DNA of 64,000 bases from Candidatus Krumholzibacteriota bacterium (lineage in GTDB: Bacteria > Krumholzibacteriota > Krumholzibacteriia > JAJRXK01): NCBI GenBank assembly GCA_029262065.1, contig JAJDAC010000027.1, positions 62,001 to 126,000 on the forward strand. The letters run 5' to 3'. Shown here in pieces: positions 1 to 64,000 of the stretch (its first letter is position 1; each line of letters starts with the position of its first letter). Below the pieces are notes generated by a model that worked only from the letters and a program-made list of their open reading frames with translations, had not been told where the DNA came from and searched no databases. A program made the translations under genes and the position numbers.

Positions 1-225
1 GATCTCAACGATTCCGCCGTTGAAAAGCACTGAGGTTTCGTCCAGGGCCAGGGCATCCTGGCCGAAGTTCGTAAGCCCGGTCATGGCTCCATCGAGCTTC
101 TGCGCATCGGTCTGCCCGCCGCCGCTGCCGCCGTTGGTGCCCGTGGAATCATCGCCGCAACCCGTGGATAACCCAAGGGTCACCAGCGCCAGGCCCAACA
201 CCCACGGATGGATTCGTGACTTCAT
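1..225 (-). CDS. Putative lipoprotein, N-terminal part (runs off left edge)
   Basis: The minus strand reads an open frame of 75 codons from an ATG at 225 to the window edge. It begins MKSRIHPWVLGLALVTLGL and reaches a lipobox-like STGC followed by GDDSTGTN and a Gly/Ser-rich linker, as in a lipoprotein with a flexible tether. AGGAG lies 7 bases before the ATG. The remaining product is outside the window, so no function can be given. It is divergent from the DUF547 gene. Confidence 0.75.
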   Translation of the reverse strand, partial: MKSRIHPWVLGLALVTLGLSTGCGDDSTGTNGGSGGGQTDAQKLDGAMTGLTNFGQDALALDETSVLFNGGIVEI

Positions 226-402
226 GAGGCAACTCCTTCAAATTCGCTCGTGTTCCTGGTGTCCGTCTGGGACCCAGGCAGGATATGGCTTTTTGCACGG
301 TTGCAAGACCCGGACCGGCGAACCAGCCGCGCGGCCAGACCGGGTGCACGCGCGCAAACCGTATTACCTTGGAACCGTCCAAAGCCACCTCAGAGGTACG
401 CC

Positions 403-1164
403 TTGCTTCTAAAAAGACTCAAATGGTCCTGGCCCGTCCTTTTTTGCTCGCTGCTGGCGGGCAATGGATACGCGCCGCCTGACCACGATTCTTTCGACGG
501 CCTGCTGGCGCGATACGTCGCGGACGGAGTCCGGTACGAGGAATGGGCGGCCAGCGAGGCCGACCGAACCGCCCTGGGCACCTACGTAGAGCAGCTACAG
601 AGCCTGGACCCCGACAAACTCGATCGCGAAGACCAGCTTGCGTACTGGATCAACCTGTACAACGCCGTGACACTGCGGCTGATCCTCGACCATTACCCGG
701 TGAAAAGCATTCGCGATCTGGCCGGCGAATTCGAATCGCCCTGGAAGAGACCCCTGGTGGAGGTGAACGGGAAATCCATCTCGCTCGATGCGATCGAACA
801 CCAGATTATCCGGCCCCGCTTTGACGAGCCCCGGATTCACTTCGCCCTGAACTGCGCGGCCAAGAGTTGCCCCCCGTTGGCGGCCTTCGCATTCGAGGGT
901 GAACAGCTGGAAGCTCAACTGGAAACCGTGACCAGTGCAACCATGCACGACCCTACGTTCGTACAGATAGACTGCGAGACCAACCGGACCATCTGGCTCA
1001 CGCCCCTGTTCCAGTGGTACGAGACAGACTGGAAAGAATCCGGCGTGCGCGGCTTCCTGGCGAAGTACCTTCCCGACCAGGAAAAGGCCATCACCGACCC
1101 CGACTGCGCGTTCTCCTACCGCGAGTACGACTGGACCCTGAACGAATCGATGACTGAGGAATAA
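403..1164 (+). CDS. DUF547 domain exported protein
   Basis: The protein has the DUF547 hallmarks YWINLYNAVTLRLILDHYP and, later, IHFALNCAAKSCPPL, with the conserved Cys near the end of the domain. The biochemical role of DUF547 is not established; it occurs in secreted or periplasmic proteins and, in plants, with glutaredoxin-like domains. The frame is open further upstream to 250, but the TTG at 403 is preferred. It has AGAGG six bases upstream and gives a short cationic start followed by a hydrophobic stretch (LKWSWPVLFCSLLAG), a plausible signal peptide. The next gene starts three bases after the stop, so the two are probably co-transcribed. Confidence 0.8.
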   Translation: MLLKRLKWSWPVLFCSLLAGNGYAPPDHDSFDGLLARYVADGVRYEEWAASEADRTALGTYVEQLQSLDPDKLDREDQLAYWINLYNAVTLRLILDHYPVKSIRDLAGEFESPWKRPLVEVNGKSISLDAIEHQIIRPRFDEPRIHFALNCAAKSCPPLAAFAFEGEQLEAQLETVTSATMHDPTFVQIDCETNRTIWLTPLFQWYETDWKESGVRGFLAKYLPDQEKAITDPDCAFSYREYDWTLNESMTEE

Positions 1165-1166
1165 CC

Positions 1167-1709
1167 TTGGATACCCTTGGCAACGTAGCCGCCAGCGCCG
1201 GACAGTGGATCGGGTATGTCGTATGGACCCTGCTGTCGCTGGTGTCACTGTTCGGCATCTTGATCTCCTTGCCCGGCGGGTGGGTCGCCCTGGCCCTGGC
1301 CGTTCTCTACGATCTGTTCTATGGATTCTCATCCATCGGTATTCCGTCGTTGGCCGTGTTCCTGGGCCTGATGATCGCGGCCGAGGCACTGGAGGCGGTG
1401 TTGGGCACGGTGTACGTGGCCAAGAAAGGTGCCACGGGATGGGGCATGGCCGGGGCGTTCGTGGGCGGGATCGCGGGCGCCGTGGTGGGCAGCAGCGCGG
1501 TGCCGATCGCGGGAACCATTCTGGGAAGCTTCGCGGGCGCCTTCGGGGGAGCCGTAGCCGGCGAGTACTACCGCGATCAACAGTTGGAGCCTTCGGTGCG
1601 TATTGGCGTTCACGCCACCATCGGGCGCCTGCTATCGATTACGGCAAAGTTTGCGTTGGCGTTGGCCGGCGTGGTCGTGGTCATTGTGGCCGGTACGCCC
1701 GGCCGATAG
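1167..1709 (+). CDS. DUF456-like integral membrane protein
   Basis: This 180-residue protein is almost entirely hydrophobic, with about four to five membrane segments. The central ones are glycine-rich (GAFVGGIAGAVVGSSAVP and GTILGSFAGAFGGAVAGEYY) in the pattern of the DUF456 family, whose function is unknown. The TTG start at 1167 lies directly after the DUF547 stop, with GAGGA overlapping the end of that gene, so translation is probably coupled. It ends 33 bases from the convergent gene on the other strand. Confidence 0.72.
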   Translation: MDTLGNVAASAGQWIGYVVWTLLSLVSLFGILISLPGGWVALALAVLYDLFYGFSSIGIPSLAVFLGLMIAAEALEAVLGTVYVAKKGATGWGMAGAFVGGIAGAVVGSSAVPIAGTILGSFAGAFGGAVAGEYYRDQQLEPSVRIGVHATIGRLLSITAKFALALAGVVVVIVAGTPGR

Positions 1710-1742
1710 TTTTGCCATCGCACCGACACGCCAATGCCCAAA

Positions 1743-2156
1743 CTAGAGCTCTCGTATACGCTCGGGGCGCCCCACAAACATCGGCTCGATCAACCTGAAC
1801 ACCTGATCGCGCGCGATGCCCTCGGAGAAATGTACCTCGCGCTTGGTTACGTTGAACAATCCCAGAATCTTGCCCGGCACCGGCCAGTGCGCATTCACGG
1901 TCAGCGTGCCATCTGCCTGCGGACAGATGTGGACCAACGTCGCGTCGTTGTGATCCCCAAACCCATCGTGTAGGCCAAGGCCCGGAGGACAATCGCGATC
2001 GTCCTCTCCTGCCTCGGCCAGCTTCACTTCGCTGGACCAATCGAATGCTTCGAATGCATCCACGACTATTTGCGCCGAAGCAGCGTCGAACTCTTCCGAA
2101 GAATAGTCGTGCCGTTGAATCCAGTAGCGCCAATTGCGCGCGGACGAGCTACTCAC
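1743..2156 (-). CDS. Hypothetical soluble protein, 137 aa
   Basis: No family is recognised. The GTG at 2156 is chosen as start because it overlaps the stop of the upstream helix-hairpin-helix gene (GTGAGTAG), a typical translational coupling; the frame is open further back but inside that gene. The protein is acidic and shows no signal peptide or membrane segment. Its second half (DATLVHICPQADGTLTV, then AHWPVPGKILGLFNVTKRE) looks like a compact beta-rich fold. Three further minus-strand genes lie directly upstream, so it is the distal cistron of a small operon. Confidence 0.6.
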   Translation of the reverse strand: MSSSSARNWRYWIQRHDYSSEEFDAASAQIVVDAFEAFDWSSEVKLAEAGEDDRDCPPGLGLHDGFGDHNDATLVHICPQADGTLTVNAHWPVPGKILGLFNVTKREVHFSEGIARDQVFRLIEPMFVGRPERIREL

Positions 2157-2805
2157 CGGTCGGTTGCTCACCAACGGTGACGTAGCGCTCGAACCGCGCC
2201 ACCTCGTTCTCATCGACGTATTTGCCGATCTCCCGACGAAACTGCGCCATGTTCTTGTAGGGACGGTACTCCTTGAACTCGTGGAGCATGCGCTTGCCCA
2301 GGCCGGGAATACTCAGGATGTCTTCGTCGCTCGCGGTGTTCAGATCGATGGGAACGAAGACGAACTGCTCGAGTCGAGCCACTTCTTCGTCGTCTACGTA
2401 CTTGCCCATCTCTCGACGGAAGCGCGCCATGGCCTCGTAGGGTCGGTACTCTTCAAACTCGTGGGCCATGCGTTTGCCCACTCCGGGCACCAGAAGTATT
2501 TCTTCGCGCGATGCGGCGTTCAGGTTCAGTGGCAGGAACAACGTCGCATACAACTCCGCCGCCTGATTCGCATCCAGGTGTTCGACCACCAGTGCGTTGA
2601 CGTCGAGCATGGAAAGAAACGGGCGGGCGTTCAAGAGTTGCTTGGCGAGTTTCTCGTTCATGTGGGGAAGCTTGGCCAGCGCCTCGGCGTCGATCTGATT
2701 GGGGTTGGCGACGGACTCGTTTCGTCCAACCTCCGCGTGGACACCAACGGTGCCTATGGATATCAGGACCGCGGTCGCGACGGCGGTGCAGAATCGAAGT
2801 TGCAT
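2149..2805 (-). CDS. Exported ComEA-like protein with tandem helix-hairpin-helix repeats
   Basis: The chosen ATG at 2805 has AAAGGAAA just upstream and gives a signal peptide (MQLRFCTAVATAVLISIG). The mature part holds two 60-residue repeats in direct tandem, each with LNxAxxEDIL, a glycine hairpin (PGVGKRM or PGLGKRM) and EYRPYxxMxxFRREMGKYV. A more diverged copy lies before them (QIDAEALAKLPHMNEKLAKQLL). The hairpin pattern is that of ComEA/SLBB-type helix-hairpin-helix modules, which bind DNA in competence proteins; here DNA binding is inferred only. The 5' end overlaps the previous gene by 43 bases. Confidence 0.75.
   Translation of the reverse strand: MQLRFCTAVATAVLISIGTVGVHAEVGRNESVANPNQIDAEALAKLPHMNEKLAKQLLNARPFLSMLDVNALVVEHLDANQAAELYATLFLPLNLNAASREEILLVPGVGKRMAHEFEEYRPYEAMARFRREMGKYVDDEEVARLEQFVFVPIDLNTASDEDILSIPGLGKRMLHEFKEYRPYKNMAQFRREIGKYVDENEVARFERYVTVGEQPTGE
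2173..2352 (-). repeat. 60-residue HhH repeat, copy 2
   Basis: Encodes PIDLNTASDEDILSIPGLGK onward to FERYVTV. It is about two thirds identical to the adjoining copy, without gaps. Confidence 0.85.
2353..2532 (-). repeat. 60-residue HhH repeat, copy 1
   Basis: Encodes PLNLNAASREEILLVPGVGK onward to LEQFVFV, abutting copy 2 with no spacer. Confidence 0.85.
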
Positions 2806-3218
2806 GGGTTTCCTTTCGAAACGATCCACCCCAGACAGCCCAGTAACATCATGGTACCGGGGGCGAGGGCGGGGGTTGCCCCCTGCATGGCCGCGGCAAA
2901 CAACTGAAACCCGCCGACGCTGGGATGCAGCTCCCGTTCGAATTCCACATTGACCCGGTAGTGGAACCAACCACCCAGGACGCCGCTGACGATCATGGCC
3001 AACATGATGCCACGGAAACCGACGCGCGCCCACCGCGAGGCTGAAAGAAGAGTAAGGCCAAGCGTGACAACGGCCAAGCCACAGAGCACCAACGGGATCC
3101 ACTGCCACTTGTCTTCGAAGTGACCCAGCAGCAGCAACTCGGCCAGCAGACCCAGACACGCCGCGGCCAACAGGATTCTCAACCCGCGCAAGACTCGCCG
3201 TAGAGGATCGCCGATCAC
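2763..3218 (-). CDS. Small four-helix membrane protein, unknown
   Basis: This 151-residue protein has four predicted membrane segments (RILLAAACLGLLAELLLLG, WIPLVLCGLAVVTLGLTLL, FRGIMLAMIVSGVLGGWF, and a last one ending GTMMLLGCLGWIVS). No family is recognised. The GTG at 3218 is taken as start because GGAGG precedes it, inside the end of the upstream gene, whose stop lies one base before it. Its 3' end runs 43 bases into the helix-hairpin-helix gene. The tight packing suggests one operon with the genes on either side. Confidence 0.68.
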   Translation of the reverse strand: MIGDPLRRVLRGLRILLAAACLGLLAELLLLGHFEDKWQWIPLVLCGLAVVTLGLTLLSASRWARVGFRGIMLAMIVSGVLGGWFHYRVNVEFERELHPSVGGFQLFAAAMQGATPALAPGTMMLLGCLGWIVSKGNPCNFDSAPPSRPRS

Positions 3219-3219
3219 C

Positions 3220-3885
3220 CTAGGCCTCCGAACCGCGGGAACCATCCTTCAAGCGAAAAAGGAGGCCCAGGAAGAACAGGATCACACCCAGCCCCAGTAC
3301 GGCCCAGCCACCAAACAACGAAACCACACCACCCAACGCGCGCGAGCCGGCGCTGTCCCCCAACTGGTCGTAGACTTCCAACCGGGCCGTCTGCAACGGG
3401 TTGCCGTCCTGGTCTTCGCTGGGCAGATCGACCACGATTTTCAAGTATCCATCACCGGTGACTTCGAACCGGGCACTGTCGTGCCGGCACGCCTCGACCG
3501 GGTCATAGCCGTCGTAGTGGGGACTGGACTGCTCAGGAATGATGGAACTGCCGGACAGGTTGCCGCTGCCGCGGTGGACGGTGACTCCCGAACTATCCAG
3601 GATCTCGTAGTTCACGGGCGCCGATATCTGGTAGATCTCGGCGCGTTGCCGCTCCTCGTTCACCTTCTCGGGGCGAATCTTGAAATTGGCGATGAACGAG
3701 AGCTTCACACCGGTCGAAGGGTCGACGGTGGCGCTTGCCGTCCCGCCACTACCGGGGCGCAGGGAAACATTGGCCACCTGGCGTTGCTGAACAGCCTCCT
3801 GCGCGGCGGTCCCGAACAAGAAGCAACTTCCTACCGTGAGCGCGATACCCACCAGAATGGTGGCACAACCGGCTTTCCAGAGCAT
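3220..3885 (-). CDS. Membrane-anchored protein with extracytoplasmic domain, unknown
   Basis: A hydrophobic N-terminus (MLWKAGCATILVGIALTVGS) and a C-terminal membrane segment (SLFGGWAVLGLGVILFFLGL) bracket a roughly 150-residue beta-rich domain. That domain contains paired Cys and Asp/Glu residues around EACRHDSARFEVTGDGY. The short basic tail RLKDGSRGSEA should face the cytoplasm. GGAGG precedes the ATG. It is the first gene of a four-gene minus-strand cluster. No known family is recognised. Confidence 0.65.
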   Translation of the reverse strand: MLWKAGCATILVGIALTVGSCFLFGTAAQEAVQQRQVANVSLRPGSGGTASATVDPSTGVKLSFIANFKIRPEKVNEERQRAEIYQISAPVNYEILDSSGVTVHRGSGNLSGSSIIPEQSSPHYDGYDPVEACRHDSARFEVTGDGYLKIVVDLPSEDQDGNPLQTARLEVYDQLGDSAGSRALGGVVSLFGGWAVLGLGVILFFLGLLFRLKDGSRGSEA

Positions 3886-3972
3886 GGAATCGATCCTCCG
3901 CGATTCGAGTTGACCGTTGGTCTGCCCACGCCGGTATCATGAAGCGTACCCGTTGCCAAGGAAGAGTTTTTC

Positions 3973-5514
3973 ATGTCCATGACGCTTACGCCCGGCCAGG
4001 TCCCACTGCAGGTTCTCGAACGCTTCTACCGAGACGGTCAGCCGGACAGTCAGATGGTGCAAGTGGACCCAGCGTCCCGGACCGCCGTGGACGCGGCCGC
4101 GGCTCGTATCCGCGCCGCCGCGACCGGCTCCGAGGCCGTGTACGGAGTGAACACGGGATTCGGCAAGCTCGCGAGCCAACGCATCGACGCCGCCGATACC
4201 ACCGCGCTCCAGCGAAACCTCATTCTTTCGCACAGCAGCGGCGTCGGTCCACCCCTGGACGATGCCATCGTGCGGCTGATCATGCTGCTCAAGGTGCTGT
4301 CCTTGGCCCGCGGTGCCTCGGGCGTGCGCTGGTCGCTGATCGAACACATCGAACGCATGCTCAAGGCGGGCGTGTCCCCAATGATACCGGCGCAGGGTTC
4401 GGTGGGTGCCTCGGGTGACCTGGCCCCTCTGGCTCACCTGGGGGCGACGATGATCGGGGAAGGCGAAGCCACCTACGATGGCAACCTGATGCCCGCGGCT
4501 GCGGCCTTGGCCGCGGCCGGCCTGGAGCCGTACGTCCTGGGCCCGAAGGAAGGGCTGGCGCTCATCAACGGCACCCAGGTGTCCACTGCGTTGGCCCTGG
4601 TGGGCCTCTTCGACGCCTGGCGCGGGGCCATGTCGCAACTGGTGACTGGCGCGCTGTCGACCGAAGCCGCGATGGCCTCGTCCACACCCTTCCGGGCCGA
4701 AATCCAGGAACTGCGCGGGCACCAGGGGCAGATCGAAGCCGCCGCCATGTTGCGCTCGCTCATGGCTGGCTCCGAAATTCGCGAGAGCCATCGAACCGAT
4801 GATCAACGCGTTCAGGATCCATATTGCATTCGATGCCAACCGCAGGTAACCGGTGCATGCCTCGATGTGTTGCGCCAGGCCGCCAACACGCTTCGCATCG
4901 AAGCCAACGCGGTCACCGACAATCCCCTGGTGCTTTCGGACGGAACCATTGGTTCGGGAGGAAACTTCCACGCCGAGCCCGTAGCGTTCGCAGCCGATCA
5001 GATCGCGCTGACCGTGGCCGAACTGGGAAGTATTTCTCAACGACGCGTGGCGTTGTTGGTAGACCCGGCCATGAACTTCGGGTTGCCGGCGTTTCTATCG
5101 CCGTCGCCCGGTCTGAATTCTGGATTCATGATTGCCGAGGTTACGGCCGCGGCACTCATGTCCGAAAACAAACAGCGGGCCAACCCTACTTCTGTGGATT
5201 CAACGCCCACCAGTGCCAACCAGGAAGACCACGTTTCCATGGCGTGTCACGGCGCCCGCCGACTGTTGGACATGACGCAGAACCTGCATCAGATCATAGG
5301 CATCGAGGCACTGGTTGCGGCTCAGGGCGTGGAAATGCGAGCGCCCCTGAAGACCAGCCCGCGACTCCAGGTGGCCCTGAGCATCATTCGCGGCTCGGTG
5401 CCGGCGCTGGAAGAAGACCGGTACATGGCGACCGACCTGAAGTTGGCTGCCGTATTGGTGAACTCGGGAGTACTTACGCCGGCAATTGGCGACGTGATGC
5501 CCGAGCTGGTGTGA
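3973..5514 (+). CDS. hutH: Histidine ammonia-lyase
   Basis: Histidine ammonia-lyase deaminates L-histidine to trans-urocanate, the first step of histidine degradation. The 513-residue length is normal for the family. The Ala-Ser-Gly triad that cyclises to the MIO prosthetic group lies at residues 146-148 within [16 protein letters not shown]. Also present are the N-terminal [11 protein letters not shown] loop and [17 protein letters not shown], close to the usual HutH form RVQDPYSxRCxPQ. AAGGAAG lies upstream of the ATG. No hutU, hutI or formiminoglutamate gene is next to it, so the rest of the pathway must be elsewhere. Tyrosine and phenylalanine ammonia-lyases share the fold, but the motifs fit HutH best. 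Confidence 0.93.
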
Positions 5515-5529
5515 TTCAGGGCCGAGGCC

Positions 5530-6045
5530 TCAAACACCGTACCTCTCGCGTAGCATGGCTACATGGTGCTGGACGTGACCCACGGTGACGTAGGCCAACG
5601 CCCGCGCCGAGATCCGCGAACCATTCGCATCGCCCACGAACTTCCATTGGTCGGCGGTGAATCTATCCATGGCCATGGTTGTGCTCTGACGTACCACGGC
5701 AAACTCGTTTACCAACTCAGCCAACGGAACGTCGGCGTACGGCGCGTTGGTGATGTAGCGATTCTCGTCGTATCCCGGCATGGGCGTATCGTCGAATCGG
5801 CTCAGACGAAACATGCGGACACCGAACACGCGCTCGCCGTCGACGAGGTGCCCCATCAACTGTCGCACCGTCCACTTGCCCGGCGCATACGCAAACTGTT
5901 CACGGTCCTCGTCAACCCCCGCCGCCAACTCGCGTAGTTCGCGAACCTGCTCGTCGAAAACCCGGCGGATGTCCACCCCCAGCATGGGTTCCACGTACGT
6001 GTGATAGTACGCGTCGTACTCCTGGGTCGTGGGTCGTTCGATCAT
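5530..6045 (-). CDS. DinB-like four-helix bundle protein
   Basis: The length (171 aa) and motifs fit the DinB/YfiT superfamily of metal-binding four-helix proteins: GKWTVRQLMGHLVDGERVF in the middle and AYVTVGHVQHHVAMLRERYG at the end supply the three His typical of the metal site. Family members include thiol transferases and stress proteins, and no specific substrate can be inferred. Two ATGs lie close together; the second (6045) is chosen because AGGAG is six bases before it and would abut the first. It converges on hutH with only 15 bases between the stops. Confidence 0.82.
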   Translation of the reverse strand: MIERPTTQEYDAYYHTYVEPMLGVDIRRVFDEQVRELRELAAGVDEDREQFAYAPGKWTVRQLMGHLVDGERVFGVRMFRLSRFDDTPMPGYDENRYITNAPYADVPLAELVNEFAVVRQSTTMAMDRFTADQWKFVGDANGSRISARALAYVTVGHVQHHVAMLRERYGV

Positions 6046-6054
6046 GTTCATCTC

Positions 6055-7224
6055 CTACCAGTTCACTGGACGCGCTTCTAGCTTCAGTTCGGTAGCGATG
6101 TCGCCGACCATGAGCACCTGTCCTTCGAGCCAGGCCATGTCGGTGCACCATTCGGGAACGTTTTCCATCACAACCTGCCAACGTCCGCCCCTCAACCCGT
6201 ATGCGCGGCCATTGGGCGAACCGGGCGCATATACCACGGGCATTTTTTCGCGTGAATGCACGCGCCGGGGCGAGTGACTGAAAAAATGGGCATCGTCGGA
6301 TTTACCGACTTGCTCCAGATCGATCGCCGGATCACGCGAAGCCACCAACAGAGCGTCGCCCGTGGCCATGTCCCGCCACACGACGCCACCGGCCGTCACG
6401 ACCGGGCCCGCCGCGGGGCAACCTTCGATTTTCCATCGCGCCGGACCAAGCCTGACCGGTTTCGACCAGGCCCCATCAACGCCGCGGGTCATCTTGAACA
6501 TGTCGCGATAACCGTCTTTGTCGGTGTTGCGGAAATACACTTCCAACTCGCCCGAACGCGTGGCCACCAGTGCCGGTCGACAACATCCACACACACTGGG
6601 GGTGAGCTCGGCGGTGATGTTCTCCTCCACGACCTGCCCGCGGTTTACGCTGGCCATGTACAGGTGGGCCGGCTCTTCCTGGTTGGCGGGAGCATGACGC
6701 GAATCGATCCACACCGCGTACACCGTCTTGTCGAGCATGGCTACCGCGGGAAATCCGCGAGCCGCTTGGCCACCGCCATTCAGTTGCACGGGTGAGTTGA
6801 ACTTGCGACCATGATCGCTTCCGGTGGCCAACATCATGTTGTTCTTTGTGTCGGTCCACACCACGTTGATCGCTCCCTTGGGACCGGTCGTGATGGATGG
6901 GCGGAACTCGTCGAATTCGATGATCTTGACCGACCCCGAACCGCTGGTAACCGAAAACGGATCCGAGAACTCGCCGTGCGCCGGTCGATACGCGATCGAC
7001 AGTTCGTGACCGTCGCCTACCTGGCGCGCCCACAGCATGAGCAGGGTGCCGTCTTCCTCCATGGCGAGTTGGGGAGCCACGAAGCCCAGCCGCTTGCGGG
7101 GCTTGTTGCGCCCTTCATCCTGGGCCCACGCGTCGGCCACGATGGAAAACAGCGCGAGGTTCATGGCCAGGGCGGTCACCAAACCCAGGATGACCGAACC
7201 CAACGGTGGACGTGTGATATTCAT
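6055..7224 (-). CDS. Exported BNR/sialidase-type beta-propeller protein
   Basis: An N-terminal signal peptide (GLVTALAMNLALFSIVADAWA) precedes repeated propeller blades such as INVVWTDTKNN, VYAVWIDSRHAP and GVVWRDMATGDALL. The Trp/Asp-box layout resembles BNR-repeat proteins of the sialidase superfamily. A SVCGCCRPAL motif in the middle adds a Cys cluster that could bind metal. The arginine triad needed for sialidase catalysis cannot be assigned, so a binding or scaffolding role is as likely as hydrolysis. It lies 22 bases after the gluzincin/propeller gene on the same strand. Confidence 0.7.
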   Translation of the reverse strand: MNITRPPLGSVILGLVTALAMNLALFSIVADAWAQDEGRNKPRKRLGFVAPQLAMEEDGTLLMLWARQVGDGHELSIAYRPAHGEFSDPFSVTSGSGSVKIIEFDEFRPSITTGPKGAINVVWTDTKNNMMLATGSDHGRKFNSPVQLNGGGQAARGFPAVAMLDKTVYAVWIDSRHAPANQEEPAHLYMASVNRGQVVEENITAELTPSVCGCCRPALVATRSGELEVYFRNTDKDGYRDMFKMTRGVDGAWSKPVRLGPARWKIEGCPAAGPVVTAGGVVWRDMATGDALLVASRDPAIDLEQVGKSDDAHFFSHSPRRVHSREKMPVVYAPGSPNGRAYGLRGGRWQVVMENVPEWCTDMAWLEGQVLMVGDIATELKLEARPVNW

Positions 7225-7246
7225 GATGGTGCTTTCAGCGGGGGAA

Positions 7247-10144
7247 TCAAAAGGGCTGCGTCATCGCAATCTTGAAGTACTCATCTTTAACGAACGGGGC
7301 GCCGTCGCGTTCCCAGCCAAGAGTCTGCCCCTCGCCGTAACTGGGCACCACCAGCGCCTGGCCAAACACCGTCAATGGTACACGGAATTCCCACCCCACG
7401 GTGTGCCGGGCCAGGATTTCCCCGGCCGGACCCCAAACACGACCGTGATCGTAGAAAACGACGCCGGTCACCCCACCCAGACCCCACCCGAACACGTCGA
7501 CCGGGAGCTTGCCCGTCAGTGACAACCGCAGCTCGAGCGTGGTTTGCAACGCCCTCGTCCCCACCACGTTTTGTGGCAATCCGCGCAGATGGAAACTTTC
7601 GTTTACCTCCACCAGATCACTGGCTACCAACGCGGTGTGGTAGTCGGTGGGCAGAATCGGTACGTCGCGACGCAATCCGGTGAAGTCCTGAGGGGGCGGT
7701 GATCCCCACGTGGCCTCGTACCTGGCCCGCGCGAACATGGGAACACCCAGGAACGGACTCCGGATTGCCTTCGCGCCATCCAGGTTCAAGCGTGAGTAGT
7801 CCACATCGCTGCCCCATGCGCCGTCGGATCGTTCGAACGCCGCGAGCAGGCCGTGGCCGATGACCGCGTGTGAGTTCTCAAGTGGATGCGGACGCCTTTT
7901 CGTATACCGGTACACCGCCCCCACCGTGTTCTCGTCGAAATTCCGCAACGGAACCGGCAGGTCGCGCAACGCCAGCGACTCTTCGTCAAACGTCGATGCC
8001 TCTTCGACGTCGACGTTGGTGGCCCGGGCGAACAGCTCGACACTGTGGTTGGCGTACAGGTGCTCGCCGAAGTTCAGAGGTTGCCGCCATTTCACACCCA
8101 CCTCGTCCTGTCGATCCAACAGCAATTCGCCGTCGTAGATACGAAAGCCCGTGCGCCCGTCGAGGCTGGCAAACAACGTGAGAAACCCCGGCCACCCGAA
8201 GGGCATGCTGCTGGTTTCGTAGTTGGCCCACGCCCCACGCAGCTTGAACGTGTCGTCACTGGTGCCGGCCTCGACCCCCATGGCCAGGAAATGATGGCCG
8301 GCCATGTCGCTCAACAAAGCACCGCCAATGACACCCCACGGTGCGGGCGACGGAAGAACGAAACGCGCCAGGGAAGTCATGCGACGAAGCCCCCGGTAGG
8401 TGCGGGGCGGTGACAGCGTCGGCGGTGAATCCCAATCTATGGGTTCGATCGACTCGTCGGGAGTGCGATCCCGCCAGCTCGTGAAGCGATCGGGAATGAC
8501 CGGATCGATACGGCCGGTACGCCGCACCGGGGAAATTCGCCGCAGCCGCATGGTGTCCACGCTGGCCAGCGCCCGGCCGATGACGTCGCCGGTGGCGGGA
8601 TCGACAGCCAAGGGCCGCATGGTTTCGCCCACATCGGTAACCGCTTCTACCTGTGACTCGTGGCCGCGCGCGGGCACGGTGTAGATATTGGGGACCTCGT
8701 CCGCGTTGCGATCGCTGTAGAAGAACAGCCGATCACCTTCGCGGCTCCACAACGGGTACCGATCGTGCGCCAGGCTGCGCGTGATGTAGCGAGACGCACC
8801 ACTTTTCACATCGAGAATCGCCAGATCCAGGCCGCGACCGCGCTCGAACTTGGCGTACGCGATGTCCTGTCCATCGGGGCTGAATCTGGGGTCGAAAACC
8901 TGCACATCGGCTTCGTGCTGAGTGAGCTGGTGCACTTCCTGGCCGATGGCGTCGCACGTATACAAGTTGGTCGTATCACCGTCGATACCAATGAAAACGA
9001 TGCGGTCACCCACGGCCGACCAATGCGGGTGGTTCGCGCGACGGCTTTGCGTTATCCAGTGCGTGGTTCCGGTCTCCAGGTCGGCCACTTTCAGATCCCA
9101 GAGCAGGCTGCCATGATCTCCTCGATGGAACTTCGCGTAGACCAGCTTGGTCCCGTCGGCGTTGAACGCAAAGTTACGGCCGATTCCACCGTGGTCGAGA
9201 ACGGTGCGTGCCTTGGTCGAGTCGTTCTCCATGGCCACCAGTACCGGCATTCGACCCGGCGGCTGCGCCACGTACGCCACCTGGGATCCGTCGGGCGAGT
9301 ACGTCAGGTGCGCCAGTCGCGCCTGCGGGGCCGGCTCGAACTCTCCCACTTCGTCGATGAGTTCTTTCTGCGAGTACACGGCGTAGGTGTAGGCCGTGGC
9401 CACACGCCGCCATTCTTCGTCGAACTGCGTCAGTGTAATACCCGTGGCCTTGCGAAACCCGGTGTGAAAGTCCGCCAGGCCCAACCAATTGCGATACTTC
9501 ACCGCTTGCACCAACACACTGTCGCCGTAGGCTTCGGCCAGGTACCGTACTTTTGCGAAGCCGCTATCGTGGGGATCGAGGGCGGTGTGTCGATTCTGCA
9601 AGATGGCGTTGCGTACGACCACGTCGCTACGGGCCGCCCCCCATTCCTCGGTCTTGTATTCGGCCAGCCCTTCCACGAACCACAGGGGCGAACGCAGGAG
9701 GCTGAACACGCCGGTCCAATCGCGCGCCGCCTCTTGCCACATGTTGTGTTGCAACTCGTGCGCGAGAACGCCGCGCAACCACTTGTCACTGCCGCCGAAT
9801 ATGTTCAGATAGTCGTTCTGATTCACCCACAGGAACATGCGCCGGGGCACGGCGAAACCATTGATGATCTGATCTTCCGAACTCAGCAGAATGCTGAACT
9901 TGCCCTCGGGCTGCACCTGCATTCCGCGCGCAATGGGTTCGTAGACCTGCTCGGCCACGGTCGCGGCGCGCACGGCCACTTCTTCCAGGCCTTCGTGGTA
10001 GATGAGAACGAAGTGCTCGGTTTCGCGCTCTTTCCAGTGGAGTTCAGGATGTGGCCTATCGTTCGCCGAATCCAATCCCTGCGCGGTCGCGCATTCGGGA
10101 ACCAGCCATAGCAACAACAGCATCCACAGCAACGGCCGCGACAT
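7247..10144 (-). CDS. Gluzincin / PD40 propeller / beta-barrel fusion
   Basis: This 965-residue exported protein starts with a signal peptide (MSRPLLWMLLLLWLVPECATA). Residues about 40-280 form a gluzincin-like peptidase: HELQH at 129-133 is the HExxH zinc site and WFVEGLAEY about 20 residues later supplies the third ligand Glu. A TolB-type propeller follows, with PD40 blades (LTYSPDGSQVAYV, PRFSPDGQDIAYAKF and RYPLWSREGDRLFFYSD). The last 350 residues alternate beta strands ending in aromatic residues and finish KIAMTQPF, as expected of an outer-membrane barrel. The ATG at 10144 is preferred over upstream codons because it follows the previous stop by two bases. Protease activity and membrane insertion are inferred. 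Confidence 0.78.
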   Translation of the reverse strand: MSRPLLWMLLLLWLVPECATAQGLDSANDRPHPELHWKERETEHFVLIYHEGLEEVAVRAATVAEQVYEPIARGMQVQPEGKFSILLSSEDQIINGFAVPRRMFLWVNQNDYLNIFGGSDKWLRGVLAHELQHNMWQEAARDWTGVFSLLRSPLWFVEGLAEYKTEEWGAARSDVVVRNAILQNRHTALDPHDSGFAKVRYLAEAYGDSVLVQAVKYRNWLGLADFHTGFRKATGITLTQFDEEWRRVATAYTYAVYSQKELIDEVGEFEPAPQARLAHLTYSPDGSQVAYVAQPPGRMPVLVAMENDSTKARTVLDHGGIGRNFAFNADGTKLVYAKFHRGDHGSLLWDLKVADLETGTTHWITQSRRANHPHWSAVGDRIVFIGIDGDTTNLYTCDAIGQEVHQLTQHEADVQVFDPRFSPDGQDIAYAKFERGRGLDLAILDVKSGASRYITRSLAHDRYPLWSREGDRLFFYSDRNADEVPNIYTVPARGHESQVEAVTDVGETMRPLAVDPATGDVIGRALASVDTMRLRRISPVRRTGRIDPVIPDRFTSWRDRTPDESIEPIDWDSPPTLSPPRTYRGLRRMTSLARFVLPSPAPWGVIGGALLSDMAGHHFLAMGVEAGTSDDTFKLRGAWANYETSSMPFGWPGFLTLFASLDGRTGFRIYDGELLLDRQDEVGVKWRQPLNFGEHLYANHSVELFARATNVDVEEASTFDEESLALRDLPVPLRNFDENTVGAVYRYTKRRPHPLENSHAVIGHGLLAAFERSDGAWGSDVDYSRLNLDGAKAIRSPFLGVPMFARARYEATWGSPPPQDFTGLRRDVPILPTDYHTALVASDLVEVNESFHLRGLPQNVVGTRALQTTLELRLSLTGKLPVDVFGWGLGGVTGVVFYDHGRVWGPAGEILARHTVGWEFRVPLTVFGQALVVPSYGEGQTLGWERDGAPFVKDEYFKIAMTQPF

Positions 10145-10146
10145 GG

Positions 10147-10953
10147 TCAATCCGACTCGATCGAAACAGCGCTGGTGCGTCGATTGCGCGACAGGGCCAT
10201 CGATGCCAGCTCCGGGCAAAACGAACTTTCCAACCGTTCGCGATACGGCCGCAACGATTCTTCCAGGGCCGCGGGTAATCCGTTCTGCCACGCGATGTGC
10301 GAGCGGTCGCCTCGCATGGCCAGGATCTCGGGCTGGTACCGCTCCAGATCCACGCCGCGAGGATCGCCCGGTGGTAGAGCGGCCAGTTCATCGCTCTGCC
10401 GTTGAAGCATGCCGATGATGACTTCGCCAATACGATCGAAGGAGCCATCGTCCTCATCGGACAACGGTCCCTGATAGGGATCGTGGCCCAGCCAGGCAAA
10501 GTAGGCCATGTAGTAGATGTACGTGTACTCACCCAGGCCCATCTCGGCCGCGGCCAGGGAGGCGTTGCGCACGTCGAAGTAACTGGCCATTCCCGGCACC
10601 ATGGTCAGGCTTCCCTTTACGATGCGCCAGATTTCGCCGGGCGAAGGCTTGTAGCCTTCTTCGTACTGGTCGATCTCGTTGAAGATCGCCAGCGCCGCCC
10701 CCAGCTCGGCGCACTGATGACGCAATTCCTCGCGCACCGCGAGAAACGCTTCCATCCGGTCCGCGGAAATGTGGATGGGCGGCGAATACGCGTCCTGGGA
10801 GCCAAACTGTTCGTCCAGTTCCTGACGCACTTCTATGGCTTCGCCGAATTCGTCGAGGAGCTTCTTCGACCAGAAGAAGCCCGCGCCCCCGAGCAGGGTC
10901 ACAATGAGAATCATGCCGCCACAACCCAGCAGGCAGCCCTTCTTCCAGCTCAC
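10147..10953 (-). CDS. Membrane-anchored protein, unknown
   Basis: The GTG at 10953 has GGAGGAA eight bases upstream. The product begins with a cytoplasmic WKKGCLLGCGG turn and one membrane segment (GMILIVTLLGGAGFFW), followed by about 235 mostly helical residues outside. The tail FCPELASMALSRNRRTSAV holds a Cys. No family is recognised. The stop lies two bases before the start of the gluzincin fusion, so the two genes are almost surely co-translated and may act together. Confidence 0.62.
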   Translation of the reverse strand: MSWKKGCLLGCGGMILIVTLLGGAGFFWSKKLLDEFGEAIEVRQELDEQFGSQDAYSPPIHISADRMEAFLAVREELRHQCAELGAALAIFNEIDQYEEGYKPSPGEIWRIVKGSLTMVPGMASYFDVRNASLAAAEMGLGEYTYIYYMAYFAWLGHDPYQGPLSDEDDGSFDRIGEVIIGMLQRQSDELAALPPGDPRGVDLERYQPEILAMRGDRSHIAWQNGLPAALEESLRPYRERLESSFCPELASMALSRNRRTSAVSIESD

Positions 10954-11058
10954 GGCGTTCCTCCGGTCAGAACTGCGGAAACCGAAACCACGAATGGTGA
11001 ATACGCCAAGAGTACGCCCTCGATGGACGTGCGGCACTCTCGATCTGACAGGACGACT

Positions 11059-11814
11059 CTACGCCGAGGCGGCGGGCTCGATGGACTGCGGCAGAAGAAT
11101 CCACTGTTGGCTGGGCTCGTGGAAGTACGGAGCGGCATGCAGACCCAGCGTGTCACGCAGGCACTCGGCGGTCAGGACCCGCGATGGGTCGCCTTCGCCG
11201 CGTACCCGGCCTCCTTCGAGTACGATCACGCGATCACAGAGTTGCAACGCAAGCAACGGATCCGAGGTGGCCACCACCACGCCTACGCCGCGGGCCGCGT
11301 ACTGACCGATGGTTGCGATGACCATGTCACGGGACCCGGCATCGAGACCGCGCATGGGATCGTCCAGCAGCACGTAGCCCGGACCGGGGTTGGACACCGC
11401 CGATGCGAAGGCACGCGCCAACAGTACGCACTGCTTCTCGCCCTCGGATAGCTCCATGAACGAGCGCGCAGCCAGGTGGGACACGCCCAGTCCCTCGAGG
11501 GACTCCTGTACCAGGTGACCCTCGGTTGGGGCAACTGCGTTTCGGCCGCACCCCAGGGCCACCACTTCGCGAACTCGCAGACTCGAGCTGGGAGCAAAGG
11601 TGCGGCACAGGGTCACTCTACGTCCCTCGGCTTGCGCCTCCACTTGACCGCGCCGAGGTTCAACCTGACCGGCGAGAACCCGGACCAGGGTTGACTTGCC
11701 ACTACCGGTGCCACCGACGACGGCTACGACCTCACCCGCGCGTACCTCCAGATCAACGCCGGAAAGGACCCGGCGGTGACCTCGGTTGGCGGTGATATCG
11801 ATTGCCTGGATCAT
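11059..11814 (-). CDS. ABC transporter-type ATPase with degenerate catalytic motifs
   Basis: A single 251-residue nucleotide-binding domain. The Walker A (GGTGSGKST) and signature (LSEGEKQ) are intact and the overall layout is nearest FecE/HmuV-type iron-uptake ATPases. Three positions depart from the family: the Walker B reads LLDDP, so the catalytic Glu is Asp; the usual H-loop His is replaced by Ser (VVATSDP); and no Gln is visible at the Q-loop in CRTFAPSSSLRVRE. No permease or binding-protein gene is adjacent. ATG 11814 matches the normal start of the domain; a longer reading frame upstream would cross a Fur-like site. A working transporter role is uncertain. Confidence 0.8.
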   Translation of the reverse strand: MIQAIDITANRGHRRVLSGVDLEVRAGEVVAVVGGTGSGKSTLVRVLAGQVEPRRGQVEAQAEGRRVTLCRTFAPSSSLRVREVVALGCGRNAVAPTEGHLVQESLEGLGVSHLAARSFMELSEGEKQCVLLARAFASAVSNPGPGYVLLDDPMRGLDAGSRDMVIATIGQYAARGVGVVVATSDPLLALQLCDRVIVLEGGRVRGEGDPSRVLTAECLRDTLGLHAAPYFHEPSQQWILLPQSIEPAASA

Positions 11815-11865
11815 GGACCTGTTTTCCTGGCCAGAAGCCTGGACGATGGTTCGAAGCGAAGTCTT

Positions 11866-11884
11866 ATTGAAAATGATATTCAAT
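11866..11884. promoter_or_regulatory. Fur-like operator
   Basis: ATTGAAAATGATATTCAAT is a 19-bp inverted repeat with one mismatch between 9-bp arms around a central G. The arrangement and the AT-rich GAAAATGATATTC core resemble the Fur box. It sits about 50 bp upstream of the ABC ATPase start. Binding by Fur, Zur or another metal regulator is inferred. Confidence 0.5.
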
Positions 11885-11991
11885 TTCTTAGCCGACATCC
11901 ACCGCAAGATTCTCGCCCCGGCACGCCCCGGAGCCGGCGCCATGCGCCATGTATTTTTATCACAACGACTTTCGCGATCGCTCGCGGGCGG

Positions 11992-12000
11992 TGGTACACT
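11992..12000 (+). promoter_or_regulatory. Extended -10 promoter candidate for DAHP synthase
   Basis: TGGTACACT fits the extended -10 form TGnTAnnnT and lies 54 bases before the start codon. The -35 is poor (TTCGCG, 18 bases away). The same nonamer occurs upstream of the Nudix gene. Confidence 0.4.
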
Positions 12001-12053
12001 GGCGGTGCCGTCGCACTCCGCACCCCTTGCCCCGTTCGGGGCCTGAATCTGCC

Positions 12054-13403
12054 ATGAACCACCCAAAGCCGGTCGACTGGAATCCCACCTCGTGGCAAGC
12101 CAAGACCGCGAGCCAGCAGCCTGTGTATTCCGACGCCGCCAGCGTGGACCGGGTGGTGACCGAACTGTCGAAATTGCCGCCGTTGGTCACATCCTGGGAA
12201 GTCGAGACGCTGAAGACGCAATTGGGCCAGGCGGCTCGCGGCGAAACCTTCTTGCTGCAGGGCGGTGATTGCGCGGAGAGCTTCGACGACTGCGACTCGG
12301 CCGCCATCACTTCCAAGCTGAAGATCCTTCTTCAGATGAGCTTGGTCTTGGTGCACGGCACGAAGAAGAAGGTGGTTCGCGTGGGCCGCATCGCTGGCCA
12401 GTACGCAAAACCACGTTCGGCCAGCAACGAAAGTCGCGGCGACGTAACCCTACCCAGTTATCGCGGTGACCTGGTGAATCGTTCGGGCTTCACCAGTGAC
12501 GATCGCAAACCCGACCCCGATCTCATGCTGCGTGGCTACGAACGGGCGGGGCTCACCCTCAATTTCATTCGCGCGCTGGGCGAAGGCGGCTTTGCCGACC
12601 TCCACCACCCGGAATACTGGGATCTTTCGTTCGTCCGCGATTCGGCCACCGCGCAGGAATACGACCTCATCGTGCAGAACATTCGCGATTCGATCCAGTT
12701 CATGGAGGCCATCCTCGACACGAACATGAGCAGTGTTCGTCGCGCGCACTTCTACACCAGCCATGAGGGGCTGGCGTTGCTGTACGAACAATGCCAAACG
12801 CGTCAGGTTCCCCATCGCACGGGTTGGTATAACCTGAGCACGCATCTTCCCTGGATAGGCAAGCGCACTGCGTCGATCGACGGTGCGCACGTGGAGTACT
12901 TCCGGGGCATTCGCAATCCCATTGGCGTCAAGATCGGCGGCGACACGAGCGCCGAACAACTGGTCGCCCTGCTCGAAGTGCTGCACCCCGACGACGAACC
13001 GGGCCGACTCATGCTTATCCATCGCCTGGGCGCCAAAAACGTGCAGGACAAGCTACCCGCTCTGGTACGTGCGGTGCAGAGCACGGGAAAGACGGTGCTC
13101 TGGTGCTGTGATCCCATGCACGGCAACACCGAGACGCTGCCTTCGGGGGTGAAGACACGTCGCTTCAACAACATCCTGCGCGAGCTAACCGATTCGTTTC
13201 GCGTGCACGACTCGTTGGGGTCGATCCTGGGAGGCGTGCATTTCGAGCTTACCGGCGAGGACGTCACCGAATGCATCGGCGGCGCCGGGGGCCTGGACGA
13301 AGCTGGCTTGAAACGAGCCTACCGATCCACGGTGGACCCCCGCCTCAACTATGAGCAGGCATTGGAAATGGCGATGCTCATTGCGAAGCACCTGACAACT
13401 TGA
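12054..13403 (+). CDS. Class II 3-deoxy-D-arabino-heptulosonate 7-phosphate synthase
   Basis: This enzyme condenses phosphoenolpyruvate and erythrose 4-phosphate, the entry step of the shikimate pathway. The 449-residue length and motifs are those of the plant/mycobacterial class II type: WNPTSW near the start, LLQGGDCAESFDDC, RVGRIAGQYAKPRS, then TSHEGLALLYEQ, WCCDPMHGNTE and HFELTGEDVTECIGG. Cys in GGDCAE and the His and Glu of the later motifs match the known metal ligands. The reading frame stays open upstream to 11949, but the ATG at 12054 aligns with the family start. The gene stands alone, without other shikimate genes. Confidence 0.93.
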   Translation: MNHPKPVDWNPTSWQAKTASQQPVYSDAASVDRVVTELSKLPPLVTSWEVETLKTQLGQAARGETFLLQGGDCAESFDDCDSAAITSKLKILLQMSLVLVHGTKKKVVRVGRIAGQYAKPRSASNESRGDVTLPSYRGDLVNRSGFTSDDRKPDPDLMLRGYERAGLTLNFIRALGEGGFADLHHPEYWDLSFVRDSATAQEYDLIVQNIRDSIQFMEAILDTNMSSVRRAHFYTSHEGLALLYEQCQTRQVPHRTGWYNLSTHLPWIGKRTASIDGAHVEYFRGIRNPIGVKIGGDTSAEQLVALLEVLHPDDEPGRLMLIHRLGAKNVQDKLPALVRAVQSTGKTVLWCCDPMHGNTETLPSGVKTRRFNNILRELTDSFRVHDSLGSILGGVHFELTGEDVTECIGGAGGLDEAGLKRAYRSTVDPRLNYEQALEMAMLIAKHLTT

Positions 13404-13415
13404 TGGGGCTCACGT

Positions 13416-13444
13416 TTGACCCAACCTGGTCTCAACGGTAAGAT
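13416..13444 (+). promoter_or_regulatory. Sigma70-type promoter
   Basis: TTGACC (13416-13421) and TAAGAT (13439-13444) are 17 bases apart. Predicted transcription would start near 13451, about 64 bases before the GTG of the small exported protein. Confidence 0.6.
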
Positions 13445-13514
13445 AGTGGTCTTCCCTCACTTCCCGTGACGCTCTCCCTCCGTCACCGTTTCGACCCAAC
13501 CAAGGGAGACTACG

Positions 13515-13880
13515 GTGAAATACATCCGTACCAACTGGTTACGGCCAGTTGCCGCCATGATTGCACTTGCATGCTGGGTAGTGATGGCCTCGGCGGGCCC
13601 GAGCTACATTGCCGGCGGGAGTTACTCCGGCAACGATATAACAGTGCAACTCTACAACGGTGACTCCGAAGCCACGCAAGTCAAAGTCACGATCTACTAT
13701 CAAGAGGGGAAGACCGTCCACTCGGCGGAAGCCATCGTGTTGATTGACCCAGGTGAAGCCAAGGACGTCGACCTCGAGCTGACTACGATCACCGACGATA
13801 TCAACCCAATGGGCATGGTCGAAGGACCGGATCCCATCCCGAGTATGATCGTCATGGGCGCAGTCATGTGGTCCGACTAG
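13515..13880 (+). CDS. Small exported protein, unknown
   Basis: The GTG at 13515 has GGGAGA just upstream. The 121-residue product has a clear signal peptide (NWLRPVAAMIALACWVVMASA) and a mature domain of about 90 residues. The mature part looks like a single beta sandwich (VQLYNGDSEATQVKVTIYY, then a DPGEAKDVDLELTTI strand), and it is strongly acidic. No family is recognised. With its own promoter before and a strong hairpin after, it looks like a one-gene transcript that could be made at high level. Confidence 0.7.
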   Translation: MKYIRTNWLRPVAAMIALACWVVMASAGPSYIAGGSYSGNDITVQLYNGDSEATQVKVTIYYQEGKTVHSAEAIVLIDPGEAKDVDLELTTITDDINPMGMVEGPDPIPSMIVMGAVMWSD

Positions 13881-13931
13881 ACCGCTTGCGCCCTCATATG
13901 TAGTCAGCGAAACCCCGAGACGATAGCGCCA

Positions 13932-13961
13932 GAGCCCGCGGGGTATGCATCCCGCGGGCTC
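13932..13961 (+). terminator. GC-rich hairpin after small exported protein
   Basis: GAGCCCGCGGG and CCCGCGGGCTC form a perfect 11-bp stem with an 8-base loop, 51 bases after the stop. No T-run follows, so it may act as a processing or stability element instead of an intrinsic terminator. Confidence 0.5.
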
Positions 13962-14085
13962 GCCACCTTGCTGACTCCATGCCACCCGCGTTAAACTGAA
14001 ACGCAACCAACGGGAGCGTTTCGCCACTCGCCTGGCCTGTCACTTTTTCTTCCGTTTTCGCCACCAACTAGACAACGAGGATGTA

Positions 14086-14511
14086 ATGAACGCCAACCTC
14101 GCGAGAGTACGAGGCTTGCTCGTACCCGCCGTGGCCGGACTGGTGCTTTTTTCGACCAGCCTGCTCGCCGACCCTGACAACAGCAATGACATCGCCCCCA
14201 CTCCCACGATGCCTCAAGCCGGCCTGACCGTGGCCATCGATCCCGACGGGGCCATCCGCATGCCCACGGCAGCCGAGCGCGCCGCTCTGGCCAAGCGCAT
14301 CGGCGACGAGTTCAACCAATCCAGCGAAGGCCTGGAGATCGTTGAGCACGCCAACGGCATGCGATCGGTTGACCTGAAGGGGCGCTTCCAAAGCATGAGC
14401 GTGGCCCGCTACGACGACAACGGCAAGTTGGTGCACGACTGTTTCGACAACGAAAAAGCCGCGACCGAGTTTCTCATGCCCAACGCATCCACGAAGCTGG
14501 AGGTGCAGTAG
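14086..14511 (+). CDS. Small exported protein, unknown
   Basis: The ATG follows an ACGAGGAT ribosome site. A signal peptide (GLLVPAVAGLVLFSTSLLA) is followed by about 110 residues with no recognised family. A Pro/Thr-rich linker (IAPTPTMPQAG) leads to a compact domain with SVDLKGRFQSMSVAR and a single Cys in HDCFDNEKAATEFL. Its stop directly abuts the ATG of the PA-domain metalloprotein, which makes the pair an operon and suggests a shared role at the cell surface. Confidence 0.7.
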   Translation: MNANLARVRGLLVPAVAGLVLFSTSLLADPDNSNDIAPTPTMPQAGLTVAIDPDGAIRMPTAAERAALAKRIGDEFNQSSEGLEIVEHANGMRSVDLKGRFQSMSVARYDDNGKLVHDCFDNEKAATEFLMPNASTKLEVQ

Positions 14512-16197
14512 ATGAGGCACCTTGTATGGATTCTGGGTCTGTTGCTTCTGCTCGCGCCGACGACGCAAGCGGCCACGTTCACCATCGTGAATCTCGATGG
14601 AGCCAACGAGGGATTCAACGACACGACGCCGGCCACGCCCATCGGCGGAAACACCGGTACGACCATCGGCGAACAACGTCTCATTGCTTTCCAGTTTGCC
14701 GCCGATGTCTGGGGCGCGATCTTGCCCAGCAACGTCGACATCCGCATTCGCGCGGCGTTCAACCCCCAGACCTGCGATGCCACCAGTGGCGTGTTGGGTT
14801 CGGCTGGCGCCGTCCAGGTGTTCGAGGACTTTCCCAACGCCATAAAGGCCAACACCTGGTACAGCGTGGCCCTGGCCAACAAACTGGCTGATTTCGACCT
14901 GGCGCCGTCGGGCTCTCAATCCGACGACATCAGCGCCACGTTCAATTCCGACATCGACAACAACCCGAACTGCCTGGCCAATTCCAACTGGTACTACGGG
15001 CTGGACGGAAACAACGGTAGCGACATCGACCTGGTCGTCGTGCTGTTGCACGAGTTTGGTCACGGCCTGGGATTCCAGAGTTTCGTGAACCAACTCACCG
15101 GCGATTTGTTCGCGGGTCTGCTCGACGTCTACTCGTCGTTTCTCTACGACAACGACACCATGTTGCATTGGGGCGACATGAACAACGCACAGCGCGCGGC
15201 TTCGGTCATCAATACGCAGCGTGTTGCTTTTGACGGTCCCCTAGCGGTCAACGCGGCCGCAACCACACTGGGTCCCAAACCCGGACTCATCGTCAACGCC
15301 CCCGGCGGCGTGGTCGGGTTCTACGAAGTTGGAGAGGCCGGCTTCGGACCATCGGTGGCCACTACGCCGGCCACGGGCGACGTCGTGCTTCTCGAGGACG
15401 GCACCGCACCGGTGAACGATGGCTGTGAGCCCATTACCAACGCCGGCGCGCTGTCCGGCAACATCGCCATGATCGATCGTGGCGCTTGTAGTTTCGCATC
15501 GAAGGTGGAAGCCGCGCAGGCGGCGGGAGCCATTGGTGTGATCATTGTAAACAACGTCGCTGGCCCGGCGGTGGGAATGGGCGGCAGCAGCGGAATCGTC
15601 ACTATTCCCAGCGTCATGGTGAGCATCGACGACGGAAATCTGCTGAAGGCCGAACTTGGCAACGGCCTGAACGCAACGATTGGTGTCGACACCAATCAGC
15701 AGGCTGGCGCCGACCCCATTGGTCGACCGCTCATCTTTACACCCAATCCCCGGCAGTCGGGCTCGTCGGTGTCCCACTGGGATACGTCGGCCTCGCCCAA
15801 CCTGCTCATGGAGCCCGCCATCAACTCGAGTCTGCCGCACGATTCGGTAGATCTGACACTGCCCGCGTTCACCGACCTGGGCTGGTTGGGCAACCTCACG
15901 CCGGCCCCCGTGCCGACGCGTCCGACGGAACTGGCCGGGAATTTTCCGAACCCGTTCAATCCCACCACCACCATCCGCTTCGAGTTGGCCAGTGATGGGC
16001 TGGCGTCGCTACGCATCTTCGACATGCGTGGCCGCCACATCCGGACCCTGGTTACCGAAAACCTCACCGCCGGAACGCACGACGTCAGCTGGAACGGGCA
16101 GAACGACGACGGCGACGCGGTGGCGTCGGGGGTGTACTTCTACCGGCTGGAGACGAATGACTTTCGGGGGATACAAAGGATGGTACTGCTTAAATAG
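14512..16197 (+). CDS. PA-domain putative metalloprotein with FlgD-type sorting tail
   Basis: A signal peptide (VWILGLLLLLAPTTQAA) leads into a metalloprotease-like domain with LLHEFGHGLGFQS at about residue 180, an HExxH site. A PA domain is inserted after it, with IAMIDRGACSFASKVEAAQA and IPSVMVSIDDGNLL. The C-terminus is an FlgD-Ig/T9SS-like sorting module: FPNPFNPTTTIRFEL, LRIFDMRGRHIRTL, SGVYFYRL and the final MVLLK. The position where metzincins carry their third His is Ser, so another ligand must be used or the site is inactive. GGAGG for this gene lies inside the end of the previous one. A secreted, surface-anchored product is expected. Confidence 0.82.
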   Translation: MRHLVWILGLLLLLAPTTQAATFTIVNLDGANEGFNDTTPATPIGGNTGTTIGEQRLIAFQFAADVWGAILPSNVDIRIRAAFNPQTCDATSGVLGSAGAVQVFEDFPNAIKANTWYSVALANKLADFDLAPSGSQSDDISATFNSDIDNNPNCLANSNWYYGLDGNNGSDIDLVVVLLHEFGHGLGFQSFVNQLTGDLFAGLLDVYSSFLYDNDTMLHWGDMNNAQRAASVINTQRVAFDGPLAVNAAATTLGPKPGLIVNAPGGVVGFYEVGEAGFGPSVATTPATGDVVLLEDGTAPVNDGCEPITNAGALSGNIAMIDRGACSFASKVEAAQAAGAIGVIIVNNVAGPAVGMGGSSGIVTIPSVMVSIDDGNLLKAELGNGLNATIGVDTNQQAGADPIGRPLIFTPNPRQSGSSVSHWDTSASPNLLMEPAINSSLPHDSVDLTLPAFTDLGWLGNLTPAPVPTRPTELAGNFPNPFNPTTTIRFELASDGLASLRIFDMRGRHIRTLVTENLTAGTHDVSWNGQNDDGDAVASGVYFYRLETNDFRGIQRMVLLK

Positions 16198-16271
16198 CGA
16201 GGCCAGCCCGTGCGACGAGCATGAACAATGTTCCGGCCGAGCGCTCCTCCGCGCTCCTCCCAACCCAACCA

Positions 16272-16311
16272 AAGAGAGCCCCGCTACTACAGCGGGGCTC
16301 TCTTGGTTTTT
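16272..16311 (+). terminator. Intrinsic terminator
   Basis: AAGAGAGCCCCGCT and its exact reverse complement form a 14-bp stem with loop ACTAC, followed by GGTTTTT. It closes the plus-strand unit and lies between two convergent genes. Confidence 0.85.
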
Positions 16312-16374
16312 CCCCTCCCCGCCCTGAACCCCGACTTCGACGCCGAGGTTCTTCTCGCGTGAGTGGTCGGGGTT

Positions 16375-19300
16375 CTACCGGTCCAACACCATGATCTTCC
16401 CCTGTGCGGTTCCGATCGGCGTCGTCACGGCGTAGTAGTACACGCCCGCGGCATGCTCCCTGGGGTTCCAAGACACCGAGTGCCGCCCCGCCGACATGGG
16501 TTCGTCCACTACTGTCTCGATCAAACGACCGCGAGCATCGAAGATCTTCACCTCTACACTGGTCGAGGTAGGCAGGTTGAACGAGAACACCGACGTGCTC
16601 ACCGTGGGATTCGGCGAAATCGAAGCTCCGAATCGAGCCACCGGGGCTTCCGGTGCGGCGGTTACCTCACAATAGAACTTGTCCAACGCCTGACCGGAGG
16701 TGCCGGCGCAGTTCTTCATGGTGGCGGGTTGCTGCACCGTCAAGCCAAACGAGTTGTAACCCGTGACCACGCTGTTGAGCACGGTGCCACAGGTTCCATC
16801 GCTGAGCACGACGCCGGACTGAGCCACGTTGCTTCCCACCAGGGTCAGGTTCGAAAACTTTCCGTTCGAGCGACTCGGGCAATCAGGATTGAAAGAACTG
16901 TTTCTTCCATCCACGCCGTTGCCGCTGTCGTTGCGGGTACTGTGGAGCACTACGCCGAACTGATGCTTCCCACGGAATCCACCTTGCCAGTCGAAACCAT
17001 TCCCCAAGCCCAGCGAGGCCACGAAGTTCTTGCTTCGCGTGTCGCCGCCGTTCCACTGGAAAAGGTCGCCGCTGCTCATGTGAGCCTGCAGAAACGACAA
17101 CTCGGTGCCCGAACCCACGCCGTTGAATTGAAACGCGGTTCCACCGGACTGACCGTCGAAGTCACCAGCGAACTCCACGCGCACGTAGGTCAAACGACCA
17201 CTGCTATCGGCGTCATCACTACCACCGAACTGTCCAGCCTTGGGCAGGAAGCACGGGCCCGACTCGGCCGTGGTCACACAGGCGCCACCGGTCGCACTGG
17301 GGCAATTGGCTACCGCATTGCCGTTGATGGCAACGCCACCCCACGAGCCGATCTGCTGGTTGCCGGCTTCCCAGCCAGGAACGGTGAAGATGATCGGCTC
17401 TGCCTCGGTGCCGTCAGCGAAGATCCGAGCGCCTTGCTTCACGATCAGACACGCGCCTGGCGCGGCCATGACGACCGTTCCCGCGCGAATGGAAAGCGTA
17501 GCCCCGGGCTCCACTTCAATGGGACCCTGCAGGTAATAGGGACTGCGGTCCGGTGTCCACGCTTCGGCCCCAACAATGTTGGCCACTACGTCGGTCTTGA
17601 AATCCCCGGCCGCGAAGTCGGAGGGCGGCAGGTCGACCCGATCCATCTGATCGGTCGCGGTCTCTCCGTACCAGGTCCAACCTTGCGTCCAGTCGCCAGC
17701 CGGCCAGTTGGCCACGTAGTCGACCGCACCGGCAAAGCACGCCGTCCCGAACCACGAGTCCACCTGGTCAGGCCTTACGACCTTTGCGTTGGGATGCGCC
17801 GATAGCGCCGGGCTACCCACCAGAGGGGTGATCCGCGGTTTGGTTGGCGTAGTCGCAAGCGGATGCAACAAGGGGTCCATGGCCGTGTTGTTGAAGAAGT
17901 TCACGCCCAGGCAGCTCGTGCTCAAGAATCCACCCGGACACGTGGCACATGTCGTGGCGCAACCGGGGGACGAAACACACGTGGTATCCCAGTCCGATCC
18001 GTTGCTCCAGGTCACGATCCCATCGAGCACCAGACAACCTTCACCCGGCGTGGGCGCGGGGGGACCGTCGTGTTCCTGCACGTAGTTTCCACCGTTGATG
18101 CCGGCGATATCCTGGAAGAAGACGATGTCGCCCTGCACCGGACCTATGGTGGTGCCCGTCTCCATGTCGAAACGCAGCCCACCTTCGGTCAGTGGAATAC
18201 CAAAGTTGCCCCAGTGACGAATCTGCGCCACGGCGGCCCCGTTGATCTTGTTCCAGGCTTTCTTCTGCCACGACCCCGTGTCGTAGTTGCCGCCGGGAGG
18301 CGGGTACGTGTTGCTGTTGGGACCCGAACAAGCTCCCGAGCTCCAGTTTTCGTCGCCGTCGCTGTTGATCGATAGAATCTTGTCACCGATGGCCAGGCCG
18401 CCGGGAAAGAAATCCACCGCGTCACACAACGTATCGGCCAGGGGCGTAGCTCCGGTGCAGATGACACCGTCCAATGAGAACAGCGCAGTCTGGGCGTCGA
18501 GCAGGTCCACGAAGCCCGCCGTCAACTGCGTGTAGGTATTGCCCGCGAACGTCCATACCGCCGCCTTGCGGTTGGGGTTGTTGCCGAAGAAGTCCACGAC
18601 GTCTTGTTTGGCCTGCTCGAGCGCGTCGTAGCAGCGCGTGTTACCCGTGCTCGAACGCACGGTCATCATTGACCCGGTGCGATCGAGCAGCACGATCATG
18701 TGCGCGTCGGGGCCCGGTTGCGAACACGGCGGGTTGAGTGATGCACAGCTCTGGCCCGGCGAGAAGAAGCCGTCCGTGCATTCCGAAGCGAACACACCGT
18801 CCACGCAGGTGCCCTGCTCACGATCACAGCACGAACCCGGGCAAGCCGAGCCACCCAGATCCATCTCCACGGCTTTGAGCGCCTGGTCCACCTGGAACGC
18901 ATCGCTGACCGTAATGGGCACCAGCAGATTGTTGCCCGTGCGTGGGTCCTTCGGATGAACCCCAATGAGATCATTGGCCGATTGCGTCAGCGCATTGTAG
19001 GCGTCCAGAAAATCGGCGCCTGGCGTCAGATAGTTCACCAGAGCGCGATACCAGATGGCGCCGGCCTTGATGGGCCCGATGCCGGTGACGTTGTAACCGT
19101 TGAACGATTTGCCATCCACGAGCATGGCGAATGCGTGGTTGGGAATTCCGCTGCCCGTGTGCACACCGCCATTGTCGTAGCCGGCGCAGGTTTGCAGCGA
19201 GCTGGTGGCTTTGTCGGGGTGGCCGTAACAAGTGGGATCCCACATGTCGCGAATGGCTCCGCCCAACGGTACCTCGTCTTCGCCAACCAACCAGCGCACG

Positions 19301-20517
19301 CCATCTGCGTGGCCCGGGCTGGTCGAACAGGCCGAACGCAGGTTGTTGCCGGTGTCCGTGCCCGTGCCCGAAGGCGTGGTGGGCCAGGCAATGCCGCCGG
19401 GTGACCCCGGAAATGCAGCGTCACCGTTGAACAGATCGACCAGTTCGCCAAACACGTCCGAGAATGATTCGTTCAGCTGGCCCGATTCGTTCTGATACAC
19501 CAGGTTCGCGGTCTTTTCGGTGATGGCATGGGTCATTTCATGCGCCACCACGTCGTCGGTTACCAGGCCATCGCAGTAGAACCACATCTGGTAGTCGGGG
19601 GACCAGAATGCGTTCGGACAATACAGGTTTGAATCGACGGTCATGATCATGGTCGATCCGTTGTCGTCGTAGCCGTCGCGACCGTGACCCCGATCGAAGT
19701 ATCCATACACGTCGCCCGCGAAGTCGTAGGCCTGGTTCACTTCTACGTTGTTGTGGGCGGGATCGCCTTCCGAGCGTGCCAGAGTACCCGGAACACCCAC
19801 GCCCTCGTGGATCTCACGATCGATAGCCGTGTGCAACAAGGTCCAGTCGTCCATGATCTCGCCGGTAATGGCGTCCACGAAGAAGGCCTGACGCAGCCCC
19901 ACCGACATGTCGGTGAGCACCAGGTAGTACGCCAATCGAGCGCCGCGCGCGGGGTCGCCATACCAATTGGGGTCAACGATCACCAGCTCGGACTGCTCCA
20001 GACTGGGGCTTCCCTCGGCCAGGACGCCCTGAGCAAAGAACACCGCGTCAGCCTCGCTGATCTCCGGCGCGGTCGAGACTCGATCGGGAATGATGTAGAA
20101 ATCGCCATTGGCCGATACGAACTCACCCTTGGCGTTGCGATGCACCTTGAGTTGACCGGTGAACACGTGCAAACCCTGGTAGTACTGTTCGAAAGTGGTG
20201 TGGGTGAAGCCGACCTCGTCGGTTTCCTCTTTGGTTTGCGATAGCTGCTGGTCGACATCGACGATGCCGAACACTGATCCGTAGGTGCGCAGAAAGTCGG
20301 CGGCGGTGGCGCCGGGAGTCATGGGTAACGCGGCGTTGGCCTCGCCCTTCAGAAACACCGCCCGTTGATCACGCGGTGATCGGGTTACATCGAGGCGAAA
20401 CGTATCAAGCTGGGCCAGAGCCATCTGAGGTATGACCAAGCCCAGCAACAGGGCCCAAAGCGCCGCTAACCGGGCGGCTCCGGGCCTGAGCTTCTTGAAC
20501 GGGGGTTGAAAACGCAT
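16375..20517 (-). CDS. M4-type metalloprotease fused to VWA and sorting domains
   Basis: This 1,380-residue exported protein starts with a signal peptide (RLAALWALLLGLVIPQMALA). An FTP/PepSY-like propeptide follows, then a thermolysin-type (M4) catalytic domain with HEMTHAI at 326 onward and NESGQLNESFSDVFGE carrying the third zinc ligand. The M4 core ends near 560, where a Cys-rich knot (CPGSCCDREQGTCVDGVF) is seen. A von Willebrand A domain follows from about 605 (VLLDRTGSM, a near-canonical MIDAS). The last part holds a right-handed-repeat-like region (GPIEVEPGATLSIRAGTVV) and an FlgD-type tail ending GKIMVLDR. ATG 20517 is preceded by AAAGGACC. The domain order is unusual for an M4 peptidase. 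Confidence 0.85.
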   Translation of the reverse strand: MRFQPPFKKLRPGAARLAALWALLLGLVIPQMALAQLDTFRLDVTRSPRDQRAVFLKGEANAALPMTPGATAADFLRTYGSVFGIVDVDQQLSQTKEETDEVGFTHTTFEQYYQGLHVFTGQLKVHRNAKGEFVSANGDFYIIPDRVSTAPEISEADAVFFAQGVLAEGSPSLEQSELVIVDPNWYGDPARGARLAYYLVLTDMSVGLRQAFFVDAITGEIMDDWTLLHTAIDREIHEGVGVPGTLARSEGDPAHNNVEVNQAYDFAGDVYGYFDRGHGRDGYDDNGSTMIMTVDSNLYCPNAFWSPDYQMWFYCDGLVTDDVVAHEMTHAITEKTANLVYQNESGQLNESFSDVFGELVDLFNGDAAFPGSPGGIAWPTTPSGTGTDTGNNLRSACSTSPGHADGVRWLVGEDEVPLGGAIRDMWDPTCYGHPDKATSSLQTCAGYDNGGVHTGSGIPNHAFAMLVDGKSFNGYNVTGIGPIKAGAIWYRALVNYLTPGADFLDAYNALTQSANDLIGVHPKDPRTGNNLLVPITVSDAFQVDQALKAVEMDLGGSACPGSCCDREQGTCVDGVFASECTDGFFSPGQSCASLNPPCSQPGPDAHMIVLLDRTGSMMTVRSSTGNTRCYDALEQAKQDVVDFFGNNPNRKAAVWTFAGNTYTQLTAGFVDLLDAQTALFSLDGVICTGATPLADTLCDAVDFFPGGLAIGDKILSINSDGDENWSSGACSGPNSNTYPPPGGNYDTGSWQKKAWNKINGAAVAQIRHWGNFGIPLTEGGLRFDMETGTTIGPVQGDIVFFQDIAGINGGNYVQEHDGPPAPTPGEGCLVLDGIVTWSNGSDWDTTCVSSPGCATTCATCPGGFLSTSCLGVNFFNNTAMDPLLHPLATTPTKPRITPLVGSPALSAHPNAKVVRPDQVDSWFGTACFAGAVDYVANWPAGDWTQGWTWYGETATDQMDRVDLPPSDFAAGDFKTDVVANIVGAEAWTPDRSPYYLQGPIEVEPGATLSIRAGTVVMAAPGACLIVKQGARIFADGTEAEPIIFTVPGWEAGNQQIGSWGGVAINGNAVANCPSATGGACVTTAESGPCFLPKAGQFGGSDDADSSGRLTYVRVEFAGDFDGQSGGTAFQFNGVGSGTELSFLQAHMSSGDLFQWNGGDTRSKNFVASLGLGNGFDWQGGFRGKHQFGVVLHSTRNDSGNGVDGRNSSFNPDCPSRSNGKFSNLTLVGSNVAQSGVVLSDGTCGTVLNSVVTGYNSFGLTVQQPATMKNCAGTSGQALDKFYCEVTAAPEAPVARFGASISPNPTVSTSVFSFNLPTSTSVEVKIFDARGRLIETVVDEPMSAGRHSVSWNPREHAAGVYYYAVTTPIGTAQGKIMVLDR

Positions 20518-20669
20518 GGAAGGTCCTTTCCTGGGTTCGAAGCGGATGCGAGGGGCAGATAGCCCCCTTCGACCCGGGAACGGACGAGACGGTCGAACCG
20601 AACAACCCACTGGGGAGTCGTGCTAGAGTGGAACTCCGCTCGCCTGACCCTCGCCAGGAGAAACCGCTC

Positions 20670-23537
20670 GTGCACGGCCGGAACGGCATGAAACGCTGGC
20701 TGCCGCTGGTGATTCTGCTATGCGCATCGACTGCGTGGGCGCAGGACTCTCCCGCGCCGACCGCCGCCCCTCCCACGGCACGCGAACTACGACAGCTCAT
20801 CGCCGAACACCGCCGGGCCGGAGAGTTCGGTCGGGCGCTCGAAGTCGCACGCACCACTCTCGAGCGGGAGTTGGACGACGAGGACCTACCCCTGTTCCGG
20901 CGGTTGGACCTGGAACGCGACGTCGCAACCCTCGAAGTGCTGGCCGGTCTTGCGCCGCCGGCCCAGGCCGCCTTGGCCAACGTCGAAACGCTGACGCGCG
21001 ACATCTTCTCGGCGCTAAGAGAATCGCGGGCCGACGACGCCGTTCGGCTGGCCACCCAACAGCTGGAAGTTCGCGAGAAACACATCCCCGGGGTCCACAT
21101 GGACGTGGCCACCAGCCAGACCTACCTGGCCATGGCCCTGCGAAGGGTGGGTCGACTCGAAGAGGCCGAGACGCTCAGCCGCACGGTGGTTTCGGCCATG
21201 GTCGAGTTGCAAGGCCGTGAAAGCGCCGGTACCGCCACGGCGCTGAACAACCTGGCCGGGGTGCTGCGTAGCCGGGGCGATCTCTTGGGCGCCGAAGCTG
21301 CCTTCCGCGAATCATTGGCCATACGAACGCAGGTGTTGGGGCCCAACCATGTTTCCCTGGCCGGTTCCTACAACAACCTTGCCGCGGTGTTCCTACAACA
21401 GGGCGACGCAACGGCGGCCGAGGACATGTATCAATCGGCATTGAGTCTGGTGGAAGCCGTACGGGGCGAAAACCATGACGACACCGCCAAGGCGCTCGAG
21501 AACCTTTCGATTTCCCTGCGCGAACAAGGTCGTATTTCCGAGGCACATGCCGCACTGGAACGCGCGCGCGCGGCATACGAGTCCATCGAAGGCGACCGGC
21601 AAGCTCAACTGGCCCGGCTCGACCACCGTCGGGCGCTGCTGCTCATGGAAGACGCGCGAGCCGACGAGGGAGCCACGCTGCTGGACGATGTTCGAAGGCG
21701 CCGGGAACAATTGCAATCGGGTCCCGCCGCCTTGGCTTCCACCACGCTGGAACTTGGCCGCGCGCAACTCATGCTGGGTCGGTTCGCGCAAGCGCTGGAG
21801 AATTTTCAGGCTGCGTCAGCCATCTACGAACGAATCTACGGACAAGCCCATGCCTCCACGGTCAATTGTGCGCGATTGATCGCCGCAACCCTGGCCCACA
21901 CCGGCAACCCAGCGCAGGCCGAAGCTGTTCTGACCCAAGCCGCCGACAACTACGAACAAGCGCGCATTCGCGGTGGCACGAGACTGGCCCGCGCGACCCA
22001 GCAACTGGACTCCCCCTACGATCTCATGGCCGCGCTGTGCCTGTCCCGCCAGGCTCCCGAAGAGGCGTGGCGATTCTCCGAACGTGCACGCGCGCGCATG
22101 CTCAGCGAGTTGCTCAGAGCCACCGACCAACGCGGACTCGATCCGGAACAGGAAAACCGCGAGCGCCAACTCTTGCGCGAGCTCACCCGTCTTGAAGGCG
22201 AGTCGGCCGCCCTGGGCGAATCGAATGCAGACTCCACGGCCGCCCAACGCACCCAGATTCGTGAACAGCTGCTCCGGGCAGAATCGAACTGGTCGCGACT
22301 GCAACTGGAGTTCGCATCGCAACAAAAAGCCACCATGCCCATCGATCTCGATCTCGCGGAAGTCCAGGCCACGTTGCGACCCGACGAAGGCTTGGTGGGA
22401 TGGCTGGACGTAGACGATGAAGGAGGCTCGCACGGGCGATGGGGCTATGTGCTTCGACCGGACCGATCCATTCGTTGGGTCCCGCTGGCGGCGCGGGGCA
22501 ACGAACCCGAGGAAGAGTTGCGGCTGCGGTTGCGGGGCGAGTACGCAACACCGTTGGGTCTGCCACTGAACGATGAGGTGAACGAGCTCTGTACCCAGGT
22601 CTTCGCGCGAAACCTGGCCCCCCTGGCCAACTCGCTTGCGGGCATCGATCACCTCATAGTGGTGGCGTCGGGCCCGGTGCTGGGCATTCCCATTGAAGTA
22701 CTGATCGACGCGCAAGACCGAACTGCGCTCGATCTGGTACCCGTGAGCTACGCGCCTTCGGCTGGCCTACTACGTTGGCTACGATCACGCCCTCCGATAC
22801 CGGCCAACTCGGCCAACGCCCTTCTGCTGGGCGACCCACCTTTCAGCGCCGACCATCTGCGTGACATGGAGATGGACCAGTCGGCGGCATCGTCGGGCGA
22901 TCGCGGCCGAGGCGTGGGCTACCTGCGGCGACTGGCCTATACACGCCAAGAGGTGAACGCCGCGGCGGCGACGTTTGGCAACCCGCAGGTCCTGCTGGGG
23001 GCAGAAGCCAGCGAGGCCCGGGTCGACGCACTGGCCCGATCCGATCGCTTGCGAACTTTCGGCACGCTGCACCTGGCCACGCACGCCATCGCTGACCCTC
23101 GTCGGCCAGAAAACGCCTCGTTGGTAATGGCCCAAACCGGCCTGGTGGAACCCGGCGAAGCCCTAGCGCGCAACGAACGGGTGTACGACGGTGTCATTAC
23201 CGCTCGGGAAATCATGGCCACGTGGCAACTCGACGCCGACCTCGTGACCCTGAGTGCCTGCAATACAGGTTTGGGCCGACGCGTGGCCGGAGAAGGATAC
23301 GTTGGGCTCGCCCATGCCCTGTTCCGAGCGGGAGCGCGCAGCGTGGTCATGAGCCTTTGGTCGGTGGACGATGAAGCCACCGCGTTGCTCATGGCCCGGT
23401 TCTACGAGAACCGCGCTTCGGGCCAGGACAAGACCCACGCGCTGACCAACGCAAAACGGTGGCTGCGCACGAACCACAAGCGGTACGAGCATCCCCATTT
23501 CTGGGGAGCGTTCGTGTTGATGGGAGATGACCGGTAG
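20670..23537 (+). CDS. Exported TPR-CHAT protein
   Basis: About 15 tetratricopeptide-like helical hairpins (for example ATALNNLAGVLRSRGDLLGA and SYNNLAAVFLQQGDATAAED) fill the first two thirds. The C-terminus is a CHAT domain, a caspase-like cysteine protease fold. Its catalytic His is in HLATHAIADP (about 801) and the Cys in VTLSACNTGLG (about 863), so the active site looks complete. A signal peptide (KRWLPLVILLCASTAWA) implies export. The GTG at 20670 is chosen because CCAGGAG lies nine bases upstream; an ATG six codons later is possible. Substrates of exported CHAT proteins are largely unknown. It is divergent from the M4/VWA gene. Confidence 0.85.
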   Translation: MHGRNGMKRWLPLVILLCASTAWAQDSPAPTAAPPTARELRQLIAEHRRAGEFGRALEVARTTLERELDDEDLPLFRRLDLERDVATLEVLAGLAPPAQAALANVETLTRDIFSALRESRADDAVRLATQQLEVREKHIPGVHMDVATSQTYLAMALRRVGRLEEAETLSRTVVSAMVELQGRESAGTATALNNLAGVLRSRGDLLGAEAAFRESLAIRTQVLGPNHVSLAGSYNNLAAVFLQQGDATAAEDMYQSALSLVEAVRGENHDDTAKALENLSISLREQGRISEAHAALERARAAYESIEGDRQAQLARLDHRRALLLMEDARADEGATLLDDVRRRREQLQSGPAALASTTLELGRAQLMLGRFAQALENFQAASAIYERIYGQAHASTVNCARLIAATLAHTGNPAQAEAVLTQAADNYEQARIRGGTRLARATQQLDSPYDLMAALCLSRQAPEEAWRFSERARARMLSELLRATDQRGLDPEQENRERQLLRELTRLEGESAALGESNADSTAAQRTQIREQLLRAESNWSRLQLEFASQQKATMPIDLDLAEVQATLRPDEGLVGWLDVDDEGGSHGRWGYVLRPDRSIRWVPLAARGNEPEEELRLRLRGEYATPLGLPLNDEVNELCTQVFARNLAPLANSLAGIDHLIVVASGPVLGIPIEVLIDAQDRTALDLVPVSYAPSAGLLRWLRSRPPIPANSANALLLGDPPFSADHLRDMEMDQSAASSGDRGRGVGYLRRLAYTRQEVNAAAATFGNPQVLLGAEASEARVDALARSDRLRTFGTLHLATHAIADPRRPENASLVMAQTGLVEPGEALARNERVYDGVITAREIMATWQLDADLVTLSACNTGLGRRVAGEGYVGLAHALFRAGARSVVMSLWSVDDEATALLMARFYENRASGQDKTHALTNAKRWLRTNHKRYEHPHFWGAFVLMGDDR

Positions 23538-23544
23538 GCGCCTT

Positions 23545-23565
23545 CTCGGCGATTATCCGGCCGAG
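23545..23565. terminator. Short hairpin between convergent genes
   Basis: CTCGGC and GCCGAG pair around a 9-base loop between the CHAT gene stop and the stop of the minus-strand gene. There is no T-tract. Confidence 0.3.
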
Positions 23566-23569
23566 CCGA

Positions 23570-25972
23570 CTACTTCAACAGGGTCAGCGGCAGGCTGCGC
23601 GTTGCCCCCGCCACGGCCAACCGCACGAAATACACGCCGCTGGCCAACGGCCGCCCGTGCGCATCCCGCGCCAACCAAGGCAAACTGTGCTCTCCCGCCG
23701 GCATCCATTCATCGACGAGAACAGCTATCCGACGGCCCCGAACATCCAACACCTCTACGTGGACGCGAACGCCTTCCACCAGATCGAACGCCAGGCGCGT
23801 AGCCGGATTGAACGGATTGGGCCAGGCCCGCAGCCGCAGATTCCGTGGGATCGGGGGAACGGCGATCGCCAGGCGCGGGTCTTCGTACACCTCGACGTCG
23901 TCGATCAATGCCTCGACCAGGCTTGATCCCTGGAGGTCCGTGGCTACGAATCGAACTCGCATCTGCGAACTGGGCGTAACGAAATCCGTCACGCGAAAAT
24001 CTCTCCGGGTCCACGGTGTCTGCGAAACGAAAACGATCTCCAACACCGTCCACGTGGTTCCGCCATCGTTGCTGACCTGCGTAAACAACAGATCCTGCGC
24101 CGGATTCTGGCCCTTCGTGTTCGAAAACCAACGTGCGTACGAGATCATGGGACTGTTCAACTGGGACATGTCGATCAGCGGTGATGTGAGGGTCGTGATC
24201 CCCATGTCCACATCGGCCACGCTGGGAAGATCCTCGGGCAGGGCATTCCCCGTAAGAAAACAGTAGTCCGGCTGACCCGATGCATCGAACCCCGGTTGCA
24301 CATCGCCATTGCGAGTGGCCACGGGAATATCCCGCACCCATCGCCCGGTCACCGCGTCGTCCTGCGCATCCGCGAACGACCAACCCAGATCCTGGCGTCC
24401 GTCATCGAAGAACAACGACCTGACCAACTCGAAGGGCGCTTCCATGGCGGCCGTAAGCGAGATCGCCTGGATCGCAACACCGTACCCAGGAAACGACGCC
24501 TCCAGCTCGTACGTGCCCAGAGGAATCGACTTCAATGAATAGAACCCATCCGCGTCCGTCGTGGTACTGAAACCGGTTTCGACCAAGGTGAGCCTGGCCC
24601 CCACGAGTGGGGCCGGGCCACTCCCCACCGCCAGACCTACCACACGACCGACGATGTCGGCGGTCGGCGGCCGTAGCATCGTCAGATCTCGTTGAGTGGT
24701 CTGGCTCGAGATCACCGACACCGCGGGTGTCTGCGTGAAGAACCCCTCGACGGTGACCCTCAGAGTGTAGCTGCCCGCGGGAACCACCAACGCAAACCGA
24801 CCGACTGCGCCCGTGACGAACTGTTCACCAGTCCCCAGAACTTCCACCAGTGCCCCCGCGACTGCTGAGCCCTGGTCGTCCGTCACCGTGCCCCTCACTT
24901 CGCCCAGATCATCGTCGACCTCCAACACCAGCAGCCCACGCGATCGATCGCTCACCAGCACGCGACCCGAAGGCAAGAATGGATACACACCCCAGCTGCT
25001 TTCGAATTCCCCGTTGGGTCCAGCCGACGTGTCGTAGAACCCCACGCGGGCGGGAACGACGGGGTCGGACACATCCACGATATGCAGGCCGTCGGTGTAG
25101 TACGCGATATAGGCCGTTTCATCCTTCATGGTGACGTTGTGCACGATGGTGGCCGGATCAGCCACCGCGTACTTCGACGAAGCCGTGATGTTGCCCAGGT
25201 CTCGCACATCCCAGAACCAAACGAACCCACCGTAGATCTCGTCGGTAGTGGCCAGCACGTCGCCGCTTCCGGATAGCCATAGATTGTGCGTTTTGGCACA
25301 CGGATAATTCACCGGTCCGGCCAGTCGCACGGGACTCTGAGCGTTGCTGACATCGAACACCGAGAACGCCCAATCGTTGATCTCGGCCAGGTAGGCCACG
25401 TTGTCTCGAACGTAGAGGTCGTGCACGTAGGCATCGGTGTAGAACCCCAAGACCGGCGGGTTCGTGGGATCGGCGGCCAGATCCAGAATGAACGTGCGTG
25501 GATTTCCAGGAGGAACGCCATTGGCTCCACACAGGTAGGCGCGACCGGCACCCTCTTCAATGTAGAGATTGTGCGCGGTCTGGAATGAATCGGCGCCAGC
25601 GTGGTACTCGGCGGCCAAGACCGGGTTCTCAGGATCGGACAAGTCTATGATCTGCAGTCCCTGGTCACTCGCTTCGGTGGTCACGTACGCGAACGTGCCG
25701 AACGTCTTCATATCGCGCCAGATACTGAACGAACCGGGAATGAAACCGGTCTCGTACGCCGTGCCAGGGTTGGTCACGTTCACGATCGACGTTCCGTTCA
25801 CCACTCCCAGCAGGGCGTACTCGCTTCCGCCGGGAGCGACGTAGCCCCACACGTCGTTGTACTGGTTGTACTGGTCGATTTCGGCCAACAGCGAAATATT
25901 GACGGCGTCCTGCGCCAACGCTGGAAGAGCCAGCAGTAGCACCAGAACGCTGAGCATTCGCGGGAACGCCAT
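23570..25972 (-). CDS. Secreted LVIVD-repeat (choice-of-anchor B) protein with sorting tail
   Basis: A signal peptide (LSVLVLLLALPALA) precedes an LVIVD-type propeller whose blades read GLQIIDLSDPENPVLAAEYH, FSVFDVSNAQSPVRLAG and GLHIVDVSDPVVPARVGFYD, the pattern of choice-of-anchor B proteins. Two carboxypeptidase-regulatory-like beta sandwiches follow (GTVTDDQGSAVAGALVEVLG and GFYSLKSIPLGTYELE), then an MAM/jelly-roll-like region with a DVEVYED strand. The C-terminus is an FlgD-type module (WPNPFNPATRLAF, ending LPLTLLK). A structural or adhesive surface role is likely; no catalytic site is visible. CCGAGG lies upstream of the ATG. Confidence 0.82.
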   Translation of the reverse strand: MAFPRMLSVLVLLLALPALAQDAVNISLLAEIDQYNQYNDVWGYVAPGGSEYALLGVVNGTSIVNVTNPGTAYETGFIPGSFSIWRDMKTFGTFAYVTTEASDQGLQIIDLSDPENPVLAAEYHAGADSFQTAHNLYIEEGAGRAYLCGANGVPPGNPRTFILDLAADPTNPPVLGFYTDAYVHDLYVRDNVAYLAEINDWAFSVFDVSNAQSPVRLAGPVNYPCAKTHNLWLSGSGDVLATTDEIYGGFVWFWDVRDLGNITASSKYAVADPATIVHNVTMKDETAYIAYYTDGLHIVDVSDPVVPARVGFYDTSAGPNGEFESSWGVYPFLPSGRVLVSDRSRGLLVLEVDDDLGEVRGTVTDDQGSAVAGALVEVLGTGEQFVTGAVGRFALVVPAGSYTLRVTVEGFFTQTPAVSVISSQTTQRDLTMLRPPTADIVGRVVGLAVGSGPAPLVGARLTLVETGFSTTTDADGFYSLKSIPLGTYELEASFPGYGVAIQAISLTAAMEAPFELVRSLFFDDGRQDLGWSFADAQDDAVTGRWVRDIPVATRNGDVQPGFDASGQPDYCFLTGNALPEDLPSVADVDMGITTLTSPLIDMSQLNSPMISYARWFSNTKGQNPAQDLLFTQVSNDGGTTWTVLEIVFVSQTPWTRRDFRVTDFVTPSSQMRVRFVATDLQGSSLVEALIDDVEVYEDPRLAIAVPPIPRNLRLRAWPNPFNPATRLAFDLVEGVRVHVEVLDVRGRRIAVLVDEWMPAGEHSLPWLARDAHGRPLASGVYFVRLAVAGATRSLPLTLLK

Positions 25973-26002
25973 GTTGGCCTCGGCGTCAGAGTGTCGGGGC
26001 GG

Positions 26003-28657
26003 CTACTTGAGCAACACGGCTCGGCGCACTTCGCGCTGTCCGCGACTGGTGACCTCGAGGAAATATTGCCCGCTGGCTACACTTTGCCCCGTGTCGTTCT
26101 GTCCGTTCCAGCGGAACCGGGTGGACCCGGCCCCAATGGCCCCCGAGAAAAGAGAGCGCACGCGTCGTCCTTGGACGTCGTACACCACGATTGATACATC
26201 ACGGGCCCCGGTGCTGGCCACGAAGAAAGAAGTCGTGGGGTTGAACGGATTGGGATGGGCCGCGCTCATGGCAAAGTCCAGCCGCACCGGCACCGAACCA
26301 TCCACGGCGTCGGCCGGAAAAATCGGATGTCCGGCCCAGGTGAGAATTTCGCCCAGCAAAGCCGACCGCGTGGCTTCGCCGTTGGGTTGGCCCCCTGCAT
26401 TGCGGCGATCGTAGACCCGACTGATCGCGTACGGAAACGTGAGCTGGCGGCGCAGGTAGGTGACCGTGTTCACGATGATCGGACTTTCCTTCATTACCGA
26501 AGCGGCGAACGTGGGAGGCCCTCCCGGGGGTTGGTATTGGTGGGCAGCCGTCGCTCCCGACAATGGAACCAACTCATCGAACTGCCGCGTCGGTGAACAT
26601 CCCGAATACACGACGTACTGCGTGGGAAACACAGGGTGGGTGGACGACACCTCGGTCGCCACGCTCGGCAACAGGCTCGACGTGTCATTTTTGAATGCCT
26701 GCACTCCCATGGTACCGGAGAGATACGCCTGGCTGGGCGTGCCTTGCGCGCGCAGTCCCGTACCGATGTTGTCGGCGAAATATGCCACCGTGCGATTCCC
26801 GGCCTGGGCCAACCAACTCTGGATGACGCCCAGGTCGTTGCTCTTGTCGTTGCCTCCAAAGTTGCTGCCGTCGCTGATCAACGGCACCCACTGGCGTCCG
26901 CCCAGATAGAACAAGATGTCGAAGTCCGCGAGTTGCGCGGCCGATGCCCCGTGACCGTCGCTGGCGCCCAGCCCATTGCCCACCCCCGCGTCGGGAGCGA
27001 GCGTCGAATACACCGCGTAGTCGCGCCCCTCGCGAATTCCCACCTCACGCAAGGCCCGTTGAAAGATCTCGAGTTCGTCGGGGTCTCCGGCGTCGTCCCA
27101 TACCAGGATGCGGGTTACGGCCACACCCGGCCCGATCGAACGCTGCGGACCTTCATCCCAGGCTTCGGGCAAGCCACCCGCTGGTTCGGCCGATGGAATC
27201 GGCTTGCCGCCGCGCGGCTCCGCCTTGCCTTCGTTGTCGCCGCAAAGGACGGGAATGACCGGGGGAAGGTTGGCGGCGATGGTGGGGAATCCCGACGTGT
27301 GGTTGTTGCTGTCGGTGGCCTCGATCACATAGATGAGTTTGTCGCCGGGAAAAAACATCGTCGGTTCGGTGGGTTCAGGAATCACCAGCACATTCCGGGG
27401 CGGACCGTCGGGCAAATCAAAGAAATACCGATTGGCGACGGGCGCACCCCGGTCGGTTACCGGCTGACCAACCACGGTACCGCGATATACCCGGGGGGCA
27501 TCGAGGACGGTGCCCGGCGGCAGGTAACGAAACCCATCGAAGAGAGGATTCGTGACCAGAAAGAAGATCATCTCGGGCGGGCCAAGCAGAGTGGTTCCCG
27601 GCAACGGAACTACATCCACCACGATCGAGTCACCCGGTACCACCTGCGGCCCGTGATGGATGTCCTGCGCCATGTCCAGGCGAATCGCCGCCGCACCCAG
27701 GTTGAGCGGATCAAGTGGCGCCGTTCCGTGGATGAACGCGTCGTGGAACAGGTCAATATCGCGCGCGGTTATCTTGGGTCCAATTGCGTCGTGCTTGATG
27801 AACGAAAAATTGTCGAACCAGGGCCCCGGCGTGGCCGCGCCCCCCGGTACGCCCTCTTCCAATGTGTTGTCCACGACCCCGAACCTGAACTGGACTTTCT
27901 GGGGCTGATCCACCAGGAGGTCGGTCACGTCGAGCACACGACGTTCGTACTGGGCATCTTGTGACCAGTAGGAGTAGTCGCGGTCTTTCCAGTCACTCCA
28001 GGTGGAGGTGGACATGTCAAGACTGCGAAACGACCAGTAGTAGTAGATGCCGTTTTCGTAGGGCAGGTGTCGCCATACGTCGAAGGCGATGGTCAGTCCC
28101 TTCATACCGTCATCATCGGGCAACGTGGATTCCCATTTCACCTCGGGCGACCACACCTCGTTGGCCAATCGCTCGGTCCCCGACGAAGCACCGCCGGTAT
28201 AATTGATGACGTGACCCAGAGCGTCGCCGTAGGTCCACGGGGGCGAAAACGAACCCGGAGCAACACCACCGTTGTTCGGCGGCGTCCCGTCGTCGAAGAA
28301 CACCAGCTGGGGACTGTCGTTTTCGACGCAGTCGTCCAGGTCGGTCAGATTCTCGCGAACCTTGGAAAAGTCTCCGAAGAAAGGACCCGACCCAGCCTGG
28401 GTCAGATCGACGCCGATCCATCCCTGCAGGTCGGGGTCGCCGAGGGAATCCTCGAACTTGCCCCTTACCTCGCCGGGACCACCGTACAGATTGAAGGAGT
28501 CGGCCGGCGTCTTGGCCAGGCCAGGCCCGAACACGGATCGGCTGATCAGGGGCTCCTGAACCGGTCGACGCGTGGCCGCCTGGGCTTCGCCGCCAATCAG
28601 GACCACGGCGGTGACCATATAAAGCGTTGTCTTGTAAACAGATGATCCAGCGATCAT
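26003..28657 (-). CDS. Large secreted protein with FlgD-type sorting tail
   Basis: The 884-residue product starts with a hydrophobic signal (TLYMVTAVVLIGGEAQA). It has a jelly-roll-like first half with many aromatic strands (YYYWSFRSLDMSTSTWSDWK) and a second half with a Rossmann-like segment (RILVWDDAGDPDELEIFQRA, then DFDILFYLGGRQW), similar to glutamine-amidotransferase-like domains of other secreted proteins. It ends with HPNPFNPTTSFFV, IVVYDVQGRRVRSLF and the tail RRAVLLK. GGAGG precedes the ATG. The next sorting-domain gene starts 30 bases after its stop, so the two are probably in one transcript. No enzyme activity can be assigned. Confidence 0.78.
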   Translation of the reverse strand: MIAGSSVYKTTLYMVTAVVLIGGEAQAATRRPVQEPLISRSVFGPGLAKTPADSFNLYGGPGEVRGKFEDSLGDPDLQGWIGVDLTQAGSGPFFGDFSKVRENLTDLDDCVENDSPQLVFFDDGTPPNNGGVAPGSFSPPWTYGDALGHVINYTGGASSGTERLANEVWSPEVKWESTLPDDDGMKGLTIAFDVWRHLPYENGIYYYWSFRSLDMSTSTWSDWKDRDYSYWSQDAQYERRVLDVTDLLVDQPQKVQFRFGVVDNTLEEGVPGGAATPGPWFDNFSFIKHDAIGPKITARDIDLFHDAFIHGTAPLDPLNLGAAAIRLDMAQDIHHGPQVVPGDSIVVDVVPLPGTTLLGPPEMIFFLVTNPLFDGFRYLPPGTVLDAPRVYRGTVVGQPVTDRGAPVANRYFFDLPDGPPRNVLVIPEPTEPTMFFPGDKLIYVIEATDSNNHTSGFPTIAANLPPVIPVLCGDNEGKAEPRGGKPIPSAEPAGGLPEAWDEGPQRSIGPGVAVTRILVWDDAGDPDELEIFQRALREVGIREGRDYAVYSTLAPDAGVGNGLGASDGHGASAAQLADFDILFYLGGRQWVPLISDGSNFGGNDKSNDLGVIQSWLAQAGNRTVAYFADNIGTGLRAQGTPSQAYLSGTMGVQAFKNDTSSLLPSVATEVSSTHPVFPTQYVVYSGCSPTRQFDELVPLSGATAAHQYQPPGGPPTFAASVMKESPIIVNTVTYLRRQLTFPYAISRVYDRRNAGGQPNGEATRSALLGEILTWAGHPIFPADAVDGSVPVRLDFAMSAAHPNPFNPTTSFFVASTGARDVSIVVYDVQGRRVRSLFSGAIGAGSTRFRWNGQNDTGQSVASGQYFLEVTSRGQREVRRAVLLK

Positions 28658-28909
28658 GGGGAGCCTCCGGAGCTGCTGGGCGATCTACCCTCTATTGTCC
28701 CTCATTTGGTGCACGCGTGGCCATAGCTTCGCGCTCTCATGTGGTAGATGCCGCCCCGGCCTCAACCGCTGCCGACCATTTGTAGATTCCGGTGCAGCGA
28801 AAGCGAACCCGGCGGCGTCTGTGGGTGTAGAACGCAACGTCAAGCCGTTGGCTGGACGATGGCCCTGACCGCCTCTATGCTCTCCCCTTCAGGGAAGGCT
28901 GAGGGCAAG

Positions 28910-29437
28910 ATGGGGCAATCGCAATCCGACAGATTCGCGGCGGTACGCCGGGGCGAAGCGTGGGCCGAGAGAGAGGTCTCCCAGCTCATTCAACGTTTCG
29001 CGCGTCACGCGTGCAGTCGAGTAGGCACGGCACTGCAGGTCGAGCTGGGGTGGGAAGACGTAGCCCAGGAAGCCAGTCGGCGGTTCTTCGCCACGGGCAT
29101 CCACCAATACGGTGGCACGGGCAGCGAGGAGAGCTACCTGTACACGGTGGTGAAGTCCACTCTCATCCAGATCGCCCGCAGCGCCAATCGAAGGAAGAAG
29201 CGCGAGGATGTGGCGGCCGAAACCGAAACGGTCACACACTCGAACTCGCAGCACCGGCTTGACGTGGAGCTGATACTCAACCGCCTCGACGAGGTTTGCC
29301 GCGATTTGTTGAAGCGTGCATTTCTTGAAGAGGTCCCTTACGCGACGTTGGCGCGCGACTTGGAACTGGCCGAGAGTTCTGTACGCGCAAAAGTCAGTCG
29401 CTGTGTCCGGAGGGCCCGTGAATTCTCCAGTCAATGA
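28910..29437 (+). CDS. ECF-type RNA polymerase sigma factor
   Basis: At 175 residues it has the two ECF regions. Region 2 includes LGWEDVAQEASRRFFATGI and SYLYTVVKSTLIQIARSANR; region 4 includes VPYATLARDLELAESSVRAK followed by VSRCVRRAREF. The ATG at 28910 has GAGGG seven bases upstream; open frame continues further back without a comparable site. The 3' end overlaps the anti-sigma gene by 20 bases, so the two products are made together. Its target promoters are not known. Confidence 0.87.
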   Translation: MGQSQSDRFAAVRRGEAWAEREVSQLIQRFARHACSRVGTALQVELGWEDVAQEASRRFFATGIHQYGGTGSEESYLYTVVKSTLIQIARSANRRKKREDVAAETETVTHSNSQHRLDVELILNRLDEVCRDLLKRAFLEEVPYATLARDLELAESSVRAKVSRCVRRAREFSSQ

Positions 29438-30305
29438 CCACGTCGTAGATCGCATTGCCGACGCCGTCGCCGGTCGGCTTGACGATGCCAGCCAAAGCCA
29501 GGTTGAAGAACACCTGCAGGCCTGCGCCGAGTGCGCGGCCGACTTCGACTTCGCCCGGTCGCTACGCGCCAGCGGTCAACACATCGAGACCGATCGCATC
29601 GTAGCCCTGTCCGAGGGGGCGTCGACCCAGGAGAACGAAACGAATCATCTGGCTGCGTGCGGCGCGTGCCGACGCGAGCTGGACGCTTTGGCCACGCTGG
29701 GTGCGGCACCCGACCTTGGTGTCGTTTCAGAGCCGCGCGCCGCAAGGGCGCCGCGCGCGACCGCACCGCGTGGACGCCGCGGCGTGATATCTGGCGCGAT
29801 CCTGGCGGTGGCCGCGGCCGTGGTGTTCATGCTCGCCCCCTGGGAAAGTGGAATTCCACTCGAGCAACAACTCCAAGCCCTCGTTTCCAACGAAGCCCTG
29901 CCGGTCATGGTGCCACGAGCCGGTATCCAGGGTGCCGACGAAGCACGTATCAAGGAGCTGGCCTTCGATCTGTACAAGAAGGGCAACTACGCCGACGCCA
30001 CGGTGGCCATGGATCAGGCCGTGCAACTGAACCCCGAAGACACCGCCCTGCTACTCTACCTGGGATCGTCGCAGATGTTGGCCGGGGATGCCGAAGCGGC
30101 GATCACCACGCTGGAGCCAGCGGCAGCAAGCGAAACCCACGGTGACGTGTTGGGAGCCATGCAGTGGATCCTGGCCAACGCCTACCTGGCGGCGGGTCAC
30201 ACGCAGGAAGCTGTTCGCGTACTACGGGAGCTCCAAGCGAACGCCACGTCGCATCGCAGCGAAGCCGGCGCTCTTCTGGTAAAGCTGGAGCAACTGGGCT
30301 ATTAG
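29418..30305 (+). CDS. Transmembrane anti-sigma factor with two zinc-finger motifs and TPR
   Basis: The GTG at 29418 follows GGAGG and lies inside the sigma gene. The first 90 residues hold two HxxxCxxC motifs: HLQACAEC (H32, C36, C39) and HLAACGAC (H77, C81, C84). Each is the core of a ZAS anti-sigma domain, which normally occurs once. A basic linker, one membrane segment (SGAILAVAAAVVFMLAPW) and a periplasmic TPR region (AFDLYKKGNYADATVAMDQA and later hairpins) follow. The likely role is to hold the ECF sigma at the membrane and release it on a periplasmic signal sensed or relayed by the TPR part. Confidence 0.82.
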   Translation: MNSPVNDHVVDRIADAVAGRLDDASQSQVEEHLQACAECAADFDFARSLRASGQHIETDRIVALSEGASTQENETNHLAACGACRRELDALATLGAAPDLGVVSEPRAARAPRATAPRGRRGVISGAILAVAAAVVFMLAPWESGIPLEQQLQALVSNEALPVMVPRAGIQGADEARIKELAFDLYKKGNYADATVAMDQAVQLNPEDTALLLYLGSSQMLAGDAEAAITTLEPAAASETHGDVLGAMQWILANAYLAAGHTQEAVRVLRELQANATSHRSEAGALLVKLEQLGY

Positions 30306-30362
30306 TCGCATCTACGCCGCCGCGCGTTCTATCCGTTCGTTCGAACCAGAAAAGGATTCTCC

Positions 30363-31997
30363 ATGCCCCAGCCATCGACCAAGCCCAGTACCGCAGTGCG
30401 AGTGGCCTCGTGGAATGATCTCGGCGACGGCGAGCCCGCCTACGCCCTGGTGGCCAGCGTGGATCTGGTGGTCGTGCGAGCGGGAGACGATGTCTCAGTA
30501 CTCTACGGTCGCTGTCTGCACCGCGGTGCGCTGCTATCGGATGGACACGTAGACGGACACAATCTCATCTGTGGCGTGCACGGATGGGATTATCGCGTGG
30601 ATACGGGAGTCAGCGAATACAACAACGCCGAGGCGTTGCACAAGTTTCAGGCGTGGTTGGAGGAAGACGCGGTCTGGGTCGACGAGCAGGAAGTGCAGAC
30701 CTGGGCCCAAACGAACCCCCAGCCCTACGATCGCGACGCCTACCTGGGACTGTACGCCGACACGCACGGCGGCCCGGAGGAACCGTTCAACAACCACATC
30801 CAATCCCTGGCCCGCAGCGGCGCCAAGAACCTCGGACACGGTCCGGTGTCGGCCATGGGTGTACCGCTGACCGAGTTGCCGCGTTGGGATGACATCCAGC
30901 TGGTGACCGCGCAGCTCTACCGGGTGCCGCAATTCGACGACGCCGCGGTCGAGACCTCGGTGGTCATTGGCCCACGCGCCCGCAAACCGCTGCGTCTGGA
31001 GATACCCCTGTTCGTGAGCGACATGAGTTACGGCGCGCTGAGCGAAGAAGCCAAGATCGCCCTGTCGCGAGGCGCCGAGAAGGTCGGTACCGGAATCTGT
31101 TCGGGCGAGGGCGGCATGCTGCCCGAAGAGCAGGCCGAGAACTCGCGGTACTTCTACGAGCTGGCCTCGGGAAAATTCGGTTTCTCGATGGACAAGGTAA
31201 AGAAGACGCAGGCCTTCCATTTCAAGGGCGGCCAGGGAGCCAAGACCGGGACCGGCGGCCACCTGCCGGGAAACAAGGTACAGGGAAAGATCGCGGAGGT
31301 CCGGGGTCTGCCCGAGGGAAAGTCGGCGATCAGTCCCGCGCGTTTTCCCGACCTGGGTGGAGTAGAAGACTTTCGGCGCGTAGCCGAAGAGGTTCGTGAA
31401 GCAACCGGCGGCATTCCCATCGGTTTCAAACTATCGGCGCAGCATATCGAAGAAGACATCGACGCGGCTCTGGCCATTGGCGTGGACTACATCATTCTGG
31501 ACGGGCGCGGCGGCGGTACCGGCGCCGCGCCGGCGGTGTTCAAGAACAACATTTCAGTGCCCACCATCGCGGCCCTCGCCCGCGCCCGCAAGCACCTCGA
31601 CCAAAGAGGTGCATCGGATGTTTCGCTCGTCATCACCGGCGGCCTACGGACCGAGAGCGATTTCATGAAAGCGTTGGCGCTGGGGGCCGACGCGGTAGCC
31701 GTAGCCAACTCCGCACTCCAAGCCATCGGTTGTTTGGGCATGCGGGCCTGCCATACCAACAACTGTCCGGTAGGCATCGCCACGCAGAAGGAAAGCCTAC
31801 GGCAGCGATTGATCGTGGAAACCTCGGCGCAACAGCTGGCCAACTACTTCGAAGCCACCATCGAGCTCATGAAGATCATGGCACGAGGTTGCGGTCACAC
31901 CGCGTTGTCGGAATTCTGCCCCGACGACCTCACCACCTGGAAACGGGACGTGGCGTACCTGACCGGCATCAAATACGCCGGCGTGGTGCCGCTGTAG
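30363..31997 (+). CDS. Rieske domain fused to glutamate-synthase-like FMN domain
   Basis: The first 115 residues form a Rieske [2Fe-2S] domain: CLH at 51-53 and CGVHGWD about 18 residues later give the CxH/CxxH ligands. The rest is an FMN-binding glutamate-synthase-type (beta/alpha)8 barrel with KTGTGGHLPGNKV, a phosphate-binding region around DGRGGGTGAAPAVF, and GCLGMRACHTNNCPVG, the C-x5-C-x4-C [3Fe-4S] motif. Glutaminase and C-terminal GltB domains are absent. It is probably a soluble oxidoreductase moving electrons through both clusters to FMN; the substrate is unknown and glutamate synthesis should not be assumed. AAAGGA precedes the ATG. It lies 57 bases after the anti-sigma gene. Confidence 0.85.
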   Translation: MPQPSTKPSTAVRVASWNDLGDGEPAYALVASVDLVVVRAGDDVSVLYGRCLHRGALLSDGHVDGHNLICGVHGWDYRVDTGVSEYNNAEALHKFQAWLEEDAVWVDEQEVQTWAQTNPQPYDRDAYLGLYADTHGGPEEPFNNHIQSLARSGAKNLGHGPVSAMGVPLTELPRWDDIQLVTAQLYRVPQFDDAAVETSVVIGPRARKPLRLEIPLFVSDMSYGALSEEAKIALSRGAEKVGTGICSGEGGMLPEEQAENSRYFYELASGKFGFSMDKVKKTQAFHFKGGQGAKTGTGGHLPGNKVQGKIAEVRGLPEGKSAISPARFPDLGGVEDFRRVAEEVREATGGIPIGFKLSAQHIEEDIDAALAIGVDYIILDGRGGGTGAAPAVFKNNISVPTIAALARARKHLDQRGASDVSLVITGGLRTESDFMKALALGADAVAVANSALQAIGCLGMRACHTNNCPVGIATQKESLRQRLIVETSAQQLANYFEATIELMKIMARGCGHTALSEFCPDDLTTWKRDVAYLTGIKYAGVVPL

Positions 31998-32008
31998 CCG
32001 GGTTCTAT

Positions 32009-33139
32009 TCAGCGAAAGAGCTCGCGCAAACGATCGCGCCAACTCGCTTGCGGTGGCGAAGCCAGAAACTCCAGAATGTCGTTGCGCAGCTCCGACACGC
32101 TCGCGTATCGCCGGTCAAGATCGTGGTTCGTGGCCCTCAGGAATATTCGGTCCAACGGTCCGCTCAACGCTCGGCGCAACTGGGCCGGATCGGTCTGGCG
32201 ACGAGCGGCCATGGCCGGATCGACCTCGTGCGCGCTAGGAGGCGTAGTCGGCGAACTCGACACGATACGAAGCTGTTCAACCCACGAACGCGAACGAAAC
32301 GAATCGTCCCAGGGCAGCGCTCCTACCAACAACTCGTACAGAAGCATACCCAGACTATAGATATCTGAACGATGATCGACCGGAGCCTGGATGAGTTTCG
32401 TTTGCTCGGGGCTCATGTATTCCGGCGTGCCCAAAACGATAAAGTCCGACGCCAGTGTGATGGTCTCATCGTCCAACAGTTTGGCCACGCCGAAGTCGAT
32501 GATCTTGGGCACCGCTTCACCACTGAAATTCATCACCAGAACGTTCGAGGGTTTGAGGTCCCGGTGGAAGATACCCTGCTCGTGGGCGTGCTGAACGCCC
32601 GAGCACACCCTGGCAAACACATCCAAGCGCGCCGACAGCGGCAACTCATGCTCGTCGCAGTATTCGGGCAGTGGCAGGCCGGGCGCGTACTCCATGGTAA
32701 AGAACGGCTCGCCCGTTGACGTGGTACCGGCGTCGAGCACCTGGGCCACATACGGATGGGTGATGCGCGACAACGCGCGGCGCTCGGCCTGAAACCGCGG
32801 CACCGCGGAAGGCGCCAGCCCCACCAACATGACCTTCAGCGCTACACGTCGCTCCAACGGACCATGTTGTTGTGCTTCAAATACACGGCCCATGCCGCCT
32901 TCGCCCAACAACGCCCCGACCGTGTAGCCTTCCACCTCGGGCGCGGCCCAGCCGGCGCCCCGTGGTTCGTGGAACGAGGTTCCCGCCCGGTCGAAGTGAT
33001 CGAGCAAGACGGTGACCTGAGCCAGTAACTGGGTGTCGGCACCACACGCGTGCTCCACGTACGCCCGGCGTTGAGCTTCCGAACGATCGAGCGCGTTCTG
33101 GAAGATGCTTTCCGCCGACTGGGGAGAATCGCGGGTCAC
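32009..33139 (-). CDS. Soluble Ser/Thr protein kinase
   Basis: A Hanks-type kinase of 376 residues. The glycine loop (LLGEGGMGRVFEA), the VALK lysine, the catalytic HRDLKPSNVLV, DFGVAK and the GTPEYMSPEQ activation segment are all intact. The first 75 residues are a helical segment common in bacterial kinases paired with this sigma type. There is no membrane helix or sensor domain after the catalytic domain, so it is shorter than most relatives. The GTG start overlaps the sigma-factor stop in GTGA, which sets it firmly as the coupled second cistron. Confidence 0.9.
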   Translation of the reverse strand: MTRDSPQSAESIFQNALDRSEAQRRAYVEHACGADTQLLAQVTVLLDHFDRAGTSFHEPRGAGWAAPEVEGYTVGALLGEGGMGRVFEAQQHGPLERRVALKVMLVGLAPSAVPRFQAERRALSRITHPYVAQVLDAGTTSTGEPFFTMEYAPGLPLPEYCDEHELPLSARLDVFARVCSGVQHAHEQGIFHRDLKPSNVLVMNFSGEAVPKIIDFGVAKLLDDETITLASDFIVLGTPEYMSPEQTKLIQAPVDHRSDIYSLGMLLYELLVGALPWDDSFRSRSWVEQLRIVSSSPTTPPSAHEVDPAMAARRQTDPAQLRRALSGPLDRIFLRATNHDLDRRYASVSELRNDILEFLASPPQASWRDRLRELFR

Positions 33140-33708
33140 TCGGGTCCATCCGGATCGAGTTCGCGGTGCAACCACGCCACTACGTAGCGCCAATCGCGAT
33201 CCACGGTGCGCACGGAAATGTCCATGCAGTTGGCCGTTTCTTCACGATCGAGGCCGCCAAAGTAGCGCAGCAGAACCATCTGTGCCTTGCGCGGGTCTTC
33301 TTTTTCGAGTTTTTCCAGAGCCTGGTGCAACGCGAGAACGTCGAGCTCAGGGCCCTGGATGGCGATTTCCAGATCATCTACATCGAGTCGTTGCCGATCG
33401 CCACCGTGTTTCACCGCGCGTTTTCGCCGCACCTGATCCACCAATATCTGTCGCATGGCCTGGGCGGCCGCGGCGAAGAAATGTCCGCGGCTGTTCCAGT
33501 TTACTTCTTCTTTGCCGGCTACGCGCAGATAGGCCTCGTGGACCAACGCCGTGGGTTGCAGGGTATTGCCGGGCGGAACCTTGCGCATACGCGCCTTGGC
33601 CAGGGACCGCAACTGGTCGTAGACCAACGGCAGCAGCTCTTCCGACGCGTGAGCATCTCCGTCGATCGCTCGTTGTAATGTTCGCGAGAGCTTCTCTGAC
33701 TGACTCAT
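33136..33708 (-). CDS. ECF sigma factor of the kinase-linked type
   Basis: Its 190 residues match the sigma-70 TIGR02999-like group: ASEELLPLVYDQLRSLAKAR, LQPTALVHEAYLRV and FFAAAAQAMRQILVDQVRRK in region 2, and VLLRYFGGLDREETANCMDI in region 4. These sigma factors are commonly followed by a Ser/Thr kinase gene, as here. The ATG at 33708 has GGAGC upstream. No anti-sigma gene accompanies it, so control through phosphorylation by the neighbouring kinase is a reasonable inference. Confidence 0.88.
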   Translation of the reverse strand: MSQSEKLSRTLQRAIDGDAHASEELLPLVYDQLRSLAKARMRKVPPGNTLQPTALVHEAYLRVAGKEEVNWNSRGHFFAAAAQAMRQILVDQVRRKRAVKHGGDRQRLDVDDLEIAIQGPELDVLALHQALEKLEKEDPRKAQMVLLRYFGGLDREETANCMDISVRTVDRDWRYVVAWLHRELDPDGPE

Positions 33709-33781
33709 GGGTGCTCCGAGGGCGCGTAGAGTTGGTTGGACCATTGTAACCCCGCGCCGGGGACCGGAACCAGTATCTCCG

Positions 33782-35662
33782 TCAATTGGCCAATGCGTCG
33801 GCTTCGGGCGGGTCCTGCTGATCCCGAAGGGACTGCAGACGCCAATAGCGTCGATAGATTTCGCTGCTGGCGTAAAGCTCGTCGTGGGTACCGCTTCCTA
33901 CCAGTTCCCCCTGATCGAGCACGACGATGCGGTCGGCTTTGCGGGCGGTGGCCAGACGATGCGCGATGACCAGTGTAGTTCGTCCGCGCAGCAGGTCATC
34001 CAACGCCATCTGCACCCGTTGTTCCGAGTCGGGGTCGAGTGAACTGGTCGCCTCGTCCAGTAGCAACACCCGTGGATTCTTGAGAAACGCGCGGGCAATG
34101 GCCACGCGCTGTCGTTGCCCCGCACTCAACCGGACACCACGCTCCCCCACCACTTCCTGGTACCCCTGCGGCAATCGTTCGATGAACTCGTGCGCACCCG
34201 CCGCCTCCGCCGCCTGACGCACCTCGTACGCCGAGGCGCCCGGCCGACTGTAACCAATGTTTTCTTCCACCGTCCCGTGGAACAGGAATATCTCCTGCGG
34301 CACGATAGCCATGGACTGCCTCAACTCACTCAGGTCGAGACTACGCAGGTCGTGCCCGTCCAACAGAATGCGTCCACGGCGGGGGTCGTGGAACCGAAGC
34401 AGGAGCGAGAACAGTGTGCTCTTGCCCGCTCCGCTGGGTCCCACTACACCCACGACTTCGCCTGACTTCACCTGTAGATCCAACGCGGAGATGGCTGGGG
34501 TGTCGGGGTCTGACGCGTAGGCAAACTCCACGTCTTCGAACACGACCTCGCCGCGCGGCGCGGCGATGGCCACGGGAGTCAAAGGACTCTGGATGGTCGA
34601 TAGTGTGTCCAGCAAGTCGAAGATACGTGCGCTGGCACCGCGCAACTCACGGTAGCCCCCGTACAGAGCCCCCAATGTTCCTACCGACGACGCAATGGAG
34701 AACGTGTAAAGAAGGAACGTCGTAAGTTCGCCCGCGGTCAACTCATCGCGCAGCATGAGCCGGCCACCGAACCACAACACCAAGGCAAACGCGCTGAAGG
34801 CCGCGAACTGCAGCAAACCCATGAACGCACCGGTGGCCCGCGCGTTTCGCAGCTGTACGCCAAGCAGCGCCAAGAGCCGGTCGCCGTAACGGTCCGACTC
34901 GAACGACTCTCGGCCGAACGCCTGTACCGTGCGAATGCCGCTGAGCGTTTCCTCCGCGACCGCGGCCGTATCAGCCACGGCGTCGCGCTCGGCCGTGGCC
35001 AGCTTTTCGAGGCGGCGCCCGTAGAAGATTCCCACCAGCACCACCGGCGGAATGACCGCCAGCGAAACCAGGGTGAGCTGCGTCTGCATGACCAGGAGAA
35101 TCACGAGCGTGCCCACGAACCGCAGGACGGCCTGGATGCCACCGGGGATCTGCTGGGTCAGTGCATTCTGTACGACGGTAAGATCTGAACCCATGCGCGA
35201 CAGGAGCTCGCCCACGCGACGTGTCTCGTAGAAGTCGGGCGACAGCTGGATCAGATGGGCGAACAGTCGCGACCGCAGGTCCTGCAGGAGCCGGGCGCCG
35301 GCCAGGCGCAGCAGATACAGCTCGCCGAACGCAATCACGCCCATGATCGCGAACAGACCGATCAACATGATGACGATGCGGTTCAGCTGATCCACGCTGC
35401 GGTGGGTGATGGCGGCGTCGACTACATCGCCGGCCACCTTGGGGGTGACCAGACTCACCGCCCCACCAAGCAGCAGTAAAAAGGTGGCGGCCAGGAGCGG
35501 GCGCAAGTAGGGGCGGGCCAACCCTAGCAGGCGCCCGAAACTGGGCGCCGAAGCGATGTCTTCAGCTTCCTCGGGCAGCGGTGTATCGGGCACGGTTTCG
35601 GTCACTATGGCCCCACGCCGGGTCGGACGCGGACGAACGAGGAAGCGAGACTCGGAGGCCAT
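33782..35662 (-). CDS. ABC exporter, fused permease and ATPase (MsbA/LmrA type)
   Basis: The 626-residue half-transporter has a six-helix membrane domain (residues about 50-330) and a C-terminal ATPase. All motifs are intact: Walker A GPSGAGKST, Q-loop VPQE, signature LSAGQRQR, Walker B VLLLDEAT and switch His IAHR. It should work as a homodimer. Related exporters move lipids, lipid-linked sugars or drugs, and the substrate cannot be told. An extra 45-residue N-terminal segment with an acidic stretch (PDTPLPEEAEDIASAPSF) precedes the first helix. GGGGG lies five bases before the ATG. It is divergent from the FG-GAP protein gene. Confidence 0.9.
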   Translation of the reverse strand: MASESRFLVRPRPTRRGAIVTETVPDTPLPEEAEDIASAPSFGRLLGLARPYLRPLLAATFLLLLGGAVSLVTPKVAGDVVDAAITHRSVDQLNRIVIMLIGLFAIMGVIAFGELYLLRLAGARLLQDLRSRLFAHLIQLSPDFYETRRVGELLSRMGSDLTVVQNALTQQIPGGIQAVLRFVGTLVILLVMQTQLTLVSLAVIPPVVLVGIFYGRRLEKLATAERDAVADTAAVAEETLSGIRTVQAFGRESFESDRYGDRLLALLGVQLRNARATGAFMGLLQFAAFSAFALVLWFGGRLMLRDELTAGELTTFLLYTFSIASSVGTLGALYGGYRELRGASARIFDLLDTLSTIQSPLTPVAIAAPRGEVVFEDVEFAYASDPDTPAISALDLQVKSGEVVGVVGPSGAGKSTLFSLLLRFHDPRRGRILLDGHDLRSLDLSELRQSMAIVPQEIFLFHGTVEENIGYSRPGASAYEVRQAAEAAGAHEFIERLPQGYQEVVGERGVRLSAGQRQRVAIARAFLKNPRVLLLDEATSSLDPDSEQRVQMALDDLLRGRTTLVIAHRLATARKADRIVVLDQGELVGSGTHDELYASSEIYRRYWRLQSLRDQQDPPEADALAN

Positions 35663-35695
35663 GAATGCCCCCTGACGGCCGCCAGATCGCTAAGG

Positions 35696-35704
35696 TGATA
35701 TACT
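35696..35704 (+). promoter_or_regulatory. Extended -10 promoter candidate
   Basis: TGATATACT fits the extended -10 form with a near-consensus TATACT, about 55 bases before the ATG. A second overlapping TATACT starts at 35704. No convincing -35 is visible. Confidence 0.5.
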
Positions 35705-35759
35705 ATACTTCACGTCATGATTTGTGGGCCTGCGATCCCTACCCTATTCAGCGAGTGTC

Positions 35760-37511
35760 ATGAAACTTTCAATCGGGGCCCTTCTTGGGCTCGTCATCGT
35801 GCTGAGCTGGGCGCACGCGTCCTTCGCCGCCGCCCCCGTGGTTGTGGGCACCCTGCCGACCAACCAGGCGCTTCAGGCCGCCGAGACCTCATCTATCGAA
35901 ATCACCTTCGATCAGACGATCAATCCGCTCACCCTCAACGCCATCCGGGTGTTCGGCCGTTGGTCGGGGGTCCACAGGGGTTCATTGCAGGCTCTCGACG
36001 GCAACACGCGCGCGCGCTTCATTCCCTACCAGGCGTTCTCGGCCGGCGAATGGGTGACCGTCAGCATGGCCAAGGGATTGGAGAACATGGCCGGCGAGCC
36101 CATGGCCACCGGTTACACCTGGAACTTCTGGGTCCGTAGCAAGCCCGCCTCGATCGACCTGGTGGAAACGGCGCAGATCCCCGTCCGCCAAACCGGCGAA
36201 CTACACATCCAATGCTACGGCGCCTACGCCGGCGACCTGAACGAAGATGGCTACAGCGACCTGGCGGTCATCAACGAAATCACCGCCGACCTACGCGTCT
36301 TCCTGAACGACGGTGCTGGCGGCTACGGGCCCTTCACCGTGGTTCCGATTCCCAATGGCAATGTACCCAGCGCGAACGAAGGAGCCGACTTCAACGGTGA
36401 CGGCCACATCGATCTGGCCATTGGCAACGGTGGCGGTTCCCACGTCAGCGTAATGCTGGGTGACGGTAATGGCGGCTTCTTGTCGACCACGGCCTATACG
36501 TCGGGGAATCAGGTTCGAGGCATTGGCATTGCCGACCTGGACGGGGACGGCGCCGAGGACATCATTGCCGCCAACCGTTTCTCGAACAACCTGGGGCTAT
36601 TCGAGAACGCGGGCAACGGCGTGTTCTTGCCCGTGGAAACCGTCGAAGCCACGGTCAACGATGAGTACGCCTGCGCGGTCACCGATGCCAATGGTGACGG
36701 AATAGCCGATGTATTCGTGGGCGGCAACATCGGCCAGGAAGTCGTCCTCATGCTGGGCGACGGTGCCGGAAATCTGATTCCGGCGGGTTCGGTGGATGCC
36801 AACGGACGACCGTGGATGATGGCCGCGGGCGACATGAACGGTGACGGACACGCCGATGTGGTCAGCGCCAACTCCTTCGCCAACAACATCGCGGTGATAT
36901 TGGGCGACGGTGCCGGCAACCTCACGCTGGACGATACTTACTTTTCTGGAGCGTTCACGCTGGCGATCGATGTAGGCGACATCGATGGCGATGGCGATCT
37001 TGACGTCGTCGCCAGCAACTTCAGCAGCAACGACTGGTACGTGTGGGAAAACGACGGCACGGGAACGCTGGTGAATCCCAAGGTATACGACGCCAGCGCG
37101 GCTGGCTCATGCGCCATTCTGCACGACCGCGACAACGACGGTGATCTCGACATGACCGGCGTCGATGAACTCGACGACCTGTTGTTCATGTTCGAGAACC
37201 CCGGTCAGGCCACCGGAACCATCCCCACCGTGCCCGCCGCTCAGCTGTTTCAGAATGCGCCCAATCCATTCAACCCCAGCACGCGTATCGACTACCAGGT
37301 GTTCAGCCCGGGCAATGTTTCGCTGCGGGTGTTCGACCTGCGTGGCTCCCACGTGCGCACGTTGATTGATGAACGCACAGAAGTGGGCCGGTTCAGCGCG
37401 CAGTGGGATGGCACGGACACCCAGGGACGAATCGTGGCCTCGGGCGTGTACGTGTACGAACTGCAGACGCCGCGCAACACCTCGAGCCGCCGCATGGTGT
37501 TACTTAAGTAG
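35760..37511 (+). CDS. Secreted FG-GAP/VCBS repeat protein with Ig-like and sorting domains
   Basis: A signal peptide (LSIGALLGLVIVLSWAHASFA) is followed by a Big_5-like Ig domain (ETSSIEITFDQTINPLTLNA). About seven FG-GAP/VCBS blades come next, each with a DxNxDG calcium-loop pattern (DLNEDGYSDLAVINE, DFNGDGHIDLAIGNG, DMNGDGHADVVSAN). The C-terminus is an FlgD-type sorting module (APNPFNPSTRIDYQ, LRVFDLRGSHVRTL, ending RRMVLLK). The ATG at 35760 is chosen because it opens the signal peptide; only a weak GCGAG precedes it. The role is probably extracellular binding. Confidence 0.82.
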   Translation: MKLSIGALLGLVIVLSWAHASFAAAPVVVGTLPTNQALQAAETSSIEITFDQTINPLTLNAIRVFGRWSGVHRGSLQALDGNTRARFIPYQAFSAGEWVTVSMAKGLENMAGEPMATGYTWNFWVRSKPASIDLVETAQIPVRQTGELHIQCYGAYAGDLNEDGYSDLAVINEITADLRVFLNDGAGGYGPFTVVPIPNGNVPSANEGADFNGDGHIDLAIGNGGGSHVSVMLGDGNGGFLSTTAYTSGNQVRGIGIADLDGDGAEDIIAANRFSNNLGLFENAGNGVFLPVETVEATVNDEYACAVTDANGDGIADVFVGGNIGQEVVLMLGDGAGNLIPAGSVDANGRPWMMAAGDMNGDGHADVVSANSFANNIAVILGDGAGNLTLDDTYFSGAFTLAIDVGDIDGDGDLDVVASNFSSNDWYVWENDGTGTLVNPKVYDASAAGSCAILHDRDNDGDLDMTGVDELDDLLFMFENPGQATGTIPTVPAAQLFQNAPNPFNPSTRIDYQVFSPGNVSLRVFDLRGSHVRTLIDERTEVGRFSAQWDGTDTQGRIVASGVYVYELQTPRNTSSRRMVLLK

Positions 37512-37553
37512 CCACGCCTGCGCGAATGTCGCGTGCCCGTCCACGCCAGCGCG

Positions 37554-37590
37554 AAAAAGGAAAAGCCCCGGTCCAGATGGACCGAGGCTT
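37554..37590 (-). terminator. Intrinsic terminator of the small-peptide unit
   Basis: Read on the minus strand, AAGCCTCGGTCC and GGACCGGGGCTT form a 12-bp stem with one G-U pair and loop ATCT, followed by TTCCTTTTT. On the plus strand the same position is a C-A mismatch and no T-tract follows, so it serves the minus strand. Confidence 0.75.
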
Positions 37591-37681
37591 CCCAATTCAG
37601 AGTCGATGACGGTGGGATCCCCGCGATCGGGGTGGTCCGCTGAGGTCAGCGATCCTGTTTCTCCTTTGAGAAAGTGCCCCT

Positions 37682-37726
37682 CTACGAGGCCGTCACCTCC
37701 ACCAAATCGAAACAGTCAGATTGCAT
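37682..37726 (-). CDS. Candidate 14-residue peptide
   Basis: The open frame encodes MQSDCFDLVEVTAS. Its ribosome site, AAGGAGGTGATC, could pair with the whole anti-Shine-Dalgarno end of 16S rRNA, with 10 bases from GGAGG to the ATG. That site contains the stop of the 33-residue frame upstream, so translation would be coupled. The peptide is acidic with one Cys. No family is recognised. It could be a substrate for the adjacent RRE-like methyltransferase, a leader peptide, or a chance frame; the unusually strong ribosome site argues against chance. Confidence 0.45.
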   Translation of the reverse strand: MQSDCFDLVEVTAS

Positions 37727-37733
37727 CGTTTGA

Positions 37734-37835
37734 TCACCTCCTTGCTAGCGCAGACCAAAGGCAGTTCCCAATCTGCCCACCCCCTACGGCCGCCAGTACC
37801 GCAGAAGACGCCGCGCTTGCGCATTGGTTCGTCAT
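37734..37835 (-). CDS. Candidate 33-residue peptide
   Basis: The frame starts at an ATG 10 bases after GGAGG (37846-37850). It encodes MTNQCASAASSAVLAAV, then GGGQIGNCLWSALARR, ending in TGA within the next ribosome site. An Ala/Ser-rich first half, a triple glycine and a Cys/Trp-containing last part recall double-glycine-type precursors, although the leader lacks their usual acidic pattern. The frame is open 41 codons further upstream with no better start. It follows a TTGACA promoter on the same strand. Existence as a protein is unproven. Confidence 0.42.
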   Translation of the reverse strand: MTNQCASAASSAVLAAVGGGQIGNCLWSALARR

Positions 37836-37865
37836 AGTCAACGGACCTCCACAAGCTACGAGTTT

Positions 37866-37880
37866 GATGTTACTGACATC
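37866..37880. promoter_or_regulatory. Palindrome at the predicted start of the peptide transcript
   Basis: GATGTTACTGACATC has GATGT/ACATC arms around a 5-base centre. It overlaps the -10 and predicted transcription start on the minus strand, where a repressor could bind. Confidence 0.35.
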
Positions 37881-37906
37881 TTGGGCAAAGCCCACGGCGA
37901 TGTCAA
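37878..37906 (-). promoter_or_regulatory. Promoter candidate for the small-peptide unit
   Basis: On the minus strand a perfect -35 TTGACA (37906-37901) is 17 bases from CAAGAT (37883-37878). The layout and -10 resemble TTGACC-17-TAAGAT at 13416. Transcription would start near 37871, about 36 bases before the first ATG. Confidence 0.5.
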
Positions 37907-38131
37907 CCCGCCCCATTGGCGGGGGCCCAACTATTTGCCTTGCAAGATTCGCAACCAAATTGAGTCAAATCCACTCACCCGGGACCAACACCGCAAGATT
38001 TCACCCAGATTCGAACGCGCGTTCTACCGAAGAACAACATCCCGGCGTTTCTTCTGTTTCGGCACTGCCAACGACGATATCATTGGGCCCTACGCGAACC
38101 CTTCCCGCCGCGGAACGGTCACTCACTCCTC
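37907..38131. other. Intergenic stretch between peptide unit and methyltransferase
   Basis: No convincing gene is seen on either strand. It looks less GC-rich than its surroundings and should hold the promoter of the divergent methyltransferase gene, which could not be pinned down. Frames that cross it lack ribosome sites and family signatures. Confidence 0.5.
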
Positions 38132-39361
38132 GTGGAGGAACCAGCCATCGACTGGAAACTTCCGTACGTCGTTTCGAAGTCCCTGAACTTCGAAATCTCG
38201 CGTCAGGCAAAATTGGTGGGATCGTCCTCGGTTTCCCGACCGCCCAAGGAGCTGGCGCTCGACGCCCTCCCGGTTCTCATGACCTTTGCTGCCGGAAGCA
38301 CGCCCCAAGCGGCCCTGGCCAAACTGCAAGAGGATTGGGATTTCGACGAAGACGGGTTCAAGGTGGTGGTGGAAGCCCTGCTGCAGCAGAACTTCCTGAC
38401 GCCACTACCGAACTCTGCCACCGGCCCCTCGCTGGCCGCCGAAGGGTTCGCGTCGCTGTTCACCCACCACCAGATGCTGCGCGATTCGGTGAGGGTCATG
38501 GCCTATCGGGCGGCGATCGCCCGGCATTGCCAAGACAAGGTTGTCGTCGAAGTGGGTTGTGGCTCCGGCGTTCTGTCGTTGTTCGCCGCGCAAGCAGGAG
38601 CTCGGCGGGTGATTGCCATCGAAGAAAGCGCCATCGCCGATCTCGCCCGCCGCATGTTCGAGACGAATGGTTTTGGCGACGTAATCGAACTACGTCTTGG
38701 CAACAGCCGAGACATCGAGCTGGATGAGCCCGCGGACGTAATCATCCACGAGATTCTCGGCGTGGATCCTCTGGTCGAGAATCTGCTGCCTCTTATTGAA
38801 GATGCCCGTCAGCGCCTGTTGCGGCCGGGTGGCCGACTGCTGCCACAGCGGCTGGAGATCTGTTGCCGGGGGCTGGAGCTCGAAGACGTTCCGTATCGCG
38901 ACAAGCCGCGCCTGCTTTCAGAAGCCCATGAATTCGACGGCCTGTACGGTGTCGACTTCAGCCCGTATCGGGCACTCCTTGCCGAACTCGAACCACACCA
39001 TTTTCTGCCACCGATCAGCGGCGGCCAGGGAACCTTCGGCCACAAGGTCCTGTCCGAGGAACACAAGCTCCTGGACATCGACCTCCATTGCATCGATTCC
39101 GCTCTCGACGGCCGCATCGATGTGCCCTTGCGTATCGCAAATGCCGGATCGCTGGCGGGCTTGGTACTCTATTTTCGAGCCCACCTCGATTCACGCAGCC
39201 AACTGACCACGTCGCCGTTCGCGCCGCGAACCCATTGGGGGTGGGATGTGCGACGGCTGGTGCGCCGGTTACCGGTGGCGGCCGGCGATGAAGTCATGTT
39301 GTCCGTCGAAGTCGAACGCTGGATGGGCAAGCAGCGGCTCAACGTAAATCTCGCGAGTTAG
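38132..39361 (+). CDS. PRMT-like methyltransferase with PqqD/RRE-like N-terminal domain
   Basis: Residues about 1-95 resemble a PqqD-type winged helix used to bind RiPP leader peptides (ALDALPVLMTFAAGSTPQAA, then GFKVVVEALLQQNFLTPL). The rest is a class I SAM methyltransferase with VVVEVGCGSGVLSLFAAQAG (about 139), an Asp/Glu after strand 2 (IAIEES), and the two features of protein arginine methyltransferases: a double-E loop (HEILGVDPLVEN) and a THW loop (APRTHWGWDV, about 365). PRMTs methylate Arg or related side chains; the substrate here is unknown. GTG 38132 is the first possible start in the frame and has only a weak ribosome site. It is head-to-head with two tiny peptide frames. Confidence 0.78.
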   Translation: MEEPAIDWKLPYVVSKSLNFEISRQAKLVGSSSVSRPPKELALDALPVLMTFAAGSTPQAALAKLQEDWDFDEDGFKVVVEALLQQNFLTPLPNSATGPSLAAEGFASLFTHHQMLRDSVRVMAYRAAIARHCQDKVVVEVGCGSGVLSLFAAQAGARRVIAIEESAIADLARRMFETNGFGDVIELRLGNSRDIELDEPADVIIHEILGVDPLVENLLPLIEDARQRLLRPGGRLLPQRLEICCRGLELEDVPYRDKPRLLSEAHEFDGLYGVDFSPYRALLAELEPHHFLPPISGGQGTFGHKVLSEEHKLLDIDLHCIDSALDGRIDVPLRIANAGSLAGLVLYFRAHLDSRSQLTTSPFAPRTHWGWDVRRLVRRLPVAAGDEVMLSVEVERWMGKQRLNVNLAS

Positions 39362-39459
39362 CCAACGCCTGGACTCTCGTAGTTGCTAGCGCACTCGGCC
39401 CGGCGACCGATGGAAGCTCTTGCTACACCATTCTCCCGCAACACGATTGGGATTTGCCG

Positions 39460-42285
<2,826 letters not shown>

Positions 42286-42296
42286 TCGCGCGCGCA

Positions 42297-44303
42297 ATGA
42301 AGAGCTGGCCCGAATCCCTGGCTGTCGCACTGGCCTTCATATCGCTGGTGGGCGGTGCGCTGGCGGCCGGCCTGCTGCGCGATTCCTGGTGGGGATTTCA
42401 TCTCGCGGCGTTCGCACCCACGCCGTTGGTGGTTGCGGTCGTTGTGATATTGCTGGGGGCACTGGCCTGGTTTCTCTTCGGGAGCGCCGAGCTCCCCGAC
42501 TCACCATTGTTCCTGAACCGTCCTGCACGCACGACCGTGGTGGTGGCCCTGGTCGGCGGCGCTCTGTTCTGGGGGTTTCGCTCGGAGCAACGGCTGCTGG
42601 GCGACGCCCAGCCCCTGGCTACCGACCTCGTAGGTGGCCAGAATTTCCATCCGCGCCAACCGCTGACCTACCGACTGCAACAGTCCCTCTATCAACAGCT
42701 GGATTCGATCTTCGCCCGCGAGGGACGCGAACCGGTCGACGTCGCCCATCGTACCGTAGCCGTTGGCAGCGTGGTGGCCGGCATGCTGTTCTGCGCGGTA
42801 GCGATGGGGCTGGGCGGCACCATCGCGGGCAGCGGAACCCTGGCCAGCTTGCTGGTGGCGCTGCTGTTGGTGAGTCAGGGCTTTGCGTTGTTGTTCTTTG
42901 GCTACGTCGAGAACTACACCTTCTACACGCTGGCCATCGGTATGTTCGTACTGGAGGCCTTGCTCTACCTACGGGGCAGGACTTCGCTCATGGCGCCGGG
43001 GCTGACCCTGCTGTTGGCCGTGGCCCTGCACTTGTCGGCCGTGGCGTTGGTACCCGCGTTCGCGGTGCTCGCCGGGCATGGCCTGACGAATCACCGGCGC
43101 GATACTCTGCGTGACCTGGGTCTGCTGGCCGTGGGCACGGTGGGCACCCACTTCATCCTGTCGCAGATGTTCGTCGACTACGGGCTGACCGTGGGCGTGC
43201 GTGATCTGCTCGAGATTGCCCGCCGCGACCACGGCGGCGGCGCCGGACTGTCGTACACCTGGTCGGCCACGCATCTGCGCGACTTCTTCAATTCGCAATG
43301 GTTGCTGGGGCCCGTCTCGGCGCTCGTCGCCACCGCCACATTGGTACACGGGTTCGCGCGAGGTTGGCGCGAACCCGAGGCTCGTTTCCTGGCCGTGGCC
43401 ACGCTCACGTTCCTGGCCGGAAGTTTCCTGATGTCCGAACCCCTGCTGGGCTATGCCCGGGACTGGGACCTCTTCGCCCCCGCGGGAGTGGTGTACGCCA
43501 CCACCGTGGCGTACTTCGTGGCCAGGCACGGCGTATCGCGCGAGCGCGTCCTGTTGCTGCTCCTGGCCGTATCGGCCACCCATACCACGTTGTGGGTGGC
43601 CAACAACCATGTCGAAGCCCGTGCCCTGGAACGGTTCAAGACACTGCCCCTGGGGTTGGGTCGTACCCAGGTGGTAGTGGGCAATTGGTACTACCGTCAC
43701 CAGGAAACCGCCCAGGCCCAACAGTGGTTCCACGCGGCCCTCGAAGAAAATCCCTACAACGCCAATGCGTTCGGCCTGCTGGGGGCCGTGCAAGCGGGTG
43801 AAGGAAATCTGGAAGAAGCAGCTGCCTCGTTCCAAAACGCGGTGGGACTGCGTCCGGACAAACAGGTCTTTCGCAACAACCTGGTCGCCGCGTTGATGGA
43901 ACTCGATCGCGCGCCCGAGGCACTTCCCCACCTGCGTTGGTTGGTGAACAAACTCCCGAACCAGATCACCTACCTTCGTTTGTTGGAACAGGTGCTGACG
44001 GGTGGCGAACCGGCCTCGAAGGCGACAACAGCGAACGATGAGCTACGCCAGGTGCGGCTGCAGCTTCTGGCCCACCTGGAGCAGCAGCTGGTCGCCAACT
44101 CCAATGACGTTTCGGCTCTGATCGAGGCGGGGATTCTGATGCACCGCTTGGGGCACGCCAGCGACGCCGTGGCCCTGTTGCGTCGTGCCCAGGAACTCGC
44201 CCCCAATCACCCTCGCGCCGACCGCCTGGCCGATTGGATCTACTCAGCCCAACAGGATGCGCGCGCCGAACCCGATTCCACGGACGGTCGTACTTCGCAG
44301 TAG
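42297..44303 (+). CDS. Polytopic membrane protein with C-terminal TPR region
   Basis: About ten membrane helices occupy the first 450 residues, with an amphipathic loop holding FGYVENYTFYTLAIGMF and LMSEPLLGYARDWDLFAPAG. The layout recalls large membrane glycosyltransferases of the GT-C fold (an acidic loop after the first helices is expected, but no DxD or ExD can be assigned with confidence). Residues 455-660 contain TPR hairpins (WFHAALEENPYNANAFGLLG and AAASFQNAVGLRPDKQVFRN). The start is 12 bases after the S9 peptidase stop, with GGGAG a little far upstream. Function is uncertain. Confidence 0.72.
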   Translation: MKSWPESLAVALAFISLVGGALAAGLLRDSWWGFHLAAFAPTPLVVAVVVILLGALAWFLFGSAELPDSPLFLNRPARTTVVVALVGGALFWGFRSEQRLLGDAQPLATDLVGGQNFHPRQPLTYRLQQSLYQQLDSIFAREGREPVDVAHRTVAVGSVVAGMLFCAVAMGLGGTIAGSGTLASLLVALLLVSQGFALLFFGYVENYTFYTLAIGMFVLEALLYLRGRTSLMAPGLTLLLAVALHLSAVALVPAFAVLAGHGLTNHRRDTLRDLGLLAVGTVGTHFILSQMFVDYGLTVGVRDLLEIARRDHGGGAGLSYTWSATHLRDFFNSQWLLGPVSALVATATLVHGFARGWREPEARFLAVATLTFLAGSFLMSEPLLGYARDWDLFAPAGVVYATTVAYFVARHGVSRERVLLLLLAVSATHTTLWVANNHVEARALERFKTLPLGLGRTQVVVGNWYYRHQETAQAQQWFHAALEENPYNANAFGLLGAVQAGEGNLEEAAASFQNAVGLRPDKQVFRNNLVAALMELDRAPEALPHLRWLVNKLPNQITYLRLLEQVLTGGEPASKATTANDELRQVRLQLLAHLEQQLVANSNDVSALIEAGILMHRLGHASDAVALLRRAQELAPNHPRADRLADWIYSAQQDARAEPDSTDGRTSQ

Positions 44304-44317
44304 GCGATCCGCTGGTG

Positions 44318-44326
44318 TGGTACACT
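44318..44326 (+). promoter_or_regulatory. Extended -10 promoter candidate for Nudix gene
   Basis: TGGTACACT, identical to the nonamer before DAHP synthase, 33 bases before the Nudix ATG. Confidence 0.42.
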
Positions 44327-44358
44327 CAGCGCTCCTCCTCAACCTACCGCGTTGGTCC

Positions 44359-44889
44359 ATGAACAAACCCCCGTCGTTCGAATCGAAAGTCCCCGAAGGC
44401 GACAACCGTCATCGCGACGTATGTCGGGACTGCGGGTTCATTCACTACGTGAATCCACGCGTGATCGTGGGCACGCTCGCGCTGTGGAACGGCGAGATAC
44501 TGCTGGCCCGCCGAGCTATCGAGCCCCGCCATGGGTACTGGACGCTTCCCGCCGGTTTCATGGAGCAGGGCGAGTCATGCGAAGAGGGCGCGCTGCGCGA
44601 AACCGTGGAAGAAACCGGCGCCACGCCCACCATCCGATCGCTCCTGGCCGTGTATAGTCTGGCGCATATCAGCCAGGTCCACATGTTCTATCTGGCCGAC
44701 CTGGACTCCGCCACCCTGGAACCCGGCCCCGAGAGTCTGGAAGCTGGGTTCTTTGCGTGGCGGGACATCCCCTGGGACGACCTGTCGTTTCCCACCGTTC
44801 GTTGGGCCCTGCGCCACTTCGATCAGGTGAAACACCTGGATTCGTTCCCCGCGTTCGGCAATCCCCCGCGCGAATCCGGTTTTCTCTAG
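44359..44889 (+). CDS. Nudix hydrolase
   Basis: The 23-residue Nudix box is complete: GFMEQGESCEEGALRETVEE followed by TGA, which fits GX5EX7REUXEEXGU. CRDCGFIHYVNPRVIVGTL before it resembles the single zinc-knuckle region of ADP-ribose/NADH pyrophosphatase-like members. It should cleave a nucleoside diphosphate linked to another group; the substrate cannot be read from sequence. The 176-residue length is normal. The ATG at 44359 opens the conserved region, without a strong ribosome site. It may form a short transcript of its own. Confidence 0.9.
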   Translation: MNKPPSFESKVPEGDNRHRDVCRDCGFIHYVNPRVIVGTLALWNGEILLARRAIEPRHGYWTLPAGFMEQGESCEEGALRETVEETGATPTIRSLLAVYSLAHISQVHMFYLADLDSATLEPGPESLEAGFFAWRDIPWDDLSFPTVRWALRHFDQVKHLDSFPAFGNPPRESGFL

Positions 44890-44909
44890 AAAATCTCTAC
44901 GGCCAAGCA

Positions 44910-44938
44910 AAGACACCGGGCCCCACGTTGGATAGAAT
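44910..44938 (+). promoter_or_regulatory. Promoter candidate for small exported protein
   Basis: AAGACA (44910-44915) and TAGAAT (44933-44938) are 17 bases apart and lie 40 bases before the ATG at 44978. Confidence 0.45.
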
Positions 44939-44977
44939 AAAAGCATGAACTTGTGGAACCAACACGGAGGTCGATTG

Positions 44978-45553
44978 ATGTTTCGTCGTATTCTTTTTGC
45001 CGGCACCCTGATCGCAGGCCTGGCGGCCATGACCACGGGAACCACGGCCCGCGCCGAGGAACCCACCGTGCACCCCGAGCTGAAATCGCTGCTACCATTT
45101 GTGGGCAAGACCTGGCGCGGTGAGTTCGTCAATTCCACGCCCGAGAAGCCCTTCGTAGATGTCTCGAAATGGGAGCTCATCCTCAATGGGCAGGCCATGC
45201 GTATCATGCATTCGCTGAACGACGGCATGTACGGCGGCGAGACCCTCGTGTACTGGGACACCGCCCAGGAATCGCTGGCCTTCTTCTACGCGACTACCGC
45301 GGGCTTTCAGACCACCGGTAAAATGCAAATCAAGGGCGATGTCTTCACGGCCCACGAGTTCGTCACGGGCAGCAGCGAGGGCATCACGGAGGTTTCGTCT
45401 GAGTCGACGCTTCTTCCCGACGGCCGCATGCACATGGTCTCGCGCTATCTGAAAAATGGCGAGTGGGTGCCCGGCCACGAGGCTCACTACGAAGAAGCCG
45501 ACGACGCAATCGTCATCTTCAAGCACGTCAACGTAGCTACAACCGGCAAGTAG
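44978..45553 (+). CDS. Small exported protein, DUF1579-like
   Basis: A signal peptide (FRRILFAGTLIAGLAAMTTG) precedes about 160 residues of alternating beta strands (LLPFVGKTWRGEF, KWELILNGQAMRIMHSLNDG, GETLVYWDTAQESLAFFYAT). This barrel-like pattern is seen in DUF1579/THAP4-like lipocalin-type proteins. The ligand, if any, is unknown. The ATG at 44978 is chosen because CGGAGG is seven bases before it; a start 11 codons earlier is also open. It converges on the M16 gene with four bases between the stops. Confidence 0.72.
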   Translation: MFRRILFAGTLIAGLAAMTTGTTARAEEPTVHPELKSLLPFVGKTWRGEFVNSTPEKPFVDVSKWELILNGQAMRIMHSLNDGMYGGETLVYWDTAQESLAFFYATTAGFQTTGKMQIKGDVFTAHEFVTGSSEGITEVSSESTLLPDGRMHMVSRYLKNGEWVPGHEAHYEEADDAIVIFKHVNVATTGK

Positions 45554-45566
45554 GGCGCTAGCGCCC
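45553..45566. repeat. 14-bp palindrome bridging two stop codons
   Basis: GGGCGCTAGCGCCC is fully self-complementary. It begins with the last base of the plus-strand TAG and contains the minus-strand TAG, so it may act as a short two-way stop for transcription. Confidence 0.5.
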
Positions 45567-48380
45567 CGCGCGCGCGTTCTCGGGATACAGCGAAACCTGT
45601 ACGTAGTTGCCCATTCGCAGATACCGCTGGGCCGCGGCCTGAACCGCGCCCGCGGTAAGCGAATCGATCACTTCAGCCGAGTCCAGCAGGTTCCGCCAGC
45701 CGATTCCGTTCTGCAGTACGAATTCGATCTGCGAACTCCAGTACCCGTTTTCCTGCTCGCCCTCCTGTACCGCGCGACGCTGGGTTTCCTGCACCTTGGC
45801 GATCTCGTCGGCCGTGGGTCCATTGGCCTGCACATCACGCAACACCTCGAACACCGCGTCGCTCAGTTCATGCAGTCGCTTGGGGTCGGCCTGGAACGAA
45901 ATGGACACCGAGTATTCCGGGCGGGGATACAACCGTCGCGAAGCCCCTACGCGCACGCCGTAGCTGCCGCTCATTTCCTCGCGGATCACCTCGCGCAAGC
46001 GAATCCGCAACACCTCGGCCATCGAATTCAGCGAATGGCGATTGTGGCGGTTCCACTCGAACGGTCCGGTGAACACGATGTTCGTACGGGCTTTCTCTTC
46101 CATACCGCCGAATACGTCGCGCTCGATCACGCCTATGGGATTGCCCACGCCAATGTCGACCCACATCTCCTCGCGGTCGCGGTCCGGTAGACTGGCCAGA
46201 TAGGTAGTGACCAGCGGTTCCACCTGGTCCAGTTCGAAAGAGCCCACCAGCAGGAAGGTAAAGTCAGACGCGTCGGCAAATCGATCCCGATAGAACGCCA
46301 GCGCGGTATCCAGGTCGATATCGCTCAGACGTTCGGTGGTGAGCGGGCGCGTACGCGGGTGGTACTGCGTGAGAATCGCCTGCAGGGTATCGCTGTAGGC
46401 CTGCGTGGGATTCGCGTCGCGTTGCTCCAAAAGCGAGCCCAGTCGCGAGATGAATGAATCGAACGTGGCCTGATCGCGCCGCGGCTCGGTGAAGTACAGG
46501 TGGGTGAGCTGGAACAGGGTCTCGACGTCCTTCGACGAGGACCCACCGCTCATTCCCTCGCGCAGACCGGAAATGTAGGGTCGGACATTGGCGGCCTTGT
46601 CGGCCAGCTTCTCCTGCAGGTCGAGCGCGCGGAACTCGGCCACGCCGCCGCGCGATATCAGGTTCGCGGCCATCGAGGCCGAAAGATAGTCGCGGTCCTT
46701 GGCGAGTGAAGTGCCGCCCAGGCTCCAGGCCTCGAACAACACCTCGTCGTCCTTGAAGTCCGTGGGCTTCAGCAGAACGCGCGCGCCGTTGCTCATCTGC
46801 CACACATGCACGCCCAGTTCTTCCCACTGCTCACGCGCCACGATGGTTCCAGCGGCCGGCGTCTGACCCATGAGCGGCGCGTCGATGACTTCGTCTTCGT
46901 AGGGCTCCAGCTCGGCCGCGGCCACCTTGTCGAACACCGCCTGCAGGTCTTCGGCCGACGGCATGCTCACATCGTCCTTGTCGGGCCCGCTGGCCAGAAT
47001 GACCGAGCTCGCGGGTTCGTCCACGTCCAGTGAAAGGGCGTTGATCTCTTCCAGGGTGATTTCCGGCAGGAAACGCTCGGTCACTTCCTTGCGAAACTCG
47101 ATCCCAGGCGCGGGACTGTCCTCCAGGAAATGATTCAGATACGCCTGGGCGTAACGACGCGACTCCACGTTGGCCCGCTCGTCGTATGCTTTCTGCAACG
47201 AACGGAGCGAGCGCTTCTTCTGGTACTCCAACTCGGTTGCGGTAAAGCCATGCACCTGGGCCCGCTTGTGTTCCACCAAGACCGCCTCGAGTGCGCGCGG
47301 TATCTCGCCGTTGCGGGCGTTGGCACTGAGCGTGTAGGACCGCTTGGTGCGCTGCAGCCACCCCGACCCCGTGCCCGCCCCGATGAACGGAGGATCGCTC
47401 TGTTGGGTGAGTTCGTAGAGCCGACGGTTCAACATGGCGTTATGCAGTCCCTCGACCATGGACTGCCGTAGGTCAGCCAACGTGGTGCGGCGTTCGGGAG
47501 CCAGTTTGAATGTCACTCGAACCCTCGAGTTCGTGGCTTCCTCGTCGGTCACGATCGACACCAGGCGATCGTCATGGTCGGGCACCGGCCATTCCTTGCG
47601 CTCGGGCCCATCGGGATTCGACGGCAGCGATTCGAAATGGGTGCGAATCAATCCCTCCATGTAGTCGGGATCGAAGTCTCCCACCGCAATCACGGCCATG
47701 AGGTCGGGGCGATACCAGTCGCGGTAGAACCGCGTGACCGCGTCGTGGGGAAAGGACTCCAGGATTTCCTTCTTGCCGATGGGAAGACGCTCGGCGTACC
47801 GGGACTCATGCAACAACACGGGATACTGCTGGTCCTGGATGCGCTGACCCGCGCCGCGTCGCGTGCGCCACTCTTCGATGACCACGCCGCGTTCCTTGTC
47901 GATCTCGTCGCCTTCGAACGCAACTCCTCGCGCCCAATCTTCCAGCACCTGCAACGAGGTTTCCACGATGGCCGTGCTATCGGTGGGCACCTTCAGCATG
48001 TAGACGGTTTCGTCGAATCTGGTGTAGGCGTTCAGATCGGGACCGAAGCGCATGCCAATGCGCTGAAAGTAGTTCACGAGTTCCTGTTTTTCGAAGTTTG
48101 CGGTGCCATTGAAAGCCATGTGCTCGACGAAGTGGGCCAGCCCCTGCTGGTCGTCTTCCTCTTGCATCGAACCGGCATTCAGCGCCAATCGAAGTTCGGC
48201 ACGACCCTCGGGTTCCTGATTCGCCCGAATGTAGTAACGCAGACCGTTGTCGAACTGACCGGTGCGGACGTCGGGGTCGAGGGGGATTTCGGAATCCAGG
48301 GCGGGCGGCTGAGCGTAGGTTGAAGGGGGTGCCAGAAGCAAAGCCATCGCCAGAGCAAGAAGGTGAATCGCTAGCCGCAT
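45558..48380 (-). CDS. M16 family zinc peptidase (two-lobed, exported)
   Basis: The 940-residue product has a signal peptide (RLAIHLLALAMALLLAPPSTYA) and an inverted zinc motif GLAHFVEHMAFNGT (HxxEH near residue 81), with the distal Glu ligand about 75 residues later in GDEIDKERGVVIEEWR. Four M16 domains in two lobes follow, the second lobe without zinc ligands, as in PqqL-type and pitrilysin-like periplasmic proteases. It should cleave peptides inside a closed chamber. GGAG precedes the ATG. The gene follows the response regulator on the same strand, 21 bases after its stop. Confidence 0.9.
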   Translation of the reverse strand: MRLAIHLLALAMALLLAPPSTYAQPPALDSEIPLDPDVRTGQFDNGLRYYIRANQEPEGRAELRLALNAGSMQEEDDQQGLAHFVEHMAFNGTANFEKQELVNYFQRIGMRFGPDLNAYTRFDETVYMLKVPTDSTAIVETSLQVLEDWARGVAFEGDEIDKERGVVIEEWRTRRGAGQRIQDQQYPVLLHESRYAERLPIGKKEILESFPHDAVTRFYRDWYRPDLMAVIAVGDFDPDYMEGLIRTHFESLPSNPDGPERKEWPVPDHDDRLVSIVTDEEATNSRVRVTFKLAPERRTTLADLRQSMVEGLHNAMLNRRLYELTQQSDPPFIGAGTGSGWLQRTKRSYTLSANARNGEIPRALEAVLVEHKRAQVHGFTATELEYQKKRSLRSLQKAYDERANVESRRYAQAYLNHFLEDSPAPGIEFRKEVTERFLPEITLEEINALSLDVDEPASSVILASGPDKDDVSMPSAEDLQAVFDKVAAAELEPYEDEVIDAPLMGQTPAAGTIVAREQWEELGVHVWQMSNGARVLLKPTDFKDDEVLFEAWSLGGTSLAKDRDYLSASMAANLISRGGVAEFRALDLQEKLADKAANVRPYISGLREGMSGGSSSKDVETLFQLTHLYFTEPRRDQATFDSFISRLGSLLEQRDANPTQAYSDTLQAILTQYHPRTRPLTTERLSDIDLDTALAFYRDRFADASDFTFLLVGSFELDQVEPLVTTYLASLPDRDREEMWVDIGVGNPIGVIERDVFGGMEEKARTNIVFTGPFEWNRHNRHSLNSMAEVLRIRLREVIREEMSGSYGVRVGASRRLYPRPEYSVSISFQADPKRLHELSDAVFEVLRDVQANGPTADEIAKVQETQRRAVQEGEQENGYWSSQIEFVLQNGIGWRNLLDSAEVIDSLTAGAVQAAAQRYLRMGNYVQVSLYPENARAGR

Positions 48381-48401
48381 GAATGTTCTCCGAGGGTTGT
48401 G

Positions 48402-49100
48402 CTAGGGAACCCCCGCATCCATGAAGCGGTACCCTACGCCACGTACTGTATTGATGAGGTCTTCGTAACCATCCAGTTTCTTGCGGATCGCCCGGACGTG
48501 CACGTCGATGTTGCGCTCCAGAATAACCGTATCATCACCCATGACCCGCTGGATGAGCTGCTCACGAGTAAACACTCGTCCGGGATGCGTGGCCAGGAAA
48601 TAGAGAAGTCGAAACTCCGTTGCGGTAAAAATCAGAGTTTCGCCGTCAATGGCCACCTCGTGCCGCTCGGGGTCAATCCGAAGCGTATCGATGACCACCG
48701 CCTTACGCTGGCCTTCTTCTTTTTGTTGCCCTCGCCTCAGGACTGCCTTCACCCGGGCCACCAGTTCCCGCGGACTGAACGGCTTGGTCATGTAGTCGTC
48801 GGCACCCATCTCCAGGCCCGTGACCACGTCGCTTTCTTCGCCCTTGGCCGAGACGATGATGATCGGGATGTTGCGGGTGGCCGGGTCGTATTTCACGCGA
48901 CGACACACTTCCAGACCATCGATTCCCGGAAGCATGAGGTCCAGCAGCACCAAATCGGGTCGGAGCTTCCGAATGAGGTCGAGGCCCTCTTCTCCGTCTT
49001 CCGAACCGGATATCTGGTAGCCCTCGCGGGCAAGGTTGTACCGAACCACTTCCAGCAGGTCGGGTTCGTCCTCGATGGCAACTATGGATTCGCGCTTCAT
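48402..49100 (-). CDS. OmpR/PhoB-type response regulator
   Basis: The receiver domain has the acidic pair (IEDEPD), the phospho-acceptor Asp in LVLLDLMLPGIDGLEVCRRV, the Thr/Ser switch (IIVSAKGEE) and the Lys in DYMTKPFSPRELVAR. The C-terminal winged helix has FTATEFRLLYFLATHPGRVF and VHVRAIRKKLDGYEDLINTV, typical of OmpR/PhoB proteins. No histidine kinase is adjacent in the window, so it is an orphan here. TATACT lies only about seven bases before the ATG and no ribosome site is seen, which suggests a leaderless mRNA. Confidence 0.9.
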   Translation of the reverse strand: MKRESIVAIEDEPDLLEVVRYNLAREGYQISGSEDGEEGLDLIRKLRPDLVLLDLMLPGIDGLEVCRRVKYDPATRNIPIIIVSAKGEESDVVTGLEMGADDYMTKPFSPRELVARVKAVLRRGQQKEEGQRKAVVIDTLRIDPERHEVAIDGETLIFTATEFRLLYFLATHPGRVFTREQLIQRVMGDDTVILERNIDVHVRAIRKKLDGYEDLINTVRGVGYRFMDAGVP

Positions 49101-49106
49101 GCCCGC

Positions 49107-49112
49107 AGTATA
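49107..49112 (-). promoter_or_regulatory. -10 element placing transcription start at the ATG
   Basis: TATACT on the minus strand, six bases before the response-regulator ATG at 49100. The -35 region is poor. Confidence 0.4.
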
Positions 49113-49193
49113 AGCAAAGGCAGGGTGCGACCGCCCGCGAAGATGCGGCCGAACGATCAAGACCGCGTAAAGTTCTCGCTAATAGCAGCTAAC

Positions 49194-52100
49194 TCAATTT
49201 ATTACATTGGGTTCCACGTTTATCGATGGCGCCTCCGAAGGGCCGGGGCGGCCAATGTTCATGACCCGGTTCATGACCCTGCGAAGGATCCATCCGAAGC
49301 GCACGCAAAAGTAGTACAGCGACGGAACCACCAGCAGGATCAGGATGGTGCTGGAGATGAGCCCGCCCACGGAAGCCAAGGCCAGGTTCTCCCAGATATC
49401 CTGGCTTTCCGTGTCGAGGAACCGTATCCGGAACGGAAGCGTGAACTCGAACAGCTTCAACGAGATCGTCCAGCGAACTGAGTCCCAGTGGAACAGCAAG
49501 GGCAACAGGCCGACGATGGTGGTGCCGCTGGTGAGCAGAATGGACCGCAGCCGAATGATGGTGGCGCGAGCCACCGCCCAACGCAGAAGTCGCGCGCGGT
49601 CTTCCACATGCCACAGATCACTGCCACCAAGATCCTTGCGCTGACCGTCGAACAACGCGGCCTCGGCTTCGGGATCGCCACCCAACTTGACGCGCAGAAT
49701 CGCGGCCGCCTCGTGGCGGAACCGGCTGATCAACAGAATGGCGTTGTTCACCACGACGCCAAACAGCAATACCAGACCCACCTTGGCCGACGAGTCGAAC
49801 GGCACGCCCGCCTTCCAGAAGATGACGTACACGCCCACCAACGCCAAAGGCACGGAGTTGAGCACGAGGAAAGGAAGCGACGGGCTGTTGAACAACGCGG
49901 CCAACACCATGAAGATGAATCCCACGGCCAGCAGGATGGTCTTCTGGAGGTCGCTCTCTTCTTCCTCGGTCAGGAATTGTCGTTCGGATTCTTCCGCGGC
50001 GTAGCCGTACGGAAGGTCCATGCTGCCCAGAATACCCTGCAGGTACGCCTTGCGCATGCGATCGGTGCCCACGTACTCCCAGTTGACGAACATGGTGTAG
50101 CGCTGGTCCTCACGCGAAATAGCGTCGGACAGGGGCAGCTTCTGCATGGTGACCAGATCGCCCAGCCGCACCTGCTCGCCCTGCGAAGTTTCGATGACCC
50201 GATCGGCGATCTCAGAAAACTCGATGGTCTCGGCGTCGGTGAACGACAGCTGCACTTGCTCCTGTTCGCCGTCGATCAGCATGTTCCAGGGAAAGTCCAG
50301 GCCCAGCAGCCGGCGTACGTACCCCACCACTTCGCTGACCGTAAGGCCGTGTTCGGCCAGCACGTCGCGACGCATCTGGATTACGGTTTCTTCGGTGCTG
50401 GAACGACCCCAACGATTCGAACTGGTAATGCGTGCGTTTCGCACGCGGCGGTTGGTCGAGACCTTAGCCAGCGTGGTTTCGGCGATCTCTTCCAGCTTCT
50501 TCGAATTGTAACCAGAGACCTTGATCAACGAATTGAGCGCCGCGCCACCGAAGGTTCCCTTGATGTATGGTTGATCGGAGAACCCATTGATGAAAATAGT
50601 GACGCCACCGGTGTTATCGGCCAGGTCGGTAAGCAACGCGCGGTAGAGCATGGGAACGCCCGTTTGCAACGTATCGTCGTCGAACTCGATCTCGATGTAG
50701 CCCTGATTCGACCAAACCGTGGAGCTCATGCGCGCTCCCTCGTGGATGGGCATGAGTAGCTCTTCGAACTTCATGACGTTTTCGGAGGTGACCCGAACGT
50801 CCTGGCCTTCGGCTCCACGCATGAAGAAGATGAGCTTTTCGTCGTTCTGCAACCAGCCACCAAAGCCACCCTTGATGACCCGGCTTTGATAGACCGCGTC
50901 TTCCCAGAACTTCCACGAGTAGGTCGAGGGGTCTTTCCAGTTATCGGCGGCTATACCGTAGGGAAGAATGCCTACCCACAGCATGAGGACGGCGGCGGCC
51001 GGCAGAATGACGAACCAGCCGCGCTGCACCCATTCCATGGAGCGGTGCGCCCAGGACGGCTTCGATTCCAGGTCGGGGATCTCCTCGACCAACTCGTCCA
51101 ACTCGTGGGCATCGTCGACTTCATTGGGACCGTCTTTCGATTTGCGCACGTGGCGCGCGGCCCAGGTCTGGTTCAGCACCACGGGAATCCAGCCGAACGC
51201 CACGAACACCGAGGCAAACATGGCCATGCCCACCGAGATCGCCAGGGGCACATAGTACAGCGCCAAACGGCCAGACAGAAAAATGAACGAGAGAAACGCG
51301 ACCATGGTGGTCAGCGTGGTCGCAAGAATGGGAAACACCACTTCGCTGGTGCCGGCCACGATGGTCTGCTGCGCAACCTTCAGTTTCGAGCGCCAACTCA
51401 ACCCGGCTTCGTCGGCCCGGTCCAGGCCTTCCAACCGTCGATGGATGGAATCGAGTACCAGAATGCTGTTGTCCAACAGCATTCCGAAACAGATGGTGAG
51501 CCCCGATATGGTGATGAAGTTCACCGACAGCTTGAAGAAGTAGAACAGGGTCAGGCAGATCACGAGAGCGAATACGATCGAGCCAATGACGATGACGGTG
51601 AGCAGGCCCTGCCGCAGACTTATGATGAGTAGGATGGACAGCAGAACCAGGATGGCGGCCGAGCGAATGATGAGCTCGCGCAGCTTGTCTTCCAGGTCCT
51701 TACCTTCGTCGCGTTCGATATCCAGTCGAGCCTGGAACGGTGTGTTGGCCGTGATGTCGGGAATGGCGCTGCGCAGGCGACGGCTCACCGAAACGGAATT
51801 GGCCCCGCTGCGCTTCTCCACCTGGATCTTCACGGTGTTCAGGCCATTGGATCGCACGAAGTACATGGGATCTTCGAACGACTGCTCCACGCGGCCGACC
51901 ATGTTCAGTCGGTAGCTGCGTTGGCCCAACTGAGCCACCACCGCGTTCTCGATCTTCTCGATGTCGACCGGATCGCGTAGGGCAACGAGCTTCTCCAGAC
52001 CGTCCTGCCGAATGGCCCCCGCGCCCATCAGCTCGTCCAGACTGTTCAACGCGCCGAACACCTGGTCGGCGGTGATTCCGTACAGGTCAAGCCGGGTTCG

Positions 52101-52670
52101 ATCGAGCCAGATCTTCAACAGCGGGCGCGCGCCCCCCTGTACGGTAGCGTCAGCCACGCCGTCGATGGCCAGCACCTGAGGCACTATCCAGTCTTCCGCT
52201 TTGTCGCGGAGTTCGTTCGGCGTCAGCGGCGATTCTATTGTGAATGTGAAGAACTGTTCGGTTTCGAATTCTTCGGGGACGAACGGCAGGATCTGCGGCT
52301 GACTTGCGTTCAGAGGAAGGTTCTGGCGAACCTCAGCCAGCGATTCGTTCAGGTTGAGACGTGCGAAATCGATGTCCACATCGCGTCGAAACTCGACCTC
52401 TACCACGCTGCGCCCGGCGCGGCTCTGCGACTTCACCGACTCCACGCCGTACACCTTGCGCGAAGCTTCCTCCACCGGCAATGTGATGGCCCGCTGAATG
52501 GCCTTGGGGGACGCACCATTCCACTGCGTCGATACCGTCAATGACGGCAGATCGATTTCCGGCATGGCTTCGATCTGGATCTTGGGCAGCGCGTAGACTG
52601 CCATCACGGCAAAGGCCGCGAAAATCATCCAGGTAGTAACCGGATGCTTTACGAAAAAGCGGGTCATCAT
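49194..52670 (-). CDS. RND efflux permease 2
   Basis: Twelve membrane helices and two large periplasmic loops are arranged as in HAE-1/AcrB permeases. Helix 4 reads ISGLTICFGMLLDNSILVLD and helix 10-11 VGLVLLFGVVVNNAILLISR. At 1,158 residues it is about 100 longer than usual because of extra material near the middle, including an acidic cytoplasmic loop (EVDDAHELDELVEEIPDLES) and an inserted Trp-rich periplasmic piece (DPSTYSWKFWEDAVYQSR). The ATG overlaps the stop of permease 1 by four bases, so the two are coupled and may form a mixed trimer as MdtB and MdtC do. Substrate unknown. Confidence 0.9.
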   Translation of the reverse strand: MMTRFFVKHPVTTWMIFAAFAVMAVYALPKIQIEAMPEIDLPSLTVSTQWNGASPKAIQRAITLPVEEASRKVYGVESVKSQSRAGRSVVEVEFRRDVDIDFARLNLNESLAEVRQNLPLNASQPQILPFVPEEFETEQFFTFTIESPLTPNELRDKAEDWIVPQVLAIDGVADATVQGGARPLLKIWLDRTRLDLYGITADQVFGALNSLDELMGAGAIRQDGLEKLVALRDPVDIEKIENAVVAQLGQRSYRLNMVGRVEQSFEDPMYFVRSNGLNTVKIQVEKRSGANSVSVSRRLRSAIPDITANTPFQARLDIERDEGKDLEDKLRELIIRSAAILVLLSILLIISLRQGLLTVIVIGSIVFALVICLTLFYFFKLSVNFITISGLTICFGMLLDNSILVLDSIHRRLEGLDRADEAGLSWRSKLKVAQQTIVAGTSEVVFPILATTLTTMVAFLSFIFLSGRLALYYVPLAISVGMAMFASVFVAFGWIPVVLNQTWAARHVRKSKDGPNEVDDAHELDELVEEIPDLESKPSWAHRSMEWVQRGWFVILPAAAVLMLWVGILPYGIAADNWKDPSTYSWKFWEDAVYQSRVIKGGFGGWLQNDEKLIFFMRGAEGQDVRVTSENVMKFEELLMPIHEGARMSSTVWSNQGYIEIEFDDDTLQTGVPMLYRALLTDLADNTGGVTIFINGFSDQPYIKGTFGGAALNSLIKVSGYNSKKLEEIAETTLAKVSTNRRVRNARITSSNRWGRSSTEETVIQMRRDVLAEHGLTVSEVVGYVRRLLGLDFPWNMLIDGEQEQVQLSFTDAETIEFSEIADRVIETSQGEQVRLGDLVTMQKLPLSDAISREDQRYTMFVNWEYVGTDRMRKAYLQGILGSMDLPYGYAAEESERQFLTEEEESDLQKTILLAVGFIFMVLAALFNSPSLPFLVLNSVPLALVGVYVIFWKAGVPFDSSAKVGLVLLFGVVVNNAILLISRFRHEAAAILRVKLGGDPEAEAALFDGQRKDLGGSDLWHVEDRARLLRWAVARATIIRLRSILLTSGTTIVGLLPLLFHWDSVRWTISLKLFEFTLPFRIRFLDTESQDIWENLALASVGGLISSTILILLVVPSLYYFCVRFGWILRRVMNRVMNIGRPGPSEAPSINVEPNVIN

Positions 52671-55600
52671 GGCTTTGCCTCCCGGGGCCGGGGGATGCGG
52701 TGGGCCACCATGTATAGGATAGGAGTATAGATCAAAGTGAGTAAGGTGGTCATGGTAAGGCCACCGATGATGGTAATGGCGAGCGGTCGCTGAAGCTGTT
52801 CACCCGACCCCAACCCAATGGCCATGGGAAGCATGGCCAGGACGGTCGTAATGCTGGTCATGAGAATGGGGCGCAACCGTAGGCGGCTGGCCTCCAGGAT
52901 GGCCTCGAACCCCGGCATGCCGCCTTCTTGAAGACGACGCATGGTATCGATCTTCACGATCGCGTCGTTCACCGCGATACCCAGCAGGGCCAGCAAGCCA
53001 ATGAGCGACAGGATGTTGACGGTACCGCCCGTCACACCGATAGCGATCGCGGCGCCCGCCAAGCCAATGGGAATGACACACGCAATCAGGAACGGATCGA
53101 GGAACGATTCGAACTGGGCCGCCAGGATCATGTAGACGAGTACGATGGCCAACAACATGGCCATGCCCAGATCCCGGAAACTCTTGCGCATCTCCTTACG
53201 TTCGCCCTCTTGAACAACGCGAACGCCCGCGGGAATCGCGGCCGCACTGGCCACGGCCTGCGCGTCGTTCCACACGTCATCGGGGTTGCGCCCGCGCACG
53301 TCTCCGGTGATCACCACCATGCGGCGTTGATTGCGCCGCACCAGCTCACGTACCGGTCGCTCTTCGGTCAACTCCAGGAATGAGTGCAGCGGAACCGTTT
53401 GCCCATTCGACAAGCGCACCGGCGATGAAAGTGCAGAGCTGAGGTCGAATCGTTCATCACGGGAGAAACGCACGGAAATATCAACCCGCTGCTCCACTTC
53501 GTTGAACGTGGTGGCTTCCACGCCGGCGATGCGCGCGCGTAGTTCACGGGAAATGATGTCGGGGTCAAGGCCGTTGCGCAGGACCTCCTCGCGATCGACG
53601 CGAACGACCACGTTGGGTGTACCCAGGACACGATCGACCTTCAAGTCGTAGAGTCCGTCCACGTTGGCCAGGTCGAGCAACAATTCGTCGGCCGAGGCCA
53701 CGGCCTCCAGCGGATTCTCGGCCAGAATACCCATGCTGAAGCTGGCACCGCCGGTGGCCAGGATCTCTCCCAGCCCGATACCCTCTTCGCGGAACGCGAA
53801 TTTCACGTTGGCGTAGTTCTCCAGCTGTTTCTGGATGCTCGCCTGCAATGCCTGACCTCGTTCATAGGCACCGCGGCCCGATTCCATGATGATCCTCATC
53901 TTGGCGGTGTGCGGGGCGGTGTAGTCTTCCATGGCGGCCAGGGTGCGTTCGGTGCGACCGACCTGAGAGAACACGGCCCGCACCGAAGGGTCAGCGTCGA
54001 TCCATGCGGCCAGGTCGCCCACCGTGCGGGCGGTTTCCTCGAGAGGCGTCCCCGACGGAAGCTCCAGGTCGATACGCAGGTCACCCTGACTGCGCTCGGG
54101 CATGAAGCTGCGATCGAGATTCACAGCCAGAAGCCCGGCCGCCGACAGGAACGCCAGCAGCAGTACCAACATCAGCGCGGGCATGCGCAACGCCACCAGC
54201 AACACCGAATGGTAGACCTTGTAGAACGCGTCGAAGAACATTCGAAAGATCCGGTAGAACACACCATGGATCACGTCGAGTACGCCCAACAGCCGGGCCA
54301 GATGCCCGCGATTGGGATCGGTTTCGGTACGTAGCAATCGAGCCGAAAGTACCGGCTGCAACAGCAACGCGGCCACCACCGACACGATCAGCGAAAACGT
54401 CACCGTCAGAGCCTGGTCGCGGAAAAACGCGCCGGCGATTCCCGGCACGTAGACCACGGGAAAGAACACCGCAATGGTGGTCAAGGTCGATGCAATGACC
54501 GGACGGGCCATTTCGGTAGTGCCTTGGTACGAGGCCTCGGCCACGCGGCGGCGGCCCTCGGTAGCCGACACCACATTCTTCCGCTTGTGGTCATCGTCGC
54601 GTTTCTGCTCGCTCAGGTGCCGGTTTATGTTCTCGAGCACAACAATGGCATTGTCCACCAACATGCCCGCGGCCAGCGACAGTCCACCCAGGCTCATGAG
54701 GTTCAGATTGACGTCGCCGAAGAAGAGCAGGCCCAGCGTTATTACTATGGATACCGGAATTGAAAGGCCCACGACCAGCGGGCTGCGCCAGTCGCTCAAG
54801 AAGGTGAACAACACCAGAATGGCCAGCCCGCCGCCCAGCAGTAGTGAACTTCGCAAACCATCGAATGACGCCTTCACGTATTCGGCGTCGCGGTACACGA
54901 AGTCGTATTCAAAATCGGGGTAGTCCTGACTCACGGTTTCGAGCGCGATGTCCAACTGATCGGACACGTCTATGGTATTGGCCTCGGGTTCCTTGTAGAT
55001 CAACAGTGAGACAACCGGCACTTCGGCCAGCATGGTCACGCCCTCGGGATCCTTCACGGTATCGCGAACCACGGCCACGTCGCTGATTCGGACCGCCCCC
55101 TGGCCCGGCCGCGTGATATCGGTCGACCGGATCTCTTCCAGCGTCTCGTATTCTCCGTCGATGCGCAGGCTCAGGTGCAACGGTCCCTGGCGTACGCGCC
55201 CGCCGGGGAACGAAATGTTGCTACGGACCAGGGCCGCCTGGATGTCGGCCATGGAGATGTCGTAAATGGCCATCTTTCGAGCGTCGGGCTCCACCAGGAT
55301 TTCCCGGTCGGCGCCGCCTACCAACTCACCCTGACTGATGCCGTCTACCTGCTCGAGCGCGGGCTTCACGACCTCGCGGGCGAATTCGGTGAGCGCCTCG
55401 ATAGCTCCGTCACCCTTCAGTACCAGAATGCTGACGGGACGCGAAGTGGGATCCCAACGCAGGATGACGGGACGATCCGCTCCGTCGGGAAAGTCATCGC
55501 GAAAGGCCACCCGATCCACCGCTTCGCGCAGATGGAGGTTGGCGAAGTCCATGTTGGTGCCCCACTCGTACTCGACGGTGATGGTGGACACACCTTCGCG

Positions 55601-55846
55601 CGTACGCGAAGTCACCCCCCTTACGCCGGTCAGAGCGGTAACCACTTCCTCGACCGATTGGGTAACCAGCCGCTCCAGGTCAGCCGCGGGAATATCTTCG
55701 TAGGTGGTAAGTACCGTCAGGCGCGGGTAGATGATGGACGGCAGAAGGTCGACGGGCAGCTCTTTGGCACCCAGGACGCCCATGAGAACCATGGCCGCGA
55801 AGAACATGCAGACCGCGATGGGTCGCTGAATCGCCCCGCGTAGCAT
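52667..55846 (-). CDS. RND efflux permease 1
   Basis: This 1,059-residue permease has the usual RND size and layout. Helix 1 reads IAVCMFFAAMVLMGVLGAKE, helix 4 LSLAAGMLVDNAIVVLENIN and helix 10 IGLLALLGIAVNDAIVKIDT. The conserved helix 4 carboxylate is Asp followed by Asn, common in this branch. It uses proton flow to move substrates from periplasm or inner membrane to an outer-membrane channel. Its start codon overlaps the adaptor stop (TAATG). No outer-membrane factor gene of the TolC type is present in the window. Confidence 0.92.
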   Translation of the reverse strand: MLRGAIQRPIAVCMFFAAMVLMGVLGAKELPVDLLPSIIYPRLTVLTTYEDIPAADLERLVTQSVEEVVTALTGVRGVTSRTREGVSTITVEYEWGTNMDFANLHLREAVDRVAFRDDFPDGADRPVILRWDPTSRPVSILVLKGDGAIEALTEFAREVVKPALEQVDGISQGELVGGADREILVEPDARKMAIYDISMADIQAALVRSNISFPGGRVRQGPLHLSLRIDGEYETLEEIRSTDITRPGQGAVRISDVAVVRDTVKDPEGVTMLAEVPVVSLLIYKEPEANTIDVSDQLDIALETVSQDYPDFEYDFVYRDAEYVKASFDGLRSSLLLGGGLAILVLFTFLSDWRSPLVVGLSIPVSIVITLGLLFFGDVNLNLMSLGGLSLAAGMLVDNAIVVLENINRHLSEQKRDDDHKRKNVVSATEGRRRVAEASYQGTTEMARPVIASTLTTIAVFFPVVYVPGIAGAFFRDQALTVTFSLIVSVVAALLLQPVLSARLLRTETDPNRGHLARLLGVLDVIHGVFYRIFRMFFDAFYKVYHSVLLVALRMPALMLVLLLAFLSAAGLLAVNLDRSFMPERSQGDLRIDLELPSGTPLEETARTVGDLAAWIDADPSVRAVFSQVGRTERTLAAMEDYTAPHTAKMRIIMESGRGAYERGQALQASIQKQLENYANVKFAFREEGIGLGEILATGGASFSMGILAENPLEAVASADELLLDLANVDGLYDLKVDRVLGTPNVVVRVDREEVLRNGLDPDIISRELRARIAGVEATTFNEVEQRVDISVRFSRDERFDLSSALSSPVRLSNGQTVPLHSFLELTEERPVRELVRRNQRRMVVITGDVRGRNPDDVWNDAQAVASAAAIPAGVRVVQEGERKEMRKSFRDLGMAMLLAIVLVYMILAAQFESFLDPFLIACVIPIGLAGAAIAIGVTGGTVNILSLIGLLALLGIAVNDAIVKIDTMRRLQEGGMPGFEAILEASRLRLRPILMTSITTVLAMLPMAIGLGSGEQLQRPLAITIIGGLTMTTLLTLIYTPILYMVAHRIPRPREAKP

Positions 55847-57195
55847 TACTGCGCCTTGGAGTATTCAGCCCACGGGTCGGGCAGGTCGAGCGTCGTCTTC
55901 ACTTTGATCTTGGCGTCGTGCGTAAGCGTCAAGTGGTTGTCGACGATGACCAACGTACCTTCTTCGAGTGGTCCGCCCTGAAGAACCTTCTCGATTTCCA
56001 CCAGGCTGTCGTTGCGTAGACCCAGCTGTACGTAGACCCACTTCGACCGATCTCCATCCACGCGGAACAACAGCGGTCGGCCATCGCGAGTGAGGATGGC
56101 TTGACGCGGCACCAGAAGCTTGTCCGGAAAAATCTCACCGGCGATCGAAGCCCGCACGAACATACCCGGTTTCACGCGACCGTCTTCGCTCTTCATGCGC
56201 ATGAGCACGCGACAGGTACGACTCGTGGCGTCGATGTCGGGACTGATGACGTCTACCACCAGGGGGATCGTCTCGCCCAACGCGGGAACGCTCAAGAGAA
56301 CCGGGCGCCCCACCTGAAGAACGCCCAGATCCGACTCCAGCACGCCGACCTCGGCCTCGATGTTCACATCGTCGACCAATCGAGCAAATGCCTGGCCGGG
56401 TTGCACGCGCTCACCGGTCGTAAGCTCCAGAGCCGTAATGACACCGTTGAACGGCGCGCGTACGACGGAGCGTTCGATATTGAGTTCGGCCCGGGACTGA
56501 TCGGCGCGAGCCATGGAGAGACCGCTGCGCACCTCGAGCACGTCGCGGCGGTATGAACCGTCCTTCACGGCCTGGATGCCCAGCTCCAGCTCTCGCTCGT
56601 AACGTTCTTGGCGGGTGATCTTGCCGGCGACCTCCATCGCCTTCAGTTCCTGGAGTTTGTCGGCCAGCCTACGCCCTTCCACCGGCGTCCGCACATCGTC
56701 TTCTTCCGCCGCAATCTGACCCAGCGCCTGTAGATATCGCGACTGCGCCTCTTCCAGTGCCACTTGGTATTCGCGGTCGTCAATGGCCACCAGGCGCTGG
56801 CCTTTCTTTACGCGGTCGCCCTCTTGCACGTAGAGGCGTCGAATATGGCCGCCCAGTTCGAATTTCATTTCCGTGGTGTTGCGAGCGCGAATGCTGCCTT
56901 CGGCCACCACGGGCAGCACCAATTCACCGCGGCCCGCCGCGGTGGCGGTTACCGAGATAGCACGCTCGGGGCGCTTCTTCTCTTCTTCCTCACCGTCTTC
57001 GTCCCCGCTCTTGGCCTCGCCGTCTTCGGATTCCTCGTTGGCGTCGGCGGCCTCCGCGTCGGTCGCGTCTTCGGACAACACCTCGGTACCATCTTCACTC
57101 GTCGACTCATCGCCACCGTTGCCGCAGGCGGCAAAAGCGAAGATCAAGAGCAGCAAAATGAACGGCCGTACGGCAGTTCGGGGGCCAGTGCGCAT
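55846..57195 (-). CDS. RND periplasmic adaptor lipoprotein with acidic linker
   Basis: The signal FILLLLIFAFAACGNGG ends in a lipobox Cys. A very acidic linker (about residues 35-80, mostly Glu/Asp/Ser) follows, then a standard membrane-fusion protein: lipoyl half-motif GHIRRLYVQEGDRVKKGQRL, a helical hairpin, second half-motif VVRAPFNGVITALELTTGER and a beta-barrel (VGRPVLLSVPALGE). It links the two permeases encoded after it to the outer-membrane channel. ATG 57195 has GGAG upstream. The linker is longer than usual and might span extra distance to the membrane. Confidence 0.9.
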   Translation of the reverse strand: MRTGPRTAVRPFILLLLIFAFAACGNGGDESTSEDGTEVLSEDATDAEAADANEESEDGEAKSGDEDGEEEEKKRPERAISVTATAAGRGELVLPVVAEGSIRARNTTEMKFELGGHIRRLYVQEGDRVKKGQRLVAIDDREYQVALEEAQSRYLQALGQIAAEEDDVRTPVEGRRLADKLQELKAMEVAGKITRQERYERELELGIQAVKDGSYRRDVLEVRSGLSMARADQSRAELNIERSVVRAPFNGVITALELTTGERVQPGQAFARLVDDVNIEAEVGVLESDLGVLQVGRPVLLSVPALGETIPLVVDVISPDIDATSRTCRVLMRMKSEDGRVKPGMFVRASIAGEIFPDKLLVPRQAILTRDGRPLLFRVDGDRSKWVYVQLGLRNDSLVEIEKVLQGGPLEEGTLVIVDNHLTLTHDAKIKVKTTLDLPDPWAEYSKAQ

Positions 57196-57239
57196 GGGGG
57201 TCTCCGGAAAAAGGCGGGATACAGCAGATTGGGCGCAAC

Positions 57240-57265
57240 GGGCGCGAGCCACCCGGCCCGCGCCC
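57240..57265 (-). terminator. Hairpin after the propeller gene
   Basis: On the minus strand GGGCGCGGGCC and GGCTCGCGCCC pair in an 11-bp stem with one G-U, loop GGGT, 16 bases after the propeller gene stop. No T-tract follows. Confidence 0.45.
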
Positions 57266-57280
57266 TTCAAGAAATACAGC

Positions 57281-58582
57281 TTAGCGCATTCCCACGCTTG
57301 GTGCATTCAACCGGTAGACGATGACTTCCATGGGCTCGACGTCTTCTTCGGCCTCGGCTGCGCCTTCGCCGCCGCCGCCACCCTGCAGTCGCATCATGCC
57401 GTTCAGAAAGTCCGTTACCACCACGATGTAGTCGCCAACCATGTGGATGCCATCAGCGATGGGGTCGCCCTCGCCTCGCAGTGTGACTTCTTGCACGAAC
57501 TGCCCCTTGGCATCGTACACGTCGTAGCCCGCCAACACACCGTCGCCGAGTTCCACGGTGCCGCGACTGGTCTGGACCCAGAGCGTTCCGTCATCGCGAC
57601 CGTACACCTGCGAAACCGGGCTGAAGTTCTCTTCGATGTCGTACTTGATGTTGGGAATGGGAATCTGACGCGTGAAACCCTTGTAGATCTCCAGGATACG
57701 TTCGGTCTGTTCCGCGTTGCGCTTGTGGGTGGGGTACTCACGCTCGATGATGCGATCGGTCTTACCCTGAGCATCCCACACCTTGACCTTGTACTTGCCG
57801 AACTCCGGAACGGTCATCACGCGACCGTCGGCCGTTGCCGTCCAGCGATTGCGGAAACTGTCCCATTCACGCTCGGAAATTTCGGCGGACGCGAAATCCA
57901 TGGTGCTGTCCTGCGTGTGCAAAATGGTTTCGCTCGAACCGTCGGCGGTTACCAGGGCAAGAACGTTGCTCTGCGTGAACGCCTTTTCGGAGGGCTGGTT
58001 GCGACCGTACATCAGGGCCAGGTTTTCGCCCGCATAGGCGGCCGAGAACAGAACGCGGAAGCCAGCACCCTCGACCTCGGGCAGCGGGAAATCACCAGCC
58101 GGGTCACCTTCGGGGGTCAGCATGACGATCTTGCTCGGAAACGCCTGCAGTACACCGATGTTGCCGCCGGGCATCTTCATCATGCTCAGGGCGCCGCGGA
58201 ACTCGCCAGGGCCTTCACCCTCGCGACCGATGGTGCGTACGTACTCGCCTTCGGGCGAGAAGATCTGGATCTCATTCAGCTGCGTGTCCAGCATGTAGAA
58301 GTTACCGTCTTCGCCGACCATGATGGATCCGACTACGCCGAAGAGAACGTCCTCGTCGTAACCGCCGACTCGGAACATTTCTTCCAACTCGATGGAGGCT
58401 GGCTTTTCCATGCCTTTGACGGGGTTCATCATGTGCAGTGTTTCGTCGATGGTCTGTTCGGAGCCCTTCCAGTCGCCCGCCACCGCGGCCGCGGCCATGG
58501 TAAGCATCGCAACAAGTGTTAGGGCAATGGACAGGGAAAGGCCGCGTGGGCGTTGCGAAGAACGCGTGGGGTTGTGCGACAT
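57281..58582 (-). CDS. Exported six-bladed beta-propeller protein
   Basis: A signal peptide (LSIALTLVAMLTMAAAAVAG) precedes about six NHL-like blades, such as GNFYMLDTQLNEIQIFSPEG, YVRTIGREGEGPGEFRG and YGRDDGTLWVQTSRG. This fits the 6-bladed propeller group common in secreted proteins of Bacteroidetes-like bacteria. A Gly run and an acidic stretch (GGGGGEGAAEAEEDVEP) sit near the C-terminus. It has no catalytic motif, so a ligand- or protein-binding role is likely. It lies upstream of the RND operon on the same strand, with a hairpin between, so co-transcription is uncertain. Confidence 0.8.
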   Translation of the reverse strand: MSHNPTRSSQRPRGLSLSIALTLVAMLTMAAAAVAGDWKGSEQTIDETLHMMNPVKGMEKPASIELEEMFRVGGYDEDVLFGVVGSIMVGEDGNFYMLDTQLNEIQIFSPEGEYVRTIGREGEGPGEFRGALSMMKMPGGNIGVLQAFPSKIVMLTPEGDPAGDFPLPEVEGAGFRVLFSAAYAGENLALMYGRNQPSEKAFTQSNVLALVTADGSSETILHTQDSTMDFASAEISEREWDSFRNRWTATADGRVMTVPEFGKYKVKVWDAQGKTDRIIEREYPTHKRNAEQTERILEIYKGFTRQIPIPNIKYDIEENFSPVSQVYGRDDGTLWVQTSRGTVELGDGVLAGYDVYDAKGQFVQEVTLRGEGDPIADGIHMVGDYIVVVTDFLNGMMRLQGGGGGEGAAEAEEDVEPMEVIVYRLNAPSVGMR

Positions 58583-58850
58583 TGGAATCGGATTCTCCTG
58601 TGTTCTGGCGGGAAATCGGGCATGTCTTCAGAGGGTCTACGAAGGCGCGCGTGGTCGTGTTGCAAGACGACGCAAAAAGTAGTTCGGAACGGGTTCCGAT
58701 CTGGATCCACGCCGCGCGCGTAGCAAGCAGTCTGTATATATGAAGTTGGTACCCGGGTCGCCCCCCATGGGTTCCGGGGGTGGTTTCAAGAGGACGCCTC
58801 GCCTAGGCGCTCATCGTCTCCTGGGTGAACAGGGCTATGTTTTCATATTG
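58583..58850. other. Divergent intergenic region
   Basis: No gene is seen. It should contain the promoter of the minus-strand propeller gene and the -35 of the GntR gene. A G/C-run (GGGTCGCCCCCC, then CCGGGGGTGG) near 58760 is the only other feature noted. Confidence 0.4.
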
Positions 58851-58888
58851 ATAATTGTATTAGTATACTGATACACTAATACAATTAT
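58851..58888 (+). promoter_or_regulatory. Palindromic operator overlapping promoter and start codon
   Basis: ATAATTGTATTAGT (58851-58864) is repeated perfectly inverted as ACTAATACAATTAT (58875-58888) with a 10-base spacer. A -10 TATACT (58864-58869) lies inside. The right arm includes the first two bases of the GntR ATG. Autoregulation by the encoded repressor is the simple reading. Confidence 0.8.
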
Positions 58889-59285
58889 GAACATCACCAT
58901 CTTCTTTCGCCCCCAACCGGCGAACTCCCAACCCATATATCAGCAACTGGTTACAGACGCTGCCATGGCCATTGCAGATCATCGTTTGAAACCAGGCGAC
59001 GAGCTACCCTCCGTTCGGCAGGTGGCACGCGACCTCGATCTGAACCCCATGACCGTATCCCGGGCGTATGCGGAACTTGCCCGCCAGGGCTGGGTCAGAG
59101 GGCGACGGGGCCGTCGAATGGTCGTGCGGGAGCAGATTCCGTCCGTGGACCCGGCGCTGGCTGGAACACTCGTGGAGCCCCACCTCCGATTGGCCCTGGT
59201 TCAGGCGCGGCGGGTGGGCTGGTCACCACAGCATCTGATCGATCGCCTGCAACAACTGATTCAAACCACGCCGCCGGCCCAGTGA
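58887..59285 (+). CDS. YtrA-type GntR family transcriptional regulator
   Basis: At 132 residues it holds only a GntR winged helix (QQLVTDAAMAIADHRLKPGD, LPSVRQVARDLDLNPMTVSR, AYAELARQGWVRGRRG) and a short helical tail. This is the YtrA subgroup, which has no ligand-binding domain of the FadR or HutC type. YtrA regulators usually repress an ABC transporter operon starting with their own gene; here an amidohydrolase fusion gene follows. No Shine-Dalgarno precedes the ATG, and the promoter position suggests a leader of about 10 bases. Confidence 0.88.
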   Translation: MNITIFFRPQPANSQPIYQQLVTDAAMAIADHRLKPGDELPSVRQVARDLDLNPMTVSRAYAELARQGWVRGRRGRRMVVREQIPSVDPALAGTLVEPHLRLALVQARRVGWSPQHLIDRLQQLIQTTPPAQ

Positions 59286-59368
59286 CGACTTAAGCGCTGG
59301 TCGACACCCCAGGGGTTTGGCTACCCTGGTCGTCCGCCGTCCCGCCGAGACTTCCAGTGGAGGCTTTC

Positions 59369-62300
59369 ATGTCCATCATCGTTCTGTTCCTGGTGAGTGT
59401 ACTGCTCACCTGGGCCCCGGTATCGCTGGCACAAACAACCCTGCACGTTGGCCACAACGATCACCACGAGTCTACGCCCGCCGAGACCGTCGCCAAAGAC
59501 GAAGCGGCGGAAGAGGAAGAAGACGAGTGGGATGTGAACGAACCCCGCGGTCCCCATTCCAGCGTGACGTTCAGCACCAGCGAGGGAACGTGGATGAGTG
59601 TCGACGTGTCACCCGACGGGGCGACGCTCGTGTTCGACCATCTGGGTGATCTATTCACCCTGCCCGTTTCAGGTGGTACGGCCCAACGATTGACGCAAGG
59701 AATGGCGTGGGACTTCCAACCGCGGTTCTCGCCCGACGGAACCGAGATCCTGTTTACCAGCGATCGTGAAGGTTCCGACAACATCTGGATTCTTCCGGTT
59801 GCCGGCGGCGACCCGAAACAGCTGACCAAGGAAGACGAGAAAGTCACCAATTGCGGAGCCTGGAGCCCCGACGGTCAGACCGTAATGACCAAGCGTCGTC
59901 TGACCGACACGAGTTCGCTGGGAACCACCGAACTGTGGATGTACCACCGCACCGGCGGCGACGGTATTCAGATTACCAAGAAAGACGACATCCCCGAGGT
60001 AAGCGAGCCCATCTTCCACCCCGACGGTCGCTTCGTCTACTTCAGTGCCCGTCCCAGTCGCTTCGGCTACAACCGCAACGTTCACCAGGGCATCTACCAG
60101 ATTCGTCGCTTCGATCTGCAGACCGGGGAAGTCACGCCGGTCACCAATCGCTTTGGCGGCGCGGGAAATCCGGCCATCAGTCCCGACGGCAACACGCTGG
60201 CGTTCATCACGCGCGACGGCCTGGATACCGTGCTCATGTTGCACGATCTGGTTTCCGGCGCCGAGCGCCGGTTGACCGACGGGCTCGATCCCGATCTTCA
60301 AGAAGCATTCGCGTGGACGGGCGTATATCCCGCCATGGATTTCACGCCCGACGGCCGACACATCGTTGTTTCGGCGCAGGGGAGACTCTGGAAGGTCAAT
60401 GCGAACACCGGAGCCAAAGCCACGATTCCCTTCACCGTGGCGGTGGAGCAAACCGTCCAGGAGGCCTTGAGTTTCAAGCCCAACGTCACCAGCGACACCT
60501 TCAACCTGAACATCCTGCGCTGGATCCATGAAAGCCCCCGCGATCAGAGCATTGTGTTCGCCGCGTTGGGTCGTATCTACCAAGCCGATTCGGACGGAAC
60601 GAACCCCAAGGTTCTATTGAAGAACGACGACGACTCGGTCTTCGAGTACGCGCCCCGTCTCAGTGCCGACGGCAAGCGACTTGCCTACGTGACCTGGAGC
60701 GACACCGACAAAGGTCACGTGTGGACGGCAAACGCCAACGGCGGCGGCCAGCGTCAGATCACCACCGTCGCCGGTCAGTACGCCAACCCCAACTGGTCGG
60801 CCGATGCCAAACATCTGGTGTACCTGAAGGGCAGTGGCGCCACCTTGCGCGGCAACGACCTGGCCGAAGAGTTGTGGCACGAGATCTACGTGGTGCAGGC
60901 CGACGGCAAGAACCGGCGCTACGTGGCCAGCGTGGGCATGCGTGGATCGCAGGCCCGCATGCCCAATCCGGTGTTTGGTCCCGACGGACTACGCATCTAT
61001 TTCATGGAAAACGGCGAGAGCAACACCGTCAACTTCGTGTCGGTGAATCTCGACGGTGTGGACAAGAAAACCCACGCAGCATTGAAGTACGGAGAAGAGT
61101 TCGCCCTGTCCCCCAACGGGAAATGGATCGCCTACAAGCACCTGCACGATGCCTACGTTGCCCCCATGCCGCTGGCGGGGACAAACAAGCTGGAGCTGGG
61201 CGATAGCGACGGCGCCGTGGTCGTGAAAGCGCTTACGAAGGACGTGGCCGACTGGATTGCCTGGGCTGACGATGAAACCCTGACCTGGGCCCAAGGAAAC
61301 AGTTTCTACCGGCAGACGCTCGAGAAGATCCTGGCTGAACCGGAAGAGGATGAAGACGAGGGCGACGACGATGCCGACGGCAAAGGCAGTGAAGACGACG
61401 AAGACGAAGCCCCCGATCCCAACGCCCCCGAATCCGTGGACGTTCTGGTGGAAGTGAATCGCCAACGCCCCACGGGCACGCTGGTCATCGACGGTGCTCG
61501 ACTCATTACCATGAACGGCGATGAAGTCATCGAGAACGGCGTAGTGGTGGTGAAAGACAACCGCATCGTGCAGGTGGGCGCCAAGGGCAGCGTTTCCATT
61601 CCCGACGGAGCTGAGATTGTCGACGCCAGTGGCATGACCGCCATTCCCGGCCTGGTCGATGCCCACGCCCACATGGGCTACGGCGGCCTCGACATCCTGC
61701 CCCAACGCGATTGGCGCTACTACGCCAACCTGGCGTACGGCGTTACGGCCACCATGGACCCATCGGCAAGTACGCACCTGGTGTTCAGCCAGGCCGAAAT
61801 GGTCGAGGCCGGGGTCATGAAGGGACCTCGCATCTACTCCACCGGGTTCATTCTGTACGGCGCGGACATCCCCGGTAAGGCACCGACCAAGAGCCTGGAT
61901 GACGCAAAGCGCCACGTGCGTCGCCAGAAGAAACTGGGCGCGTTCGCGGTGAAAAGCTACATGCAGCCCAAACGAATCCAACGGCAGTGGATGCTCGAGG
62001 CCGCTCGTGAAGAAAAGATGTTGGTATTCCCCGAAGGCGGCGGAAATTTCCAGCACAACCTGGGCATGATCGTCGACGGCCACACCGGTATTGAACACAG
62101 CGTGCCGGTGGCTCCGTTGTACGATGATGTGGTGCAGTTGTGGAGCAACACGAAGGTAGGATACACGCCGACGCTGCTGGTGTCGTACGGCGGTTTGAGT
62201 GGCGAACACTGGTTCTATCAGAACGACGAACCCATCTGGCGCAACCAGAAGCTTCTTCGTTTCACACCGCGCGCCGACGTAGAGAGCCGCTCGCGGCGTT

Positions 62301-62719
62301 TGAACATCCATGCCTACGAGGGCGACTGGCACCATGTAAACGTGGCTGCATCGTGCGACAAACTGGTCCAGGCCGGGGTAGGCGTGAACATGGGCGCGCA
62401 CGGTCAACGCCAGGGACTGGGTTGCCATTGGGAACTGTGGGCCCTGAGCCACGGTGGAATGAACGCCCACGATGTACTGCGATGCGGCACTCTGTTTCCG
62501 GCCCGCTACATTGGATTGGGCGACGAACTGGGTTCGTTGGAGGCCGGCAAGCTGGCTGACATCGTCCTACTGGCCAAGAATCCGCTGGACGACATCCGCA
62601 ACACCGATACGGTGCGAATTGTGATCAAGAACGGCGAGATGTTCGATGGCGACACGATGGATCAGATGTATCCGGTGAAGGCGAAGCGGAAGCCGTTTCT
62701 CTGGGAGCTCAACCAGTAG
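59369..62719 (+). CDS. PD40 (TolB-type) propeller fused to amidohydrolase
   Basis: The ATG at 59369 has GGAGG five bases upstream and opens a signal peptide (IIVLFLVSVLLTWAPVSLA). An acidic segment (EAAEEEEDEWD) follows, then TolB/PD40 blades (SVDVSPDGATLVFDHLGDLF, PRFSPDGTEILFTSDREGSD, PAISPDGNTLAFITRDG). Near residue 660 a second acidic run is followed by an amidohydrolase of the imidazolonepropionase-like group: GLVDAHAHMGYGG (HxH at about 766), later H-x-H-like and Asp-bearing motifs (TGIEHSVPV, NMGAHGQRQGLGCHWE). Other metal ligands look present. The exported enzyme likely cleaves a cyclic or peptide-like amide; substrate unknown. It may be controlled by the GntR regulator before it. Confidence 0.87.
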   Translation: MSIIVLFLVSVLLTWAPVSLAQTTLHVGHNDHHESTPAETVAKDEAAEEEEDEWDVNEPRGPHSSVTFSTSEGTWMSVDVSPDGATLVFDHLGDLFTLPVSGGTAQRLTQGMAWDFQPRFSPDGTEILFTSDREGSDNIWILPVAGGDPKQLTKEDEKVTNCGAWSPDGQTVMTKRRLTDTSSLGTTELWMYHRTGGDGIQITKKDDIPEVSEPIFHPDGRFVYFSARPSRFGYNRNVHQGIYQIRRFDLQTGEVTPVTNRFGGAGNPAISPDGNTLAFITRDGLDTVLMLHDLVSGAERRLTDGLDPDLQEAFAWTGVYPAMDFTPDGRHIVVSAQGRLWKVNANTGAKATIPFTVAVEQTVQEALSFKPNVTSDTFNLNILRWIHESPRDQSIVFAALGRIYQADSDGTNPKVLLKNDDDSVFEYAPRLSADGKRLAYVTWSDTDKGHVWTANANGGGQRQITTVAGQYANPNWSADAKHLVYLKGSGATLRGNDLAEELWHEIYVVQADGKNRRYVASVGMRGSQARMPNPVFGPDGLRIYFMENGESNTVNFVSVNLDGVDKKTHAALKYGEEFALSPNGKWIAYKHLHDAYVAPMPLAGTNKLELGDSDGAVVVKALTKDVADWIAWADDETLTWAQGNSFYRQTLEKILAEPEEDEDEGDDDADGKGSEDDEDEAPDPNAPESVDVLVEVNRQRPTGTLVIDGARLITMNGDEVIENGVVVVKDNRIVQVGAKGSVSIPDGAEIVDASGMTAIPGLVDAHAHMGYGGLDILPQRDWRYYANLAYGVTATMDPSASTHLVFSQAEMVEAGVMKGPRIYSTGFILYGADIPGKAPTKSLDDAKRHVRRQKKLGAFAVKSYMQPKRIQRQWMLEAAREEKMLVFPEGGGNFQHNLGMIVDGHTGIEHSVPVAPLYDDVVQLWSNTKVGYTPTLLVSYGGLSGEHWFYQNDEPIWRNQKLLRFTPRADVESRSRRLNIHAYEGDWHHVNVAASCDKLVQAGVGVNMGAHGQRQGLGCHWELWALSHGGMNAHDVLRCGTLFPARYIGLGDELGSLEAGKLADIVLLAKNPLDDIRNTDTVRIVIKNGEMFDGDTMDQMYPVKAKRKPFLWELNQ

Positions 62720-62738
62720 TCGCCAACCTACGTCACGA

Positions 62739-64000
62739 CTAGGGCCACTTGAGGTAGAGGTCGCCTTCAATCCAGTCAAGGTTGTCGGAGTTGTCGGCGC
62801 GATTGGCGTGGAGGGATCGCGTTACCAACTTCCAGACAATTCCGTTGTCGGTGCCGTTGTGTACGAGGGGCGCGGAATTCATTTGGGTTGGATGGCTTGA
62901 TTGGCGTTCGCGCGCCTGTGCGAGTACTTCGGCCACGGATATACGTACCACCAATGAATCCCCGTGCATGACACGAATGAAGGGATTCGGACGATCAACC
63001 GCGACGTGCAGTCCCTCCAGCGACGTAGGTGCGCGGGAGAGTTCCGCGCCAATTCGAAAATGGGTATCGAAGCCCGCCACGCTCTGACCCTCGCGCAGTG
63101 TCTGCGAACCAAAACTCAACGTAAGGCCACTTCCGTCTTCGGTACGTTGCCATTTGTCGACTGCCTCCACGCCAACCTCGTGAAGCAACCTGGAAGTGTG
63201 TTCACGGGCCGTGCCGCTCCGATAACTGACGCGGCCGTCGTGCGGCTCGGGCTCGTCCACGGTGGCCCACTGTTCCGCGAATCGTTCGCGGACGAATTCT
63301 GGTCCGTGCCCGGACAACAAGTAGTTCATGACCGCAGTCAACTCGCGGCGATCTTCGAACTCAAGAGTAGTAGCCACGGGAACGGCCTTTTCGTCCACCA
63401 ACATGCCAGCCTTGGCCAGCAATTCATCAAGGCGCGATTCTTGACTTCGCCGTGAAACCGCGTACGCACCCCATGGGCCAAACGTCGTCAGCGCAGCCAC
63501 CACGCAGAGCGTGAGCGGAAACCACCGGATATTTGCTGACCGTGTGATGAGATAGAAGACGCATAACCCGGCGAGCCAAACCGCCAGCACGAACAGAAAA
63601 TACCGATTCTCCGTGATGCCGTATTGATCGACGCGCTTACCCAGGGCCGCCAGAAGCATGCCCAGCGCCGGCAGCATGACGATGTAGAACAACCGGCCGT
63701 AGGTGTCGACCCAGCGGCTTTCCTGCCGTTGGCGCACAGGGTGCAGAAACAACAACGACAGCACACCCAACACCGACACCGAAGACACCAGATACCCGAT
63801 CCATCCGCTGGGCCACTCTCTGGTAACGAGGACCTTGCCCAGGTAGAGAGTAAGGATCACCACGTAAACCGCGACGATCGGCAATAGAATGTACTGCGCG
63901 AAAATGCGAATTCCGGTGGGGTACGTGGTATCGCTTTCGAGCGCGTCGAGATTTTCGGGAATGCCCCCCAGGAAATACATGGTGCCAAACATGATCGATA
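62739..64000 (-). CDS. DUF4153-like membrane protein (N-terminus beyond right edge)
   Basis: The frame is open to the window end, so the true start is outside. The visible part has about six membrane helices, opening with GTMYFLGGIPENLDAL and IFAQYILLPIVAVYVVILTL, the typical DUF4153 motif order (a WP-G turn appears as EWPSGWIGYLVSSVSVLG). After residue 190 a soluble, mixed alpha/beta domain of about 230 residues follows, with no recognised family. DUF4153 proteins are of unknown function. It converges on the amidohydrolase fusion gene with 19 bases between. Confidence 0.75.
   Translation of the reverse strand, partial: SIMFGTMYFLGGIPENLDALESDTTYPTGIRIFAQYILLPIVAVYVVILTLYLGKVLVTREWPSGWIGYLVSSVSVLGVLSLLFLHPVRQRQESRWVDTYGRLFYIVMLPALGMLLAALGKRVDQYGITENRYFLFVLAVWLAGLCVFYLITRSANIRWFPLTLCVVAALTTFGPWGAYAVSRRSQESRLDELLAKAGMLVDEKAVPVATTLEFEDRRELTAVMNYLLSGHGPEFVRERFAEQWATVDEPEPHDGRVSYRSGTAREHTSRLLHEVGVEAVDKWQRTEDGSGLTLSFGSQTLREGQSVAGFDTHFRIGAELSRAPTSLEGLHVAVDRPNPFIRVMHGDSLVVRISVAEVLAQARERQSSHPTQMNSAPLVHNGTDNGIVWKLVTRSLHANRADNSDNLDWIEGDLYLKWP

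Follow-up and report, generated by a model that had tools for sequence, protein, structure and literature searches.

Several bacterial systems with a short open reading frame (ORF), or with a Shine-Dalgarno (SD) motif inside a coding sequence, serve here for comparison. SgrS/SgrT and SR1/SR1P are dual-function small RNAs (sRNAs) in which a short ORF is translated and its peptide is the conserved product, the rnTrpL/peTrpL attenuator (14 aa) has a short ORF followed by alternative helices and a terminator, and in prfB and dnaX an internal SD promotes frameshifting inside a long gene. In tmRNA, a tRNA-like domain is combined with a tag ORF that lacks an SD. Two Rfam families also enter the comparison: CC2171 (RF01867), a Caulobacter sRNA, and Ms_IGR-5 (RF02471), which is catalogued as an Actinobacteria sRNA of unknown function. 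Transcripts of the latter family are known from M. smegmatis and Streptomyces (PMC10454040, PMC8079986, PMC8780764), and the part of the literature on RF02471 that was covered contained no account of an ORF.

The window, that is, the whole stretch of 64,000 nucleotides analysed here, carries on its minus strand, at about 37824-37553, what comparative analysis of its sequence indicates is a standalone structured RNA gene of about 270 nt, and not the two-peptide operon of the initial annotation. The unit runs from a pseudoknotted 5' domain through an SD, a 14-codon ORF and a 3' multibranch domain to a terminator (Table 1), and the stretch folds more strongly than shuffled sequence (z -3.2). The unit had been drawn at 37906-37554; the SD, the 14-codon frame and the terminator lie within the coherent, shorter extent given here. 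No Rfam family matched the whole window at its gathering cut-off, and ARAGORN found neither a tRNA nor a tmRNA in it; with an SD and a start codon on its ORF, the locus was also rejected as a tmRNA.

Table 1. Coordinates of the RNA gene, its parts and the features proposed upstream of it.
Feature	Position in window	Strand	Remarks
Whole RNA gene	37553..37824	minus	ends estimated from the P1 hairpin (5') and the terminator (3')
5' domain	37744..37824	minus	P1, P2, pseudoknot and P3; P1 and P2 conserved in alignment A7
SD1, AAGGAGGTGATC	37732..37743	minus	from sequence; 65 homologous loci have an SD1 of this type
14-codon micro-ORF, MQSDCFDLVEVTAS	37682..37726	minus	ATG..TAG; start, frame and stop conserved in 30/30 class members
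SD2, GGAGGTG	37694..37700	minus	at codons E-V of the ORF; contributes to the 5' side of the closing stem
Closing stem P4, 5' strand, GGTGACGG	37690..37697	minus	outer extension TTGG 37705-37702; starts inside the ORF
3' multibranch interior	37613..37690	minus	hairpin A and two further hairpins, from folds
Closing stem P4, 3' strand, CCGTCATC	37605..37612	minus	anti-SD arm within the same molecule; extended outward by CTGA 37600-37597
Intrinsic terminator	hairpin 37593-37560, whole element 37553..37593	minus	15-pair stem and T-tract
33-codon frame	37734..37835	minus	overlaps the 5' domain; judged not to be a gene
Proposed promoter	TTGACA 37906-37901, 17 nt, CAAGAT 37883-37878	minus	doubtful; inside an inverted repeat, about 54 nt upstream of P1

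The window's own genome holds no full-length match besides the window itself. Among 98 relatives, the best informative BLAST match (E 0.005, not significant alone) lay in G022, Candidatus Latescibacterota (record CP070631; locus L011, the same as L046). This locus agrees with the window in the SD, the start and the next codons (ORF VKSDRCGLAEVASLH, then a stop), and the folds of the two sequences have a closing stem in common (GGTGACGG/CCGTCATC in the window, GGTGGCGT/ACGCCACC in L046). A covariance model made from these two sequences alone (R1) detects strong copies across the window's class, one to a genome. With a model made from 30 members (R2), 35 of the 80 class genomes have a strong match (E < 1e-11), among them all four of the window's family, and so do G393 (5.7e-35), G363 (2.7e-25) and G255 (3.3e-18) outside the class. 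In all, dozens of genomes have covariance-model matches, with per-genome E-values between 1e-8 and 1e-43; genomes that lack a match are possibly misses, since stricter filters applied to the large sets. In the input of the first model (A4) 7 nt were cut from the variable loop of one sequence for flank alignment, and later models were uncut. Within the window, the matches cover 37594-37747 (R1), 37594-37791 (R2) and 37605-37747 (R3, a broader model described below). BLAST also matched the terminator alone in G002 and G003 (L010, L015) and a short piece within a coding frame (L013); none of these is related to the RNA. At about 11.8-12.0 kb of one contig (L110/L148, G255:C32), a homologous RNA seems to be interrupted in its 3' domain by a MITE-like element bounded by long terminal inverted repeats (CCTGGATTATGCACGCGTTT..AAACGCGTGCATAATCCAGG).

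The conserved fold encloses the reading frame on both sides. P1 of the window is a GCG-CAAG-CGC hairpin that is kept in alignment A7. In alignments A6 and A7 the GGGC loop of the inner hairpin of P2 pairs with a GCCC immediately before the SD, forming the pseudoknot (CTGGC 37796-37792 with GCTAG 37749-37745 in the window), and P3 (GGCAG..CTGCC, 37777-37760) exposes a conserved, unpaired loop of GGGA type. Hairpin A carries the stop codon within its loop or close to it, an arrangement found again in homologs, and is followed in the same alignments by further hairpins, the 3' strand of P4 and the terminator; the predicted folds of the multibranch interior contain the hairpins CGCTGA-CC-TCAGCG and CCCCG-ATCG-CGGGG. 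Across 30 sequences, 93.6% of cells are paired over 37 pairs in seven helices, the pseudoknot included, and pairing falls to 36-48% when the partners are slid as a control. Double changes occur at 21 of these pairs (68 cells), a level reached in 0 of 500 shuffles; an earlier covariation count had covered 18 pairs, the later one 37. In P4 100% of cells are paired, with compensatory changes at three of eight pairs.

Over 12 nt, SD1 is the complement of the 3' end that bacterial 16S rRNA usually has. All 30 class members have an ATG, GTG or TTG start 5-9 nt past GGAGGT and a frame of 14-15 codons in which GAG GTG, encoding Glu-Val, is invariant. A stop within nine codons past Glu-Val is present in frame 0 in 30/30 members, in frame 1 in 0/30 and in frame 2 in 2/30, and TAA, TAG and TGA all serve as the stop. 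The count was extended to the 65 loci with a readable ORF, which include many families outside the class; here the micro-ORF has 11-16 codons, and the distance from E-V to the stop is three codons in 44 loci and four in 20, with one locus lacking E-V (given a choice of frames, the script favoured one with E-V). The exception is G003 (L111), which keeps the ORF and the stop (VSSIGSGFAGGAAL); G074 (L120) has AAGGTG in place of GAGGTG and gave no usable SD or ORF call by script.

The peptide itself behaves differently from its frame. For the codons before E-V (-8 to -3) pN/pS is 1.14, from few, saturated and structure-constrained codons, against 1.26 and 0.78 in the shifted frames, and with a value of about 1.1 the peptide therefore shows no sign of being kept. 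Codon 4 (D/H) has a pN/pS of 0.23, and some families have identical or near-identical peptides (e.g., VGLPLTIWTCEVIVT); between families, sequence and length vary widely. An NCBIfam search with doubled peptides gave no match, and PepX of Streptomyces, considered as a relative, is unrelated in sequence. These observations suggest that it is translation, and not the peptide, that evolution has conserved. The second of the two frames in the initial annotation is borne out as a frame, and the alternative offered there, an RNA with tightly coupled translation, comes close to the evidence.

A pattern scan for SD1, a start codon and GAGGTG over 386 genomes around G196 matched 18 genomes, against two for the reversed control. 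Three of the loci were rejected as coding; in the non-coding ones GAGGTG without exception shares the frame of the start, and the stop follows three codons on (four in L129, which comes from a class genome), for example MQHTISEVAEA, LEINLWISEVAET, LSKAQMWIAEVAVR and LAKHHLNSEVAEA, each ending at a stop. Neither the frame of GAGGTG nor the spacing to the stop is driven by the pattern, because the pattern selected for neither. Several distant members are without the 5' domain, three (L136-L138) show promoter-like hexamers by eye immediately upstream of SD1, and the closing stem of distant members reads GGTGGCTG..CAGYCCACC and variants. A short-form RNA lies about 30-50 nt from an FMN riboswitch on the same strand (L126, 1197-1354; RF00050, 95 bits). 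A pattern scan of viral contigs gave two matches, both without the anatomy of the RNA.

It is among these distant members that RF02471 comes into view. Its covariance model (gathering cut-off 45) has no match at that cut-off in the whole window, nor any in 37500-38150 at E<=10, and matches no class locus; it scores above the cut-off in L131 (62.7 bits), L130 (58.9) and L127 (52.3), and matches five further distant loci below it. A third model, R3, was trained on the class and on other distant members, the window included, with no locus above the RF02471 cut-off, and it recovers L131 at 2e-9, L130 at 1e-6 and L127 at 4e-6 (in 104 kb); on the window, which is in its training set, it gives 7.9e-16. 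Among 388 genomes around G381, 85 match R3 at E <= 0.01, with one match each, and all 23 loci read among them, by a script that looked for G[AG]GGTG, have E-V, three codons and a stop. L116, which is antisense to the 3' end of 16S, and L115, L124, L125, L132 and L141, which are coding, were rejected as false positives.

The window RNA and RF02471 have in common SD1, an in-frame GAG-GTG, a stop three to four codons on, a closing stem (GGTG-ATTG..CAGTCACC in RF02471) and a terminator; L127, L130 and L131 each have a frame of the ..EV, three codons, stop type, and both are standalone genes. They differ in that the window RNA has an additional pseudoknotted 5' domain and in that the Rfam alignment of RF02471 draws no such closing stem. 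Since the window falls short of the RF02471 cut-off, we do not file it as a member of that family; placed by its anatomy and by R3, it and RF02471 belong, as far as sequence comparison can tell, to one wider RNA class. CC2171 likewise has the same SD1 and a GUG, GAAAGGAGGUGAUCCAGUG near the 5' end, followed by a terminator hairpin. Its scores are far below the gathering cut-off of 75 (window 10.6, L011 21.8, L126 25.0 bits), the match rests mainly on the SD and the hairpin, and CC2171 was rejected as the family of the window RNA; we note a possible kinship as a lead only. In a Nitrospinaceae genome, an intergenic unit (L045:5955-6046) has the same SD and MQSD start (MQSDSIRGASGVIC), a hairpin and a terminator; with no GAGGTG and 25.6-25.9 bits with R1 and R3, it may be a reduced relative or a product of chance.

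The elements listed in the initial annotation are all present in the sequence, and its terminator stands, with a stem of 15 pairs and not 12. The promoter fares less well: CAAGAT agrees with TATAAT at three of six positions, and a sigma70 scan of the region at threshold found no site at this place or elsewhere for the window RNA. Several relatives have, by eye, a sigma70-like promoter, TTGCxx-17-TAGAAT, about 14 nt before P1. Overlapping the proposed promoter is an inverted repeat at 37874-37905 (TGACATC..GATGTCA, inner GGGC-TTT-GCCC), which may serve as an operator or form a separate structure. The frames that flank the RNA, at 35724-37511 and 38132-39358, look by eye like an FG-GAP-like (NGDGH-type) repeat protein whose C terminus has a sorting-type tail, and like a SAM-dependent methyltransferase for which close relatives are few. 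Neither is linked to the RNA in other genomes, and the methyltransferase, to which the unit had been tied, was discarded as an anchor, having no relative in the genome contigs searched and weak matches elsewhere. Further along, at 31-36 kb on the minus strand, frames for a Ser/Thr protein kinase, an ECF-type sigma factor and an ABC transporter are adjacent, again by eye.

These data bear unequally on the possible explanations. A chance arrangement in an intergenic region, for which one might cite that the first BLAST link was a single E-value of 0.005 in one of 98 genomes, is scarcely credible, as the covariation and the covariance-model matches in dozens of genomes stand against it; because a covariance model finds strong single copies in 35 of 80 class genomes, the combination of SD, 14-codon frame, folded 3' part and terminator is far beyond chance. 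Hardly more credible is a two-peptide micro-operon, possibly with a double-glycine, bacteriocin-like precursor. Both frames exist, and the TGA of the 33-codon frame does lie inside SD1, but that frame is not conserved in 29 relatives, where stops close several copies within 2-27 codons and there is no common start, and it overlaps the conserved helices of the 5' domain, which also removes the basis for a double-glycine cleavage point; the 14-codon peptide, for its part, shows no detectable purifying selection. A cis-acting leader peptide or attenuator would account for the SD, the short ORF, the alternative pairing and the terminator, all reminiscent of attenuators. We consider it very unlikely: neighbouring genes differ between genomes and are shared only among close relatives, so the RNA is not a cis leader, the next gene to its left in the window is on the opposite strand, and the window RNA differs from rnTrpL/peTrpL in its near-perfect SD, its fixed spacing from internal SD to stop and its lack of a downstream gene.

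Two explanations that accept a standalone RNA deserve more weight. The micropeptide (..EVxxx) could be the active product of a dual-function or coding RNA, as would be consistent with an ORF in 65 loci, the identical or near-identical peptides of some families and the low pN/pS of codon 4. The window RNA resembles SgrS/SgrT and SR1/SR1P in being a small RNA with a short ORF, but here the peptide shows no sign of conservation and the ORF is an integral part of the fold; its overall pN/pS in the class, its divergence between families and the coincidence of the constant E-V codons with a structural stem make this reading unlikely. Slightly less unlikely, though still improbable in our judgement, is a regulatory sRNA that base-pairs with target mRNAs through loops of the 5' or 3' domain and whose micro-ORF is translated mainly to protect or expose the RNA, affecting its stability. 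The standalone gene with its terminator and strong structure, the unpaired GGGA loop of P3 and the cataloguing of RF02471 as an sRNA fit this reading, which is also compatible with conserved translation of a peptide that is not conserved. However, no seed region was identified, and the fixed spacing between GAGGTG and the stop over many families would need a separate reason.

We therefore favour, with moderate confidence, a small-RNA gene, standalone and present in single copy, that would be conserved for its engagement by the ribosome, that is, a ribosome-operated switch or parking RNA. SD1, complementary to almost the whole 16S 3' tail, would recruit the 30S subunit, and the ribosome would then read the micro-ORF, whose translation is predicted from the computed conservation of its frame. 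With the stop 9-12 nt past GAGGTG, pairing between the anti-SD of the ribosome and SD2 could hold the terminating ribosome, because the distance to the P site would be about 6-9 nt, near the SD optimum. The arrangement is like that of prfB and dnaX in placing an SD-like motif at a fixed short distance upstream of a point where the ribosome pauses, and unlike it in that the motif precedes the stop of a frame of 11-16 codons and forms half of a stem. As the covariation of P4 indicates, SD2 doubles as the 5' strand of the closing stem and, in free RNA, pairs with a CCACC-type arm, which would compete with the ribosome; holding the ribosome would thus mean opening the closing stem, and a ribosome at the stop would have to open the 3' domain. 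The conservation of GAGGTG alone is no proof of holding, because the sequence is at once an SD-like motif and a stem strand. The state of the RNA would report or buffer the capacity for initiation or termination. More tentatively, the whole widespread class might function to capture ribosomes, with SD1 loading them, SD2 holding them at the stop and occupancy toggling the fold.

If our reading is right, an RNA class so far listed only as an actinobacterial sRNA occurs once per genome in many bacterial families, and its fixed geometry of SD1, frame, SD2, stop and closing stem leads to testable predictions in Mycobacterium smegmatis and Streptomyces. A micro-ORF indifferent to its peptide, with translation nevertheless conserved, would be an unusual coupling of RNA structure to the state of the ribosome. 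Were the more tentative proposal also true, a ribosome-capturing RNA of this kind would be a general sensor or reserve of ribosome availability or termination, a housekeeping RNA not yet described.
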